Positions 1 through 64,000 of a stretch of 64,000 bases of DNA are shown piece by piece (position 1 is the stretch's first letter; each line of letters starts with the position of its first letter). The stretch spans positions 17,360 to 81,359 of the forward strand of contig CALAIW010000009.1 of assembly GCA_937922705.1 (NCBI GenBank), in the 5' to 3' direction. Source of the DNA: an uncultured bacterium (GTDB lineage Bacteria; Atribacterota; Atribacteria; Atribacterales; Caldatribacteriaceae). The notes below the pieces were generated by a model, which had not been told where the DNA came from, searched no databases, and saw only the letters and a program-made list of their open reading frames with translations. Position numbers and translations under genes: made by a program.

Positions 1-4
1 GAGA

Positions 5-1675
5 GTGCTAAGGACCTTAGTTATTCGCGATTTTATCCTTGTGGAATACCAAGAAATCGCTTTTACCCCGGGGTTCAATGTTATCACAGGGGAGACTGGA
101 ACAGGGAAATCACTTCTTGTAAATGCTCTCTTGCTTCTTCTCGGTGCGCGAGGAAGGGAAGAATGGGTTCGCCCAGGGAGTTCACGGGCAGTTGTGGAAG
201 GGTGTTTTTCTCTTGAAAATGCTCCTAAAGCAAAGCGGAAAATTGAAGAGTTTGGTATTCCCCTCGAAGCCGGAGAATTTGTGGTTCTCTCGCGAGAACT
301 TACTCCGGAAGGAAAGAGTCGAGCCCGTATTAATGGAAGGATAGTTCCTCTTACTTTTCTTCGAGATGTTGGTACAAGCCTTGTGGATATTTGTGGACAA
401 AGAGAGCATACTTCTTTTTTTACTTCCTCAAATATTCTCTACCTTCTTGACTTCTTCCTCTCGGAGGAGGGCAAAGGAATTAAGGAAAAATATAGGATTT
501 GTTTTGAGGAAAGAAAAAAACTTGAAGAAGAATTGGTCTCTCTTGAACGCGGACAGGAAAAGGAACTTGAAGAAGTCGAAGAAATTCTCGAGGAAACGGA
601 GCGCTTGGGTCTTACCCCGGAGAAAATTCTTGCTGTGGAAGAGGAGTTTGGAAGGATATCTCAAGCTCAGAAGTACCTTGAGGCTGCAAGAACATTTATG
701 GAGACCGTCTTAGGGGATAGAGGATTTCTTCAAAAACTTTCCCTTCTTCGTGCCCTTTTCCGAGACCTTTCAGCGGATGTTCATGAGATTCTCGGACGAG
801 TAGAGATTGAACTTGAGGAAGCTCTGGGTCGGGTAAAGGCAATGGAAGATAGCTTCTCCTTCTCTCCAGAGGAAATAGAGATTGTGGAACGAGCCATTGC
901 TGAAGTTGAGCGTCTCAAAAGGAAGTACCACTTTCTCAAGACATCCGATTTTGTGACCTTTTTGGAGGGTGCTAGGGCGAGGAGGGAAACTCTTGAAAGG
1001 GAAATTGCCCGAAAAGAGAAGCTGAGGGAATGTCTTGAGCGTCAAACAAAAGAACTCTTCCTTCTTGGAGAAGAGCTTTCTACAGAGAGGCGCCAGGCCT
1101 TTGAAATCTTTAGGATGCGACTTTTGGAAGAGCTGAGGACGCTTGCTTTGCCGAACGTTACTCTGGAGCTTCTTTTCGAAAGAAAGAAACATCCCGACCC
1201 TGAGGGAATTGATAATGTGGAGCTTTGTGTTGCTCTTAATCCAGGAATGCGTGCCCTTCCAATTCTTGCTGTTGCTTCAGGAGGAGAGCTTTCTCGTATT
1301 ATTCTTGCTCTCAAGAGCATCACTTCCTCTCTGTGGGGAACACCCGTACTCGTGTTTGACGAGATTGACCAAGGTGTTGGGGGTATTACGGCCCTTGGTG
1401 TTGGAGATAAACTTAAAAAACTTGCAAGAACGCATCAGGTTCTTTGTATTACACACCTTCCGCAAATTGCTAGCTTTGCTGATTACCACCTGAAGGTAGA
1501 AAAGTTTTATAGCCCGGAGCGAGTATGGGTGGAAGTGATACCTCTCTCCTCACGGGAGGCTCGCCTTCAGGAAATTGCCCGTATGATGGGAGATGAGGGG
1601 AGGGAAAGCTCGACCCTCGAATATGCCGAAATCCTTATGAGGAAGGCTCAAGGTGGAACTCCTGAAATCAAGTAA
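5..1675 (+). CDS. recN: DNA repair protein RecN
   Basis: RecN is an SMC-like ATPase that acts at double-strand breaks during recombinational repair. The 556-residue protein has the family's usual length. The Walker A motif GETGTGKS is at residues 29-36, the middle is charged and coiled-coil-like, the ABC signature ASGGELSR starts near 424, and the Walker B FDEID is near 451-455. Translation begins at a GTG four bases into the window, so the ribosome binding site cannot be judged and a slightly earlier start is possible. The 3' end overlaps the next gene by 23 bases, which suggests cotranscription. Confidence 0.95.
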   Translation: MLRTLVIRDFILVEYQEIAFTPGFNVITGETGTGKSLLVNALLLLLGARGREEWVRPGSSRAVVEGCFSLENAPKAKRKIEEFGIPLEAGEFVVLSRELTPEGKSRARINGRIVPLTFLRDVGTSLVDICGQREHTSFFTSSNILYLLDFFLSEEGKGIKEKYRICFEERKKLEEELVSLERGQEKELEEVEEILEETERLGLTPEKILAVEEEFGRISQAQKYLEAARTFMETVLGDRGFLQKLSLLRALFRDLSADVHEILGRVEIELEEALGRVKAMEDSFSFSPEEIEIVERAIAEVERLKRKYHFLKTSDFVTFLEGARARRETLEREIARKEKLRECLERQTKELFLLGEELSTERRQAFEIFRMRLLEELRTLALPNVTLELLFERKKHPDPEGIDNVELCVALNPGMRALPILAVASGGELSRIILALKSITSSLWGTPVLVFDEIDQGVGGITALGVGDKLKKLARTHQVLCITHLPQIASFADYHLKVEKFYSPERVWVEVIPLSSREARLQEIARMMGDEGRESSTLEYAEILMRKAQGGTPEIK

Positions 1676-2372
1676 GGTCTTTGAAGAAACCGTAGCGACA
1701 GGTGATATTTTTGTTTTTTGTGGGCCAGGGGGCACAGGAAAGAGTGAAGTAGCGGCAAATTTCTCTGTCTTTTTAGGAGAGAGAGGAACACCCTGTGCCC
1801 TTGTAGACCTTGATTTCTCTAAGGGAGACTTTACTTTGCGGAGCCCGCGGTTTCGCGTTCCTAGTTTTATTTTCCCCCGGGGAGAGAGAGCACCTTATAT
1901 CGAAACCCCTCTTTTTACGCAAGAACTTACTGCGCTTTTTTCTCAAGTGAGAGAAGGATGGCGCCTTGTCATCGACCTTGGAAGAGATGAAAGAGGATTG
2001 CGGCTTTTTCGGAGTTTGCAGCCCCTTTGGGAAGAGAACAGCATTCATGTAACACTTGTAGTCAACTTTGCGCGGCCTTTCTTTGAGGACGTTGTGGGCT
2101 ATGTACGCTTTGTAGAAGATATGAGGCAACGTTATGGTATTCCTTTTTCGTCTCTTGTTGCCAACACGCACCTTATGGGGGAGACGGATGTGCGCCTTCT
2201 TAAAGAGAGCTGGCGAAAAACGCAGTCTCTGGCGGGGACCCTTGGCCTTCCAATTCTTTTTGCAAGTCTCTGGGAGGAGAAGAGGAATTATTACTTTCTT
2301 GTAGATTGGCAAGAAAGCGCGGTTTTTGCCATTTCTCGCTTTCTCGTGCTCCCGTGGAGAGAGGAGGATTAA
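1653..2372 (+). CDS. P-loop ATPase, MinD/CooC-like, upstream of oxidoreductase genes
   Basis: This 239-residue protein has the look of a MinD/ParA/CooC-type nucleotide-binding protein. The P-loop GPGGTGKS is at residues 24-31, followed by a helix resembling the ParA helix and a LVDLDFSKGD stretch typical of the switch region, with a second hydrophobic strand LVIDLGRD further on. The signature lysine that normally precedes the two glycines in the deviant Walker motif is missing; a proline occupies that stretch. It starts at a GTG inside recN and ends two bases before the TTG start of a ferredoxin gene, so it probably belongs with the oxidoreductase operon. A role in assembling or delivering a cofactor to that complex is possible but is only inference. 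Confidence 0.6.
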   Translation: MELLKSSKVFEETVATGDIFVFCGPGGTGKSEVAANFSVFLGERGTPCALVDLDFSKGDFTLRSPRFRVPSFIFPRGERAPYIETPLFTQELTALFSQVREGWRLVIDLGRDERGLRLFRSLQPLWEENSIHVTLVVNFARPFFEDVVGYVRFVEDMRQRYGIPFSSLVANTHLMGETDVRLLKESWRKTQSLAGTLGLPILFASLWEEKRNYYFLVDWQESAVFAISRFLVLPWREED

Positions 2373-2374
2373 CT

Positions 2375-2587
2375 TTGGCTCGGGCAAGAGTGATCATTGA
2401 CCGGGAGTTTTGTAAGGGTTGTGCTCTCTGTACGTACGCGTGTCCGAAGAAAATTCTTGTGATCTCAAGCGACTTTAACTCCCGCGGATACTATCCGGTA
2501 ACTGTCCAAGATGTAGAAAAATGTATTGGTTGTGGATTCTGTGCCCAAGTTTGTCCAGATGTTGCCATTACAGTGTACAGGGAGTGA
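2375..2587 (+). CDS. 2[4Fe-4S] ferredoxin, delta subunit of 2-oxoacid:ferredoxin oxidoreductase
   Basis: This 70-residue protein carries two clusters of the bacterial ferredoxin type: Cys13, 16, 19 and 23, and Cys50, 53, 56 and 60, each with a following proline. It would pass electrons from the catalytic subunits to soluble ferredoxin. The TTG at 2375 is chosen because a GGAGG sits at 2363-2367, seven bases upstream; a longer reading frame from 2306 would add 23 residues without family resemblance. The order delta-alpha-beta-gamma in the next genes matches four-subunit oxidoreductases of the 2-oxoisovalerate/2-oxoglutarate group. Confidence 0.88.
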   Translation: MARARVIIDREFCKGCALCTYACPKKILVISSDFNSRGYYPVTVQDVEKCIGCGFCAQVCPDVAITVYRE

Positions 2588-2592
2588 TTGTT

Positions 2593-3663
2593 ATGGAAAA
2601 GGTTCTTATGCGGGGGAACGAGGCAGTAGCAGAGGCAGCAGTCCGAGCAGGATGCCGCTTGTACTTTGGGTATCCTATAACTCCTCAAAACGAAATTAGT
2701 GAATACCTTTCGTTTCGCCTTCCTCAGGTTGGGGGAGTGTTTCTGCAAGCAGAAAGCGAGGTTGCAGCAATCCACATGATATATGGAGCGGCTTCTACAG
2801 GTGCAAGAGTAATGACGTCTTCCTCGGGTCCTGGTATTAGCCTTATGCAAGAAGGTTTATCGTCCCTCGCAGCCGCTGAGCTTCCTTGTGTTGTAGTGAA
2901 CATGAGTCGAGGAGGACCGGGAGTTGGGAACATTCAGCCAGCACAAAGTGATTACTTCCAAGCGGTGAAAGGGGGCGGTCATGGAGACTACCGACTCATT
3001 GTTCTTGCGCCCTCTACGGTGCAGGAACTTGTGGACTTGACCTATCGAGCCTTCTATCTTGCCGACAAGTATCGCAACCCTGTGGAGATTCTGGGAGATG
3101 GAATGCTTGGGCAAATGATGGAGCCAGTTGTCTTTAGAGATCCTGAGTTCCCGCCTCTTCCTCCCAAGGATTGGGCTGTACGGGGTAAGGGAAATGGCCC
3201 CCGAAAGTGGATTGTGTGCTTTGATCTTGATCCAAAGGGTCTTGAGGAGTTGAACTTGAGGCTTTGGAGGAAGTATCGTAGACTTGAGGAGGAAGAGGTA
3301 GACTATGTGACCTTTGGATGTTCCGAACCCGAGGTTCTCCTTGTGGGTTTTGGGACGGTGGGTCGCATCTTGCGGAGCGTTGTTCGGGAAGGAGAGAAAG
3401 AGGGTCTGAAACTTGCCCTTTTTCGACCCATAACTCTCTTTCCCTTTCCCAAGAAGGCGCTTCAGGAATATGCACGGAAAGCGCGAGCAGTTCTGGTAGT
3501 GGAGATGAATCTTGGCCAAATGCTTGAGGACGTAGAACTTGCTGTGCGGGGCGAGGTTCCGGTGTTTTTTCTTGGACACACTGGCGGTGTTATTCCCACG
3601 GTTGAGGAAGTTCTGGAATACATCCATTTCCTCCTGGCGAAGGAGGTGCGAGTGTGGAAGTAG
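2593..3663 (+). CDS. 2-oxoacid:ferredoxin oxidoreductase alpha subunit (VorA/KorA type)
   Basis: The alpha subunit forms the thiamine-pyrophosphate pyrimidine-binding part of the enzyme that oxidatively decarboxylates a 2-oxoacid to an acyl-CoA. The 356-residue protein has the family hallmarks FGYPITPQNE near the N-terminus, the conserved glutamate region QAESEVAAI, and GGPGVGNIQP. The C-terminal transketolase-like domain ends with the VVEMNLGQM stretch. ATG 2593 is preceded by AGGGAG at 2579-2584. The substrate cannot be settled from sequence alone; 2-oxoisovalerate and 2-oxoglutarate enzymes look alike here. The next gene overlaps by ten bases. Confidence 0.92.
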   Translation: MEKVLMRGNEAVAEAAVRAGCRLYFGYPITPQNEISEYLSFRLPQVGGVFLQAESEVAAIHMIYGAASTGARVMTSSSGPGISLMQEGLSSLAAAELPCVVVNMSRGGPGVGNIQPAQSDYFQAVKGGGHGDYRLIVLAPSTVQELVDLTYRAFYLADKYRNPVEILGDGMLGQMMEPVVFRDPEFPPLPPKDWAVRGKGNGPRKWIVCFDLDPKGLEELNLRLWRKYRRLEEEEVDYVTFGCSEPEVLLVGFGTVGRILRSVVREGEKEGLKLALFRPITLFPFPKKALQEYARKARAVLVVEMNLGQMLEDVELAVRGEVPVFFLGHTGGVIPTVEEVLEYIHFLLAKEVRVWK

Positions 3664-4412
3664 TTTTTAAGCGTCCAAGAACGCTCCTTAAGAAGCCCTT
3701 TACCTATTGTCCCGGGTGTCACCATGGGCTTGCTCAACGGCTTATCGCCGAGGTTATCGATGAACTCAATATTGCTGACCGTACTATTGGAGTGGGACCC
3801 ATAGGTTGTTCAGTGTACATTTATGAGTTCATTGATGTGGATTTCGTCGTAGGGGCTCATGGAAGGGCACCTGCTATTGCTACAGGAATTAAGAGAGCTC
3901 TTCCCGATTGTGTTGTCTTCTCGTATCAGGGTGATGGTGATATCGCGGCTATTGGAACCTCAGAAATCATTCACGTTGCTAATCGTGGTGAACTCATTAC
4001 CGCTTTTTTTGTCAATAACGCCGTTTTTGGGATGACAGGTGGACAAATGGCTCCCACAACACTTGTAGGACAAAAGACAAAAACCACACCTTTTGGAAGA
4101 AACCCAGAGGTGCATGGTTTTCCCTTTCGTCTTGGGGAATGCCTGAGCGTCGCTGAAGGAAGCGCATACATCGCTCGAGTAGCGCTCACCCGTCCACAGT
4201 TTATTCGCCAAGCCAAGGAATGCATTCGCAAAGCTTTCCTCGCCCAGATTGAACAAAAGGGATTTGCTCTTGTAGAAATTCTCTCTCCCTGTCCGACGAA
4301 CTGGGGAATGAGCCCGAAAGAAGCGGTAGACTGGCTCGAGCAACATATGATTCCCTACTTTCCCCTTGGTGAACTCAAGGTAAAGGAGTGCCTGTCCCGT
4401 GAAACATCATGA
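3654..4412 (+). CDS. 2-oxoacid:ferredoxin oxidoreductase beta subunit
   Basis: The beta subunit binds thiamine pyrophosphate. In this 252-residue protein the N-terminal CPGC motif (Cys19, Cys22) is followed by histidines, and the TPP signature runs from GDGD at 93-96 to Asn121-Asn122 with the downstream GMTGGQ. It starts at a GTG ten bases inside the alpha gene and ends 14 bases inside the gamma gene, so the three catalytic subunits are translationally coupled. The family assignment is firm; substrate specificity is not. Confidence 0.93.
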   Translation: MEVVFKRPRTLLKKPFTYCPGCHHGLAQRLIAEVIDELNIADRTIGVGPIGCSVYIYEFIDVDFVVGAHGRAPAIATGIKRALPDCVVFSYQGDGDIAAIGTSEIIHVANRGELITAFFVNNAVFGMTGGQMAPTTLVGQKTKTTPFGRNPEVHGFPFRLGECLSVAEGSAYIARVALTRPQFIRQAKECIRKAFLAQIEQKGFALVEILSPCPTNWGMSPKEAVDWLEQHMIPYFPLGELKVKECLSRETS

Positions 4413-4950
4413 GATTCTTATTGCTGGTTTCGGAGGACAAGGCATTCTCTTTCTTGGAAGAACCCTTGCTTTAGCAGGGATGTTTGAAGGGTATGAAGTA
4501 AGCTGGTATCCATCCTATGGGCCGGAGATGCGAGGAGGAACAGCTAATTGCACGGTAATTGTTTCAGAAGAAGAAATTGGTGCTACTATCTCTGACCATC
4601 CGGATATCTGCATTGTCATGAATGAACCTTCATTTCACCGTTTTGTTCCTCTTGTTCGCCCAAAGGGGCTCCTTGTGGTAAATACCTCACTTGTTCGGAC
4701 ACACTGTCCTCGTGAAGACCTTGAGGTGCTCCCTGTCCCAGCGAACGACTTGGCCAGAGTCTATCTTAATGGAGCAGAAGTTACAAATACCATTATTCTC
4801 GGAGCCCTCCTTGCCCGTTGTCCTGTGGTGTGCAGAAAGAGTGCAGAGTGGGCACTTGCTGAGGCTTTGCGAGGAAAGCGAGAGAGTCTCTACACGTTGA
4901 ATCTGAAAGCTCTTGGGGTTGGATGGGAGTTTGTTGCCAAGGGGGGATAG
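4399..4950 (+). CDS. 2-oxoacid:ferredoxin oxidoreductase gamma subunit
   Basis: The 183-residue protein is a standalone gamma subunit, which forms the domain that helps bind CoA and bridge the catalytic subunits. It shows the family motif AGFGGQGILF near the N-terminus and YGPEMRGG, a conserved loop of this subunit family. It starts at GTG 4399 inside the beta gene and is the last subunit of the delta-alpha-beta-gamma set. Four bases separate its stop from the CBS/ACT gene. Confidence 0.92.
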   Translation: MKHHEILIAGFGGQGILFLGRTLALAGMFEGYEVSWYPSYGPEMRGGTANCTVIVSEEEIGATISDHPDICIVMNEPSFHRFVPLVRPKGLLVVNTSLVRTHCPREDLEVLPVPANDLARVYLNGAEVTNTIILGALLARCPVVCRKSAEWALAEALRGKRESLYTLNLKALGVGWEFVAKGG

Positions 4951-4953
4951 GAT

Positions 4954-5634
4954 ATGCTCGTTCGGGATAGGATGACTAAAGAGGTAATCACCATACCCAG
5001 CTCGACCACTATTCTTGAGGCTCAGAAAACTATGCGGGAGAGCCGAGTACGAAGGCTTCCGGTTGTTGATGGTGGGAAACTCGTGGGTATTGTTACCTAT
5101 AACGATCTCCTTGAGGCGTCACCCTCAAAGGTGACAACCTTAAGTCGTTTTGAGCTTACCTATCTTCTGAGTAAAATGACCGTTGCAGAAATCATGACAC
5201 GGAATGTTGTAACTGTGCCCCCTGATGTTCCTATTGAAGAAGCGGCTCTCGTCATGCAAAAGCATCAGATTGGTGGGTTGCCGGTGGTGGAAGAAGGAAA
5301 AATTGTAGGGATTATTACTGAGTCTGACATTTTTGAAGTTTTTGTGGAGACCCTTGGTGTTTGGGAAGGGGGAACGCGAATTACCCTTGAACTCCCTCAG
5401 AGACCTGGTGCACTTCATGAAGTTACTGGCATTATCAAAGAACATGGGCTGAACATTTTAAGCCTTGCCACTTTTTACGAGGAGGGAAAACCTGAGTACC
5501 GATATGTTGTGCTTCGTCTCAACACTCTGCATCCTGAAAGGGTGGTGACAAGATTAAAAGAAAAGGGCATCTCCGTGTGTCACGTATGGGTTGCGCCTAA
5601 GGGGGAGAATGGCTATGTTCTTTCCATACAGTGA
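4954..5634 (+). CDS. CBS-CBS-ACT domain protein, AcuB-like
   Basis: This 226-residue protein has two CBS domains (about residues 1-57 and 75-135) and an ACT domain (about 143-210), the architecture of AcuB-type proteins. CBS pairs usually bind adenosine nucleotides and ACT domains usually bind amino acids, so a regulatory sensor role is likely. It lies four bases after the oxidoreductase gamma gene. If that enzyme acts on branched-chain 2-oxoacids, an amino-acid/adenylate sensor would fit, but this link is inference. Its end overlaps the next gene. Confidence 0.8.
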   Translation: MLVRDRMTKEVITIPSSTTILEAQKTMRESRVRRLPVVDGGKLVGIVTYNDLLEASPSKVTTLSRFELTYLLSKMTVAEIMTRNVVTVPPDVPIEEAALVMQKHQIGGLPVVEEGKIVGIITESDIFEVFVETLGVWEGGTRITLELPQRPGALHEVTGIIKEHGLNILSLATFYEEGKPEYRYVVLRLNTLHPERVVTRLKEKGISVCHVWVAPKGENGYVLSIQ

Positions 5635-6175
5635 AAGTCAGATTGATTTTTCAAAACCAGAGATTGAAAGAGAAGAAGTCCTTTTAAGTACGAGAGTATT
5701 TCAAGTCGTTCGGAGAATATACCGAGGGGGAATGGAACGTATTTTCATTCGTCACCGGGGTGCAGTAACTGTTGTAGCTACAACTCCGGAAAATAAGATG
5801 CTTCTTATTCGGCAATTTCGAGCTCCTCTTGGAGAATGGCTCTGGGAGATCCCAGCAGGAACTCTCGAGGAGGACGAGGATCCCCTCCTTTGCGCACAAC
5901 GGGAACTCGAGGAAGAAACTGGCTTTTTTTCTACGGAGTGGTCTTATCTTTTCCCCGTATGTCTTGCACCGGGGTATAGCAGTGAGGTTATTCATTTCTT
6001 CCGGGCAAAGAATGCTCGTCCGGTAAAAGGCCACATCCGTCCAGGAGATGAAGATGAAGTTATCTACTGCCTTGAGGCCACAAGGGAAGAGGTGCTTTCT
6101 TTTTTGCAGCAAGGGATTATTAAGGACGCTAAAACTATCATAGGCCTTCAGTACTGGCTTGGTGAAAGTGTATGA
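5615..6175 (+). CDS. NUDIX hydrolase, ADP-ribose pyrophosphatase type
   Basis: NUDIX pyrophosphatases of this type split ADP-ribose into AMP and ribose 5-phosphate. The complete Nudix box begins at Gly82 (GTLEEDE) and runs through REL-EE-TGF near 97-104, in the correct G-x5-E-x7-RE-x2-EE-x-G spacing. The preceding WEIPAG and following PGYSSE are typical of ADP-ribose pyrophosphatases. ATG 5615 follows a G-rich Shine-Dalgarno at 5601-5607; ATG 5609 is an alternative two codons upstream. The downstream neighbours also act on ribose phosphates and nucleosides, which supports a nucleotide-salvage role. Confidence 0.86.
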   Translation: MFFPYSESQIDFSKPEIEREEVLLSTRVFQVVRRIYRGGMERIFIRHRGAVTVVATTPENKMLLIRQFRAPLGEWLWEIPAGTLEEDEDPLLCAQRELEEETGFFSTEWSYLFPVCLAPGYSSEVIHFFRAKNARPVKGHIRPGDEDEVIYCLEATREEVLSFLQQGIIKDAKTIIGLQYWLGESV

Positions 6176-7338
6176 GGGTTTTCGTTGCACTTCTTGATGG
6201 GGTTGGTGTTGGAGAACTTCCAGATGCCAAACTTTACGGGGATGAAGGAAGCCATACGTTACGGAATATTGCACAAGCAATTGGCGGTCTTTTCCTTCCT
6301 CATCTTGCTCAACTTGGCCTCGGGTTAATTGACGAGATTCCAGGGGTTCTTCCCCACACGCCTCCTCAAGGTCTCTACGGTAAGATGCTCGAACAATCTC
6401 CAGGAAAGGACACAACGAGTGGCCACTGGGAGATAGCTGGGATTATCCTCGAAAGACCATTCCCTGTATATCCTGAGGGCTTTCCTCAGGAAGTGGTAAG
6501 ACGTATTGAGGAAGCTATTGGACGGCACATTCTGGGGAACAAACCTGCTTCGGGAACGGTTATCATCGAAGAATTGGGTGCCGAACATCTCCGTACAGGG
6601 TTTCCCATAGTCTACACTTCTGCAGATAGTGTCCTTCAGGTTGCGGCTCACGAAGAGGTTATTCCTCTTTCAGAACTCTATGCCATTTGCGAGAAAATAC
6701 GGGCTATTATGACGGGGGAGCATGCTGTGGCACGAGTCATTGCCCGTCCCTTTCAGGGAAAGCCAGGGTCGTTCTGGCGAACCCCAAACCGGCGCGATTT
6801 TTCTCTTCCCCCTCCTCGAGAGACTATTCTTGATACTCTTTCTCAACATGGGAAAAGAGTTGTGGGTGTTGGGAAAATTTGGGATATCTTTGCGGGACGG
6901 GGTATCGAGGAAAGCATTGCAACCAAGGGGAACGAGGAGACTTTTTCTATACTTTGTGAGATGGTAAAGCGTAGCGATGTTGCTCTTGTATGGGCAAATT
7001 TCAATGACTTTGATACCCTGTATGGGCATCGAAATGACCCTCGGGGTTTTGCTCAAGCTCTTGAGGCCTGGGATAGGAAACTTGGGGTATTTCTCCCCCT
7101 TCTTCGGAAAGACGATGTTCTTATTATCACGAGCGATCACGGTTGTGATCCTACGACCCCAAGTACGGATCATTCCCGGGAGTATGCTCTTCTTCTTGTG
7201 TTTTCGCCGTGTTTGCCTTGTGGAGGGCCTCTGGGCATTCGGAAGACCTTTGCTGATATTGCCGCTACTCTTGCTGAGCTTTTTGGGGTTGAATGGCATG
7301 GTCCGGGGGAAAGCTTTGCTGTCGCTCTTGTATCCTGA
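6172..7338 (+). CDS. deoB: Phosphopentomutase
   Basis: DeoB interconverts ribose or deoxyribose 1-phosphate and 5-phosphate in nucleoside catabolism. The 388-residue protein belongs to the alkaline phosphatase superfamily. The metal-binding LLDGVGVG is at the N-terminus, the phosphorylatable residue region KDTTSGHWE is at 79-87, and a metal-ligand cluster ITSDHGCDPTT lies in the last third. It overlaps the NUDIX stop codon through ATGA and overlaps the nucleoside phosphorylase gene, so phosphorolysis and the mutase step are encoded back to back. Confidence 0.95.
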   Translation: MRVFVALLDGVGVGELPDAKLYGDEGSHTLRNIAQAIGGLFLPHLAQLGLGLIDEIPGVLPHTPPQGLYGKMLEQSPGKDTTSGHWEIAGIILERPFPVYPEGFPQEVVRRIEEAIGRHILGNKPASGTVIIEELGAEHLRTGFPIVYTSADSVLQVAAHEEVIPLSELYAICEKIRAIMTGEHAVARVIARPFQGKPGSFWRTPNRRDFSLPPPRETILDTLSQHGKRVVGVGKIWDIFAGRGIEESIATKGNEETFSILCEMVKRSDVALVWANFNDFDTLYGHRNDPRGFAQALEAWDRKLGVFLPLLRKDDVLIITSDHGCDPTTPSTDHSREYALLLVFSPCLPCGGPLGIRKTFADIAATLAELFGVEWHGPGESFAVALVS

Positions 7339-8125
7339 AGATTTCCTAACAAGGCTTGAGAACATGGCGCGTACTTTTCCTGAAAAACCCTCATGTGCCG
7401 TTATAGCAGGCTCAGGATGGGGTGGGTATAGTGGGGGAGATACTGAGAAAGTAATACTCTTTTCCGATCTGCATCCTTCGCTCCATACGGGCATTCCTGG
7501 TCATCAGGGAATTTTTCGCTTTGTACGTCTTGAGGATACAATCTTTCTCTTTGTCGAAGGGCGTGTGCACCTCTACGAAGGATACGGACTTTCAGAGGTA
7601 CTCATTCCCCTTACCTTTGCGTACCTTCTTGGGGTACGGATTGTTGTGCTCACTAGTGCTTCAGGAAGCCTTTCACCTTTCCTTTCCCCAGGAAGTGTTC
7701 TCGTTCTTTCGGATCAAATCGACTGGACCTTTATCCCTGATTTTTTGCCGCGAGCGCAGTTTGACGAGAGTCTTCAGGAAATTGCCCTTTCCTGTGCCAG
7801 GCGTTTCAATCTTGAGGCGATTCGAGGAGTGTATGTGGGAGTTCTTGGTCCGTCTTTTGAAACTGCGGCAGAGATTCGAATGCTTGGATACTTTGGAGGA
7901 CATGCCGTAGGAATGTCTACAGTGAAAGAGGCAAAATGGGCTACAGCTTTGGGATTGAAAGTTCTTGGGCTTTCGCTTGTTACAAACTGGGGAACCGGTT
8001 TATCTTCCTCTTCCCTCACTCATGAAGAGGTCCTCTCCCTTGCAGGGCTTAAAAAACCAGTACTTCATGCCTTTTTGCGTGACCTTATTGTAGAGGTCCT
8101 CCATGAAGATTGTCGTGAGTCATGA
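7298..8125 (+). CDS. Purine nucleoside phosphorylase (trimeric type)
   Basis: The enzyme cleaves purine nucleosides with phosphate to give the base and ribose 1-phosphate, which DeoB then converts. Family landmarks are the phosphate loop GSGWGG, GIPGHQG, HLYEGY, TSASGSL, the active-site GPSFETAAE stretch, VGMSTVKE and TNWGTG. The start is uncertain: ATG 7298 gives 275 residues, while TTG 7316 has a better GGGGGA at 7305-7310 and gives 269. The gene overlaps deoB upstream and the next gene by 23 bases downstream. Confidence 0.92.
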   Translation: MVRGKALLSLLYPEDFLTRLENMARTFPEKPSCAVIAGSGWGGYSGGDTEKVILFSDLHPSLHTGIPGHQGIFRFVRLEDTIFLFVEGRVHLYEGYGLSEVLIPLTFAYLLGVRIVVLTSASGSLSPFLSPGSVLVLSDQIDWTFIPDFLPRAQFDESLQEIALSCARRFNLEAIRGVYVGVLGPSFETAAEIRMLGYFGGHAVGMSTVKEAKWATALGLKVLGLSLVTNWGTGLSSSSLTHEEVLSLAGLKKPVLHAFLRDLIVEVLHEDCRES

Positions 8126-10706
8126 AGGTACAGATTTTGACGCCTTTGCTTCGATGTTTGCGGTAACCAAGCTTTTCCCTGGAACGCGGATAGTTCTTTG
8201 GGGATCAGTTAATCCGAATGTGCGGCATTTTCTTTCCTTATACGGTACCTTTTTTCCTTTTCTTACGGAAAAAGAGGTAGACTGGGGTGCAGTGACAACC
8301 ATCTATGTAGTGGATACTGTATACCTTGAGCGACTAAGCAAAGCTGGGCATCTCATTCGAGCTGGTCGTGTGGAGTACCTGATCTTTGACCATCATCCTG
8401 TGCAGGAAAGTGAAATTCCTCCTCATGCTCTTCTCAGAAGCTCTGGTGCTTGTACAACGATTCTTGTTGAAAAGATCCAGGAGGCTGCAATTCCTCTTTC
8501 TCCCCTTGAGGCAACCCTCCTTCTTCTTGGCATCTATGAGGATACTGGATCTTTTACCTTTCCTACAACAACGGCAGAAGATCTTAGTGCAGCTTCTTTT
8601 CTTCTCTCCAAGGGTGCCCTGGTAAGTTATGTTTCTCGCTTTACCCGGGTAACCCTTACGGAGAAACAAGAGCAAATTCTCAGAAGTATCATCCAGGCTA
8701 TGACCGTGGAAGACGTTAATGGTGTCCCGGTCCATTTCTGCGTACTTTCCCTTGGAGAATACGTCGAGGGCATATCTCTCATTGTGCATCGGCTTATGGA
8801 GATGGAAGACATCGAAGTCTTCTTTGGAATTTTCGCCATGGAGAACAAGGTCCATGTTATCGCACGAAGCCGTTTGAGCGAGGTCCGTCTTAACGAGATC
8901 TTGGGGAGCCTTGGGGGAGGAGGACACCAGAGCGCAGCTTCGGCAACATTTCGCAACCGAAGCCCCGAGGAAGTGTACGAAGAAATCCGGTCTCTTTTGC
9001 GTCAGTCTGTTTCTATGATTCGAGCGGCAGATATTATGTCTCACCCTGTAAAAGCCGTTACTCCTGAAACCACTATGGAAGGAGCCTTTGCCATCCTCAT
9101 GCGTTTTGGCTTTTCTGGTCTCCCTGTAGTGGATGAAGAGGGAAAAATCGTGGGTCTTATAGCCCGAAGAGATATTGAGAAAGCAATACACCATGGGTTG
9201 CGACGAGCCCCAGTACGGAGTTTTATGTCAACAGACCTTGTTACCGTGGAGCCAGAAACATCCCTTGTCGAGATTCGCAATCTTATGGTGGAGAAGGACG
9301 TAGGACGGATTCCAGTAGTAAAAAATGGAAGGATTCTTGGTATTATTACTCGAAGCGATGTCCTCCGAGCTATGCACGAAAAAGAGAACCTTTATGCCCG
9401 GAAGATGGCTCGTGTTTCTCTTGCTGAAAAGCTTTATCTCCACTTCGGGCCAGAACATATGAGCCTTCTTGAGACTGTAGCCGAGGTGGCGAAGCGTGCT
9501 GGTCTCATGGTATACCTTGTGGGGGGTGTGGTTCGAGATATTATCCTTGGTGTTCCAAACGAAGATCTTGACCTTGTCGTTGAAGGAGATGCTATTGCCT
9601 TTGCTCATCTTCTCAGACAACGCCTTGGGGGAAAGGTAGTGCCATATCCCCCTTTTGGAACAGCTATTCTCTTCCTGAAGGACGGCAGAAGGATTGACTT
9701 TGCTTCGGCCCGGCACGAGTTTTACGCTTTCCCTGGTGCACCTCCTCAGGTAGAATACGCTAACCTCAGACGAGACCTTTTTCGGCGGGACTTTACGGTA
9801 AATGCCATGGCTATAAGCTTGCATCCTGAGAGCTTTGGTGAGCTTTTTGACTTCTTTGGAGGCTTGCGGGACCTCGAGCGGAAGGTTCTGCGAGTTCTCC
9901 ATCCTTTAAGCTTTGTGGAGGATCCTGCCCGGGCAATTCGGGCAGTGCGTTTTGAAGGAAAGTATGGTTTTTCCATTGAGCCCTTTACCATGAGCCTTCT
10001 CAAGCAAACAGTGCGAGAGAGTTTCCTTACAAAAATTAAGCCTGACCGGCTTAAAGAAGAGCTTGGGCTTATTCTCGCTTTTCCGGATTTTCCCCGATAC
10101 CTTTTTCGGATGTACCAGCTTGATATGTTTCCCTCTATTTTCCCAGGGTGTATTTGGGAGAAAGAGTTCGAAGAGATTTACAAACGGCTTCTTTCGCTCT
10201 TAGACGCTTATGATACTTCTGGGTGTGACCCTTTGCTCTTGAAACTTTCTCCTCTTCTTGGATCGATGAATCCGGAATACCTCGAAGACTTGCGAGTGAG
10301 GCTTTCCCTCTCAAAAAAAGCCACACAAAAGATTGCTACTTTCCTACGAGAGAAAGAGCGCATCCTACAAAAGCTTTGCCGTGACTCCTTAAAGAACTCG
10401 GAGATGTACCTCCTCTGTTCTTCTCTTTCACTTGAGTTTCTTTTCCTTCTTCTTGCAGAGTACTACCATAGTATAGTGGCAGAAAGAATTCGAAAGTACC
10501 TCAATGAGTGGAGAACCGCAAAGCCTATCCTTGATGGCCATATACTCAAAGATCTCGGTGTTCCAAAGGGACCGGTATATGGTAGAATTCTCAAGGAACT
10601 TCTTCTTGCCCAGATTGATGGGGATGTTCGTACTCTCGAAGAGGGGAAGGTATTCGTGCAATCTCTTTTGGAGAGGATGAAAAATGAAAAAGGAACGAAT
10701 CTTTAG
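8103..10706 (+). CDS. DHH-CBS-CBS-tRNA nucleotidyltransferase fusion
   Basis: The 867-residue protein combines several domains. An N-terminal DHH phosphoesterase has Asp11/Asp13, Asp96-His97-His98 and EDTGSF; a DHHA1 segment carries GGGGHQS; two CBS domains span about 305-425; and a class II nucleotidyltransferase/poly(A) polymerase head has VGGVVRD and the catalytic EDLDLVV, RRDFTVNAMA and EDPARAIRAVRF. An RNA-binding C-terminal region follows. The last part should add CCA, CC or A to tRNA 3' ends. This architecture is known from deep-branching thermophiles; which nucleotides are added cannot be read from sequence. It overlaps trpS by 23 bases. Confidence 0.88.
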   Translation: MKIVVSHEGTDFDAFASMFAVTKLFPGTRIVLWGSVNPNVRHFLSLYGTFFPFLTEKEVDWGAVTTIYVVDTVYLERLSKAGHLIRAGRVEYLIFDHHPVQESEIPPHALLRSSGACTTILVEKIQEAAIPLSPLEATLLLLGIYEDTGSFTFPTTTAEDLSAASFLLSKGALVSYVSRFTRVTLTEKQEQILRSIIQAMTVEDVNGVPVHFCVLSLGEYVEGISLIVHRLMEMEDIEVFFGIFAMENKVHVIARSRLSEVRLNEILGSLGGGGHQSAASATFRNRSPEEVYEEIRSLLRQSVSMIRAADIMSHPVKAVTPETTMEGAFAILMRFGFSGLPVVDEEGKIVGLIARRDIEKAIHHGLRRAPVRSFMSTDLVTVEPETSLVEIRNLMVEKDVGRIPVVKNGRILGIITRSDVLRAMHEKENLYARKMARVSLAEKLYLHFGPEHMSLLETVAEVAKRAGLMVYLVGGVVRDIILGVPNEDLDLVVEGDAIAFAHLLRQRLGGKVVPYPPFGTAILFLKDGRRIDFASARHEFYAFPGAPPQVEYANLRRDLFRRDFTVNAMAISLHPESFGELFDFFGGLRDLERKVLRVLHPLSFVEDPARAIRAVRFEGKYGFSIEPFTMSLLKQTVRESFLTKIKPDRLKEELGLILAFPDFPRYLFRMYQLDMFPSIFPGCIWEKEFEEIYKRLLSLLDAYDTSGCDPLLLKLSPLLGSMNPEYLEDLRVRLSLSKKATQKIATFLREKERILQKLCRDSLKNSEMYLLCSSLSLEFLFLLLAEYYHSIVAERIRKYLNEWRTAKPILDGHILKDLGVPKGPVYGRILKELLLAQIDGDVRTLEEGKVFVQSLLERMKNEKGTNL

Positions 10707-11685
10707 TGGTATGCGCCCGACGGGTAAGATGCATGTTGGTCATTACTTTGGGGTCTTGAGGAATTGGATTCAGTTGCAACATGAGTACTTTTGTATCTTT
10801 GGAGTAGCAGATTGGCATGCTCTTACAACTTCTTTTGAGGACACTACAGAGCTCGAGAGGAACATTATAGACATGGTTACCGATTGGCTTAGTTTAGGTG
10901 TAGATCCCGAAAAATGTCTCCTTATAATTCAGTCTCTTGTCCCAGAACACGCAGAACTTCACCTTCTTTTTTCCATGATTACCCCCGTGGGGTGGCTTGA
11001 GCGCAACCCTGTGCTTAAGCAACAGTTACAAGATATGGGTCTTAAAGAAGCCGTGGGTTATGGACATCTTGGATATCCTGTGCTTATGGCTGCAGACATT
11101 CTGGTTTACAATGCTACCAAAGTCCCAGTAGGGGAGGACCAAGTTCCCCATATTGAGATTACTCGCGAGATTGCTCGCAGATTCAACGCCCTATATGGTC
11201 CTGTTTTCCAGGAACCTCAAGCTTTGCTCACCGAGTCTCCTCGTATCCTTGGTATCGATGGGAGAAAAATGAGTAAAAGCCTTAAGAATCAGATCGATCT
11301 CTCGTTGCCACCGGAGGAAGTTCACCAGAGGGTAATGGCTATGTTTACCGATCCAGAAAAGATTCACAAGAACGATCCTGGACATCCTGAACGCTGTAAT
11401 GTCTTTGCCTTCCACCAGGCTGTAGGTAACAAGAGGAGCGCAGAGATTGCAGAAGATTGCCGCAAGGGGCTTCTTGGATGTGTTGCCTGCAAGAGGGAGC
11501 TTGCAGATCACCTTGTAGAGTTTTTGAAGGATATCGCTCCTTATAGAAAGCAATACGAGGGAAAACCTGAGTTTGTTAGAGAGATACTTATCGAGGGAAG
11601 TAAGAGAGCTCGTATCTTAGCTCAGGAGACGCTTGAAGAAGTGCGACGCGCCATGCATATTCACTATGGAGTTGTGCGAAGATAA
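10684..11685 (+). CDS. trpS: Tryptophanyl-tRNA synthetase
   Basis: TrpS charges tRNA-Trp. The 333-residue length is normal. The class I signatures are HVGHY (HIGH motif) near residue 18 and KMSKS near residue 197, with the bacterial SGMRPTGKMH opening and the adenylate-site region GEDQVPH. ATG 10684 lies inside the upstream fusion gene, so tRNA end maturation and tryptophan charging are translationally linked. Its 3' end overlaps the scpA-like gene. Confidence 0.96.
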   Translation: MKKERIFSGMRPTGKMHVGHYFGVLRNWIQLQHEYFCIFGVADWHALTTSFEDTTELERNIIDMVTDWLSLGVDPEKCLLIIQSLVPEHAELHLLFSMITPVGWLERNPVLKQQLQDMGLKEAVGYGHLGYPVLMAADILVYNATKVPVGEDQVPHIEITREIARRFNALYGPVFQEPQALLTESPRILGIDGRKMSKSLKNQIDLSLPPEEVHQRVMAMFTDPEKIHKNDPGHPERCNVFAFHQAVGNKRSAEIAEDCRKGLLGCVACKRELADHLVEFLKDIAPYRKQYEGKPEFVREILIEGSKRARILAQETLEEVRRAMHIHYGVVRR

Positions 11686-12289
11686 ACCATATTGGGAGAA
11701 TCGCCTTAAGGAATGCATGTCGTTTATGGAAAAAGTGAGGGTTCTCGAAGAACTTCTTCTTTTCTTGGAGGAAAGACTCTCGAAGGTTTTGGGAGAAGGG
11801 GAGACGGAAGATAGGATTTCTGAGGAGAATGACGAGAAGAGCGACAGGAACCTCTTCGAAAGCTTTGTAGAGGCTCTTGAAGCCCTTCGGAAGCAGGAGG
11901 AAAATAGGCTTAAGGCTCCTCAAGTCCGTAAAAGAATGTTCAAGGAATGGTCGCTGTGGAATCTCAAAGACCTTAGCCTTCAAGATCTTCTTGAGCTTTA
12001 TGCCCGGTACCTGGGTAAAGACAGGGACGGGGGAGTCACCCTTCCTGACAAGGGGTTTGAGCAACTCCTCGAAAAGCGGCGAAGGGTGATTCTTTCTCTG
12101 TGTTCAGGTGATGGTCTTGTTCCTCTTCGTAGGTTTTTTGAGGATTGCGCAGAGAAAAGAGCGATTATTGCTACTTTCCTTGTACTTCTTGACCTCGTTT
12201 TCAGAAATATCCTTTATTTGAAGCGGGAAGAAAGTGGTGATATCTTCCTTGGAGGTGCAGGATCGAAAGTTTCTTCAGAACCTTCTTGA
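11633..12289 (+). CDS. ScpA-like segregation/condensation protein, divergent and short
   Basis: ScpA is the kleisin of the Smc-ScpAB condensin. This 218-residue protein lies directly before scpB. Its last 90 residues resemble the ScpA C-terminal winged helix (ATFLVLLDLV followed by GDIFL). The usual ScpA N-terminal segment with an F-x-GPLDLLL-like motif is not visible; residues 15-60 are predicted helical and charged instead. The TTG at 11633 has AGGAG at 11624-11628; ATG 11666 and ATG 11717 are alternatives. It overlaps trpS by 53 bases from the TTG start. Assignment rests on position and the C-terminus. Confidence 0.6.
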   Translation: MKKCDAPCIFTMELCEDKPYWENRLKECMSFMEKVRVLEELLLFLEERLSKVLGEGETEDRISEENDEKSDRNLFESFVEALEALRKQEENRLKAPQVRKRMFKEWSLWNLKDLSLQDLLELYARYLGKDRDGGVTLPDKGFEQLLEKRRRVILSLCSGDGLVPLRRFFEDCAEKRAIIATFLVLLDLVFRNILYLKREESGDIFLGGAGSKVSSEPS

Positions 12290-12803
12290 AGGACTTCTTT
12301 TTTCTTCTCCTTACCCTGTAAGCCTGAAAGAGATGGGAAAAGTGACCAGGCGGGAAAAAACAGAGATTCTCAATGCCCTCTTAGAATTGCAAAGAGCTTA
12401 CGAAGAGCGTGATGGAGCACTCTGCATTCGGAAAACTGGTAAGGGATGGCAGATGGTTGTAAAACCTGAGTATGGGAGACTCCTTCGGGAGCGCCTCTGT
12501 CTTGCTTCGGAAAAGGTCCTTTCTCGCAGTGCCCTTGAGACCTTGGCAATTGTATCGCTTTATCAACCCATAACTAAGGGGGAAATTGACTTAAAAAGAG
12601 GAGTAGATTCGACTCAGGCTCTCCGAAGTCTTCTTGAGATTGGCCTCGTTGCTGTTTGTGGAAAAAGTAGTGCTCCTGGACGTCCTTTTCTCTACCGAGT
12701 GACTGAGAAGTTTTTTGAGGTTTTTGGTCTTGAAGGTGAAGAAGAACTTGAAAAGTTGAAACGCCTGTTCTCGGAGAAGAGAAACTATGGAGAGGCTCAA
12801 TAA
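12234..12803 (+). CDS. scpB: Segregation and condensation protein ScpB
   Basis: ScpB binds the kleisin ScpA in the chromosome-organising Smc complex. The 189-residue protein shows the family pattern: an N-terminal winged helix beginning LEGLLFSSPYPVS, then SRSALETLAIV, QPITKGEID and RGVDSTQALRSLLEIGLV, ending with PGRPFLYRVTEKF. The GTG start at 12234 is nested 56 bases inside the scpA-like gene; another GTG at 12255 is possible. The 17-base overlap with the next gene indicates one transcript. Confidence 0.93.
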   Translation: MVISSLEVQDRKFLQNLLEGLLFSSPYPVSLKEMGKVTRREKTEILNALLELQRAYEERDGALCIRKTGKGWQMVVKPEYGRLLRERLCLASEKVLSRSALETLAIVSLYQPITKGEIDLKRGVDSTQALRSLLEIGLVAVCGKSSAPGRPFLYRVTEKFFEVFGLEGEEELEKLKRLFSEKRNYGEAQ

Positions 12804-13518
12804 GTTTCTGGCTCGAGCAGGCATAGCTTCCCGAAGGAAATGTGACCAGCTCATCGCTGAAGGGAGAGTGACGGTCAACGGTGTTGTGGTTACGAATCCA
12901 GCAACCCGTGTCTCGGAAAACGACATTGTACTTGTGGATAATGTTCCTGTATGTCTTGAACATCGCACAGTTTATGTTATGCTCCATAAACCACCTGGTT
13001 ACCTCACGACGCTTAGCGACCCCTATGGTCGCAAAACCATTGCCGAACTTATTCGAGATATACCGTATCGGGTATTTCCGGTTGGTCGTCTTGACCGTGA
13101 CAGCGAGGGCTTACTTCTTCTTACCAATGATGGTTTTCTTACTTATGTTTTCACACACCCAAGGTTTGGGGTAGAGAAACAGTATTTGGTGTATGTTCAG
13201 GGGAAAGTACAAGAAGAAGATCTTGTGCGACTCCAGAAGGGATTCTTGCGGGGTGGAGAAACATACCGAATAGCGTCTGGAGAGGTTCTCGACACTTTTG
13301 GGAACACATCCCTTGTCTCAGTCACTTTAACCGAGGGAAAAAAGCATGAAGTTCGAATTCTCTTCGATTCTTTGGGTTTACCAGTAGTGCGGCTTATACG
13401 GGTAAGTATGGGGCCAATTGTTCTTGATTCGGAACTTCCCCCAGGGAAGTGGCGTTATCTTCGTAAGGACGAAGAGGAGAGACTCCTAGAGTATCTTGCT
13501 AGAAGGAGTGGAAAGTGA
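12787..13518 (+). CDS. 23S rRNA pseudouridine synthase, RluB/RsuA family
   Basis: This 243-residue enzyme isomerises uridine in rRNA. It has an N-terminal S4 RNA-binding domain (NKFLARAGIASRRKCDQLI, about 1-60). The catalytic domain carries the RsuA/RluB motif GRLDRDSEGLLLLTNDG with the catalytic Asp, and KKHEVR. scpA-scpB-rluB is a common bacterial gene order, which supports the neighbours. It ends in a GTGA overlap with the cobalamin adenosyltransferase gene. Its exact rRNA target (U2605-like) is inferred from family and context. Confidence 0.93.
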   Translation: MERLNKFLARAGIASRRKCDQLIAEGRVTVNGVVVTNPATRVSENDIVLVDNVPVCLEHRTVYVMLHKPPGYLTTLSDPYGRKTIAELIRDIPYRVFPVGRLDRDSEGLLLLTNDGFLTYVFTHPRFGVEKQYLVYVQGKVQEEDLVRLQKGFLRGGETYRIASGEVLDTFGNTSLVSVTLTEGKKHEVRILFDSLGLPVVRLIRVSMGPIVLDSELPPGKWRYLRKDEEERLLEYLARRSGK

Positions 13519-14039
13519 ATAGAGAAAAAGGACTTGTGCAGGTGTTTTTTGGGGATGGGAAAGGAAAAACTTCAGCAGCCTTAGGAGTGCTTCTTAGGGC
13601 CTCGGGGCATGGAAAGAGGGTGCTTTTTCTGGCATTTTTTAAGGGAAGATTCTCGGGGGAAATGGCCACGGTACAGTGTATCCCTGGAGCAGAATATTAC
13701 CAGTTTGGGACTGAAGAATTTGTGAATGAGGGTAAGCCAAATCCCCGTGAGATTCAAGAATTCCAGTGTGGCTGGTATCTTGCTAAGAAAGCGCTTCTCG
13801 AAGGGACTTACGATCTTGTCATTCTTGACGAGTTCTTGTACGCTTTCTCGTGGGGGCTTCTTTCCTGGGAAACGTTCAGTGCAGTTCTTTTCTCTCGGAA
13901 ACCATGGGTGGAAGTCGTTGTAACGGGTAGGAAAGCACCTGAGGAACTTCTTAGGGTTGCAGATCTTGTTTCAGAGGTCAAAAATATTCGGCACCCCTTG
14001 GAACAAGGTATACTAGCACGAAAGGGGTTTGAGTTTTAG
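13515..14039 (+). CDS. Cob(I)yrinic acid a,c-diamide adenosyltransferase (CobA/BtuR type)
   Basis: The 174-residue protein transfers the adenosyl group of ATP to cobalt of corrinoids, making coenzyme B12 forms. It shows the P-loop FGDGKGKTSAALG near residue 12, a strand-turn DLVILDEFLYA that acts as Walker B, and the late VVVTGRKAPEEL stretch typical of BtuR/CobA. The GTG start overlaps the stop of rluB by four bases. The only visible B12 user nearby is the B12-binding radical SAM protein at the other end of the window. Confidence 0.88.
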   Translation: MNREKGLVQVFFGDGKGKTSAALGVLLRASGHGKRVLFLAFFKGRFSGEMATVQCIPGAEYYQFGTEEFVNEGKPNPREIQEFQCGWYLAKKALLEGTYDLVILDEFLYAFSWGLLSWETFSAVLFSRKPWVEVVVTGRKAPEELLRVADLVSEVKNIRHPLEQGILARKGFEF

Positions 14040-14425
14040 TGAAAGTGGTGCGTGGCATTCGTGGAGCAATAACTGTGGCACGTGACGAACGGGAAGAAAT
14101 TCAGAAGGCGAGCCTTGAGCTTTTTACTTCTATCCTTATCGAAAATGGTCTCTCTCCCGAGGATGTTGTAGGGGTTTTTATTACTGCTACTCCGGATATT
14201 CGAGCAGCTTTTCCCGCTGAGGTCATTAGGGAACAGGAGTCTTTTCGATACATTCCTATTCTTTGTGCTCAGGAAATGGATGTGGAGGGAGCTCTCAAAC
14301 AGTGCATTAGGATGCTTGTTCTTGCTTACACTTCAAGGAACCCTCAAGAAATTCGGCATGTGTACCTCCGTAATGCCTGTATTTTGCGAAAGGATCTTAT
14401 GGAGGAAAAAGGGGAGAAAGAATGA
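14039..14425 (+). CDS. aroH: Chorismate mutase, AroH type
   Basis: AroH converts chorismate to prephenate on the way to phenylalanine and tyrosine. The 128-residue protein matches the trimeric Bacillus AroH fold. It has the N-terminal RGIRGAITV with the substrate arginine, ITATPDIRAAFPA, the CAQEMDVEGALKQCIR segment with the catalytic Glu and Arg, and RHVYLRNA. GTG 14039 shares one base with the previous stop, and its own stop overlaps aroA by ATGA, so the two shikimate-branch enzymes are coupled. Confidence 0.93.
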   Translation: MKVVRGIRGAITVARDEREEIQKASLELFTSILIENGLSPEDVVGVFITATPDIRAAFPAEVIREQESFRYIPILCAQEMDVEGALKQCIRMLVLAYTSRNPQEIRHVYLRNACILRKDLMEEKGEKE

Positions 14426-15747
14426 GGCGAGCCTTGGTTATGCCTTTTCGCGGCCAAATTCGGGGTACTATTATGTGCCCGCGGGATAAATCTCTAAGCC
14501 ACAGAGCAGCTTTCATTGGTGCCCTAAGTCGGGGCAGAACGGTTATTACTGGGTTTTCTTTTTGTCGTGACTGTATGTCCACTCTTTCTTGTATTCAAGC
14601 TTTAGGAGTCGAGGTTCATACCTTCCCTGAAGAGGGAAAGGTTGTTCTCCAAAGTGAGGGTCATACCTCTTTTTGCGAACCAGAGGATGTACTTAACGCT
14701 GAGAATTCAGGGACCACCATTCGCCTTATGGCAGGAATCGCAGCAGGAATTGAAGGTTTGACCATTCTTACAGGGGATGCAAGTCTCCGTCGCCGGCCTA
14801 TGCGCCGGATTATCGAGCCACTTAGAAAAGCAGGAGTTGATATTGGAGGAAGAGGGGGGGATCGCTTTCCTCCACTCTTTATCCGGGGGAGGAAACGTAT
14901 TGCTCCTTTTTTCCATGTTCTTGAGGTTCCAAGTGCTCAGGTAAAGTCAGCGCTTCTCTTTGCCGCTTTGTGGGGAGAAGGACCCTCAACGATTGTTGAA
15001 CCTCTTCCATCCCGGAATCACACTGAAAATATGCTCCAGTACGTTGGGGTAACCCTTCGTAAGGAAGATGGGGCTATTATTGTTGAGCCTCCACAGGTGA
15101 TTCGGGCTTCCTCTTTTGAGCTTCCTGGAGATATTTCTTCTGCAGCCTTTCTTATGAGTCTTGCGCTCTGCGTTCCTGAAGCTTCGCTTATCATTCAAGA
15201 TGTGGGTTTGAATCCCACACGAGTTGGATTTTTGCAGTGTCTTGAACGCATGGGTGGAAAGTACTCAATACTTGCGAAAAGAGAAACCTTTGGAGAACCC
15301 CGGGGGGATATTTTGGTCACTTATTCTGAGCTTCAGGCAACGTCCATTGGTCCCGAGGAGATTCCTTTGCTTATTGATGAGATACCTATTCTTGCCATTC
15401 TTGCGGCAAAAGCAAAAGGGAAAACGGTTATCTCGGGAGCCCAAGAACTTCGGGTTAAGGAGAGCGATCGAATCCGCTCTGTAGCTTGTGGGCTTCGGGC
15501 ACTCGGTGTCAGAGTTGAGGAAAAAGAGGATGGTCTTGTTATTTATGGACCATGTGACTTTCAAAGAGGTGTGGTCCAAAGCTTTGGAGACCATCGAATC
15601 GCCATGAGTTTCACTATAGCTGGTCTTCTGAGTACAGAAGGAGTAATTATCGAGGGTGTCGACTGCGTGGACGTGAGTTACCCTACCTTTTTTGCTGATC
15701 TTGGGAAACTCGGTATTACCACCATTACTTTGGAGGAGGTTTTGTAA
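14422..15747 (+). CDS. aroA: 3-phosphoshikimate 1-carboxyvinyltransferase (EPSP synthase)
   Basis: EPSP synthase joins shikimate 3-phosphate and phosphoenolpyruvate in aromatic amino acid synthesis. The 441-residue protein has NSGTTIRLMAG, RRRPMRRI, the KESDRIR loop and the FGDHRIAMS motif. The first active-site motif, normally P-G-D-K-S, reads PRDKSLSHR here, with arginine in place of glycine. The start overlaps aroH and the end lies six bases from cmk, in the common aroA-cmk-ispH order. Confidence 0.95.
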   Translation: MRRALVMPFRGQIRGTIMCPRDKSLSHRAAFIGALSRGRTVITGFSFCRDCMSTLSCIQALGVEVHTFPEEGKVVLQSEGHTSFCEPEDVLNAENSGTTIRLMAGIAAGIEGLTILTGDASLRRRPMRRIIEPLRKAGVDIGGRGGDRFPPLFIRGRKRIAPFFHVLEVPSAQVKSALLFAALWGEGPSTIVEPLPSRNHTENMLQYVGVTLRKEDGAIIVEPPQVIRASSFELPGDISSAAFLMSLALCVPEASLIIQDVGLNPTRVGFLQCLERMGGKYSILAKRETFGEPRGDILVTYSELQATSIGPEEIPLLIDEIPILAILAAKAKGKTVISGAQELRVKESDRIRSVACGLRALGVRVEEKEDGLVIYGPCDFQRGVVQSFGDHRIAMSFTIAGLLSTEGVIIEGVDCVDVSYPTFFADLGKLGITTITLEEVL

Positions 15748-15753
15748 GGGTCA

Positions 15754-16422
15754 GTGAAACAGCACATCGCTATTGATGGGCCCGCAGGAGCGGGAAAAAG
15801 CACAGTTGCTAGGCTTCTTGCAGAACGACTTGGATACCTCTACCTTGATACTGGCGCTTTGTACCGAGCCGTGACTTTGTACCTTCTTGAACACCGTGTT
15901 CCTTTAAAAACTGCAAGAGAAGAGGAGGTTTCCCCCTTTCTCAGATCTGTAGATATCGACGTTGTTTCTGAGAATGGAATGCGAGTGTTTCTCAACGGGA
16001 AGGATGTTTCTCTAGATATACGGAATCCCGAGATCGATGTTGCTGTTTCTTATGTTGCTCGAATGCAGGTAGTACGAGATTTCCTCCGAAAGGTACAGCG
16101 GAAAATTGCCCTTTCGCGGCCTTCCGTGGTAGAGGGCAGGGATATTGGAACGGTCATTCTTCCTGAAGCGGATTTAAAAATCTTTCTCACTGCTCGAGCA
16201 GAAATACGTGCAAAACGAAGGTGGAGAGAGATCCGCCTTCGTGGGAAGAACATTGATTACAAATTGGTTTTAAGAAATGTTTTGGAGAGGGATACCCTTG
16301 ATTCAGAGAGAAGGTGTGCACCATTGAGAAAGGCAGAAGATGCCGTACTTTTGGATACGTCATCTTTGACTGTTGAGGAAGTGGTGGCAAAGATCTATGC
16401 CCTCGTGGTAGGGAGGGGTTAA
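15754..16422 (+). CDS. cmk: Cytidylate kinase
   Basis: Cmk phosphorylates CMP and dCMP. The 222-residue protein has the P-loop DGPAGAGKST at residues 6-15, YLDTGALYRA for CMP binding, the VVEGRDIGTV motif and the DSERRCAPL lid region near the C-terminus. It begins at GTG 15754 with AAGGG a few bases upstream and shares one base with the ispH start codon. Confidence 0.96.
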   Translation: MKQHIAIDGPAGAGKSTVARLLAERLGYLYLDTGALYRAVTLYLLEHRVPLKTAREEEVSPFLRSVDIDVVSENGMRVFLNGKDVSLDIRNPEIDVAVSYVARMQVVRDFLRKVQRKIALSRPSVVEGRDIGTVILPEADLKIFLTARAEIRAKRRWREIRLRGKNIDYKLVLRNVLERDTLDSERRCAPLRKAEDAVLLDTSSLTVEEVVAKIYALVVGRG

Positions 16423-17273
16423 TGGGGGTCCGCGTTGCTTTGTCTTCTGGTTTTTGCGAAGGAGTTCGGCGGGCATTTGCTCTAGCGGAAAAGGCACTTC
16501 TCGAGGGGAATCCCGTGTTCTTCCTTGGGGAGCTTATTCATAACCGCGATGCAATGGCTATGCTTTGTGCAAAGGGCGCAAGGGTTGTGTCTTGTGTGGA
16601 AGATATCCCCTGTGGTGCAGTGGCAATAACCCGTTCCCACGGAATACCAAAGGACCTTGCTGAGAACCTTTCTGCAAGGGGTGTAAGAGTAGTGGATGCA
16701 ACTTGTCCTAAAGTCAAGCGGGTCCAGGTTCTTGCGAAACAGCTCGAAGGAGAAGGCTATAAGATAGTTATTCTTGGGGAACGTTCGCACCCTGAGATTC
16801 AGGCTCTTTTGAGCTATCTTCATGGTGAGGTTACCGTTGTCTCGGAAAAGAGTGAATGGCAACGAATACTTCAGAAAGGTTCTTCTCCTGTGGCAGTTCT
16901 TGCGCAAACGACTTTTCCTGGGGCTATTTTCCGAGAGTTTGCGGATTGGGCACAAGATAATGCTCTTTCTTGGGTTCATCTCGTGCCGACACTTTGCGGG
17001 GAGACGGAAGCACGACAAAGGGAACTTGAAAAACACATTGCAGAAAATCCTGAGGATATCGTTGTTGTAGTGGGAGGAAAACATAGTGCTAATACTCGTT
17101 CCCTTTTTGTGCTTGCTCAAAGGAAGGGATCCTTGGTTTTCTGGGTAGAAAATGTTGAGGAGCTTAAATCTCTTCAGTTTCCTTCCAATCGCTCATTCTT
17201 TGTGGTCAGCGGAACGTCAACTCCTGATTCCATAGTTGCGGAAGTCGCTGCGTACCTCAGGCAGCGGGTGTAA
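16422..17273 (+). CDS. ispH: 4-hydroxy-3-methylbut-2-enyl diphosphate reductase
   Basis: IspH makes IPP and DMAPP in the last step of the MEP isoprenoid pathway and uses a [4Fe-4S] cluster. The 283-residue protein has the three expected cysteine contexts: GFCEGVRRA at the N-terminus, VDATCPKVKR, and PTLCGETEARQ, plus RSHGIP and GGKHSANTRSL. A strong GGGAGGGG precedes ATG 16422. The same window also encodes Dxr and IspG, so three MEP steps are present. Confidence 0.96.
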   Translation: MGVRVALSSGFCEGVRRAFALAEKALLEGNPVFFLGELIHNRDAMAMLCAKGARVVSCVEDIPCGAVAITRSHGIPKDLAENLSARGVRVVDATCPKVKRVQVLAKQLEGEGYKIVILGERSHPEIQALLSYLHGEVTVVSEKSEWQRILQKGSSPVAVLAQTTFPGAIFREFADWAQDNALSWVHLVPTLCGETEARQRELEKHIAENPEDIVVVVGGKHSANTRSLFVLAQRKGSLVFWVENVEELKSLQFPSNRSFFVVSGTSTPDSIVAEVAAYLRQRV

Positions 17274-17277
17274 AAGT

Positions 17278-18648
17278 ATGAATTTACGTCTTCCTCTTTG
17301 TGTCCTTATAGGAAGGGTGAATGTTGGGAAGTCGACGCTTTTCAATCTCTTTTCTGGGGAACGGATAGCTATTGTTGACCCCACACCGGGGGTCACAAGA
17401 GATTGGATTGAGCATGTGGTCTTGGTAAAAGGTGTACCAATACGTTTTGTGGACACAGGGGGGGTAACCCTTGGAGGAGATGGTGGAGAGCTTCAAAAGC
17501 ACGTGGAAGAGCGGGTTTGGAGGCTTGTGGACGAAGCAGATCTTGTACTCTTTGTGATTGATGGGCGGGAACCTTTAACCCAGGTGGATCTTGAAATCGC
17601 GGCAACACTTCGAAGAAAGAGTCGACCATTTTTCCTTGTGGTTAACAAGCGTGAAGGTCTAACTCATGAAGCCCTTCCTGCAGAAATCCTTGCTCTTGGG
17701 GGAAAGAAAGTTTTCCAAATTTCTGCCAAGCATGGAGATGGTATTCCGCGCCTTAAGGAGGCACTCTTCCAGGAATTTAAGGACTGGAGAGGTAGTGTAC
17801 CACTTTTTGATGGTATCCCCATAGCTATTGTGGGAAAACCGAATGTGGGAAAGTCCACCCTCTTTAACAGTCTCTTAGGCGAAGATCGGGCCATTGTGAG
17901 CCCGATTCCCGGTACGACTCGCGACGCTATTGAGGTTCCTTTCTTCAGCACTTATGGGCGTTACCGCCTTGTTGATACCGCAGGATTGCCTCGAAGGAAA
18001 AACATTAGGGACCGGGTGACACTCTACGCAACTTTTCGAACAACGGAACGCATTGCCGAAGCAAAATTGTGTATCTTTGTGCTCGATCCTTTCTGTGGGG
18101 TAACGCGTCAGGACAGAAAGATTGCTGGAGAAATTGCCCAACTCGAAAAGTGCTGTATTGTGTTCGTAAACAAAGTTGATCTCCTTAAGGATAAAAGTGC
18201 ATCTATTCTTGAGAAACTCTGTGCTCAGGCACGAGCAGATCTTCCATCGCTTCACTATGCGGCCTTTCGTGCTGGCTCAGCCCTCGACTCATTTGCTGTG
18301 CGGGAAGAGATTTTGCCTCTTATGGCTGGCATTGTTACCCGTTTTCATCAGGTTGTTCAGGAGAGTATTTTGAGCGAAAGAATCCGCCAAAAGGTTAACC
18401 AGCGTCTTCTTGCCATTTTCTCTCGAAGAAAGCCCTACCTTGAGGTACTTCTCCAAGAAGGTATTGCTCCTCCCCGCTTTGTTGGGGTAGTGGACAGGTG
18501 CGAAGAAAAAGAAAAAAGGCGATACGCGGATATTATTGAGAAAGTGCTGCGAGAGGAGATTGATTGGGAAGGTGTTCCCCTTCGAATCGAATTGCAACGA
18601 AAGGGAGAAAGAGTGTCTAAGGGCGTACTGGAATTACCTGCAAAATGA
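17278..18648 (+). CDS. der: Ribosome assembly GTPase Der (EngA)
   Basis: Der is a tandem GTPase needed for large-subunit assembly. In this 456-residue protein the first G domain has GRVNVGKST (12-20) and DTGG; the second has GKPNVGKST (about 186-194), DTAGLP and NKVD. A KH-like C-terminal domain follows. The first domain's guanine-specificity motif reads NKRE at 123-126 instead of N-K-x-D. ATG 17278 gives the normal N-terminus; the Shine-Dalgarno is weak. The 3' end overlaps the recombinase gene. Confidence 0.95.
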   Translation: MNLRLPLCVLIGRVNVGKSTLFNLFSGERIAIVDPTPGVTRDWIEHVVLVKGVPIRFVDTGGVTLGGDGGELQKHVEERVWRLVDEADLVLFVIDGREPLTQVDLEIAATLRRKSRPFFLVVNKREGLTHEALPAEILALGGKKVFQISAKHGDGIPRLKEALFQEFKDWRGSVPLFDGIPIAIVGKPNVGKSTLFNSLLGEDRAIVSPIPGTTRDAIEVPFFSTYGRYRLVDTAGLPRRKNIRDRVTLYATFRTTERIAEAKLCIFVLDPFCGVTRQDRKIAGEIAQLEKCCIVFVNKVDLLKDKSASILEKLCAQARADLPSLHYAAFRAGSALDSFAVREEILPLMAGIVTRFHQVVQESILSERIRQKVNQRLLAIFSRRKPYLEVLLQEGIAPPRFVGVVDRCEEKEKRRYADIIEKVLREEIDWEGVPLRIELQRKGERVSKGVLELPAK

Positions 18649-19528
18649 ACGGCGGTGTTCTCCTCATACCTTGGAGAATTACTTTCGAGTTATTGGTCAG
18701 TTTATCGAATTCGTTAAGGCTCGTGGGAAGGAACTTTCTTGCGTCACACCTCAAGACGTAAGCGATTTTCTTGTGTATCTTAAGACTCATCGTCAACTTA
18801 AGCGAGTCTCCCAGAGCCACCGTGTTTCGGTTCTTAGGAGTTTTTTCCGGTTTCTTCGTCGCCGGGAACTGCTACAGGAAAACCCCTGTGACAGTATTGG
18901 TCAGTTTCGAGTAGAAAAGAGATTGCCGCAATTTTTGACCCAGGAAGAGATAGAGCTCATTCTCGAAACTCTCAAAGAGAAGAGTACAAAGAACCCCCAA
19001 GATTTTTTGGTACTCCGTGACCGGGCCCTTTGTGAACTTCTTTATGCAAGCGGTATGCGGGTTGGGGAAATCGTGAGAGTACGTCCTGAAGATGTGGATT
19101 TGGCAGGAGGTATCATCCGGGTACAGGGAAAAGGGGGTAAGGAACGTCTTGTTCCCTTCAATGAAGCTACCCGAGCCGTTCTCGAGTTGTACCTTGAGGC
19201 TTTACGGGCCAGATTCCCTGGAAGCCTTTTCCTCTTTGTTAATCGTTTTGGTAGACCTCTTACCCCTCGGGGTGTGAGAGTTATCCTTGATCACGTGGCA
19301 GATATCTGTGGATTCCGTGGGAAGAAACTCTTTCCGCATATTTTCAGGCATACCTTTGCAACTCACTTTCTCTCCGGGGGAGGGGAACTGCGGGTAATTC
19401 AAGAGGTTCTTGGACACGCGAGTTTGTCTACGACACAGATCTACACACACCTTGATTGGGATAAAATGAAAAGAGTCTATGAGAGTGCACATCCTCATGC
19501 GAAGAAGGCGAGGGAAGGTAACCTGTGA
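18572..19528 (+). CDS. Tyrosine recombinase XerC/XerD family
   Basis: The protein should resolve chromosome dimers at dif. It has the N-terminal SAM-like core-binding domain and the catalytic domain with SGMRVGEI (Arg), [10 protein letters not shown] (Lys), [11 protein letters not shown] (His-x2-Arg), [15 protein letters not shown] (His and the nucleophilic Tyr). The start is unclear: GTG 18572 gives 318 residues and a 77-base overlap with der, and no candidate start has a well-spaced Shine-Dalgarno. The order recombinase-hslV-hslU is the same as codV-clpQ-clpY in Bacillus. Confidence 0.9.
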
Positions 19529-20067
19529 TTCATGCAACTACAGTCATTGCTGTTTTAAAAGATGGACAGGGAGCGATGGCGTGTGATGGTCAGGTGACCA
19601 TGAGTGAGGCTGTTGTAAAACGGGGAGCCAAAAAGATACGAAAGCTTTACCAGGACAAGGTTCTTGCAGGTTTTGCTGGAAGCGGCGCGGATTGTTTGAC
19701 GCTTCTTGAGCGTTTTGAGGAAAAGCTCAACATGTATGGAGGAAATCTTCCCCGTGCTGCAATAGAACTTGCCAAAATGTGGCGAACGGATAAGATTTTA
19801 CGTCAGCTCGATGCGCTCCTTCTTGTGATGGACGTGTCTCACATTTTTATCATTTCAGGACGGGGAGATGTCATAGAACCTGATGAGCCTGTTGCTGCTA
19901 TCGGTTCGGGGGGAAATTATGCACTGGCAGCTGCTAAAGCGCTTCTTCGGCATACTTCTTTTGGAGCTCGTGACATTGCTCGTATCGCCCTTCAGATTGC
20001 TTCTGAGATATGTATTTATACTAATGACACTATTTTTCTTGAAACCTTAGGGGAGGAACGAGTGTGA
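19525..20067 (+). CDS. hslV: ATP-dependent protease peptidase subunit HslV
   Basis: HslV is the threonine peptidase of the HslUV (ClpYQ) protease. The 180-residue protein has the family core [10 protein letters not shown] and MACDGQVTM, then [10 protein letters not shown] and [14 protein letters not shown]. The expected catalytic Thr-Thr is at residues 5-6, so maturation would have to remove four residues (M-I-H-A) instead of only the initiator. It starts in a GTGA overlap with the recombinase and ends in one with hslU. Confidence 0.95.
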
Positions 20068-21443
20068 GAGAAGACGACTTGACCCCAGAAGAAATTGTTC
20101 GAGAACTTGATAAGTACATAGTAGGGCAGAAAGAGGCTAAAAAGTGTGTCGCCATTGCTCTGCGAAACAGGATGCGACGAAGGATGCTTCCTCCAGAAAT
20201 TGCCGAAGAAATCACTCCTAAGAACATCATTATGATTGGCCCAACGGGGGTGGGAAAGACGGAGATTGCTCGTCGTATCGCGAAACTTACCAATGCTCCA
20301 TTCTTGAAGGTGGAAGCCACTAAGTTTACAGAGGTTGGTTACGTTGGCCGTGATGTAGAGTCTATCATTCGAGACCTCACAGAACTTGCTATTCGTATGG
20401 TGAAGAGTGAGCGGATTAAAGCTCAGGAGGAAAAGGTTCGGGAGGTTGTGGAGGAACGAATTCTTGATGCACTTCTTGCTCAAGGTGCTGCAAGAGAGGA
20501 AGAAGGGGAATTTGAAAGTTCTGGAAGGGTAGACGTCGTGTGGCCCACAGTATCCTCATCTCTTGCGCGAACGCGTGAGAAACTTCGCGAAAAACTTAGA
20601 AGGGGTGAGCTTGAGGAACGAGTTATTGAAGTTGAAGTTGAGGAAAGCTCTGTTCCAATGGAAATCGTTGCAGCAAGCGGTATGGAGAGTCTTGGTATTG
20701 ACTTGCGGGAGATTTTTGGGAGCCTTTTCCCACCTCGAAGAAAGCGGAAACGGATGAAAATTAAGGACGCTCGGGAAGTCCTCTTCAATGAAGAGGTCCA
20801 AAAAGCTCTCGATATGGATGACGTTGTTCAGGAGGCTATTCGGAGGGTGGAAGAGACGGGGATTGTGTTCATTGATGAAATTGACAAAATTGTTTCTCCT
20901 CCTGGTGGGGGATATGGTCCAGACGTATCCCGAGGTGGAGTTCAGCGAGACCTCTTGCCCATTGTAGAAGGTTCTACTGTCCTTACCAAACATGGTCCGG
21001 TGCGAACCAATCATATTCTTTTCATTGCTGCGGGAGCTTTCTCCCAGTCGAAGCCTTCGGATCTTCTACCCGAACTGCAAGGACGATTTCCAATTCGCGT
21101 GGAGCTTTCTCCGCTTTCTGAGGAAGACCTCTATCGAATTCTTGTAGAACCGTACAATTCTCTGGTCAAACAGTACAAAGCGCTTCTTTCGACGGAAGGG
21201 GTTTCCATCGAATTTACCGAGGACGCCCTTCGGGAAATAGCGCACATCGCGTACTCTTTGAATGAGAAGATGGAAAACATAGGGGCTCGTCGGCTCTACA
21301 CTGTTATGGAACGTGTCCTTCAAGATATCTCTTTTAACGCCCCAAAACTTAAGGGACAACATATCGTCATTGACCGAGAATACGTTCGAAAAGAACTCCA
21401 AGACGTTCTGAAAGATGAAGACGTCACGCGCTATATCCTTTAG
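20064..21443 (+). CDS. hslU: ATP-dependent protease ATPase subunit HslU
   Basis: HslU is the AAA+ unfoldase that feeds HslV. The 459-residue length is normal. It shows [14 protein letters not shown] at the start, Walker [10 protein letters not shown] near 59-67, a long I-domain, Walker [10 protein letters not shown], and the sensor [12 protein letters not shown] and GARRL motifs. The C-terminus ends in a hydrophobic YIL, as needed to dock in HslV. A GGGGAGGA precedes the GTG start. Confidence 0.97.
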
Positions 21444-21449
21444 GATTTG

Positions 21450-21479
21450 TTGCATTCCCTTTTTTCTTCATGCTATACT
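21450..21479 (+). promoter_or_regulatory. Sigma-70-type promoter of the rpsB operon
   Basis: A -35 TTGCAT (21450-21455) and a -10 TATACT (21474-21479) are separated by 18 bases, with a TG extended element just before the -10. It lies in the only real gap between genes in the first 32 kb, after hslU and about 90 bases before rpsB, so it should start the rpsB-tsf-pyrH transcript. Confidence 0.7.
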
Positions 21480-21501
21480 TACCCAGGTTTTCAAAACGCA
21501 T

Positions 21502-21539
21502 GTGGGGGTGTTCCGGTGCCCGACAAGGGCCTTCCCCGC
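21502..21539 (+). promoter_or_regulatory. Structured 5' leader of rpsB, possible S2 autoregulatory element
   Basis: The leader can fold into a nested hairpin. GTGGGG (21502-21507) pairs with CCCCGC (21534-21539), and inside it GCCC (21518-21521) pairs with GGGC (21527-21530) around a five-base loop, leaving an asymmetric internal loop of 10 and 3 bases. The hairpin lies between the promoter and the rpsB Shine-Dalgarno (21557-21562). Ribosomal protein S2 autoregulates its own mRNA in several bacteria; that this structure does so is inference. Confidence 0.45.
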
Positions 21540-21568
21540 AGAGGTTAAAAACCGGAAGGAGGATGTAT

Positions 21569-22393
21569 ATGGTTGTCACGATGAAGCAGCTTCTTGAAGC
21601 AGGGGTCCATTTCGGTCACCAAACGAGAAGATGGAACCCCAAAATGAAACCTTATATCTTTACTGAGCGGAATAACATTTACATTATTGACCTTCAAAAA
21701 ACTGTTGAACTCGCTGAAAAAGCCTACAACTTTGTGAAGGAACTCGCTCGGCAAGGTGGCACAGTGCTTTTTGTAGGCACCAAAAAGCAGGCTCAGGAGG
21801 CAATCCAGCAAGAAGCCCAGCGTTGTGGAATGTTTTACGTGAATCAGCGCTGGCTTGGCGGTATGCTCACCAACTTTGCTACGATTCGGAAAAGCATCGA
21901 GCGTTTGAAGAATATCGAGGCAATGGAGGCAAAGGGACTTCTTGAAAGGCTTCCAAAGAAAGAGGTAATGCAGCTTCTCAAGAGGAAAGCCCGCCTTGAA
22001 AAGTACTTGAATGGCATACGAGATATGGAGAAACTGCCCGACTGTGTTTTCATTGTTGATCCCCGGAGGGAACGTAACGCTGTTCTTGAGGCAAGGCGTT
22101 TGGGAATCCCCATTGTAGCCATTGTAGATACAAATTGTGACCCTGATGAAATCGATTACGTCATTCCTGGAAACGATGATGCGATTCGGGCTATCCGTCT
22201 TTTTGCCTCTCTTATTGCTGATGCAGTCATCGAGGGTCGAAGGCTAGCTACAGAGGGTGCTGAGATGGTACCCACCACAGGGATAGCCGTTCCGGAAACG
22301 CAGGAGGTTCAGGAAGAGGAACTGCAGGAAGTTCGCGAAGAAGAGTTGGATATTCTCGAAGAGCTTGAGGAAATTGAGGAGGAAGAGCAATGA
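21569..22393 (+). CDS. rpsB: 30S ribosomal protein S2
   Basis: S2 binds the small subunit head. The 274-residue protein has the typical [22 protein letters not shown] opening in two parts, the ATKKQA-like [11 protein letters not shown], the WLGGMLTNF motif and the PDCVFIVDP and AIVDTNCDP stretches. The C-terminal tail is long and acidic (many Glu, about 250-274). ATG 21569 has AGGAGG at 21557-21562; a start at 21563 is less well spaced. It overlaps tsf by ATGA. Confidence 0.97.
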
Positions 22394-22995
22394 GCATAAG
22401 TACAAAAGACATTATGGAGCTTCGGAACCGCACTGGTGCGGGGGTTATGGATTGCAAAAAAGCACTCCTTGAGGCAGGAGGAGACCTTGAGAAGGCTTGT
22501 GAAATTCTTCGCCGAAAGGGAGCCGAAATAGCTTCTAAGAAAAAGGAACGCATTGCTCGGGAAGGACTTATTGGAGCATATGTGCACACGGATGGTAAAA
22601 TTGGGGTTCTTGTTGAGGTGAATTGTGAAACAGACTTTGTTGCTCGAACCGAAGAATTTCGGAACTTTGTGAAGGAGCTCACTCTCCAGGTTGCTGCCCA
22701 AGCTCCACGTTGGGTTTCTCCTGAAGACGTTCCCGAAGAGATTCGTAAAAAAGAAGAAAGCTTCTACTGGGAGGAGCTCAGAGAAAGCAATAAGCCAGAG
22801 GAAGTAAAGCGGAAAATCGTGGAAGGGAAAATGAAAAAATTCTATGAGACGTATTGTCTTCTTGAACAAGAATACATTCGTGATCCAGAGAAAAAGGTGA
22901 AGGATCTCCTGGTGGAGACCATTGCGAGGCTTGGTGAAAATATTGTCGTTCGGCGCTTTGTTCGCTTTAAGCTAGGTGAAGGAGATGACGAGTGA
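22390..22995 (+). CDS. tsf: Elongation factor Ts
   Basis: EF-Ts recycles EF-Tu by nucleotide exchange. The protein has 201 residues, the short form seen in Thermus and other deep lineages rather than the 280-residue form of enterobacteria. It shows the N-terminal UBA-like segment [16 protein letters not shown], then [16 protein letters not shown], which contacts EF-Tu. The start overlaps rpsB by four bases and the end overlaps pyrH. Confidence 0.96.
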
Positions 22996-23719
22996 TTCAT
23001 TACGTTTTAGAAGAATCCTTCTCAAGCTTTCGGGAGAGGCTTTTCGGGGGTCTCTCCCTTCGGGTATCGACACACAGGTTCTTGCTTACCTTGCTACAGA
23101 AATCAGCGCAGTACGATCCCTGGGTGTAGAGGTTGCTATTGTAGTGGGAGGAGGAAACATTCTTCGAGGAAGGGACGCGGGTGAACGTGGGCTCAGTAGA
23201 GTTACAGCTGACTACATGGGAATGCTTGCCACGGTCATCAACGCTCTGGCACTTCAGGACTTTCTTGAGGAAAGAGGGATTCCTACTCGGGTGCAAACAG
23301 CCATCGAAATGCGTGCAATTGCGGAGCCCTATATTCGGCGGCGGGCTATACGCCACCTTGAGAAGGGAAGAGTAGTGATTTTTGCTGGAGGAACTGGGAA
23401 TCCGTATTTTACGACTGATACAGCTGCTGCCTTACGAGCTGCAGAGATTAGAGCTGATGCGCTTCTTAAAGCTACGAAAGTTGACGGGGTGTACGAAGCT
23501 GATCCAGCCATTTGCAAGAATGCGGTAAAGTTTGAGACCCTTGATTATCTTGAGGTTCTCAACCGAGGCCTTAAGGTAATGGATTCAACCGCGGTATCCC
23601 TGTGTATGGAGAACCACATTCCGATTGTCATTTTTAACATACACCAGGCAGGAAATCTGTGTAAAGTTGTGATGGGGCACAAGATTGGTACGCTTGTGGG
23701 GAGGGAGGAGAATGAATGA
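22976..23719 (+). CDS. pyrH: Uridylate kinase
   Basis: PyrH converts UMP to UDP and is the bacterial amino-acid-kinase type. The 247-residue protein has LLKLSGEAF near the N-terminus, [40 protein letters not shown] and the [10 protein letters not shown] stretch. The start is uncertain between GTG 22976 and ATG 22985; neither has a well-spaced Shine-Dalgarno, so it may be read by coupling from tsf. It overlaps frr by eight bases. Confidence 0.96.
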
Positions 23720-24278
23720 ACTTTTGAAGCCCCTTCTGAGGGATATCGAGAAACGAATGAAGCAAGCAGTAAGTGTCGTTCGTGAAGAGCTTTCGCATGT
23801 TCGTACTGGGCGAGCTTCTCCTGCGCTTGTCGAAAACCTTGAGGTGGAATACTATGGTACAGTAGTCCAGCTGAAGCAAATCGCTTCCATCACAACTCCT
23901 GATGCTCGAACGATCCTCATCCAACCCTGGGATCGAAACAGTCTACCTCTTATCGAGAAAGCCATTTGGAAGTCGGATCTTGGCTTTAACCCCACGGTGG
24001 ATGCAACAGTAATACGGGTAACCTTGCCCCCCCTTACAGAGGAACGGAGGAGAGAAATCGCTAAGATGGCTAAAAAGATCGTGGAAGATGGAAAAGTAGC
24101 GGTGCGGAATCTTCGCCGAGAAGCCAATGAGGAAATACGCAAGATGGAAAAGGATGGGAAAATTTCTGAAGACGAGAGTAAGTGGGCTCAAGCAGAGGTT
24201 CAAAAAATAACAGATGAACACATCAATGAATTAGACGGTTTATGGGAAAAGAAGGAAAAGGAAATTATGAGCGTGTAA
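23712..24278 (+). CDS. frr: Ribosome recycling factor
   Basis: RRF splits post-termination ribosomes with EF-G. The 188-residue protein matches the family: an N-terminal helix, [17 protein letters not shown], then [27 protein letters not shown] and the [12 protein letters not shown] helix. ATG 23712 follows GGGAGGAG closely. It overlaps uppS by 37 bases. Confidence 0.97.
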
Positions 24279-24967
24279 GTGCTTTTTTGCAGCATATAGC
24301 CATCATCATGGATGGCAATGGGCGGTGGGCAGAACGGCAAGGACTTCCTCGACTTGAAGGGCACCGAAAAGGTATTGAAGTTGCGCGGATTATTGTTGAA
24401 GAGGTTGGCCGCTTGGGTATCCCTTTCTTAACGCTTTATTCTTTTTCTACCGAGAATTGGCGAAGGCCACTTCAGGAAGTGCAGGGACTTTTAGCCCTTT
24501 TTGAAGAAGCGGTGAGTCGGTATGGGGAAGAGCTTAAGAAAAACAATGTTTGTGTCCGCTTTCTTGGTCGCCGGGAGGGTTTACCAGAGAAACTCAAGAA
24601 GGTTATGGGTGAACTTGAGAAAGAAACAGCAAGAAATACCGGGCTTGTGCTTAATCTCGCCCTAAACTATGGGGGACGAGACGAGATTCTGCGAGCCGTG
24701 TGCCGTTTTGGAGAAAGTGGGGGAGATTGGTCTGCCCTTACTGAAGAAACATTTCGTTCCTTTCTTGATACTGGAGACCAGCCTGATCCGGATCTCCTTA
24801 TTCGCACGGGTGGAGAGAAGCGTATAAGTAATTTCCTCCTCTGGCAGATTGCGTACACTGAACTTTGGTTTACTGATGTTCTCTGGCCAGATTTCAACGT
24901 TCTTCTTCTTCATCAAGCACTCGAAGACTTCGCGCAGCGCTCAAGGAAATTTGGAGGTCTCTCTTGA
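24242..24967 (+). CDS. uppS: Undecaprenyl diphosphate synthase (cis-prenyltransferase)
   Basis: The enzyme builds the C55 lipid carrier for wall synthesis from farnesyl diphosphate and IPP. The catalytic Asp24 lies in IIMDGNGRWA, followed by YSFSTENWRR, LNLALNYGGRDEI and the C-terminal DLLIRTGGEKRISNFLLWQ and TELWFTDVLWPDF. ATG 24242 gives 241 residues with a 37-base overlap; GTG 24275 would remove 11 weakly conserved residues and has AAGGA 12 bases upstream. Confidence 0.95.
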   Translation: MGKEGKGNYERVSAFLQHIAIIMDGNGRWAERQGLPRLEGHRKGIEVARIIVEEVGRLGIPFLTLYSFSTENWRRPLQEVQGLLALFEEAVSRYGEELKKNNVCVRFLGRREGLPEKLKKVMGELEKETARNTGLVLNLALNYGGRDEILRAVCRFGESGGDWSALTEETFRSFLDTGDQPDPDLLIRTGGEKRISNFLLWQIAYTELWFTDVLWPDFNVLLLHQALEDFAQRSRKFGGLS

Positions 24968-25767
24968 AGGAGAGTGTAACCTTTTCGAAGGATCTCGGAG
25001 TGCGAACGCTAACCACTCTTCTTTTTTTGCCTCTCTTTCTTGTGCTTGTCCTTGTAAGCCGTATTACCATGGTGGGGATTTTTCTGGTTATTGCTTTCCT
25101 TGCTTTTTGGGAATATTTAGGCATCTCCTTAGGTAGGAGGGAACCCTTTCTTTTGCTTCTTGCTGGAGGGGTGCTAGCGTGGATATATATCGCGCCTTTG
25201 TTCTCTGAAAGCGTGAGAATTTCTGGATGGTATGTTAGTGCTCTTTGTCTTTTGGGGTGGGCACTTCAGGATACAACAAAATGCCTTGAGCGGGTAAGTT
25301 TTTTCCTCTTTGGGGTTTTCTACTGCTTTGTTCTTCCTTTCTTTTGGGTTCGAACTGGGCTTGAGTTTTCCTCGAAAACCCTTCTCTTCTTCGCTTCTCT
25401 TGTGTGGATTAATGATGTCTCGGCATATCTTATTGGGGTTCGTTGGGGGTATCGCAAGATTCTTCCTTCTATCAGTCCTGGAAAGAGTTGGGAAGGTTTT
25501 ATAGGAGGGATTGGTAGTACTGTTCTTGGGAGTGTTATTTTGGGGCAGTTCTTTGGGTTTCCCTTTGCTTGGTCTTGTGCCTGTGGATGCAGTATTCCTC
25601 CGCTTGCTTTTCTGGGGGATATCTTTGAATCAGCCTTAAAGCGGAGAAGCGGGCTCAAAGACTCGGGAACAATTCTTCCAGGACATGGAGGTATTCTCGA
25701 TCGTTTTGATGCCTTTTTCGCTGTCGGCCCTTTGGTGTATCTTCTTGCTTCCTTAGGAAGGGGATGA
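24964..25767 (+). CDS. cdsA: Phosphatidate cytidylyltransferase
   Basis: CdsA makes CDP-diacylglycerol for phospholipid synthesis and is an integral membrane protein. The 267-residue protein has about seven hydrophobic segments and the full family signature near the end: SALKRRSGLKDSGTILP then GHGGILDRFDAF. The TTG start overlaps uppS by four bases (TTGA). Four bases separate its stop from dxr. Confidence 0.95.
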   Translation: MKESVTFSKDLGVRTLTTLLFLPLFLVLVLVSRITMVGIFLVIAFLAFWEYLGISLGRREPFLLLLAGGVLAWIYIAPLFSESVRISGWYVSALCLLGWALQDTTKCLERVSFFLFGVFYCFVLPFFWVRTGLEFSSKTLLFFASLVWINDVSAYLIGVRWGYRKILPSISPGKSWEGFIGGIGSTVLGSVILGQFFGFPFAWSCACGCSIPPLAFLGDIFESALKRRSGLKDSGTILPGHGGILDRFDAFFAVGPLVYLLASLGRG

Positions 25768-25771
25768 GAAA

Positions 25772-26896
25772 ATGCGCGTTGCAGTTTTAGGATCCACAGG
25801 ATTTCTTGGAGAGCAGATTCTCGAAGTTCTAGCGTACAACCGGGATTTTCATATCGTCCTCCTTGGTGGTTTTAGAAATACATCGAAGCTTCTCAAGCAA
25901 GCAGAAGAATTCCGACCCCTTTACCTATACAGTCCGTATCTTGGAGGGGATACCCCCTTTGTTTCTCTCACTTCGCTACCCGAGCTCGAGAGTGTTCTCC
26001 TTTCAGAGGAAATCGATGGAGTCTTTTTTGCTGCCAGTGGAATTTCCTTCCTTGAAACCTTCTTGAAGCTTCTCGAAGCGGGAAAACCTCTCTGGGTGGG
26101 GAGCAAAGAACTTATCATCCTTGCAGGAGACCTTAAGGGGTCGGGACTCCTTTACAGGTACTCTAACCTCATCCCCCTTGACAGTGAGCACAATGCTTTG
26201 TGGCAAATCCTTAAGGTTTTCCCCTGTCACGAGGTCGAAAAGGTTTACCTAACAGCTTCTGGGGGGCCTTTCTACGAGTGGCAAGGGTCGCTAAGCGATA
26301 TCACTCCAGAGATGGCCTTGGCCCATCCGAACTGGAGAATGGGTGTGAAGATTACGGTAGATTCTGCAAATCTTGTGAACAAGGGTCTTGAAGTTATGGA
26401 GGCTTTTTTCCTTTTTGGTATCCCCCCTGAGAAAATTGACGTTCTTATCCAGCGGGAGAGCATCATTCATGCACTTGTTGAGACCAAAGACGGGTTTGTC
26501 TTTGGTGTACTGGCTCCTCCCGATATGCGTCTTGTAATCCAGAATGCAATTACTTCAGAAAGAAGACCCAATCCATTCCGACGCCTTTGTTTTACAGAAC
26601 TCCAAACGCTTCGTTTTGACTACCCCGTTCCTTCTCGTTTTTCTGGGTTCTATTTGGCGCTCGATGCCCTCCTTAAGGGACGAGGATATCCTACTCTCTT
26701 TTGTGGAGCGGATGAGGCTTGCGTATACCACTTCCTTGCACGGGATATCACTTTTGACGAAATACCCCTCGTTCTTGAGCAGGTTCTTGAGGAAAGCGTT
26801 GTACCTCCGCAGGATATCTCTCAGGTTGAAAACCTCTTTATGCTGGGGTTTACCAGGGCGCAGGAGGTTATTCGACAGAGGAGTGCATTGCGATGA
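25772..26896 (+). CDS. dxr: 1-deoxy-D-xylulose 5-phosphate reductoisomerase
   Basis: Dxr commits carbon to the MEP isoprenoid pathway, using NADPH and a divalent metal. The 374-residue protein has the nucleotide loop GSTGFLGEQ at 7-15, PLDSEHNALWQ with metal ligands, the flexible-loop SGGPFYEW, and DSANLVNKGLEVMEAFFLFG. Several positions are less conserved than usual, for example QRESIIHALVE where most enzymes have H-P-Q-S. All core motifs are present, so it is probably active. It overlaps rseP by ATGA. Confidence 0.94.
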   Translation: MRVAVLGSTGFLGEQILEVLAYNRDFHIVLLGGFRNTSKLLKQAEEFRPLYLYSPYLGGDTPFVSLTSLPELESVLLSEEIDGVFFAASGISFLETFLKLLEAGKPLWVGSKELIILAGDLKGSGLLYRYSNLIPLDSEHNALWQILKVFPCHEVEKVYLTASGGPFYEWQGSLSDITPEMALAHPNWRMGVKITVDSANLVNKGLEVMEAFFLFGIPPEKIDVLIQRESIIHALVETKDGFVFGVLAPPDMRLVIQNAITSERRPNPFRRLCFTELQTLRFDYPVPSRFSGFYLALDALLKGRGYPTLFCGADEACVYHFLARDITFDEIPLVLEQVLEESVVPPQDISQVENLFMLGFTRAQEVIRQRSALR

Positions 26897-27942
26897 TTAC
26901 CATTCTTGCGTTTATCTTTGTTTTGAGTCTTCTTGTTCTTGCCCATGAATTTGGTCACTTTATATTCGCCCGAATTTTTGGAGTACGTGTACTTCATTTC
27001 GCTTTGGGATATGGACCAAAACTCCTTTCATGGATGTGGGCAAAGGTAGAGTTCTCCGTTCGTCTTTTCCCCCTTGGGGGTTATGTTCGCATGGCTGGAA
27101 TGGAAGGGAACCTTATTGAGGGGCATGATGCATCCCCTGTGGCTTTTTCAGAACGTTTTGATGCTAAACCTCTTTGGCAAAGAAGCCTCATTGTTCTTGC
27201 TGGTCCTTTTATGAACCTCGTTCTTTCGGTTGTGTTGCTCTTTCTAGTCTTTAGCCTTATAGGGATTCCTACTGGGAGGATTGCTGTCCTTGATGTTCTG
27301 CCAGGGGGTCCTGCTGAGCGGAGCGGTATTAGGAGAGGAGACGTGCTCCTTGCAGTTGATGGGAAAGAAGTAAAGCGCATTGAGGATATAACTCAGATCA
27401 TCGCTACAAGCCCTGGGAAACCAGTAACCCTTACTCTGGAACGCGAAGAGAAAATTCTTGAAATTACCGTCACGCCTGAGTGGAGTGATACTGAGAAACG
27501 GGCCCTTATTCGAGTGGTTTTTGGAGGAGAAAGTAGAAAGTATAACCCTTTTACTACTTTGGCAAAAAGTGGTGCTACCGTAGCTGAATGGTTCGTACTG
27601 AGTCTTCTTGGTGTACTCTATGCGCTCGTGGGAAAGATTCCCCTTGAAGTCACTGGGCCATTAGGGATTGCTCAAATGGCAGGTCAAGCAGCGGCTTTTG
27701 GTTTTGTGAATCTCCTCGCTTTTGCGGCAGTTATTAGTGTTTTTCTTGCACTCTTCAACCTTTTCCCCGTTCCTGTTCTTGATGGAGGCCATCTTATTCT
27801 TTTTCTGTACGAGAAAATTCGGGGACGGGCTCTCGAAGAGGAAAAGAAGGGAATGATTTACCTCATAGGGATCATCTTCATTTTCCTTTTGTCCATTTTT
27901 GTCACCTACCAGGATGTACTGCGGATTGTGATGGGAAGATGA
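26893..27942 (+). CDS. rseP: Site-2 protease, RseP/RasP family
   Basis: This membrane zinc protease cleaves transmembrane regulators. The 349-residue protein has the zinc motif HEFGH with His18, Glu19 and His22 in the first membrane helix, FPLGGYVRMAGM, a single PDZ domain (about 125-205), and the LFPVPVLDGGH third-ligand motif near the C-terminus followed by a final membrane helix. It is flanked by dxr and ispG, a common bacterial order. Confidence 0.95.
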   Translation: MITILAFIFVLSLLVLAHEFGHFIFARIFGVRVLHFALGYGPKLLSWMWAKVEFSVRLFPLGGYVRMAGMEGNLIEGHDASPVAFSERFDAKPLWQRSLIVLAGPFMNLVLSVVLLFLVFSLIGIPTGRIAVLDVLPGGPAERSGIRRGDVLLAVDGKEVKRIEDITQIIATSPGKPVTLTLEREEKILEITVTPEWSDTEKRALIRVVFGGESRKYNPFTTLAKSGATVAEWFVLSLLGVLYALVGKIPLEVTGPLGIAQMAGQAAAFGFVNLLAFAAVISVFLALFNLFPVPVLDGGHLILFLYEKIRGRALEEEKKGMIYLIGIIFIFLLSIFVTYQDVLRIVMGR

Positions 27943-29018
27943 AGCGACGAAAGACCCAAGAGGTTCCCCTTGGACCACTTATCGTTGGTGGAGAACATCC
28001 TATCTGGGTCGAAGCAATGGGGAGAAAGCACCCTGGGGATTGGAAGGCTTGTCTTGGGGAAATTGACCAGGCTTTTTCTAGAGGGTGTGAAATTTTCCGG
28101 GTTGCCGTTTTCGATGAAGAAGGCATTGCTGGTCTTCGAGAGATTCGGAAAAAGCGGCAGAATCTTCCCCTTGTTGCTGATATTCATTTTACAATGCAGC
28201 TTGCTTTTCAAGCTATTGAGGTGGGAGTGGATGCCATACGGATAAATCCTGGAACGGTTCCTAACCAGCTTGTACTAGAGCGTCTCATTGAGTTTGCTCG
28301 AGATCGAGGAGTTGTTCTCCGTATTGGTGCTAATGCGGGATCTTTGCCTCATGTGTTTCGGGGAAAAGAAAGAAGTCAAGCCCTTTTTGAGAGTATAGCC
28401 GAATGTGTGAATCTTGCCGAGAAAAAGGGAATGAAGTATCTTATTCTCTCTGCGAAGTCTTCGAGCGTTGAGGAAACAGTGACTGTCTATCGGAAACTCC
28501 ATGAAAACTTTTCCTATCCGCTTCATATTGGGTTGACAGAAGCTGGAAGCGGTCTTGAAGGGATTGTGAAATCCTCAGTAGCTCTGGGGATTCTCCTTGA
28601 AGAGGGCATTGGGGACACTCTTCGCGTATCCCTCACTTCGAGGAGTCCTGTTCTTGAGGTTGAGGTCGGATGGGAAATCCTTAAAGCCTTGGGACTGCGG
28701 TCACGAGGCGTGAGGATTGTCTCGTGCCCTACTTGTGCGCGGGTACGAGGGGATGTGGTATCATTTGTTCGGGAGTTTCGCAAGGCTATTGCACCCTTTG
28801 AAAAGGCTTTAGGGCTTACGATTGCTATTATGGGCTGCGAGGTTAACGGTCCTGGGGAAGCTAGGGAGGCTGATTTTGGTCTCGCATTAAGTGGAGGCGG
28901 GAAAGCGGTGCTTTTTGCTCGTGGCGAGGTTGTTGCTGTTGTTTCACAGAAAGAAGGCATAGATAGGCTCGCTTCTCTTGTTCGAGAAAGGGTGAAAGGA
29001 GAGGAGAAGACCACATGA
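27939..29018 (+). CDS. ispG: (E)-4-hydroxy-3-methylbut-2-enyl diphosphate synthase (IspG)
   Basis: IspG performs the penultimate MEP step with a [4Fe-4S] cluster. The 359-residue protein is a short bacterial form with the TIM-barrel opening ([15 protein letters not shown]) and the C-terminal cluster-binding motifs VSCPTCAR and [14 protein letters not shown]. It overlaps rseP and proS by ATGA at both ends. Confidence 0.96.
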
Positions 29019-30265
29019 GGATGTCGCTTCTTTTTGCGCCAACGCTAAAAGAGGATCCTCAAGAGGCAGAGATTGTCAGCCATCGTCTCATGCTCCGGGC
29101 CGGGTTTATCCGTCAGCTTTCTGCAGGAGTGTATACATTCCTGCCTCTTGGATGGCGAACCATCGAAAAAATTATCCGTATCGTCCGGGAAGAAATGGAT
29201 AGAGCAGGGGGACAGGAAATTTTTATGCCTGCTATGCAGCCTGCAGAACTCTGGAAAGAGACGGGTCGCTGGGATTTATATGGTCCTGAACTCATCCGCT
29301 TTCAGGATCGAAGGGGACGGGATTTTTGTCTTGGTCCTACCCACGAAGAAGTTATCACTGACCTTGCCCGGCGTGAGATTCGCTCCTATCGACAGCTTCC
29401 GCTTCTCCTTTACCAGATTCAAACCAAGTTTCGGGATGAAATTCGACCACGCTTTGGGGTTATGCGAGCAAGAGAATTTCTTATGAAGGACTTGTATAGC
29501 TTTGATCGAGACATGGATGGTCTCCAAGTAAGCTACCAGAAGATGTACGAAGCATACTGTCGGGTTTTTAGTCGCTGCGGTCTTGAGTATATTGCGGTTC
29601 CGGCTGAAAGCGGGGTCATTGGGGGAGACGTTTCGCATGAGTTTCTCATTATTGCGGAATCTGGGGAGGAGAGGGTTTTTGTCTGCTCTCGGTGTGGAGG
29701 TGCAACTACAAGTGAGGTAGCCCGCTGTCCTCGGTGCGGAATACCAATGGAGGAAAAACGGGGTATTGAAGTTGGTCACATCTTCCAGCTGGGAACAAAG
29801 TACAGCGAACCTATGAAGGCGTACTTTGTTGATCGGGATGGGAAAGAAAAGCCTCTGATCATGGGTTGTTATGGTATAGGTATTGGGCGTACGATGGCAG
29901 CAGCAATTGAAGCAAACCATGATGAGAGAGGAATTTGCTGGCCTTTTTCTCTTGCGCCTTACGAGGTTGTGGTGATACCGGTTAACATAAAGAAGGAGAG
30001 ACACCGCGAAGAAGCTTGGAGCGTCTATGAGGAACTTTCTCAAGCTGGTTTTGAGGTTATTCTTGATGACCGGGAGGAAAGCGCAGGATATAAATTCACC
30101 GAGGCGGACCTTATTGGGTTCCCGATACATATTATTATAGGAGAGAAAATTGAGCGCAGCGGCATGCTGGAAATAAAGCTTCGCAGAAGCAATGAGCGCA
30201 TTGAAGTACGAAGAGCTGAAGTGCGTGAGTTTTTGGAGAGGATTCGAAAGGAGCTTGTGAAATAG
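29015..30265 (+). CDS. proS: Prolyl-tRNA synthetase, compact form without an editing insert
   Basis: ProS charges tRNA-Pro. The class II motifs are present: [46 protein letters not shown] with motif 2, and the motif 3 stretch [13 protein letters not shown]. Bacterial-type enzymes with this core are about 570 residues and carry an editing (INS) domain between motifs 2 and 3. This one has only 416 residues. In that position it has a short segment with Cys224, Cys227, Cys238 and Cys241, which looks like a zinc ribbon. Post-transfer editing of Ala-tRNA-Pro would have to be done elsewhere. Confidence 0.95.
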
Positions 30266-30268
30266 GCA

Positions 30269-30925
30269 ATGGTGGAGAAGAGAACGACGGCCATTATTGC
30301 TGCGTACAACGAAGAGAAGACCATTGGCCCGATTCTTGATGTTCTTCAGAGAAGCCCGGTTATAGACCAGATTGTAGTGGTCAGTGACGGATCGACAGAC
30401 CGTACTGTAGAGATTGCAAAGAGCAAAGGGGCTGAGGTTGTCGAGCTTTTACATAATGTTGGAAAGGGTGGAGCACTCTATAGAGGCCTTGAGTATATCC
30501 GGAGCGATGTCGTTTTACTTCTTGATGCTGATCTCATTGGACTCAACGAAGGACACATCGAGGCCCTGGTAGACCCAGTTCTTTCGGGAGAAGCAGATGT
30601 AGCTATTGGTGTTTTCGAGGAAGGAAGACTAACAACGGACCTTGCCCAGAAGATTGCTCCCTTCCTTTCTGGGCAGAGGGCAATTCGTGCGGATATTCTC
30701 CAGAATATTCCTGACATGGAAGTGGCTCGCTACGGGGTTGAAGTAGCCATTAATCGATATGTACGAAAGAATGGAGTTCGGGTAAAGCTTGTGAAACTTC
30801 CAGGACTCACGCATGTGATGAAGGAAGAGAAACTTGGCCTTGTGCGAGGTTTTCGGGAGAGGATGAAGATGTACTGGGAAATTTTTAAAAACATGTACCG
30901 GAGGGTGGATAAAAACGGGCAATGA
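30269..30925 (+). CDS. Family 2 glycosyltransferase
   Basis: The 218-residue protein is a GT-A fold transferase. The N-terminal AIIAAYNEEKTIG, then VVVSDGSTDRT, and LLLDADLIG with a DxD-like site are standard for family 2. A late basic amphipathic region (RGFRERMKMYWEIFKNMYRR) suggests membrane association. The acceptor is unknown; glucosyl-3-phosphoglycerate synthase-like or dolichyl-phosphate-mannose-synthase-like activities are possible. It lies three bases after proS and overlaps hflX. Confidence 0.85.
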   Translation: MVEKRTTAIIAAYNEEKTIGPILDVLQRSPVIDQIVVVSDGSTDRTVEIAKSKGAEVVELLHNVGKGGALYRGLEYIRSDVVLLLDADLIGLNEGHIEALVDPVLSGEADVAIGVFEEGRLTTDLAQKIAPFLSGQRAIRADILQNIPDMEVARYGVEVAINRYVRKNGVRVKLVKLPGLTHVMKEEKLGLVRGFRERMKMYWEIFKNMYRRVDKNGQ

Positions 30926-32166
30926 GTGGTGGGCTTCTTCTTTTTGTTGAGCAACCCTCGGTGTCAGAGTCCCAGGAAATCCTTCTTCGTGAGATGCTGG
31001 AGATTGCCCGGAGCGCAGGCCGCTCAATCACCTGTGTTATGTCTTGTAAGGTTCGGCATCCTTTCTCTCGATACTACTTTGGGAAGGGAAAGGTTGCAGA
31101 AGTTGGTACCGTTGTTGCTGAACGTTCCTTAGACTTTGTTCTAACAAATGTGGAAATTACTCCATCGCAGCAGCGAAATCTTGAAGAGGCCTGGAACGTT
31201 CCGGTCTACACAAAATATGCAGTCATCCACGAAATTTTTGCGCGGCGGGCAAGAACGGCTCAAGGAAAGATTAAAGTTGAACTCGCTCGTCTTCGATATG
31301 AATTGAGTCGCCTTACTGGTAAAGGAGTGGAACTCTCCCGCACAGGCGGTGGTATCGGTACAAGAGGACCTGGTGAGCAGAAAATTGAAGTGGAGCGAAG
31401 GAAGATAAAGAATCGGATTGCCTTTCTTACAAAGGAGTTACAGCGTGTTGAGAAGCAGAATGAAGTGCGAAAAGCTTTTCGGAAAAAGTCAGGAGTGTTG
31501 GAGATTGCCATTGTCGGGTATACAAATGCAGGAAAGTCAACCCTTCTTAATGCCCTCACCAAAGCAGACGTATATGCGGCAGATCAAATGTTTGCAACTC
31601 TGGATCCTATTGCTCGGAAGCTATTTATTCCTAGTGTGGGAGAGGTAGTGTTCGTAGATACTGTTGGGTTTATTCGGGAGATGCCTGAAACTATTAAAGA
31701 TGCTTTTCGGAGTACCCTTGAGGAAATTAGGGATGCCGATCTCATTCTTGAGGTTATAGATGTTTCTGATCCCGATTACAGTAACCACTTTCGGGTAGTC
31801 ACTGAAACCCTCAATGAGATTGGTGTGGGGAACTGCCCTCGAATACTCGTTCTGAACAAAATTGACCTCCTTGAGGAACCTCCTTTCCTTGACCACAATA
31901 TGCGGGCCCAGCCACATGTTTTCATTTCAGCGTATAGGAAGATCGGCCTTGAAAATCTTCTGAAAGAAATTGCTCGCGTTCTGCAACCAGCGCTTGCTAC
32001 AGTTCGTCTTGAGGTTCCTCCTGAAAGGCTCGCGCTTGTGCAGCAAAAAATCTATTCCCATGGGTATATTAGGAGTTGTGAAGCCCTTGAAGACGGGACT
32101 TTCGTTCTTGATTGTATTGTGCAGCGTGACTCTATAGCAAAGCTTTACGCGCTTCTGGCTTCCTAG
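30922..32166 (+). CDS. hflX: Ribosome-associated GTPase HflX
   Basis: HflX binds the large subunit and can split stalled ribosomes after stress. The 414-residue protein has the N-terminal HflX domain with YYFGKGKV and SRTGGGIGTRGPGE, a helical linker, and the G domain with GYTNAGKST, DTVGFI and NKIDLL, plus a small C-terminal domain. It is the last gene of the rpsB cluster, and only 32 bases separate it from a converging gene. Confidence 0.95.
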   Translation: MSGGLLLFVEQPSVSESQEILLREMLEIARSAGRSITCVMSCKVRHPFSRYYFGKGKVAEVGTVVAERSLDFVLTNVEITPSQQRNLEEAWNVPVYTKYAVIHEIFARRARTAQGKIKVELARLRYELSRLTGKGVELSRTGGGIGTRGPGEQKIEVERRKIKNRIAFLTKELQRVEKQNEVRKAFRKKSGVLEIAIVGYTNAGKSTLLNALTKADVYAADQMFATLDPIARKLFIPSVGEVVFVDTVGFIREMPETIKDAFRSTLEEIRDADLILEVIDVSDPDYSNHFRVVTETLNEIGVGNCPRILVLNKIDLLEEPPFLDHNMRAQPHVFISAYRKIGLENLLKEIARVLQPALATVRLEVPPERLALVQQKIYSHGYIRSCEALEDGTFVLDCIVQRDSIAKLYALLAS

Positions 32167-32198
32167 TCCTTACTTCCCATAATGTATATTATGTTAAA

Positions 32199-32480
32199 TC
32201 ACTCTTGAGCGAGTTGGCGCATTTTTTCCACAAAGTTCAGCTGAAGATTTGAAAGATGGAACTCAAGCTCTCTCATCTCATCCCTATCAAGATCCTTTTT
32301 TAAAGCTTCAAGGATTATGGAAAAAAGATCAATTGCCTTTCGTGCTTCTTCAAGGTCCACAAGAATTTGCCCATTCTCAGGATGGGCCATAAGTCCAAGG
32401 TATTGCCAGGCTTTAGCCGAAAGAAGATTTAAAAAGTAATACCCCAAGTCCTTAATCTTTCCAGGTTGCTTCTCTTCCAT
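32199..32480 (-). CDS. DUF1844 family protein
   Basis: The 93-residue protein fits the DUF1844 pattern: an N-terminal YYFLNLLSAKAWQYLGL, a short linker, DLEEARKAIDLFSIILEAL, and a C-terminal helix with FHLSNLQLNFVEKM. Its function is unknown. The ATG at 32480 has GAGGAGGG upstream; a longer TTG form would overlap that site. It overlaps miaA by 29 bases and is the last gene of the minus-strand array. Confidence 0.75.
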   Translation of the reverse strand: MEEKQPGKIKDLGYYFLNLLSAKAWQYLGLMAHPENGQILVDLEEARKAIDLFSIILEALKKDLDRDEMRELEFHLSNLQLNFVEKMRQLAQE

Positions 32481-33420
32481 CTTTGTGTCCCTCCTCAAGG
32501 TAACGCATTACAAAGTTGGAGATACGTTCGGCAAGTTTTCTAAAGTTCCCCCCTTCTGAGGAGAACCAAGTAATAGGCATCTTACGGAACCAGTTCATCT
32601 GTCTTTTAACAAAGACCATTGTTCCCCGAAAGATTGCTTCTTTTGCCTCAGCAAGCGAACATTTTCCCTCAAGAAAAGCCACAATTGGGCGATACGTAAA
32701 ATTTTCAAGGGCTGGAAGAGGAAGACGATATCCCAGATCCAAAAGATGCGCTACTTCTTCCACGATACCTTTGCAGAACATGTCTTCTACTCGCTCCCTT
32801 ATACGTCGCTGAAGATCTTCTTTCTCCCAGGAGATTCCCACAAGAAGGTACTGAAATTCTTGAGGTGTTCTGTGGTGCACTTTTCTCTCAGAGGGGATTC
32901 GACCAGTAAGAAAGAATATTTCCAAAGCCCTAATGAGTCTTTTCCGGTCACCTTTGCCGATCTTTGCCGCTCTGTTTGGATCAATGTCTACAAGGAGAGC
33001 AAAGAGTTGTTCGTTCTTCATTCGTTCAAGAACACGTCGAAGACCTTCATTTCGAGGTACCCCCCAAGCAGGAATACCGTGGAAGAGCACATCGAAATAG
33101 AATCCGGTTCCGCCTACAACTATTGGAAAAGAACCCCGAATGCCCATTTCGTAGAAAAGACGAAGAGCTTCCTTCCGAAAGTCATAAGCACTCCACCGCT
33201 CTCTTGGGTCAAGAAAGTCAACAAGGTGGTGGGGGATGTGTTTCCGCACTTCCTCAGGCGGCTTGGCAGTTCCGACATTAAGGTACTTGTACACTGCCAA
33301 AGAATCTGCAGAGATAATTTCTACTTTTGGTAAACGCTCAGCAAGTTCGAGAGATACCGCTGTTTTTCCACTAGCTGTAGGACCAATGATACAGAGGACA
33401 GGGCTACCACTCTTCAACAT
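32452..33420 (-). CDS. miaA: tRNA dimethylallyltransferase
   Basis: MiaA puts a dimethylallyl group on A37 of tRNAs that read U-starting codons. The 322-residue protein has the P-loop GPTASGKTA near residue 13, DSLAVYKYLNVGTAKP for substrate binding, VVGGTGFYFD and the KRLIRALEI motif. It uses DMAPP, which the MEP genes on the other strand supply. It overlaps the end of miaB by 17 bases, so the two successive A37-modifying enzymes are coupled. Confidence 0.95.
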   Translation of the reverse strand: MLKSGSPVLCIIGPTASGKTAVSLELAERLPKVEIISADSLAVYKYLNVGTAKPPEEVRKHIPHHLVDFLDPRERWSAYDFRKEALRLFYEMGIRGSFPIVVGGTGFYFDVLFHGIPAWGVPRNEGLRRVLERMKNEQLFALLVDIDPNRAAKIGKGDRKRLIRALEIFFLTGRIPSERKVHHRTPQEFQYLLVGISWEKEDLQRRIRERVEDMFCKGIVEEVAHLLDLGYRLPLPALENFTYRPIVAFLEGKCSLAEAKEAIFRGTMVFVKRQMNWFRKMPITWFSSEGGNFRKLAERISNFVMRYLEEGHKDGREATWKD

Positions 33421-34732
33421 TCCCTATAAGCTTTCCCCCAGAATCCCTGGTAAGGCACACGGTGAGGAACTCTCCCAAATAGGACTTACCTTTTGTGGGT
33501 ATAGTAACTCCAAGATTTTCTCTTGTTCGTCCAAAAAGTAAGCCCTTTTTTTCTTCCACAACAAGTACTTCTACTTTTCTTCCTTCGTGGACAAGAAGGC
33601 GCTTGGAATATGCTTCCTTAAGGACCTTTGTGAGTGCTTCGAGGCGCTCTTTCTTAACCTCCTGAGGAACGTCATCTTCAAGCTCTGCCGCTTTCGTGCG
33701 GGGACGTGGAGAATACGCATATGTGTAAGCAATCTCAAACTGGGCTTTCTCAACTACTTCGAGAGTATCCGCAAAGTCCGCATCGGTCTCGGTTGGAAAA
33801 CCTACAATAATGTCTGTCCCGATGACGGCCTCGGGAATACTTTCGCGAATATATGAAACTATGTCGAGGTACTGCTCCTTGGTATATCCTCGGTTCATAA
33901 GCTGGAGAATTCTGTTTGAACCTGCCTGAAGGGGAAGATGAAAGTATGGACAGAGGATGTGGCTTTCCCGTATGATTTCCACAATTCCTCGGCGCATATC
34001 TCTCGGATGAGAGGTAATAAAGCGAATCCAGATTTTCTCTCTTCCGAAGCGCTTTTCAATGCTCTCAAGGAGTTCTTCAAAGGCGTATGGGGTTCCAAAG
34101 TCTTTCCCGTAGGTGTTTACGTTTTGCCCAAGAAGTGTTACTTCACGAAATCCTTCTTCAAGGAGGTTGGTGAGCTCTTTAAGGACAAGCTCTTTAGGTT
34201 TACTCCTTTGGGGTCCTGTCGTATATGGAACGACACAGTAGCTGCAGAAATTGTCGCATCCAAAAGCAATAGGAAGGTATGCAGAGATCCTGCCTTCTCG
34301 CTCATACCCTTCCTCAAGAAAAAGAGGAGAGGGTGGAGAGAAAGAGATCCTGCGTTCACCACTGGCAATGGTCTCCTGCACAAAACGGGGAATAACATTA
34401 AAGTCGTGAGTTCCTACAAGAACATTCACGTAAGGGATGCGCTCAAGGAGCTTCTCCCGCAAAAGCTCACTCATGCATCCACAAAGGACGACAACTGGCG
34501 GTTTTCCTCGCTTTGTGCGAGCAGCATGGTACAGATACGAAATCACCCCAAGAGCCCTTGCTACCGCATGCTCTCGAACTGCGCAGGTGTTAAAGACAAG
34601 AATATCCGCTTCCTCTTCCTTTTGAGCTCGAGAGAAGCCCTCTCTCAGGAAGAGGTGAAGAAGATGCTCCGAGCGGCTTTTGTTCATCTGGCACCCGAAA
34701 GTTACCAGAGCAACGGAAAGTTTCTTCTCCAT
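33404..34732 (-). CDS. miaB: tRNA-2-methylthio-N6-dimethylallyladenosine synthase
   Basis: MiaB is a radical SAM methylthiotransferase that follows MiaA at A37. The 442-residue protein has three domains: UPF0004 with TFGCQMN, FNTCAVREHA and LCGCMSE cysteines for the auxiliary cluster; the radical SAM core with FGCDNFCSYC; and a C-terminal TRAM domain ending before the stop. ATG 34732 gives the normal N-terminus, but no Shine-Dalgarno is visible; a TTG at 34750 would add six residues. The leader is T-rich. Confidence 0.93.
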   Translation of the reverse strand: MEKKLSVALVTFGCQMNKSRSEHLLHLFLREGFSRAQKEEEADILVFNTCAVREHAVARALGVISYLYHAARTKRGKPPVVVLCGCMSELLREKLLERIPYVNVLVGTHDFNVIPRFVQETIASGERRISFSPPSPLFLEEGYEREGRISAYLPIAFGCDNFCSYCVVPYTTGPQRSKPKELVLKELTNLLEEGFREVTLLGQNVNTYGKDFGTPYAFEELLESIEKRFGREKIWIRFITSHPRDMRRGIVEIIRESHILCPYFHLPLQAGSNRILQLMNRGYTKEQYLDIVSYIRESIPEAVIGTDIIVGFPTETDADFADTLEVVEKAQFEIAYTYAYSPRPRTKAAELEDDVPQEVKKERLEALTKVLKEAYSKRLLVHEGRKVEVLVVEEKKGLLFGRTRENLGVTIPTKGKSYLGEFLTVCLTRDSGGKLIGNVEEW

Positions 34733-34793
34733 ATCCACAGAAAAAAACAAAAAACCAGATACCCCTTATTCCGGCCCCAATCTTTGGAGAAAG

Positions 34794-34828
34794 AGAAAGC
34801 CTGTTCCTTTGAAAGGAACAGGCTTTCT
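34794..34828 (-). terminator. Strong hairpin downstream of spoVS
   Basis: A 16-base-pair perfect stem with a three-base loop lies just after the spoVS stop codon. The sequence following it on the minus strand is pyrimidine-rich but has no long uninterrupted T tract. It should separate the rpsO-to-spoVS transcripts from miaB, or partly attenuate read-through. Confidence 0.75.
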
Positions 34829-34834
34829 GTCTCC

Positions 34835-35101
34835 TTAATCATTTCGGGGCTTTACGATAAGCTTGATAGCGGTGCGCTCCTCTCCATCAATAGTGACATC
34901 CGTAAAGGCAGGAATGCATACAAGGTCAATTCCACTTGGAGCGACGTATCCTCGTGCAATAGCGATGGCTTTAATTGCTTGGTTTACAGCTCCTGCTCCA
35001 ATAGCTTGTATCTCGGCTATTCCTTTCTCCCGAATTGCACCTGCTAAGGCACCAGCAACAGCGTTAGGATTTGACTTTGAGGAAACCTTAAGAACGTCCA
35101 T
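34835..35101 (-). CDS. spoVS: Stage V sporulation protein S (SpoVS) family
   Basis: SpoVS is a small Alba-like protein found widely, including in non-sporulating bacteria. The 88-residue protein begins MDVLKVSSKSNPNAVAGALA and contains GAGAVNQAIKAIAIARGYVAPSGIDL in two parts, with the typical IPAFTDVTIDGEERTAI ending. ATG 35101 follows a GGGGGAG. It follows ymdB in a block with rny, which suits a nucleic-acid-related role, though its biochemical function is not known. Confidence 0.93.
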   Translation of the reverse strand: MDVLKVSSKSNPNAVAGALAGAIREKGIAEIQAIGAGAVNQAIKAIAIARGYVAPSGIDLVCIPAFTDVTIDGEERTAIKLIVKPRND

Positions 35102-35140
35102 GTCAACTCCCCCTTTCACTCGCCATTCTTCATCTTGTAC

Positions 35141-35929
35141 TTAAGCGTGCTCCGCAAGAGGTACAGAGAGACGAAAAATTTCCCTTGCTTTTCCTGTAGC
35201 GTCATCCACCTCCACGACAATTCCATTGAGTTTCACATTTTCCTTAGCCACCCGGTACTTCACTGGCATCTGCGTGAGGTATCTTCCAACGATGTCTGCC
35301 ACCTCGATGCCAATGACTGAATCATGAGCTCCCGTCATACCAACATCCGTAATGTACGCTGTTCCATGGGGGAGGATACGCTCGTCCGCTGTAGCCACAT
35401 GAGTATGGGTTCCGAATACACAGGAGACTTTTCCATCGAGAAACCATCCCATGGCTATTTTTTCGGACGAAGCTTCTGCGTGAAAATCCACAAGAATAAT
35501 CTTTGTACGTTCTTGAAGGAGCTTGAGTTCTTCGCTGACCCTGCGAAAAGGACAATCCAAAGGAGGCATAAACACGCGACCGCTGAGATTGACAACTGCC
35601 CAAATCCTCCCCTCCTTTTCGAGAATAAGTGATCCCCTCCCTGGGACACCGTCTGGATAATTCAGGGGACGGAGGAGACGAGGTTCTCGGTCAATATACC
35701 CCAGGATTTCTTTCTTGTCCCAGACGTGATTTCCCGTGGTCACCACGTCCACTCCGCACCCAAGAATTTCTTCACACACCTCTGGGGTGATGCCCAGACC
35801 ACCCGCAGCATTCTCTCCATTGACGATGACCGCATCAATTCGAAATTCTTCCTTAAGAACGGGAAGCTTTTCACGAAGTATCCGTCTTCCAGGCTTTCCT
35901 ACAACGTCCCCTACAATGAGAAATCTCAA
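35141..35929 (-). CDS. ymdB: YmdB-type calcineurin-like phosphoesterase
   Basis: YmdB hydrolyses 2',3'-cyclic nucleotides and affects RNase Y-linked RNA turnover in Bacillus. The 262-residue protein shows the metal-ligand motifs FLIVGDVVGKPGR, NGENAAGG, TTGNHVWDKKEI, DFHAEASSEK and GTHTHVATAD. The TTG at 35929 is preferred over ATG 35938, because the ATG touches the GGGGAGG while the TTG is nine bases from it, and the resulting MRFLIVGDVVG matches known N-termini. It lies downstream of rny. Confidence 0.92.
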   Translation of the reverse strand: MRFLIVGDVVGKPGRRILREKLPVLKEEFRIDAVIVNGENAAGGLGITPEVCEEILGCGVDVVTTGNHVWDKKEILGYIDREPRLLRPLNYPDGVPGRGSLILEKEGRIWAVVNLSGRVFMPPLDCPFRRVSEELKLLQERTKIILVDFHAEASSEKIAMGWFLDGKVSCVFGTHTHVATADERILPHGTAYITDVGMTGAHDSVIGIEVADIVGRYLTQMPVKYRVAKENVKLNGIVVEVDDATGKAREIFRLSVPLAEHA

Positions 35930-35947
35930 AATGTTCATCCTCCCCTG

Positions 35948-37477
35948 TTACTTCGCATATTCTACAGCCCTTGTTTCCCGAATGACGGTCACTTTAATCT
36001 GTCCAGGATACTCAAGCTCTTTCTCGATTCTTTTCGCCACATCCCAAGCAAGTTTTGCTGCAGCTACATCATCAATGCGGTCTGGTTTCACAATGATGCG
36101 AACTTCACGCCCTGCCTGGATAGCGTAGGCTTTTTCAACACCCTCAAAGGAGTCAGCAATCTTCTCTAAGCGTTCCAGACGCTTAATGTATGCCTCAAGG
36201 CTCTCCCTTCGCGCTCCAGGGCGAGAGGCAGATATGGCATCCGCTGCCTGTACAAGCACTGCTTCAAGGGTTTGAGGTTCAACGTCACCATGGTGAGCTT
36301 CTACAGCATGGACTACTTCCCATTTTTCCCCATATCTACTGAGGAGCTCTGCTCCAATCCGTGCATGGGGTCCTTCGACCTCATGATCAAGCGCTTTTCC
36401 AATATCATGGAGAAGCCCTGCTCTTTTCGCCACATGCACGTTAGCGCCGAGCTCGCTCGCCATCATTCCTGCAAAGTGTGCCACCTCTTTAGCGTGTTGT
36501 AATACATTCTGCCCGTAACTTGTACGGAAGTAAAGCTTCCCGAGGAGTTTCACAAGTTCGGGATGTACATTTTTCATTCCTGTATCGAAAAGCGCTTGCT
36601 CCCCCTCTTGGAGAATCTTCTCTTCAACCTGGATTTTAGCCTTTTCGATGAGCTCCTCGATGCGCGCAGGATGAATGCGACCATCCACGATGAGTTTTTC
36701 AAGAGCAATACGAGCGACTTCCCTTCGTATTGGGTCGAAGCAAGATATAATGACAGCTTCTGGCGTATCGTCAATAATAAGGTCAACTCCCGTCATCATC
36801 TCAAAGGTGCGGATATTTCTTCCTTCTCGACCTATAATGCGTCCTTTCATCTCATCGTTTGGAAGAGTAACTACTGAGACAGTGCTCTCCACGGTGAAAT
36901 CTGCTGCATACCGCTGAATAGCTTGCCCTACAATGTCTCGTGCTACTCGCTCAGCTTCTTTTTTTGCTTTTTCTTCCGCTTCTTTCACCCGCAAGCCAAT
37001 TTCATACTCTAGGGTCTTTTCCACTCGTTCCAGGAGTTCTCGTTGGGCTTCTTCAACAGAAAGCCCTGCTATGCGGGAAAGTTCCTGGATTTCCTGTGCT
37101 TTCATGAGTTCTACTTCCCTTTTTTCGTGTTCCAGAGCTTCTTGAGCTTTTCGAAGAGCGGCTTCAGATTTTTCAAGCTGTTCCATTCGGCGTTCAAGTA
37201 TCTCTTCGCGCCGAAGGAGACGATTCTCTAAATTCTGAAGCTCCTTTCGTTTCCTTTGAATCTCCTCCTCAAGCATTTGTTTCTCTCGGAGGATTTCTTC
37301 TCGCGCTGTAAGCATTGCTTCCTTTTTAAGACTTTCTGCTTGACGAATGGCTTCCTCCAGTACTCTTTGGGCTTGAAGCTGTGCATTCTCTTTCCGTCTC
37401 GCAGACTGCAGGGTTATGAAGAATATCCCTGCTATGAACCCTATTGCCAATCCTAAAAGGATATATATCGGCCCCAT
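35948..37477 (-). CDS. rny: Ribonuclease Y
   Basis: RNase Y is a membrane-anchored endonuclease that starts mRNA decay. The 509-residue protein has an N-terminal membrane helix (about 4-24), a long charged coiled coil (about 28-190), a KH domain with [15 protein letters not shown], and the HD domain with [14 protein letters not shown] and [10 protein letters not shown]. The 56-base gap to recX is one of the few in this array; I saw no clear promoter in it. Confidence 0.96.
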
Positions 37478-37533
37478 AGGCTGGATTCACCCCTTATTCA
37501 CTTTTCAATGTGCGAGCCAAGCTTGGAAATATT

Positions 37534-37998
37534 CTAATCGCCGGAGCCAGGCAAGTCAAGGATAGCCCGCTCAATAGCCTCGCAAGAGAACCCTCTTCCT
37601 AGAAGGCGTCGCCAGATTCTCCCTCTTTCGCTTCCTACAACTTTCCATAAGGAAAGAAGCCTTTTTGCATCTTCGACCTCGACCTCAAGAGGATACATGC
37701 TTCTGAGTTCTTCAAGGAGTGCCGCGGGAATACCACGCCTTTTGAGTTCCTGGTAAAAGGCAAAGTAACCTCTTGGGGCGATTCGCCTCTTTTCCTCAAT
37801 ATATGCACTGACATACGTTCGATCATCGAGATACCCGTTGTTTCCAAGAAATGCAAGGGCTTCCTCAACAAGTCCTTCTGAGATACCCTTCTCTCGGAGC
37901 TTTTTCCGAAACTCCCAAGTTGTGTACATTCTCCTTGAGAGAAGACCAAAGCTTTGTCGCAAAACATCCTCAATCGTTAAGGGCGATTTTTGGATCAA
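37534..37998 (-). CDS. recX: Regulatory protein RecX
   Basis: RecX caps or limits RecA filaments. The 154-residue protein is built of three-helix repeats and has the family motif pattern LLSRRMYTTWEFRKKL, then FLGNNGYLDDRTYVSAYIEEK and APRGYFAFYQELKRRGI. It starts at TTG 37998, nested 29 bases inside recA, so it is translated by coupling at a level tied to RecA. Confidence 0.9.
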   Translation of the reverse strand: MIQKSPLTIEDVLRQSFGLLSRRMYTTWEFRKKLREKGISEGLVEEALAFLGNNGYLDDRTYVSAYIEEKRRIAPRGYFAFYQELKRRGIPAALLEELRSMYPLEVEVEDAKRLLSLWKVVGSERGRIWRRLLGRGFSCEAIERAILDLPGSGD

Positions 37999-38989
37999 GG
38001 CCTATCTTCTCCAAAGCGGCAAGAAGTATCTTTTGGGCAATCTCAGGATTTTCCCTTAAAAACTGGCGGCTTCCCTCTCTTCCCTGCCCCAGCCGGTATT
38101 CCCCAAAGGAATACCAACTTCCGGCGCGTTTCACTACCCCTGCACCCTCTGCAAGATCAAGAATCTCACCCTCTTTGGAAATTCCTTCTCCGTAGAAGAG
38201 TTCGAGGTCCGCTTCCTTAAAGGGAGCAGCGAGTTTATTTTTCACAACCCGCACCTTCGTCCATGCTCCGACAATCTGCTCACTTCCTCCAACTCGGATA
38301 TAGTCTTTTCGCCGAACATCAAGCCTTACTGAGGCATAGAACTTCAGTGCTCTTCCCCCAGGGGTTGTTTCCGAAGGGCCATAGTTCGTGCCGATTTTTT
38401 CCCGGAGCTGATTAACAAAGATGGCTACTGTCTTGGTTTTGCTAATGTAACTTGTGAGCCGACGAAGAGCCTGGGACATAAGCCGAGCTTGAAGGCCGAC
38501 TGTTGGTTCCCCAATGCTTCCCTCAAGCTCCATTCGTGGGGCAAGTGCTGCGACAGAGTCAAGAACTACAATGTCAATGCTTCCGCTACGAACAAGGGTA
38601 TCTACGATGTCTAAAGCCTCTTCCGCTGTGGTCGGCTGGGAAAGAAGGAGCCTATCCATTTGTACACCTATCCTGCTTGCGTAAGTGGGATCCAATGCAT
38701 GCTCTGCATCAACAAAGGCAGCAATCCCTCCTTTTTTCTGTGCTTCTGCGATGGCATGAAGAGCGATGGTTGTTTTTCCCGAGGCTTCTGGTCCAAAGAT
38801 TTCCACGACTCGCCCTCTTGGAAAACCACCAATCCCTAGGGCTATATTGAGAAGGATTGAACCCGTTTTAATAACCTCGATGTCTGTAGCAAGCACATTT
38901 TGGGAGAGGAACATAATAGCCCCTTTCCCATATCTTCGTTCTATAATGTTTATCGCTTGTTTGATGCTTTCTAAACGTTCCTCGCTCAC
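37970..38989 (-). CDS. recA: Recombinase RecA
   Basis: RecA forms filaments on single-stranded DNA and drives strand exchange. The 339-residue protein has Walker A GPEASGKTT at 66-74, the Walker B VVLDSVAAL, loop L1 around GEPTVGLQARLMSQALR and loop L2 around NQLREKIGTNYGP-SETTPGGRALKF. No intein is present. The GTG start overlaps thpR by four bases, an unusual place for a gene that commonly has its own SOS promoter; I see no space for one here. Confidence 0.97.
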   Translation of the reverse strand: MSEERLESIKQAINIIERRYGKGAIMFLSQNVLATDIEVIKTGSILLNIALGIGGFPRGRVVEIFGPEASGKTTIALHAIAEAQKKGGIAAFVDAEHALDPTYASRIGVQMDRLLLSQPTTAEEALDIVDTLVRSGSIDIVVLDSVAALAPRMELEGSIGEPTVGLQARLMSQALRRLTSYISKTKTVAIFVNQLREKIGTNYGPSETTPGGRALKFYASVRLDVRRKDYIRVGGSEQIVGAWTKVRVVKNKLAAPFKEADLELFYGEGISKEGEILDLAEGAGVVKRAGSWYSFGEYRLGQGREGSRQFLRENPEIAQKILLAALEKIGLDPKIALND

Positions 38990-39558
38990 ATTCTCACCCC
39001 TTTTAATGGAACGCGTGCAAGTTTCCGGTATTCTGGGCCGGAGGGCTTGAGGATACTTTCAAAAAGGGCTATTTCCCCAATGATAGCGGAGACCGGTGAC
39101 CACTCAAGAAAAGATTGGGGTTCAAGCCTTTTGGGAACTCTAAAACGGGCAAGGGTCACATGAGGCACAAATTCCCGGTCCTCCTCGCAGGTGATGCCTA
39201 CGTCTTGAAGTCTCTGATGTGTTGTTTCTGCAATAGTCCTAGTCTTCTTTTTCCCCTCCTCATCGAAACCCACCCAGAGGACTCTTACTTGTTTCCAAGA
39301 GGGAAAGGTTCCCACTTCTTCTAAGAGGATGCGGTATGGAGAGAAGGTTATTCCAAGGTCTTCAAGGATACCCTGGATGTCTTGTACTCGGTACGACGGG
39401 AGATGTGGGAAAAACGCTAGAGTAACATGGAGGTGCTCTCTGCGTACCCATTTACCCTCGGGGTACAGGGCTCTTTGTTTCTCCACGAAACACGCAAGAG
39501 CGTCTTTAGCTTCTTCAGGAAGATCCAGAGCAATAAAGGCGCGAAGAATTTCACCCAT
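38986..39558 (-). CDS. thpR: RNA 2',3'-cyclic phosphodiesterase (ThpR/LigT)
   Basis: The enzyme opens 2',3'-cyclic phosphate ends of RNA. The 190-residue two-lobed protein has both HxTL motifs: HVTLAFF at 44-50 and HVTLARF at 133-139. It overlaps cinA at the start and recA at the end, a cinA-thpR-recA order found in several bacteria. YmdB, three genes further on, also acts on 2',3'-cyclic nucleotides. Confidence 0.92.
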   Translation of the reverse strand: MGEILRAFIALDLPEEAKDALACFVEKQRALYPEGKWVRREHLHVTLAFFPHLPSYRVQDIQGILEDLGITFSPYRILLEEVGTFPSWKQVRVLWVGFDEEGKKKTRTIAETTHQRLQDVGITCEEDREFVPHVTLARFRVPKRLEPQSFLEWSPVSAIIGEIALFESILKPSGPEYRKLARVPLKGVRM

Positions 39559-40798
39559 TTTTGTGTCGCTCCTTAAGAAAAACGAAAAGAGTCGTCAAGG
39601 CTGCTTGAGCGAAGAACCTCTTGTTCATCAATCGGTCACCACCAAATTGGAACCGTCGAACTACCGTCTTTGTGCCATCACTCACCCCAATATACACAAG
39701 CCCCACAGGTTTCTCTAGAGTTCCTCCTCCTGGTCCAGCGATGCCTGTGATGCCAAGACCAATGTCGGTTTGGGCTTTACGGCGTACTCCTTCTGCAAGG
39801 TACTGGGCTGTTTCCTCACTTACTGCTCCAAACCGGTTGAGAATGTCTTCTGGAACACCTAGGTCAGTAATCTTTGCCTGGTTGCTATAGACTATGTATC
39901 CCCGCTCGAAGTACCGTGAACTTCCAGGAACATCCGTTATTCGGCTTCCCACAAGTCCTCCAGTACAAGATTCTGCCAGGGCTATGCGCAACCCTTGCTC
40001 GAGGAGCATTTTTCCCACTGCCTCCTCAAGGGTTTCCCCGTATTGGGAAAAAAGGTAAGAGGAAAATGTACTCTTAATACTTTCAAGAATTTCCTCTCCT
40101 TTGGTTATTTCCTCAGAAGATACCTTATGGCCATAGAGGAAAAACCATACTTCGCCATAGTTTGGAAGAAAGGAAAAACGGAGATTCCTTGGAAGGGCCA
40201 AGAGGAGCGGACGTATTTGTTCCTCAAGCTGTGACTCACCAATGCCACAGAACTTTAAGGTTGCACTCCGGTACATTTCGCTTGGGACGTCTGGAATCTC
40301 TTTTTCAAGGTTATGCCAGAAGAATTCCACTTCTCTTGGGACGCCTGGAAAAGCAAAAATTTTGGGGCGACCTTCAAGAACGAAAGCCGGAGCAGTTCCA
40401 ACTTCGTTAGGAATAAGAAGGGCACCTTCTGGGAGAAGAGCCTGTCTTTTGTTGTTCTCTGGTGGTTCAATACCACGTATGCGAGAGTAGAAACAGCAAA
40501 TGTTTTTCCACGCCTCTTCTGAAAAATGCAGAGGTCGGCCTACAGCTTTTGCTATCCCTTCCCGAGTGAGGTCGTCTGCAGTTGGCCCAAGACCCCCAAC
40601 GACAAAGAGAAAATCTGCTTTCCTTTCTATAAAGAACCTGACACTATCTGCGATTTCCTCCACTTCATCGGGGACGAAAGAAACCCACTTTGGGAAGATC
40701 CCCTTTCTTAGTAGTTTTTCAATGAGAAAAGAAGCGTTGACGTCTCGCACCACCCCAGTAACAAGCTCTGTTCCCACACAGAGAATTGCTGCATTCAC
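39551..40798 (-). CDS. cinA: Competence/damage-inducible protein CinA (NMN amidohydrolase type)
   Basis: The 415-residue protein has an N-terminal MoaB-like domain (AAILCVGTELVTG, FVVGGLGPTADDLT) with ADP-ribose pyrophosphatase potential. Its C-terminal PncC domain (ALAESCTGGLVGSRITDVPGSS in two parts, GITGIAGPGGGT) acts as a nicotinamide mononucleotide deamidase. GTG 40798 has GGAGGGAGA upstream and overlaps the rimO stop by GTGA. Location directly before thpR and recA is a known arrangement. Confidence 0.93.
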   Translation of the reverse strand: MNAAILCVGTELVTGVVRDVNASFLIEKLLRKGIFPKWVSFVPDEVEEIADSVRFFIERKADFLFVVGGLGPTADDLTREGIAKAVGRPLHFSEEAWKNICCFYSRIRGIEPPENNKRQALLPEGALLIPNEVGTAPAFVLEGRPKIFAFPGVPREVEFFWHNLEKEIPDVPSEMYRSATLKFCGIGESQLEEQIRPLLLALPRNLRFSFLPNYGEVWFFLYGHKVSSEEITKGEEILESIKSTFSSYLFSQYGETLEEAVGKMLLEQGLRIALAESCTGGLVGSRITDVPGSSRYFERGYIVYSNQAKITDLGVPEDILNRFGAVSEETAQYLAEGVRRKAQTDIGLGITGIAGPGGGTLEKPVGLVYIGVSDGTKTVVRRFQFGGDRLMNKRFFAQAALTTLFVFLKERHKNG

Positions 40799-42126
40799 AG
40801 TACTTCTCCCTCCAGCTCGTACGCCGAAACTTGGGTGATACGCACACAACACCATTGCCCTGCTTTAAAGTTACCTTTTTGGAAACGCACCCTTACTTGA
40901 CAGTCAACTTGGGGTGCGTCTTGGTACATTCGTCCAAGGAAAAACGTACCTCTTGCGTCCCGCAGTGGCCCTTCGTCAAGAAGAACTTCGCAAACTTTTC
41001 CAAGGAACGATTGGTGAATTTTTTCCATGATGTTTCTCTGGGTGTCCATGAGAGACCTATAGCGGTATTCCTTGATTTCTTCCGGAACCTTCGGTTCGAA
41101 GGAAAAGGAGAGAGTACCTTCCTCATCAGAGTACTTAAAAGCACCCATCCGTTCAAACTGGAATTCCTCAACGAACTTGAGGAGATTCTGAAAGTACGCT
41201 TCTTCCTCTCCAGGGAAACCAACAATGAAGGTCGTACGCAGTGCAACACCAGGGATACGTTCACGTATTCGCTCCAATGTTCTTCGAATCTCTGCAAAGT
41301 TGTGGAAACGATGCATCCTCTGAAGGATGAAAGGCTCAACGTGCTGCAGAGGTATGTCAAGGTATTTCACAACGTGAGGGATAGAAGCAACTGCCTCAAT
41401 GAGTTCTTCAGTTATTCCCTCCGGAGAAAGGTATAAGAGTCGTATCCAAACTTTCTCTGGAAGGCTCTCAGCTAGGGCCCAGAGAAGGTCAGGAAGGCTT
41501 CGTTTCCGATAAAGGTCAAGGCCATAGGAGGTGAGGTCCTGAGCAAGAAGGATAATTTCTCGAACTCCTCCTTCCCAAAGAGAACGAGCTTCGGTAATGA
41601 CTGAAGCAATGGGTCGGCTGCGAAGTGGTCCGCGAATAGAGGGAATGATACAGAAACTGCAACGGTGAGAACACCCCTCAGCGACTTTAACATACGCGTA
41701 GTGAGGCGGTGTAGAAAGAAGGCGAGGATCGTCGTGAGTGTATATTGAAGGAGGAGAACCAAGAAAGACACCTCTTTGACCCTGCGAAAGAATATCGGGA
41801 AGACGAAAAATATCGTGGACGCCGACCCAGTAGTCGACTTCCCGGTATCGAAGAGGTGCTTTTTCGCGGAAACGTTCAACATAACATCCCAAAACAGCGA
41901 TTTTTTTGCGAGGGTCTTTCCTCTTAAGACGGACAAGTTTTTTGATCCATGCTTCTGTTTCATCGCAAGAAGGGCGAATAAAAGCACAAGTATTGAGAAA
42001 TATCCATTCTGCTTCTTCTGGGGGTACTATGTAATTGTACCCACAAAGAAGGAGCTTTCCTAACACAACTTCAGAATCCACTAGGTTCTTATCACAACCA
42101 AGACTAATAAAGGCAATACGCTTCAT
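40795..42126 (-). CDS. rimO: Ribosomal protein S12 methylthiotransferase RimO
   Basis: RimO is a radical SAM enzyme that methylthiolates an aspartate of ribosomal protein S12. The 443-residue protein has UPF0004 (SLGCDKNLVDSE, LNTCAFI, LGCYVERF), the radical SAM motif GCSHRCSFC, and a TRAM domain. The SLGCDKN form and IPSIRGPLRSR distinguish RimO from MiaB. ATG 42126 overlaps the HTH gene stop by ATGA; the ribosome binding site is weak, so coupling is likely. Confidence 0.93.
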   Translation of the reverse strand: MKRIAFISLGCDKNLVDSEVVLGKLLLCGYNYIVPPEEAEWIFLNTCAFIRPSCDETEAWIKKLVRLKRKDPRKKIAVLGCYVERFREKAPLRYREVDYWVGVHDIFRLPDILSQGQRGVFLGSPPSIYTHDDPRLLSTPPHYAYVKVAEGCSHRCSFCIIPSIRGPLRSRPIASVITEARSLWEGGVREIILLAQDLTSYGLDLYRKRSLPDLLWALAESLPEKVWIRLLYLSPEGITEELIEAVASIPHVVKYLDIPLQHVEPFILQRMHRFHNFAEIRRTLERIRERIPGVALRTTFIVGFPGEEEAYFQNLLKFVEEFQFERMGAFKYSDEEGTLSFSFEPKVPEEIKEYRYRSLMDTQRNIMEKIHQSFLGKVCEVLLDEGPLRDARGTFFLGRMYQDAPQVDCQVRVRFQKGNFKAGQWCCVRITQVSAYELEGEVL

Positions 42127-42842
42127 GGAGTAAAGACCTCTTGGAAGGGACCAGGGTCCTGAGTAAGGTATCCTTTTTCTTCCCCATTCAACCACACTTG
42201 AATGGTATTTCCCCTCTCCCCTGAAATTTCAATCGGGCCCTCGCTTCGGAAAACATATATTTTACCTGGGACAAGGATGCCAGAAAAGAGTACATTCCCC
42301 ATAGAGGCGACTTCAATCCAGGCTACCTTTTCAGCTTTGAGCTGAAGCGTTACAGCAAAAGAAGGCGTGGGTGTCTCAGAGAGTAAGGATGGCGAGGGCT
42401 CTACTAATGCAGTGGTTGTACTTTTTTCGTTTTCCCCTTCTTGAAGGAAAGGGAATGCGAGGAAAATACCAAGGACAACGCTACAGAGAACTGCAAGAGA
42501 AACAAGAACACCAAGAAGCACTTTTTTTCTTTTCTTGCTTTGAGGTTTTTTAGGACCCTCCTCCTTTACAAAGTGTCTCTCTACCGTCTCGTAGGCTCTT
42601 TGGCAAAGAGCAGATATTTCCCTCTCGTCAAGTCCCAAAAAGCGAGCATAAACCTTTGCGTATCCTAGAACGTAGGTTTTTCCAGGAAGAGTTTCCCAAG
42701 TTCCCTCTTCAAAAGCCTTCAAGAAGCGTTCAGAGATAAAGGTAGCTGCTTCAACTTTCTCGAGGGATATGCCTTTCTCTTCTCGAGTACGCTGCAGGAG
42801 TTTGCCGACCTCTTTGGCTATCTCTCGATTAAAATTCCCCAC
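42123..42842 (-). CDS. RodZ-like helix-turn-helix membrane protein
   Basis: The 239-residue protein has an N-terminal HTH_25/XRE domain (about residues 8-75, with GISLEKVEAATFISERFLKAFEE in two parts), a basic linker, one membrane helix (about 105-128), and an external domain of the DUF4115 type ending in the GNTIQVWLNGEEKG stretch. This layout is RodZ, which links cytoskeletal MreB to the wall machinery. GTG 42842 has a G-rich site just upstream and overlaps ftsK by 14 bases. Confidence 0.85.
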   Translation of the reverse strand: MGNFNREIAKEVGKLLQRTREEKGISLEKVEAATFISERFLKAFEEGTWETLPGKTYVLGYAKVYARFLGLDEREISALCQRAYETVERHFVKEEGPKKPQSKKRKKVLLGVLVSLAVLCSVVLGIFLAFPFLQEGENEKSTTTALVEPSPSLLSETPTPSFAVTLQLKAEKVAWIEVASMGNVLFSGILVPGKIYVFRSEGPIEISGERGNTIQVWLNGEEKGYLTQDPGPFQEVFTP

Positions 42843-44913
42843 TTCTTTCCCCCCGCTTCGCAAGAACCTTCCGTGGCTTGCTCCCCTCATATGGCCCAAC
42901 GATACCCTCGCGTTCCATACGCTCGATAAGTCGTGCAGCCCGGTTGAACCCTATTCTGAGTCTCCTTTGAAGAAGAGAAGTTGATGCCTTTCCAGTTTCA
43001 ACAACGATTCGGACTGCTTCTTCATAGAGTTCATCGTCTTCACTACTCTCTTGAAAGGATTCCGGTTCTTCGTGCACAGTGAATTCGAGAGGATACAAAA
43101 TGACCCCCTTCTGGTTTACCCAGTGCTCTACAATTCTTTTGGTTTCCTCGGTTCGGATAAAAGCTCCCTGACCACGTATGGGTTTACTCATTCCAAGAGG
43201 GGCAAAAAGCATGTCCCCATTGCCAAGAAGCTTCTCTGCTCCCGGACCATCAAGGATAGTCCGGGAGTCTACCTGTGAGGAAACAGCAAAAGCAAGTCGA
43301 GAGGGAAAGTTTGCCTTAATAAGGCCAGTGATCACATCAACAGATGGCCTCTGTGTGGCTACAATAAGATGAATACCCACGGCTCTTGCCATCTGGGCAA
43401 GACGGCAAATGTACGTCTCTATATCACTTGGAGCGGTCATCATAAGATCTGCAAGTTCGTCGACAACAACAACTATATAGGGAAGTTTTTCTTCATCCCT
43501 AGCACCATCATTGTACTCCTCGATATTGCGACAAGAAAGCTCGGAGAGGAGTTCGTACCGCATATCCATTTCCCGACAGAGCCACTTAAGGAGACGCACT
43601 GCAAGGCGAACTTCAGAAACAACAGGAGCACACAGGTGAGGTATTCCGGCGTACAGTGAGAGCTCGACTCGCTTTGGATCAATGAGAACAATACGGAGAC
43701 GATTCGGATCCGCCCGATAAAGAAGACTTCCAAGGAGAGCATTAATGCAAACGCTTTTCCCCGATCCGGTAGCACCGGCTATAAGAAGATGAGGCATATC
43801 GCGAAGATCCCAGAATATAGGCTTTCCTCCTACGTCTTTTCCCAATGCTAGAAGAAGGGGGGAAGGATGATGCGCAAACTCCTCTGTTTCAAGGAGTTCA
43901 CGTAAGGTTACAATCTCCTTATACCGATTAGGAATCTCAATTCCAACCGCGGCTTTTCCCGGAATTGGTGCCTCTATTCTTACTGCTGCAACCGCAAAAG
44001 CCAAGGCAATGTCATTAGAAAGACTCACGATTTTGTTGACCTTAATTCCCGGAGCAGGCTGAAATTCATAGCGGGTTACGGTTGGTCCTGTCTGAACATG
44101 GATAACTCGTCCCGAGACCCCAAATTCAGCAAGGGTTTGCTCAAGCTTCGCTATTTCTTCCTCGATTTCCCGTCGAGTCTTCTCTCCCCTTTTTGGAGGG
44201 GGCACATCAAGAAGCCTAGGAGAGGGTAGGACCCAGGAGCCGCTCTTTTGAGGGCGATAAACACGTCTTGGCCGGGCCCTGGGAGGACGTACTTCCTTTT
44301 TGCTTGACGGTTCTTCGAGGATGGAAAAATTAAAAACCTCTGTAATTTCCACCCTCTGTTCTTTTTGTGGCAACAACGGTTTCTCTTCATGGTGGTGCTT
44401 GGCTTTCTTGAGCAGTCCCTGCGTCAGGTTCCGAGAATACAGAACAATCTTTCGAAGAAGTTTTCCTTCGCTTATGAGGTAAGTACCAAAAAGGGCTACA
44501 AAAAAGAGGAAAAGGAGCATTCCTGAATCTCCAAAGTACTGCTCGAAAGACTTCAAGAAAAATGCTCCGATTGTTCCCCCTACACTTCCAGTAGGAAGGG
44601 TTGTACCTCTTCGGGAAGCCTCCCGTTCACTTAAGGTGAGAAACACCAAAAGCCAGAGAGAAATACCAGTAATTCTTCCTGCAAAACGATATCGTTTTGC
44701 AGGAAGGAAGACGGCTAACTCATACGTAAGAAAACCAAGAAGAAAGGGTAAAAGATATGCTCCAAGGCCGAAAACAACAAAGGTCCCCCTTCGGATAAGC
44801 GCTCCAACTTCTCCTGTTTTGGGGGAAAGGAGCGCAAGGAAGAGGTACAATGTGGTAAGAACTAGGATAGAAAGGATGAAAAACTTCTTTTTTGTTTCCA
44901 CACTTTCAGACAC
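42829..44913 (-). CDS. ftsK: DNA translocase FtsK/SpoIIIE
   Basis: FtsK pumps chromosomal DNA across the division septum. The 694-residue protein has four predicted membrane helices in the first 150 residues, a short linker, the alpha-beta motor with Walker A GATGSGKS near 378 and Walker B VVVVDELADLMM, and a gamma winged-helix domain at the C-terminus (about 620-685). The linker is much shorter than in E. coli, as in SpoIIIE. GTG 44913 starts ten bases after pnp. A perfect 32-bp palindrome lies within codons 70-80. Confidence 0.96.
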   Translation of the reverse strand: MSESVETKKKFFILSILVLTTLYLFLALLSPKTGEVGALIRRGTFVVFGLGAYLLPFLLGFLTYELAVFLPAKRYRFAGRITGISLWLLVFLTLSEREASRRGTTLPTGSVGGTIGAFFLKSFEQYFGDSGMLLFLFFVALFGTYLISEGKLLRKIVLYSRNLTQGLLKKAKHHHEEKPLLPQKEQRVEITEVFNFSILEEPSSKKEVRPPRARPRRVYRPQKSGSWVLPSPRLLDVPPPKRGEKTRREIEEEIAKLEQTLAEFGVSGRVIHVQTGPTVTRYEFQPAPGIKVNKIVSLSNDIALAFAVAAVRIEAPIPGKAAVGIEIPNRYKEIVTLRELLETEEFAHHPSPLLLALGKDVGGKPIFWDLRDMPHLLIAGATGSGKSVCINALLGSLLYRADPNRLRIVLIDPKRVELSLYAGIPHLCAPVVSEVRLAVRLLKWLCREMDMRYELLSELSCRNIEEYNDGARDEEKLPYIVVVVDELADLMMTAPSDIETYICRLAQMARAVGIHLIVATQRPSVDVITGLIKANFPSRLAFAVSSQVDSRTILDGPGAEKLLGNGDMLFAPLGMSKPIRGQGAFIRTEETKRIVEHWVNQKGVILYPLEFTVHEEPESFQESSEDDELYEEAVRIVVETGKASTSLLQRRLRIGFNRAARLIERMEREGIVGPYEGSKPRKVLAKRGERSGEF
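44675..44706. repeat. 32-bp perfect palindrome inside ftsK
   Basis: Left and right arms of 16 bases meet with no spacer; the centre is CGATATCG at 44687-44694. It encodes residues 70-80 of FtsK (L-P-A-K-R-Y-R-F-A-G-R), between two membrane helices. The match is complete over all 32 bases. Confidence 0.95.
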
Positions 44914-44923
44914 TCGCTTTCAT

Positions 44924-47041
44924 TCACCTTTTTCGCTGAGGAGTCTTTGTTTCTTTGGGTGGGGAAACTGAGGCAATTGCCTCTTTGTGGCTCAGAGTGA
45001 TACGACCAAGCGAATCGATTCCAATGACTTTGACAAGAAGGTCCTCTCCTGGCTTCACAAAGTCTTCAACTTTTCGGATGCGTTCAAAAGAAAGTTGTGA
45101 GATGTGGCACAGGCCTTCTCGACCAGGGAATATTTCCACGAAAGCACCAAAATCGGCAATGCGTGTAACCTTACCGAGGTAAATTTTCCCGACTTCGACG
45201 TCCTGTGTAACGTTGCGAATCATCTCGATGGCTTTTTCTTTTCCCTCCTCAGTGCGAGAGAAGACAAGAACTTTTCCATTCTCCTTGATGTCAATGGTTA
45301 CACCTGCCTCCTCAACAATGCGTTTAATAATCTTGCCTCCTGGACCAATGAGGGCTCCAATTCGATCCGGATTGATCTCCACAATGCCGATCCGCGGAGC
45401 ATAAGGAGAAACAGAAGGTCGTGGCCTGTCAAGGACTGAATCCATAATGTCAAGGATACGCATACGCCCTTCTTTTGCTTCTTGCAGAGCTTCAGCGAGG
45501 ACTTCCCAACTCAACCCTTTATTTTTTACATCAAGCTGAATTGCCGTAACACCCTTTCGGCTTCCTGCAACCTTGAAATCCATCTCTCCATAGTGGTCCT
45601 CAGAGCCGATGATGTCACGGAGGAAGACCTTTTTGTCTTTTGCAAGAAGAAGACCAATGGAGAGCCCAGCGCATGACGATCGGATGGGCACCCCTGCGTC
45701 CATGAGGGAGAGGCTCCCCCCACATACTGTGGCCATAGAGGAAGAGCCGTTAGACTCGAGAATTTCTGAAACGACCCGGATAGTGTAAGGGAACTCATCC
45801 TCCGGAGGGATAAAACACTCTAAGGCTCGTTCTGCCAAAGCACCATGGCCAATTTCTCTCCGTCCTGGACCTCGCATCGGGCGAACCTCTCCTGTACTGT
45901 ACGGAGGAAAGTTGTAATGAAGCATGAAGCGCTTTGCCTCTTCTTCTTGAAGGCCATCCATTTTTTGTTCCTCGCTTGTGGCCCCAAGAGTTGTAATCAC
46001 TAGAGCTTGAGTCTGTCCTCGAACGAAGAGAGCCGAGCCATGAGTACGGGGAAGGCATCCAACCTCACAGTGGACAGGACGGATCTCCTGAGGGGTTCTT
46101 CCATCTTGCCTGCGTCCTGTGGTGAAAACAAGGTCCTCTATTTCTTCCTTGACAACCCTGTCCCAGACTGGGGTAAGAAAGGTCGCGTTTCCGAAACGGG
46201 CCTCAGCCTCCTCTTTTGCCTTCTGCAAGAGAATATTCATCTCTTTTTCTCGAGCTTTCTTTTCTGGTATAGTGATAACCTGACGTATGCTTGTCCGGTA
46301 CTCTTCGTCAACAAAGATTTGTAAGGCATCCCAGAATGGGGGAAGAACAAGTTCTCGTTTGGGTTTTCCAAAAGAGGCAAAAATATCCTTCTGAGTTGCA
46401 ATCATCTTTCGAATTTCTTCGTACCCAAGTTTTAGAGCAGCAACAATTGTCTCTTCGTTCACTTCTTTTGCCCCGGCTTCGATCATTGCAATTCCATGTT
46501 CCGATCCAGCAACAATAAGGTCAAGACTGCTTGCAGCGAGTTCCTCTAAAGTAGGATTTACCACGAGTTCGTTTTTCAAAAGACCGATGCGACAGGCACC
46601 GACAGGACCCTCAAAAGGAATTTCTGAGAGACCAAGAGCAAAAGAAGCCCCTACAATTGCAATAACATCGGGAGGATGACTTTCGTCGACGGAAAGTACA
46701 GTAACAACAACCTGAACATCATTGTACAAGAGTTTAGGAAAGAAGGGGCGAATAGAGCGGTCAATAAGGCGTGCACTCAGAATCGCTGGAACCCTAGGTT
46801 TCCCCTCCCTTTTAATGAATCCACCGGGAATCTTTCCCGCGGCATAGGCTCGCTCCTCGAAATCTACAAGAAGTGGGGTAAAATCTACCTCTTCACGGAT
46901 CTCCTCAGACATTGTAGCGGTTACAAGGACAACAGTGTCTCCATAACGAACAGTAACTGCTCCATGAGCCTGCTGAGCAAATTTTCCTGCTTCAATAAGC
47001 AGTGTTTCTCTTCCGAAACTTATTTCCCAATGGTATGGCAC
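44924..47041 (-). CDS. pnp: Polyribonucleotide nucleotidyltransferase (PNPase)
   Basis: PNPase degrades RNA 3'-to-5' with phosphate. The 705-residue protein has two RNase PH domains (about 1-210 and 300-545, with the GAGRREIGHGALAERAL and DHYGEMDFKVAGS motifs), a helical linker, a KH domain with IGALIGPGGKIIKRI, and an S1 domain ending before the stop. It starts at GTG 47041 nine bases after rpsO, with GAGGAGG and AAGG upstream. rpsO-pnp is a widely conserved pair. Confidence 0.97.
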   Translation of the reverse strand: MPYHWEISFGRETLLIEAGKFAQQAHGAVTVRYGDTVVLVTATMSEEIREEVDFTPLLVDFEERAYAAGKIPGGFIKREGKPRVPAILSARLIDRSIRPFFPKLLYNDVQVVVTVLSVDESHPPDVIAIVGASFALGLSEIPFEGPVGACRIGLLKNELVVNPTLEELAASSLDLIVAGSEHGIAMIEAGAKEVNEETIVAALKLGYEEIRKMIATQKDIFASFGKPKRELVLPPFWDALQIFVDEEYRTSIRQVITIPEKKAREKEMNILLQKAKEEAEARFGNATFLTPVWDRVVKEEIEDLVFTTGRRQDGRTPQEIRPVHCEVGCLPRTHGSALFVRGQTQALVITTLGATSEEQKMDGLQEEEAKRFMLHYNFPPYSTGEVRPMRGPGRREIGHGALAERALECFIPPEDEFPYTIRVVSEILESNGSSSMATVCGGSLSLMDAGVPIRSSCAGLSIGLLLAKDKKVFLRDIIGSEDHYGEMDFKVAGSRKGVTAIQLDVKNKGLSWEVLAEALQEAKEGRMRILDIMDSVLDRPRPSVSPYAPRIGIVEINPDRIGALIGPGGKIIKRIVEEAGVTIDIKENGKVLVFSRTEEGKEKAIEMIRNVTQDVEVGKIYLGKVTRIADFGAFVEIFPGREGLCHISQLSFERIRKVEDFVKPGEDLLVKVIGIDSLGRITLSHKEAIASVSPPKETKTPQRKR

Positions 47042-47050
47042 AACAGAACC

Positions 47051-47320
47051 TTACCTCCTCAGTCCAAGTTTTTCAAGAATTGCATAGTACCGGTCAACAT
47101 GATGCTTTTTAAGGTAGTTCAAAAGTCTTCTTCGGCGACCAACCATAATGAAAAGGCCTCTTCGAGAATGAAAGTCTTTTGGGTGTTGCTTCAAGTGCTC
47201 GGTAAGCTCTCGAATACGCTCTGTGAGAAGGGCAATCTGCACCTCGGGAGAGCCCGTGTCCGAACTGTGAATCTTAAACTGGTCGATGATTTCCTTTTTC
47301 CGCTCTTTTGTTAGTGCCAA
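47051..47320 (-). CDS. rpsO: 30S ribosomal protein S15
   Basis: S15 binds 16S rRNA early in assembly. The 89-residue protein is exactly the family length with [33 protein letters not shown] and [11 protein letters not shown]. The start is TTG 47320, behind a GGAGGTGGAG. It is the first gene of the long minus-strand array, and the leader from the predicted start is only about 35 bases, so the E. coli pseudoknot-type autoregulation is not obvious. Confidence 0.97.
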
Positions 47321-47360
47321 CTCTGCTCCACCTCCACTTTTGCCCAAACATTCAAAAAGT

Positions 47361-47390
47361 AGTTTACCACAGAAGCACAAATACTGTAAA
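47361..47390 (-). promoter_or_regulatory. Promoter of rpsO-pnp
   Basis: On the minus strand a -35 TTTACA (47390-47385) and a -10 TAAACT (47366-47361) are separated by 18 bases, with TG one base before the -10. The predicted start lies about 35 bases before the TTG of rpsO. It is back to back with the promoter of the ABC operon. Confidence 0.65.
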
Positions 47391-47404
47391 CATTTCTTTC
47401 TCCG

Positions 47405-47434
47405 TTGACATCCTTTGTTTTCCTTTGGTAGGAT
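47405..47434 (+). promoter_or_regulatory. Promoter of the sugar ABC operon
   Basis: A perfect -35 TTGACA (47405-47410) and a -10 TAGGAT (47429-47434) are 18 bases apart; TG occupies the extended -10 position. A GGGAGGGG (47451-47458) follows before ATG 47464. I see no clear operator palindrome between the two divergent promoters. Confidence 0.7.
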
Positions 47435-47463
47435 GATATCAAACCCAGAAGGGAGGGGTGTGT

Positions 47464-48960
47464 ATGAAACGAAGGGTTTGGCTGTGGTTTGGGATCTTTG
47501 TGTTTCTCCTTGGTTCCTTCCTTGCATGTGCTGCTGCAAAGACTTGGGAGTCTCAACCAGAGGAGTTTAAAGGGCAGACCATCACGGTGCTTATCACTGA
47601 TCCACATTCAGCAGTGGTGGAGTCCTGGAAACCTGAATGGGAAGCACTTACCGGGGCAAAGGTCGAAATGGTTGTTGTTCCGTACGCTTCCCTATATGAC
47701 AAAATGATGACGGATTTCATTACCGGAACCGGGGCATATGATCTCATTTGCTGGCCTTCTACCTGGGCAGGAGATGTCATGGGCGGTGGATGGGTTCTCT
47801 CCCTTGATGAATTGATGCAGGAATATGGTTACCCCGACTGGGATGATGTGGTTCCAGCAATTAAGCTTATCGTTTCCTGGGGTGGAAAGATTTACGCTCT
47901 TCCATACGATGGTGACTGCCACATGCTTTACTACCGTAAAGATGCTCTTGAGAACCCTGAGTATCGAGCAAAATTTAAAGAAAAGTATGGATATGAGTAC
48001 AATATTCCTCCTAAGTCTTGGGAAGAAATCCTGCATGTTGCAGAGTTTTTCACCGGTTGGGACTGGGATAACGATGGAGAGACTGAATATGGCATTGCGT
48101 TTATCGCTCAGAGGAAAACGCAAGCTATGTGGTCGTACCTCGATATTGCCATGCAGTATGCAGCTCAGCCGGGTGTTGCTCCCTTCTTTGACCCAGACAC
48201 TATGGAACCACAAGTGAATAACCCTGGATGGGTTGAAGCAATGGACGTCATCCAGAAGTTGACCAAATTTGCCCCTCCAGGTCTTTTGAGCTACGGATAC
48301 AGTGAGCTTCGCCAGGCTTTCGTATCAGGAAATTCGGCAATTGCCCTTGACTGGGGTGATATTGGAATTCTTGAGCAATCCCCCGAAAAGTATGGAAGCA
48401 AAGTTAAAGGGCTCCTTGGATACGGACCACTCCCTGGTGCCATGAAGACGTATGATTTCAGGGCAAAGCAATGGATTGAGGGTTACAATCAAGTGAATTT
48501 CTTGAACTTTGGCGGATGGGTATTCTCCATCTCGAGGTTCTCTAAGAACCCTGTTCCGGCGTATAAGTTTGCTGCGTACTTTACGTCTCCGGAGCGAAGC
48601 CTTCTTGACGTTTGTGGTGTCCATGGGTACACAGGAGCCAATCCCTGGCGTTTCTCTCACTTCAAGAATGTGGATAAATGGATTGAAGGTGGTTGGAGCA
48701 AAGAGTCAGTGACAAAGTACCTGGAGACGATTCAAACTATTCTCTCGGATCCCAAAGCCATCACAGACCTTCGAATTCCCGGCGCTGCAGAATACTACGA
48801 TTACCTTGACCTTTACCTTGCAGAAGTCCTTTCGGGAACAAAAGCGCCCAAAGATGCCTGTGATGCTATCTACAATGAGTGGGTGAAGATTACCGAAACC
48901 CATGGTAAGGAAAAACAAAAGAAACTCTACCGCGAGTCCCTTGGACTTCCTACTGAGTAG
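47464..48960 (+). CDS. ABC transporter sugar-binding protein (family 1)
   Basis: The 498-residue exported protein binds a sugar or oligosaccharide for import. It has a signal sequence (basic MKRR, then a hydrophobic stretch to about residue 25). The cysteine at 22 is preceded by F-L-A, a weak lipobox, so either lipoprotein or signal peptidase I processing is possible. The mature part follows the maltose/glycerol-phosphate binding fold: [34 protein letters not shown], and [11 protein letters not shown]. Large size and many Trp/Tyr suit an oligosaccharide ligand, but the ligand is unknown. Confidence 0.9.
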
Positions 48961-48970
48961 TTGCTGCACA

Positions 48971-48998
48971 AAGGCCTGGGGAACATCCCCCAGGCCTT
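48971..48998 (+). terminator. Hairpin between binding protein and permease genes
   Basis: An 11-base-pair stem (48971-48981 with 48988-48998) encloses a six-base loop. A short T run follows a few bases later. It probably lowers expression of the permeases relative to the binding protein and protects the upstream mRNA, as in other binding-protein operons. Confidence 0.75.
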
Positions 48999-49023
48999 GT
49001 CGCTTTTGAGGGGTGTGAAAGGC

Positions 49024-49887
49024 GTGAGGAGGGATGCCATAAAGTTTGGTTTCCTCTTTCCAGGACTTTTATACCTCATGGCTATGGCAGTCTTTCCTCT
49101 GATCTGGTCGCTGACTTTGAGTTTCCACCGCTGGAAAGCTGCTACTGCTGCACCAAGAGTATTTGTTGGATTTGAGAACTTTTGGAATATCTTTTTTCGG
49201 GATCCGCGCTTTTGGAATAGCCTTCGCTTTACCGCGCTCTACGTGGCTTTGGTAGTGAGTATTGAGTTGACCTTAGGGCTGCTCCTTGCGTATATCCTTA
49301 GTGAACGGATTCGTTTTCGGAATTTCTTCCGCGTGCTCTTTCTTCTTCCTATGGCAGCACCACCCATTGCCGTTGCTTTTATGTGGCGGATGCTTCTAAA
49401 TCCCGATGCAGGCATCATAGTGAAAATTCTCAACGCCCTTGGGGTCAACATGGTTCGCTGGCTTACCGATGCACGTTTTACACCCTTTGTGCTTATGGCT
49501 GTGGATATTTGGGAGTGGACCCCCTTCATGTTTCTTGGACTCCTTGCTGCTATGCAATCGCTTCCTATATCTCTCTACGATGCAGCTCAAGTCGATGGAG
49601 CCTCGCGAGGACAGATCTTCTGGTTTGTTACCTTCCCACTGCTTCTCCCTATCATGGTAACCCTTGTTCTTCTTCGGGCCATAGATGCTTTTAAGCTTTT
49701 TGAGCTCGTTTTTGGTATTACGGGAGGAGGACCGGGAACAAGCACTGAATCTCTCTCGTACTACATCTATACCGTAGGCTTCCAGTATTTCGATTTAGGA
49801 TACGCCTGTGCGCTCTCATGGGTGTTTCTCTGTATTGTTCTCATTATGGCGAATTTCCTCCTTCAAAGACTTCGCAAGGAGATATGA
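49024..49887 (+). CDS. Sugar ABC transporter permease (MalF type)
   Basis: The 287-residue integral membrane protein has six predicted helices and the cytoplasmic EAA loop DAAQVDGASRGQIFWFVTFP, which contacts the ATPase. GTG 49024 is preferred because GAGGGG at 49008-49013 is ten bases upstream; GTG 49015 is too close. Its stop overlaps the next start region. The operon has no ATPase gene, so it must share one encoded elsewhere. Confidence 0.9.
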   Translation: MRRDAIKFGFLFPGLLYLMAMAVFPLIWSLTLSFHRWKAATAAPRVFVGFENFWNIFFRDPRFWNSLRFTALYVALVVSIELTLGLLLAYILSERIRFRNFFRVLFLLPMAAPPIAVAFMWRMLLNPDAGIIVKILNALGVNMVRWLTDARFTPFVLMAVDIWEWTPFMFLGLLAAMQSLPISLYDAAQVDGASRGQIFWFVTFPLLLPIMVTLVLLRAIDAFKLFELVFGITGGGPGTSTESLSYYIYTVGFQYFDLGYACALSWVFLCIVLIMANFLLQRLRKEI

Positions 49888-49889
49888 GC

Positions 49890-50744
49890 ATGAGGCATAA
49901 AAGAAAAGTTGAGGCCTTTTTTGTGGTAGCTTGGATTGTTCTTGGTCTTTTTTCAGTTTGGACTGTTTTCCCGTTTTTTTGGGGTGCCGTAACTTCTTTC
50001 AAGTCCCCTGGTGAACAGTATAGTACCGCCTTTTTGCCCTTTGCCCAGTTTCAGCCTTCAACATATGCATGGCAGGTTGTGCTCGGGCAGGCAGAAGGAG
50101 AGAGGACACGTCAGGGATTGTGGAATAGCGTTCTTATTTCCTCTTTAAGCTCTCTTCTTGTGCTTTTTCTTGGATCTTTTGCAGGTTATGCCTTGACGCG
50201 CTTTCGCTTTCGTCGCTGGAAGAATAAGGATATCGCCAGTTGGATACTCTCAAACCGTATGTTTCCCCCTATTGCTGTGGCTATTCCCTTTTTCCTTATT
50301 ATGCGAACCCTGAAGCTCCTTGATACTCTTCCGGCTGTTATTATGGCTCATACCGTGTACAACTTACCCCTTGCCACCTGGCTCATGATAGATTTTTTCC
50401 GAGAGCTTCCCGAAGAGGTTGAGGAGGCTGCCCTTATTGATGGATGCTCTCCAGTACAGGCCTTTTTCCGCATTGCCTTTCCGCTGTCGCTTCCTGGAGT
50501 TATCGCGGTGTACATCCTTTGTTTTATCTTCTCCTGGAATGAGTTCCTTTTTGTTATAACGCTTTCCTACCGAAAAACTATGACCATGCCAGTGATTATC
50601 GCTGGAACCCTAACGGTACGAGGCCTTGACTTTTGGAAAGTTTCTGCCCTTTCCCTTCTTGCCATTGCGCCACCTGTGATTCTTGCAGCTCTTACGTCGC
50701 GTTTCCTCATCCGAGGACTGACCCTTGGAGCCATTAAAGAGTGA
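49890..50744 (+). CDS. Sugar ABC transporter permease (MalG type)
   Basis: The 284-residue protein is the partner permease with six predicted helices and the EAA loop EAALIDGCSPVQAFFRIAFP. It carries a typical MalG-type C-terminal SRFLIRGLTLGAIKE. ATG 49890 is chosen since AAGGAG (49876-49881) is eight bases upstream; ATG 49884 is only two bases from it. The stop is followed within 40 bases by the universal stress protein start. Confidence 0.9.
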   Translation: MRHKRKVEAFFVVAWIVLGLFSVWTVFPFFWGAVTSFKSPGEQYSTAFLPFAQFQPSTYAWQVVLGQAEGERTRQGLWNSVLISSLSSLLVLFLGSFAGYALTRFRFRRWKNKDIASWILSNRMFPPIAVAIPFFLIMRTLKLLDTLPAVIMAHTVYNLPLATWLMIDFFRELPEEVEEAALIDGCSPVQAFFRIAFPLSLPGVIAVYILCFIFSWNEFLFVITLSYRKTMTMPVIIAGTLTVRGLDFWKVSALSLLAIAPPVILAALTSRFLIRGLTLGAIKE

Positions 50745-50782
50745 GACACGAAAACGCAAAATATAAAGGAGGTGAAGGGTAC

Positions 50783-51232
50783 ATGCAAATCCAGCGGATT
50801 CTCGTTCCTACCGATTTCTCTCCCTTTTCAGACCTTGCCCTCCAGGTTGCCGCTTCCCTGCAGGCAAAATTCCAATCCCAGGTTACAGTTCTTCATGTAC
50901 TTACGCCCCTTGAAGCTGAAGCGTTGACTTCACAACCTGGAAACCCTTGGGAAAACGTCGTTCTGAAAATTCAAAATGACATGCTCCGCGAAATAGAGGA
51001 CAATGCTCCCAGTCTTCCACAAAACATGATACGTTACGAGGTTATAGTTGGAGAGCCAGCTGAGGAAATTGTTCGTTTTGCCGAGGAGAACAAAATGGAC
51101 CTCATCATTATGGGAACTCATGGGAGAACGGGACTTGCAAGTATTCTTTTGGGAAGTGTAACAATTGGGGTCATAAAAAAGACTTGCATTCCTGTGATGG
51201 TTGTGAAATGCCCTGAAAGGCTTAAGGAGTAA
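50783..51232 (+). CDS. Universal stress protein (UspA family)
   Basis: The 149-residue protein has the Usp fold: ILVPTDFSPFSDLALQ at the N-terminus, VTVLHVL, and the ATP-binding motif GTHGRTGLASILLGSV with the conserved glycines. An ATP-binding form is likely. The Shine-Dalgarno AAAGGAGGTGA (50766-50775) is near perfect, so it is probably well expressed. It is the last gene of the ABC operon, in the place where an ATPase gene could sit. Confidence 0.88.
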   Translation: MQIQRILVPTDFSPFSDLALQVAASLQAKFQSQVTVLHVLTPLEAEALTSQPGNPWENVVLKIQNDMLREIEDNAPSLPQNMIRYEVIVGEPAEEIVRFAEENKMDLIIMGTHGRTGLASILLGSVTIGVIKKTCIPVMVVKCPERLKE

Positions 51233-51266
51233 ACCAAAGCCCAGGGTACCCTGGGCTTTGGTTTAC
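51229..51266. terminator. Bidirectional terminator overlapping two stop codons
   Basis: A 38-bp perfect palindrome spans the junction of the converging universal stress gene and korB. Its outer TAA (51230-51232) is the stop of the former and its mirror (51265-51263 on the minus strand) the stop of the latter. RNA of either strand would fold into the same stem with a minimal loop. Confidence 0.85.
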
Positions 51267-52120
51267 AAGAACCTGGAAAGTTCTTTTTGGAGGATTGTGG
51301 TAAACACCTCTGTGTCGAAAACGTTGCGCTGCCTTAGAGTGCGTTCCCGAATTTTCTCTTCGTATGTTGGTTTAGGATTCATATAGAACACGCCAAGAGG
51401 AATGCGATTCCCCCATTCAAGACTTCTCTCAAAAGCGGCAATCTGGTCATGAGGGTTATGGTCGTCCCCTAGGTAGTACACTCTTTCCTGGTACCAGCTG
51501 TACGTGTTTACTCGATTAAAAGTAACGCAGGGTTGAAGGATATCCACGAGAGCAAATCCACGGAAAGTTATGGCCCTCTTAAGAATCCCTTTAAGGCCCT
51601 CAATGTCCCCGGCAAAGGCTCGAGCTACAAAGCTTGCTCCCTGAGATATAGCAAGGCTCAAAGGATTTAGAGGATGGGCGAGATTTCCCCAAGGCTGGGC
51701 TTTCGTCGTAAAGCCTTCTTCTGAGGTTGGTGAAGCCTGACCTTTTGTGAGACCGTATACTTGGTTGTTGTGGACAAGAACAGTAATGTCAGGATTCCGC
51801 CGAATAGCGTGGAGAAAATGGTTTCCCCCTTCTCCGTACATGCATCCATCTCCAGATTCAGCGATGACACAGAGCTCTGGTCTTGTAGCCTTTATAGCAA
51901 AAGCTACAGGAATACTTCTCCCGTGGAGTCCGTTGAACACATTGGCTTTGAGATAATGAGGAGTTTTGGCTGCCTGACCTATACCTGAAACAAGCACAAC
52001 CTGCTGAGGCTTATATCCAAGTTCTTCAAGCGTCTCTTTAAGAGCACGAAGAATTCCAAAATTTCCACACCCTGGACACCAAGCAATTTCCACCTGAGGA
52101 TTGTCAAAATCTCGCGTCAC
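51263..52120 (-). CDS. korB: 2-oxoacid:ferredoxin oxidoreductase beta subunit (KorB type)
   Basis: The 285-residue protein is the TPP-binding subunit of a second oxidoreductase. It has WCPGCGNFG near the N-terminus, [23 protein letters not shown] in two parts, the TPP site [13 protein letters not shown] and [17 protein letters not shown]. Its partner is the fused alpha-gamma korA, with which it shares a GTGA overlap. This two-gene layout differs from the four-gene set at 2375-4950; substrate is probably 2-oxoglutarate or a mix of 2-oxoacids. Confidence 0.92.
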
Positions 52121-53805
52121 GTGGAAAGTACCTCCTCAACTTTCTCGGTAAGTTCCTCTACAAGAAAAGGAAGACCGTCGTACCGACATATTCTTTTGGG
52201 AAAGGCGAGAAGTGTTTCCCTCGAAAGGAGCATGGCGAGTTGCCCAGTGAAGTTATGTTCAACCACCACAGGGGTTGGAAGGCCTGCAAGAAGTTCCTGA
52301 AGACCCCGAGGGAGAGGGTAAAGGTCAGAGAAGTGCAGAATTCCTATTTCTTTTCCTTTCTTTTGGAGCTCCCTTCGAGTTTCAAGAAGCACTCCCCAGG
52401 TTGACCCCCATCCCAGGAGAGTAGCATCCTTCCCAGGAATAAAAAAGGGAAAGCGCATTTCCTGACGCATAAGTTCGAGCTTTTTCATTCGCTTTTCCTG
52501 CATGGCTTTGCGGATCAGGAGGTTTTCGGTAAGGTGTCCAAATTCGTCATGTTCGTCACTATCTGCAACGACAAGATGCTCATCCCCTGGAAAAAGCCTT
52601 GGAGAGACACCATCAGGAAACAATGCGTAACGTTTGTATGGTTTTGGGACTTTATTGGGTAAAAGTGGACGTTCAGGCCGTTCCTGAACAGAAAAAACAT
52701 CATATGACCACTTTGTATCGGCCAAGTACTGATCACTGAGGATAATAGCTGGAACCTGGTACTTTTCAGCAAGATTAAAAGCCCGAATAACAGTGTTTAC
52801 CGCTTCTTCAGGATCCTTTGGAGCAAAGACGAAACGGGGGAATTCATCGTGGGAGGCATGAATCACAAAAAGAAGGTCACCCTGTGCGGTGCGGGTTGGA
52901 AGCCCTGTACTTGGTCCGGGACGCTGTGCGTCTACTACAACAATGGGAGTTTCTGTCATAGCAGCAAGCCCAAGTCCCTCACACATAAGGCAGAACCCTC
53001 CTCCGGACGTTCCTGTCATTGCTCTTGCGCCGGCATATGATGCCCCAATAGCCATGTTGATGGCCGCAATTTCGTCTTCTGCCTGCTCTATCACAAGGCC
53101 GTACTCCTGAGCACGACTAGCAAGGAAATTAAGGATTCCCGTTGAGGGTGTCATAGGATATGCACTGTAGAAGGTGCACCCGGCAAGAAGAGCTCCAAGG
53201 CCGAGGGCTTCGTTACCACTTACGAGGTAACGTGGTGTAGGATCATAGGGTGGCAGAGGGTATTTTCCCTCTAAACCGAAGTTTGCCACAATTTCTGCTC
53301 CCCGCTTCAGCGCTTCTTCGTTTTTTGCAACAATTTCGGTACCCTTTTTGCCAAAGGCTTCTTGGAGGTACTCTTGAGCTTTTTGCAATGGTATTCCCAG
53401 AATAGCTAATACCGCTCCTGTCGCCACCATGTTGGCAAAAATCTTGTTCCCAAGCTGCAGTGCTTCACCTTCAAAATCCATGGAAAAGACACGAATATCT
53501 TCTCCCCGCAGCTGGTCTTTTACCTTGCCAAAGACTATGCCCTTTGGATGCACCTTGTGGATATGACGCTCGTAGGTTTCTTCATTAAGGCACACGAGAA
53601 CATCAAGGCTTCTTCGAGCACCCAAGAGCTGTTTTTCCCCGACGCGAAGCAAGGTAAAAGTGTGTCCTCCTCGAATTCGAGACTCGTAGCTCTCGATGGA
53701 GAAGACATAATACCCACTTCGAGTGAGAATAGTGGAAAGCGTTTCAGAGACGGTTTGGACTCCCTGTCCTGCAGCGCCTCCAATCATCATACTGTAATCA
53801 GCCAT
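52117..53805 (-). CDS. korA: 2-oxoacid:ferredoxin oxidoreductase, fused gamma-alpha subunit (KorA type)
   Basis: The 562-residue protein joins an N-terminal gamma domain ([21 protein letters not shown]) to the alpha region starting near 190, with [35 protein letters not shown] in two parts, and [13 protein letters not shown] 53805 follows GGAGGGCAGAGG. The 61-base gap to mscS upstream has only a weak AAAGAG/CTCTTT hairpin. No ferredoxin gene adjoins. Confidence 0.93.
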
Positions 53806-53866
53806 CCTCTGCCCTCCTCACTTTTTAAAGAGGAAAACCGGTGATACTCTTTTTTATTTCCAGAAC

Positions 53867-54667
53867 TTAGCGCTTAAGGACGATTATGTATTTCGGATAA
53901 GGAATCTCGATATTTGCAGCATCAAAGGCCTTCTTGATAGCGTAGCGGAGATCACGCTCTACATCCCAGTGTTGCTTGGGGGGAACATCAGCGATAATTC
54001 GCAGGACAATTCCAAAACTTTCAAAGCGCACTGCCTGCTGAACCACTGGAGGACTGAGAAAGCAATCAGGGTGAAGATGCTGGTAGTCAGCAAGAACCCT
54101 CTGTAAAACTTGTACCGCTTTGTCTATATCAGCTTCATAGGCTATGCTAACCTCAACAACAGCGCGACTGAAACCTCGATTGTAGTTTACGATTTGCGAA
54201 ATTTCTCCATTCGGAATGGTTACTAAGGCTCCTGAGAGGGTTCGGATTCGTGTAACCCGAAGGCCCACTTCCTCCACTGTTCCAGTGATATCTTTAACCT
54301 GCACTACGTCTCCTAATGAGAGGCTATCCTCAAAAATGAGAAAAAGTCCAGTAAGAACGTCGCGGATAAGTGTTTGAGCTCCAAAGCCTACAGCAATTCC
54401 AACAACCCCTGCACCAGCAAGGATTGCTGTAGCGTCCACTCCTATCTCCCGAAGGATAAGGATAAGAGCGAAAAAGACAAGAATGTAGGTGATGATGCTT
54501 CGAGCAAGAGAAAGGAGCGTTTCAATTTTTCTTGTTTGCGTAGTCTTAAAACGTTGTACCAGGACCCTCCGAAGAATAAAGCGACTCGTATAGCCTATCC
54601 CCCAAGAGAGCCCAACAATACCTGCTATTCGGAGAGCTCTTTCAAGAAGATGGTTCACCCAAAGCAA
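53867..54667 (-). CDS. Small-conductance mechanosensitive channel (MscS family)
   Basis: The 266-residue protein has three predicted membrane helices, the pore helix [24 protein letters not shown], and a cytoplasmic beta domain opening with [19 protein letters not shown] in two parts and [15 protein letters not shown]. It protects against osmotic downshock. TTG 54667 lies 26 bases inside carB; GTG 54658 is an alternative. Coupling to carbamoyl phosphate synthase looks accidental in function. Confidence 0.9.
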
Positions 54668-57600
54668 CTGTTTCTTCTCTCATCCCAAGATTTAGAGATA
54701 TCCCATAAATTTTCCGAACTTCCTCGTGATACTCCTGAATGGAACGGATGGACATCCTACCGGTTTTCAAGCGCTCTATGGCGTAGACAGTGGCTTCAGC
54801 TCCAGAGAGGGTTGTCACACAAGGAATGTCACGTATAATAGCTTCTTTTCGAATGACACTACTTTCCTTCTGGGCTTTTCCCCCTGAGGGGGTATTGATG
54901 ATGAGGTGTATTTCCCGGTTCTTTATCATGTCGACAATGTTCGGTCTTCCTTCTCCGACTTTCTTCACCACTTCTACAGGAATACCGTTGTTGCTCAGGA
55001 CCTTTGCGGTTCCCCGCGTGGCAACGATTCGGAAACCAAGATCGTGGAGCTTCTTGGCAAGGAAAATAATTCCCCGCTTATCGCGGTTTTTCACGCTGAT
55101 GAATACTGTTCCGTCAAGCGGTAAGTACGATTGGGCAGCAATTTGGGATTTTGCATAAGCAAGGCCAAAGTCCCAATCAATACCCATAACCTCGCCTGTT
55201 GAGCGCATTTCAGGGCCAAGAACCGGATCAACACCTGGAAACCGGCGGAAGGGGAAGACAGATTCTTTTACAGCAAAGTAAGGGATTTCTATTTCCCTCG
55301 TAAGACCAATATCCCGGAGCGTTCGTCCAGCCATCACCTGAGATGCAAGGCGAGCAAAGGGGATGCCAGTAGCCTTGCTCACAAAAGGTATGGTTCGAGA
55401 TGCTCTCGGATTGACTTCGAGGACATAGATTTCATCATCTTTTACTGCGTACTGAGTATTCATAAGCCCTATGACTTTCAGTTCCTTTGCTAGGGCGTAG
55501 GTGTACTTTTTCACCTCTTCGATGAGATCATCACCCAAGGAAAAGGGAGGAATAACACAGGCGCTGTCACCAGAGTGAATTCCAGCCTCTTCGATATGCT
55601 CCATAATCCCTGCCACAATTGTAAGTTCTCCGTCGCTTATAGCATCTACGTCGATTTCAATAGCGTCTTCGAGAAATTCATCAATAAGCACTGGTCGCCC
55701 AGGTGAAACTTCTACGGCTTGAGAAATGAATTCTTCAAGCTCCTCCTCGCTGTAGATGATCCTCATAGCTCTCCCACCAAGAACATATGACGGTCGGACC
55801 ATAACGGGGTAACCGATGCTTTGGGCAACCTCCCTTGCTTCTTCAAACGACGTGGCTACACCGTTTCGGGGCTGGCGAAGGCCTAATCGTTTTACAAGTT
55901 CCTTAAATCGATCTCGGTCTTCTGCGATGTCAATGCTTTCTGGTGATGTTCCAAGTATAGGAACTCCAGCTCGTTCCAGGTCTTTTGCCAGATTAAGAGG
56001 AGTTTGTCCACCGAGCTGTAGGATAACACCTTCAGGGCGTTCTTTCTCAACAATATTAAGCACATCTTCAATGTAGAGAGGCTCAAAGTAAAGCTTATCG
56101 GAGGTGTCGTAGTCTGTACTCACTGTTTCGGGGTTACTATTGACCATGATGGTCTCGTACCCAAGGTCTCGGAGACCCCAGGTTGCGTGAACACAACAAT
56201 AATCAAACTCGATACCCTGACCGATACGATTTGGCCCTGCTCCTAAGATGATAACTTTCCTTCTCGTACTGGGATTTGCTTCACACTCTTCTTCATATGT
56301 GGAGTAGTAGTATGGAGTTTCTGCTTCAAATTCTGCAGCGCAGGTATCGACTTGCTTATATACAGGCTCTATCCCCATGGCTTTTCTTACTCGTCGAACT
56401 TCCCACTCGTCGGCTTTGAGGAGGCGAGCAATTTGCCGGTCGGAAAAACCAAACTCTTTTGCTCGTCGGAGAAGATCCCTGTCTATGACATGAATGGAGG
56501 GGACTTTTTGCAATTCCCTCTCTACTTCTACAATCTCCTTAATCTGATGAATAAACCAGGGATCAATTTTCGAATACTCGTGTATTTCCTGGACACTCAT
56601 GCCTTCCTTAAGGGCCATCTTCACGTAGAAAATCCGTTCTGGGTTCGGCCGGGTCAGCTTCTCGTAAAGGATTTCCCTGCGTCTTGCCTCCGGAATGGTC
56701 TCCCAACCTTTGATATCTTCAAGGCCACATTTTCCTATTTCCAGAGATCGAAGACCCTTTTGAAGCGCTTCTTTAAAGTTTCGCCCGATAGCCATTGTCT
56801 CTCCAACACTTTTCATGGAGATACCAAGATACGGCTCAGCTTCGGGGAATTTCTCAAACGTAAAGCGAGGAATCTTAACAACGCAGTAATCTAGAGCTGG
56901 CTCGAAACAAGCAGGAGTCTTTTTTGTAATATCGTTTGGAATTTCATCAAGGGTATACCCCACAGCAAGCTTAGCAGCGATTTTTGCTATGGGGAATCCT
57001 GTAGCTTTTGAGGCTAAAGCGGAACTTCGAGACACACGAGGGTTAATCTCGATAATAACCATACGGCCATTTTCAGGATTTACCGCGAATTGTATATTAC
57101 ACCCTCCCGTGTCTACACCAATTTCTCGGATAGCCCGAATGGCATAGTCTCGCATTTTCTGGTACTCTTCATCGGTTAAGGTTTGTGCAGGCGCAACAGT
57201 GATGCTATCCCCAGTATGAACGCCCATAGGATCAAGATTTTCGATAGAGCAAATAATAACGACGTTGTCTTTCCCATCCCGCATCACTTCAAGCTCATAT
57301 TCTTTCCATCCGATAACCGATTCCTCAATAAGGATTTCCCGGATCATACTGCTATCGAGAGCTCGTTGAGCAAGTTCCTCAAATTCTTCAATGTTGTACG
57401 CGATGGCTCCCCCAGTCCCACCAAGAGTGAAACTTGGCCGAATAACAAGGGGAAAGCCAATTTCTCGAGCAACCTCAAGAGCCTCTCGTAGGTTATAAGC
57501 CTGGCCACTTCGAGGGATATCAATGCCAATTTTTATCATGGCTTCCTTAAAGAGTTTCCGATCTTCTGCCTTTTCAATTGCTTCAGGAGAAGCCCCAAGA

Positions 57601-57944
57601 ACTTTAACGCCAAAGCGATCAAGAATACCTCGTTTCTTGAGTTGAACTGTAAGGTTCAATGCTGTTTGTCCTCCAAGAGTGGGCAGGAGCGCATCTGGTC
57701 GTTCCCGCTCGATAATTCTTTCAAGGATTTCAGGCACAAGTGGCTCTATATAGGTTCGGTCAGCCATTTCCGGGTCGGTCATAATGGTTGCGGGATTGCT
57801 ATTCACTAGGATAACCTCATACCCTTCGCTCTTTAAGGCTTTGCACCCTTGAGTCCCTGAATAGTCAAACTCACACGCTTGACCTATAACTATAGGCCCA
57901 GATCCAATAACGAGAATCCTCTTAATGTCCAATCGCTTAGGCAC
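54642..57944 (-). CDS. carB: Carbamoyl phosphate synthase large subunit
   Basis: CarB makes carbamoyl phosphate from ammonia, bicarbonate and two ATP for pyrimidine and arginine synthesis. The 1100-residue protein has two ATP-grasp halves ([19 protein letters not shown] at the start, [17 protein letters not shown] near 555), an oligomerisation middle, and the C-terminal MGS-like regulatory domain ([12 protein letters not shown] onward). The GTG start overlaps carA by eight bases. Confidence 0.97.
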
Positions 57945-59016
57945 GGCACTCCTCCACCACTCTTATGAAGCGGTCAAAAAGGTAGGTGGTATCATGTGGT
58001 CCCGGGCGGGCTTCCGGGTGAAACTGTACGGAAAAGAGAGGGAGTTCTCGGTGAGCGATTCCTTCAAGGGTATGGTCATTCAGGTTTATATGTGTAATTT
58101 CTACCGTATTTGGCAAAGTATCGATGTCAACAGCAAAGCCGTGGTTTTGCGTGGTAATTGCTACCCATCCTGTCCGAAGGTCCTTTACTGGATGGTTACC
58201 TCCATGGTGACCAAACTTGAGTTTGAAGGTCCTTGCTCCTAAGGCTTGAGCGATAACTTGGTGCCCAAGGCAAATACCAAACACTGGAGTTTTTCCCATC
58301 ACCTTTCGAACAAATTCTACAACGTAGGGTAATGCTGCAGGATCACCAGGACCATTGGAGAGAAGGATACCATCAGGTTTTTCTGCAAGTATGTCTTCTG
58401 CTTGAGTAAAGGCAGGATACACAACGACACGACAATTACGTTTAGCAAGTTCCCTAAGAATACCAAATTTAACCCCGCAATCAAGAACTGCAATAGTATA
58501 ATTCCCCTCTTCATTCCATACGTATGGTTTCGTAGTGGTGACTTTTTGCACAAGGTCTTGTCCTACCATTTCAGGAACACGTTGTGCCTTCTCTACCAGA
58601 GACACAGGATCAAGGTCGATGCAGGACATTACAGCTCGCATAGCACCCTTTTCCCTAATGTGACGCGTCAAAGCTCGAGTGTCAATGCGCTCAAGTCCCA
58701 TAATGCCGTAACGATTCAAATACTCGTCAAGGCTTTCTTTGGCTCTCCAACTGCTGTAAAGAGAGCTTTTCTCCCGGACGATAAAACCTTCTACCTGTGG
58801 TTTGGCTGATTCTACGTCTTCCTCATTAACCCCATAGTTCCCAATAAGCGGATAGGTCATGACTACAATCTGGCCTTTGTAAGAGGGATCGGTGAGGATT
58901 TCCTGGTAGCCAGTCATGCTGGTATTGAAAACGACTTCTCCACTTACTTCTCCTGCAGCGCCAAACGCGTAGCCCCAGAAAACTCGTCCGTCTTCTAAGG
59001 CAAGTAGAGCCCTCAA
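57937..59016 (-). CDS. carA: Carbamoyl phosphate synthase small subunit
   Basis: CarA is the glutamine amidotransferase subunit. The 359-residue protein has an N-terminal CarA domain ([17 protein letters not shown]) and a class I GATase with the Cys nucleophile in [14 protein letters not shown], plus the His/Glu near [15 protein letters not shown] 59016 is selected from the GAGGG seven to ten bases upstream. It overlaps carB and lies 16 bases from the radical SAM gene. Confidence 0.96.
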
Positions 59017-59032
59017 CAGTAACACCCTCTGC

Positions 59033-60346
59033 CTAATATACCACACTTGTCAAGGGGTTAGGGTTTCTTTCTGGAACGCTTTTGGGATGCGAGGCCACCC
59101 AATGGTAATAGAGACTCGCAGGAAGGAAGTAGTAAAGGTAACGCCAATTTCGAAGAAGTCGTCGAGCAATACGGGGGAGAGAGTAAAACTTTTGAAAAAC
59201 AAAGTTATACCCTTCCTGGAGTTCCTTTGGAGTCATTTTTGCTGGCTGATATACTACGTGGGCGAAATCGTACTTCGACCAATCGAAAGAGAAAATACGC
59301 CCTTGGGCTTTCAGTTTATCAAAGACTTCCGTTCCCGGGAGAGGCGTGAGAATCGAAAACTGGGCAAAGTCAACCTTTGTGTCTTCGATAAATTGGAGGG
59401 TTCGCCGGAAGACACTTATGTCATCCTCGTCAAACCCAAAAACGAAGGAACCTATGACCATGATGCCATGTTTATGAAAACGTTCGATGAGTTTCCGGTA
59501 TTGGTCTACTCGGTGGAAGGATTTGTGCATGTCTTTTAGATTTTCCTCGTTCACCGATTCAAATCCAACAAAAAGCGCAATGCATCCACTCTGAGAAGCA
59601 AGCTGCAGAAGTTTTTCGTCCTCTGCCATGCGAAGTGTTCCTTGGCTCACCCACTTTCTCCGAAGAGGGATAAGGGATTGAAAGAGTTCCCTTGAGTATG
59701 CTGGATTTCCTACAATGTTATCGTCGAGGAAACCAATCATCTGAACAGGGTACTGTCTGATCTCTTCAATAACCTCCTCAACCGGGCGGTGACGGTATTT
59801 CCTTCCCATAAAGGTAGAAACAGAACAGAATCCACATGCATGAGGACAACCCCTTGTTGTTTGGAAAACGTGTTTGAGAAGATACCTCCCTCGGAGGAGG
59901 TCAAGTCGCGAATGAGGGAGTCCAGAAAGAGAAGGGAAATCGTCCCTCTGGTAGAATGGTTGCAGTTCTCCTCGTTCACAGTCTTCAAGAAGCCTTTCCC
60001 AAAGACCCTCTGCTTCTCCAATGACCACGCTATCAGCATGTTCTTTTGCCTCTTGCGGTAAGGCTGTAGGGTGGATGCCTCCAAGAACCACCCTTACACC
60101 ACGCTTTCTGAACTCGTCGGCAATGTGATAAGCCCGGATTGCAGTTGCGCTCATCACTGTGATTCCAACAAGGTCATAAGGCTCGTTGAAGTCTATGTCT
60201 TCAATTCTTTCGTCGACTATTCGGACTTCGTGGTGTGGTGGGGTTAAGGCAGCAATAAGCGGGAGGCTCGCTTGAGGGAACGGAACATACCACATTTTTC
60301 TTCGGCGCGGCGCGTTTGGATCAGGAGCAACAAGAAGAATTCTCAA
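59033..60346 (-). CDS. B12-binding-domain radical SAM protein
   Basis: The 437-residue protein has an N-terminal cobalamin-binding domain (about 1-140: [38 protein letters not shown]) and a radical SAM core with [14 protein letters not shown] (three Cys for the cluster). Such enzymes methylate or otherwise modify unactivated carbons, and related members act in hopanoid and tetrapyrrole pathways. The substrate is unknown. TTG 60346 has AAAGGGG upstream. It leads the carA-carB block. Confidence 0.88.
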
Positions 60347-60377
60347 GGTAAACCCCTTTCTTTCTTAACTTCGTAAC

Positions 60378-60407
60378 ATTATACACCACTTTCTGTGCTA
60401 CAATGAA
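60378..60407 (-). promoter_or_regulatory. Promoter of the B12-radical SAM and carAB genes
   Basis: On the minus strand a consensus -10 TATAAT (60383-60378) follows a weak -35 TTCATT (60407-60402) at an 18-base spacing. The elements interleave with the opposite nfeD promoter, so the two promoters may compete. Confidence 0.55.
60399..60404 (+). promoter_or_regulatory. Extended -10 element of the nfeD gene
   Basis: TACAAT (60399-60404) is preceded by TG plus one base, an extended -10. The start codon lies only about ten bases downstream and no Shine-Dalgarno is present, so the transcript would begin at or next to the start codon. Confidence 0.5.
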
Positions 60408-60413
60408 GTTGTG

Positions 60414-61640
60414 ATGAAAAGTTTGTGGGTTATTACTTTTGTGGTCATTTGTGCAATAATCCCCTTCCTCTGCGAGGCTCAGGAGGTTCTTGGGGGAAGG
60501 ATTACGGGTATTATTACCCCCGTTGTGGAAGAATTCATAAATCGGGTTCTTGAAAGAGCAGAGGATGAAGGTGCACAAAGTGTACTTTTCCTCCTTGATA
60601 CTCCTGGTGGTCTTGCAGAGTCCATGCGAAGTATTGTTCAGAAAATACTCCGTTCCTCGGTGCCAGTCATAGTGTATGTCTATCCCCAAGGTGCGCGAGC
60701 AGCTTCAGCAGGAAGCTTTCTTGTGCTTGCTGCGCACCATGCGTTTATGAGTCCAAACACTACTATTGGTGCAGCACATCCCGTAACTGTTGAGGGACAA
60801 GCAGTAAGCGAAAAAGTGGTTAGTGATATGGCATCTTTTGCTCGCTCTCTTGCTGCAAGTAGGAATCGCAATCCTGAGGTGGCAGAAAAAATGGTTCGTG
60901 AAAGTCTTTCGCTTACCGAAAGAGAAGCATTAAAGGAGGGTCTTATTGAGGGAATTTGTACCTCCCCTGAAGAGGTGCTTTCAAAGCTTGGTGTGTCTAA
61001 CGTACCCATTGTATGGATGGAAATGTCGGGAAAGGAAAGGTTCCTCCAGTTTCTTGTCAATCCCAACCTGGCGTATATTTTCCTCGTCCTTGGTGTGCTT
61101 GGATTAATTTTTGAACTCTCGAATCCTGGAGTCATAGTTCCAGGTGTCTTTGGAAGCATACTCCTTCTCCTCTCCCTGTACGCCTTTTCGCTGCTTCCTA
61201 CAAACTGGAGCGGCATTGTGCTCCTCCTTCTTGGCTTTCTTTTTCTTGTTCTGGATCTTTTTGTTACCCCAGGAATTGGAGTGCTTACCGCTGGTGGAGC
61301 AATTGCCCTTCTCCTTGGTTCAGTGATGGTCTTTACGCCCCGTGGGGCTATTCGAGTTTCTCTTGGGGTCATACTCGCCGTTGTAGGAAGCGTTGTGGCC
61401 TTCTTTGCTTTTGCACTTGCTATGGCTTTTCGAGCCCATAGAAGAAAGGCCACGACTGGTCTTGAGTCTATAGTGGGGAAGGTAGGCGTTGCTCGGGAGA
61501 ATCTCTCCCCTGAGGGATTTGTGGTGGTGGATGGAGAGCTGTGGTGGGCTCGAACACAAAACCCGGTTTGTAAGGGAGAAAAGGTGGTTATCATTAAGAA
61601 GGAAGGAGCGACACTTATTGTGGACAAAAAGGAGGGATGA
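60414..61640 (+). CDS. NfeD-family membrane-bound serine protease
   Basis: The 408-residue protein has a signal peptide (about 1-22), a ClpP-like protease domain with Ser98 in AASAGSF and Lys134 as the likely dyad, four hydrophobic helices (about 205-350), and a small OB-fold C-terminal domain. It should cleave the C-terminus of the stomatin partner encoded next. ATG 60414 or GTG 60411 are the possible starts; neither has a Shine-Dalgarno. Confidence 0.92.
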
Positions 61641-61642
61641 CC

Positions 61643-62383
61643 ATGGTTATTGTAGGAACTATCATTATCATTGCGCTCATTTTCTTTCTTGCTTCTATCC
61701 GAGTAGTGCGAGAATACGAACGAGGGGTTATTTTTCGCTTGGGGCGACTCGTGGGGGCAAAAGGACCGGGGCTCTTTTTTATTATCCCTTTCATTGACCA
61801 ACTCGTAAGAGTTGACCTTCGAGTGGTCACAATGGATGTACCGAAACAGGAGCTTATTACTCGAGACAACGTTCCTGTAACCGTGGATGCTGTGGTGTAC
61901 TTTCGAGTTATGAGTCCAGAGGATGCGGTAACCAAGGTTGAAAACTACATTACTGCAACGTCTCTTATTTCTCAAACGACTTTGCGCAGTGTCGTTGGGC
62001 AATCAGAGCTTGACGAGCTTCTCATTCACAGGGACAAAATCAACGAGTCGCTCCAGCGAATTATCGATGAAAAAACCGATCCTTGGGGTATTAAAGTCTC
62101 TGCAGTGGAGATTAAAGAAGTTACGCTTCCTGAGGAGCTTAAAAGGGCGATGGCTCGCCAAGCTGAGACAGAAAGAGAACGACGGGCTAAGATTATTAAC
62201 GCCGAAGGCGAATTTCAAGCAGCAGAAAAGCTTTCTCAAGCAGCGCGCATTATTGCAGAGAACCCTATTGCCCTGCAGCTTCGTTACTTGCAGACTTTAA
62301 GTGATATTTCCGCCGAAAATGCCACAACGATCGTTTTTCCTCTTCCTATTGAACTTTTCGAAGTGTTTCGGAAAAAGGAGTAA
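61643..62383 (+). CDS. SPFH/band 7 protein, stomatin (slipin) type
   Basis: The 246-residue protein has an N-terminal membrane helix (about 3-20), the band 7 domain ([49 protein letters not shown] in parts), and a helical region with [19 protein letters not shown]. It forms membrane microdomain scaffolds with the upstream NfeD protease. The GGAGG at 61631-61635 favours ATG 61643 over ATG 61637. It ends six bases from a converging flavin reductase gene. Confidence 0.93.
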
Positions 62384-62389
62384 AAACCT

Positions 62390-62914
62390 TTAAAAGTCCT
62401 TTCGTTTCCAAGTGGCCTGAATTTCGCCAAAGTACACTGTGTGGTAGTCGTTGCTCTCATAGTAAGCTTCTTGGATAGGAGCCGTTAAAGCTTCCGGTTT
62501 AATATGAGTTTTGGCTACCACTACACATTGGAAGCTTGCGATACATTCACCAATTGATGGAACAGGAAAAGCCTCGAGGTACACAGGAGTCAGTGCGCAA
62601 TGTACGAATTTATTCATAGTACGCCCAGAGTACCTCCCGCAATCTGCCACAGCTTGAGAGAGATCCAGGGAGGGAACATTTACGGTAAAAAAGGGGTTTT
62701 CTTCAAGAAGGGAATGCGTGAAACGAGAAGGACGCACGAGCACTGCGGCTATTGGTTTTCCCCATACAGTACCAAAGAGTATCCATCCAATAGTCATGGC
62801 ATTAATCTGCCCAGTATCTCTCTTATGACTAACAAGGAGCAGCCCTCCTACCTTATCGATAGCGCGCAATGCTTCGGCGAAAATTTCGTTCCAAGATACT
62901 TTTTCAAAATTCAT
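62390..62914 (-). CDS. Flavin reductase-like, FMN-binding protein
   Basis: The 174-residue protein has the split-barrel flavin reductase fold: LLLVSHKRDTGQINAMTIGW with the FMN-binding threonine region, GKPIAAVLVRPSRFTHSLLEENPFFTVNV in parts, and FPVPSIGECIASFQC. It may be an NAD(P)H-dependent FMN reductase or an electron partner. A GGGAGGTG lies upstream of the ATG. It is divergent from the radical SAM gene with a 31-base gap. Confidence 0.82.
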   Translation of the reverse strand: MNFEKVSWNEIFAEALRAIDKVGGLLLVSHKRDTGQINAMTIGWILFGTVWGKPIAAVLVRPSRFTHSLLEENPFFTVNVPSLDLSQAVADCGRYSGRTMNKFVHCALTPVYLEAFPVPSIGECIASFQCVVVAKTHIKPEALTAPIQEAYYESNDYHTVYFGEIQATWKRKDF

Positions 62915-62945
62915 CGTATTTGCACCTCCCGTAAGGAGTATCCCT

Positions 62946-63797
62946 ATGCGAGTGTTACGTTTTTTTGACCCATGGAAAGGAGAACTTTGTACCTGTCCCC
63001 CTAAGTATACCTTGAATCCGTATACAGGTTGCGCTCATCGCTGCCTTTACTGCTATATTTCTTCCTTCATTCCGCGGGCTTTTGAGGTACGAGAAAAACC
63101 CCCTTTTTTCTCTGCTCTTATTAAGGATCTGAGAGAGTGCGACAAAAGTCTTTATCTCTCGCTTTCTAACTCGTCGGATCCTTATCCACCGGTAGAAAGA
63201 GAACGAGGGATTACCCAGAAAGTTCTCGAGCTTTGCCGTAGTGAAGGCATGCCTGTTCTTATTCTCACCAAATCTCCCCTCGTTCTTCGAGATGCAGGCC
63301 TTCTTTCTAAAATGCAAGCCGTAGTAAGTATGACAGTTACTACTCCTGACAGAGCGAAAGCGCAACTTCTTGAGCCTGGTGCACCTTCGCCTCAAGAACG
63401 TCTCCATGCTTGTGCTCTCCTTGCTCAGAGAGGCATTCCTGTTGTACTTCGAATAGACCCTATCATCCCAGGAATCAACGACTCTCCCGAGGAGTGGCTG
63501 CAACTTCTTAAAGAAGCTGCTCCTTACGCAAAGCAGATCATCGCTTCTACTTTGAAGCTCCGGTGGGATACAGCAAAGCGACTTTCTCGTGTTTTTCCCA
63601 AGTTTCAAAAAACCTTGCCGTTCTACTCCGAAAAAAGAGGAAACAGTCTCTATCTTGAGAGAAGAATTCGTTTTACACTCCTCTCGTCCCTTCGAGAGAT
63701 TGTTCACTCTTTCTCCCTTCCTTTTTCCACATGTCGTGAAGGCTTTCTTGAGCTCAACGATTGTAAATGTGATGGGAGTGAGTTCCTCAATCAATGA
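62946..63797 (+). CDS. Radical SAM protein, SPL-like
   Basis: The 283-residue protein has the radical SAM motif NPYTGCAHRCLYCY near residues 25-38, with two extra cysteines just before (CTCPPKY), and the SLSNSSDPYPPVERERG and TKSPLVLRDAGLL motifs of the spore-photoproduct-lyase-like and Rv2578c-like group. Its substrate is unknown; DNA damage repair is the guess for the group. AAGGAG precedes ATG 62946. It ends overlapping the 3' end of a converging gene. Confidence 0.85.
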   Translation: MRVLRFFDPWKGELCTCPPKYTLNPYTGCAHRCLYCYISSFIPRAFEVREKPPFFSALIKDLRECDKSLYLSLSNSSDPYPPVERERGITQKVLELCRSEGMPVLILTKSPLVLRDAGLLSKMQAVVSMTVTTPDRAKAQLLEPGAPSPQERLHACALLAQRGIPVVLRIDPIIPGINDSPEEWLQLLKEAAPYAKQIIASTLKLRWDTAKRLSRVFPKFQKTLPFYSEKRGNSLYLERRIRFTLLSSLREIVHSFSLPFSTCREGFLELNDCKCDGSEFLNQ

Positions 63798-64000
63798 GAT
63801 GCTCAATATCCAGCAAGACAATATCTTCCCTGCTATAGAAACTCTCGAACCTCTCTTCTACCGTTTCTACAATAGCTACGGTGAGCTCTTTCATGAGATC
63901 AACATCTCTGGGCTTTTCAAGGAGCTGTCCGTTAGGGTCCCGTATGACTCGAACTACTGGGCGGATAGGAAGACCCTCATTTAGGCGAACCACAACGGCA
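63787..64000 (-). CDS. C-terminal fragment, possible HD-domain phosphohydrolase
   Basis: Only the 3' end of this gene lies in the window; the reading frame is open to the last base, and at least 70 codons are present. The segment VVRLNEGLPIRPVVRVIRD followed by GQLLEKPRDVDL resembles the C-terminal tail found in some HD or HD-GYP domain proteins, but the catalytic part is off the window. It overlaps the radical SAM gene's stop by 11 bases. Confidence 0.35.
   Translation of the reverse strand, partial: AVVVRLNEGLPIRPVVRVIRDPNGQLLEKPRDVDLMKELTVAIVETVEERFESFYSREDIVLLDIEHLID

Follow-up and report, generated by a model that had tools for sequence, protein, structure and literature searches.

Anaerobes rely on 2-oxoacid:ferredoxin oxidoreductases for much of their amino-acid fermentation and reversible CO2 chemistry, and we know of no ATP requirement in this enzyme class. 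What, then, does a small ATPase do when its gene lies directly before those of a four-subunit member of the class? We addressed this question in a 64,000-nucleotide stretch of bacterial DNA (the window), where the ATPase gene (1653-2372, forward strand) encodes 239 residues from a GTG start to a TAA stop at 2370-2372. The original prediction described the product as a MinD-like ATPase that lacks the signature lysine, heads the oxidoreductase operon and resembles the nickel-inserting helper CooC.

The arrangement of the locus was largely as predicted. The possible start codon of korD (TTG at 2375; gene 2375-2587), which encodes a ferredoxin-like subunit with two 4Fe-4S motifs, lies two bases past the ATPase stop codon, and its AGGAGG ribosome-binding site (2362-2367) is located inside the ATPase gene, which suggests translational coupling. 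The genes for the alpha subunit (korA/vorB, 2593-3663; NCBIfam VorB NF005507, 521.6 bits against a cut-off of 399), the TPP-binding beta subunit (korB, 3654-4412) and the gamma subunit (korC, 4399-4950) follow on the same strand. The ATPase gene is not the strict head of the operon, however, because recN (5-1675, same strand; a DNA repair ATPase by Pfam SMC_N/AAA_23), which belongs to a conserved nadK-recN block, lies upstream and overlaps it by 23 nt. The next gene after korC (4954-5634, same strand) encodes a CBS-CBS-ACT protein, probably a ligand sensor, and is retained in the window's taxonomic order. The whole run from 5 to 8125 is kept in that order, comprising recN, the ATPase gene, korDABC, the CBS-ACT gene, a NUDIX hydrolase gene, deoB and a purine-nucleoside-phosphorylase-like gene. 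Elsewhere, the window's genome contains one PTA/PTB-type gene and two acetate-kinase-type genes.

The ATPase reading frame is a real gene, since homologs were matched in 39 of 61 related genomes, full-length in most of the 39, and dN/dS values within the genus, where computable, were 0.07-0.12, indicating purifying selection. Its P-loop, GPGGTGKSE (residues 24-32, 1722-1748), keeps the catalytic Lys30 and has Pro25 at the signature-lysine position, as had been proposed. Among 96 aligned homologs, this position was occupied by lysine in only one and by other residues in the remaining 95, while Glu32 was kept in 95. The homolog alignment further identified a DLD motif with the switch I region (residues 52-63, 1806-1841; DLDFSKGDFTLR), which reads DLDIVNPYFRxR in most relatives, with Asp52 and Asp54 invariant and Arg63 nearly so, and a Walker B/switch II element (residues 108-112, 1974-1988). 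The latter is DVGGD in most relatives and DLGRD in the window's genus, with arginine in place of the second glycine; arginine at residue 111 was observed in 4 of the 96 homologs. Invariant columns across the alignment were Gly24, Gly27, Gly29, Lys30, Asp52, Asp54, Asp108, Gly115, Asn138, Arg141 and Asn171. Alignment and structural model place N171-T-H-L (2163-2174) at the end of a beta-strand, in what is, judging from the order of the elements, the presumed counterpart of the TKxD/NKxD guanine motif of SRP-type or HypB/UreG GTPases. That motif is missing in the 96 homologs, which show N171-[TPS]-[HN]-L, with an invariant Asn171 and neither lysine nor aspartate, and its absence favours ATP rather than GTP as the probable nucleotide.

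Modelled with AlphaFold2, the window protein and L105, a more typical member of the family, both reached a pLDDT of 90. The nearest solved fold of the window protein was ATPase-type HypB (PDB 5auq and 3vx3; E 4.8e-07, TM about 0.45, ~20% identity), which handles nickel for hydrogenase, and those of L105 were the SRP GTPases FtsY and Ffh (TMq 0.48-0.58); TM scores over both models were moderate, about 0.43-0.58. A viral fold library gave no useful match. The P-loop, D-x-D, DxxG (DLGR in the window's genus) and terminal asparagine occur in the order of the SIMIBI class, and we assign the protein to that class from its modelled fold and this motif order. "MinD-like" therefore holds at the level of the class but not of the family. 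The first ~40 residues of most members resemble the MinD/ParA models (Pfam CbiA PF01656 and ParA PF10609), and the likeness is that of a SIMIBI P-loop, but the window protein fell below every MinD/ParA cut-off (PF10609, 22.3 of 27.1; PF01656, 21.3 of 25.4; TIGR01969, 19.1 of 201.75). Matches in Pfam and NCBIfam were confined to short P-loop segments and, for the window protein, stayed under the cut-offs; no family in either collection covers the ATPase. The SRP GTPases likewise lack the signature lysine, but the ATPase is shorter, is without the TKxD motif and showed no link to protein export genes.

To examine the genomic context of the family, we collected loci by ATPase sequence alone. A scan of species genomes returned at least 565 relatives, of which the 80 most query-like were kept; relatives were found in Bacillota, Zixibacteria, Deltaproteobacteria, Planctomycetes, Acidobacteria, WOR-3, Calditrichota and Atribacterota. 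Members of the family occur in many anaerobes as well as in some non-anaerobic bacteria. In 115 of the 122 homolog loci with enough flanking sequence, from about eight phyla, korDABC lay directly downstream on the same strand, a count made with rough gene calling in GC-rich loci and with several fragmented assemblies. The gap between the ATPase and kor genes had a median of 19 nt and was at most 50 nt in 90 of the 115 loci. The pairing that the original prediction proposed to look for thus recurs across phyla, and no examined homolog neighbourhood was dominated by chromosome-partition genes, the context that had been named as evidence against the link. ATPases fused to a kor subunit were not seen.

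The other neighbours vary (ptb/buk, NuoEFG-like genes or none), while the kor genes are constant. Outside the window these neighbours were named by eye from their sequences: a regulator with buk-ptb-buk precedes the ATPase gene in many Bacillota and other Atribacterota, nadK-recN precedes it in the window's order, and NuoE/F/G-like genes follow korC in Zixibacteria and others. We rejected a partnership with RecN or with ptb-buk because those neighbours change and kor stays. Two genomes outside the phylum (L188 and L189) keep the layout nadK-recN-buk-(ptb)-buk-ATPase-korDABC, so that the gene order in the window looks like the same layout stripped of ptb-buk.

We next compared the distribution of the ATPase with that of the enzyme. 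Across 291 genomes, a VorB-type alpha subunit was present in all 51 genomes with the ATPase and in 94 of the 240 without it (Fisher p 1.7e-18, uncorrected for kinship); outside the window's phylum, all 14 ATPase genomes had VorB (p 1.9e-06). The same pattern was obtained in 150 Bacillota, where 59 of 59 genomes carrying the VorB-linked form of the ATPase (group A, to whose window-order branch the window protein belongs), separated by score at ~180 bits from a second form (group B), had VorB, as opposed to 36 of 91 others. Where the ATPase gene was unlinked to kor, a VorB-type gene was found elsewhere in the genome; at one contig end (L127) only a partial VorB match, below cut-off, was present. 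Conversely, no ATPase was detected in 94 of the 145 VorB genomes, and a profile search upstream of ATPase-less VorB operons, three of which (L195, L209 and L210) are cut off by contig ends in that region, found no divergent ATPase. Because every ATPase genome has the enzyme while many VorB genomes are without the ATPase, the ATPase goes with the enzyme and the enzyme does not need the ATPase, making the latter a co-evolving but dispensable partner.

A sister family in the window's order (f3) offers a natural absence. Here about 50-80 nt separate recN from korD, which comes next, and the ATPase gene alone is missing; no ATPase was found near the kor locus or elsewhere in the f3 genomes, although their KorA is ~68-71% identical to that of the window. 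In the KorA tree, f3 and the window's order belong to a single starred set, a placement that by itself fits gain or loss. Loss is the simpler reading, since both the remaining families of the order and other phyla have the ATPase at this position. Position 9 of KorA (window gene 2593-3663; f3 loci L191-L198) is glutamate in all 114 ATPase-linked enzymes and aspartate in 8 of 8 f3 enzymes, and KorB Gly217 is replaced by alanine or lysine in the six sister-family enzymes readable there. Neither position passed a tree-controlled sign test (for Glu9, about 1.8 pairs for and 0 against, too few for significance), and Glu9 is a possible contact with the ATPase.

A lower score band of ATPase matches in the Bacillota survey revealed the second subfamily, group B, with the motifs GEYASGKSE (P-loop) and DLDxVEPFYTLRP. 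All 13 group-B loci read (L239-L249, L256 and L258), from which the group is known, have kor genes of a different type nearby, and in nearly every case the ATPase gene immediately precedes a korA-B-C-D operon; in L258, the korA that was found lies ~3.7 kb downstream. Group-B KorA shares only 33-37% identity with that of the window, and the one that was scanned reached no NCBIfam cut-off. As a group-B profile matched only group-A proteins in the 291-genome set, group B may be confined to Bacillota. It forms a single clade in both the ATPase and the KorA tree, so that two ATPase clades match two enzyme clades, in fast trees whose single branches are not to be relied on. Pairwise distances in the two trees were correlated (r 0.65 in group A and 0.76 outside Atribacterota; 0 of 1,000 permutations), with shared species history contributing. 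On this basis we propose a family of oxoacid-oxidoreductase-linked NTPases defined by G-x-x-[GA]-x-G-K-[ST]-E and adjacency to korDABC or korABCD; the window protein has both features.

Adjacency, one-way co-occurrence, matching clades and the clean absence in the sister family point to the ATPase as a dedicated partner, and the evidence for its link with the oxidoreductase is strong. The family would thus consist of dedicated partners of four-subunit 2-oxoacid:ferredoxin oxidoreductases, and very probably the ATPase assists or controls this enzyme specifically, without being essential to it. Because it accompanies the enzyme from phylum to phylum, has diversified alongside it, retains nucleotide motifs and can be missing while the enzyme stays, it is best read as a dedicated accessory switch. 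The ATPase may bind the oxidoreductase and, through nucleotide binding and hydrolysis acting as a conformational switch, may help to assemble it, to load its Fe-S or TPP cofactors or to keep it active, improving the enzyme without being indispensable for catalysis. Assembly, cofactor loading and regulation are indistinguishable from sequence; assembly or cofactor loading is our first choice and activity control our second. Taken as a whole, the proposal of a SIMIBI partner serving as a nucleotide-driven assembly or activation switch seems to us evenly poised between right and wrong.

A related four-subunit enzyme bears on this reading. HpdDEFG, found with HpdJ/HpdK, shares the enzyme class and the ptb-buk neighbourhood of ATPase-bearing relatives, but it is treated as a four-gene unit and the text of the paper contains no ATPase (PMC13285125). 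Its in vitro activity following chemical Fe-S reconstitution speaks against the ATPase being strictly required, and oxidoreductases of this class are described as hard to reconstitute (PMC13285125).

Several other roles can be weighed against an assembly switch. The ATPase might instead be an adenylate-sensing subunit of the mature oxidoreductase that tunes activity or direction by the ATP/ADP ratio and has no part in assembly. Its dispensability in many lineages is in line with this, and an energy sensor would fit the runs of other Atribacterota and Bacillota that hold ptb-buk, through which the acyl-CoA product yields ATP; the Glu9/Asp9 difference in KorA could be a trace of such control on the enzyme. 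Nevertheless, the covariation loses significance once the tree is considered, and the conservation of the catalytic motifs, under purifying selection, hints at turnover, so that we hold a pure regulator possible but on the whole unlikely. A SIMIBI kinase or ligase acting on a pathway substrate or product, comparable to dethiobiotin synthetase or CobB, appears quite unlikely. The conserved Arg63, together with the invariant Arg141 and with His/Asn173, could form a site for an anionic substrate, and acyl-phosphate chemistry adjoins the locus in many relatives, but ptb-buk operons already contain kinases, and two oxidoreductases each with its own ATPase clade better suit a protein partner.

The analogy with CooC was not supported. 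CooC, NifH and the Mrp-NBP35 proteins are also SIMIBI ATPases encoded beside a client enzyme, but the alignment of 96 homologs has no column with more than 30% cysteine, and hence no conserved CxC or CxxC, and its only histidine column above 30% is mixed, with His in 57 of 96 sequences, shared with Asn. With no Cys or His ligand pair conserved, a metal role of this kind is unsupported, and the client has no special cluster and, to our knowledge, like all four-subunit 2-oxoacid oxidoreductases, no nickel. We rejected a CooC/Mrp-like carrier of metal or Fe-S clusters on the lack of cysteine and regard it as very improbable, despite the several 4Fe-4S clusters of the client and a weak P-loop-region similarity to NUBPL/Mrp models. 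Just as improbable is an ATP-driven activator that lowers the potential of the oxidoreductase or of KorD, as a cluster-less analogue of nitrogenase reductase: NifH belongs to the SIMIBI class and the pairing with a ferredoxin-linked enzyme is constant, yet the cysteines for a cluster are missing and, as far as we know, the enzyme class does not require ATP. We give least credence to the idea that the ATPase has nothing to do with the enzyme, being either a passive neighbour or a MinD/McdA-like positioning ATPase. The SIMIBI class would accommodate it and many operon neighbours are functionally unrelated, as recN is here, but in about eight phyla the pairing has persisted through changes in the other neighbours, and there is a second, paralogous ATPase-enzyme pair. 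MinD-like positioning was rejected as the best reading because the signature lysine used by positioning ATPases is absent and no partition or division context was seen.

The assembly or activation switch that we prefer would have consequences beyond this locus. In the literature searched, we found no mention of the pairing. The family is unnamed and without a curated model, and its members probably carry generic ATP-binding annotations; to name the family after its partner is a direct and testable gain. An overlooked ATP-dependent partner encoded in hundreds of genomes could account for part of the difficulty of reconstitution and would reveal ATP as a participant in the assembly or control of the enzyme. 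A bolder and rather doubtful extension is that each of the two co-diversified ATPases uses ATP to energise its own oxidoreductase or to gate its activity; if true, part of the enzyme class would be nucleotide-controlled or ATP-assisted, beyond the textbook mechanism.

Two further observations concern Bacillota and similar records. In some Bacillota (L128, L129, L134 and L252-L255), the ATPase is read in a single open frame behind a domain that by eye resembles FolC (folylpolyglutamate synthase), and it is located away from the kor genes. Loci L126, L148 and L172 show that Bacillus-type genomes, Mesobacillus subterraneus (L126) and Bacillus sp. ISL-37, have the ATPase-korDABC set as well, and a record assigned to Chryseobacterium sp. 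ISL-80 shows the same neighbourhood and may be mislabelled.
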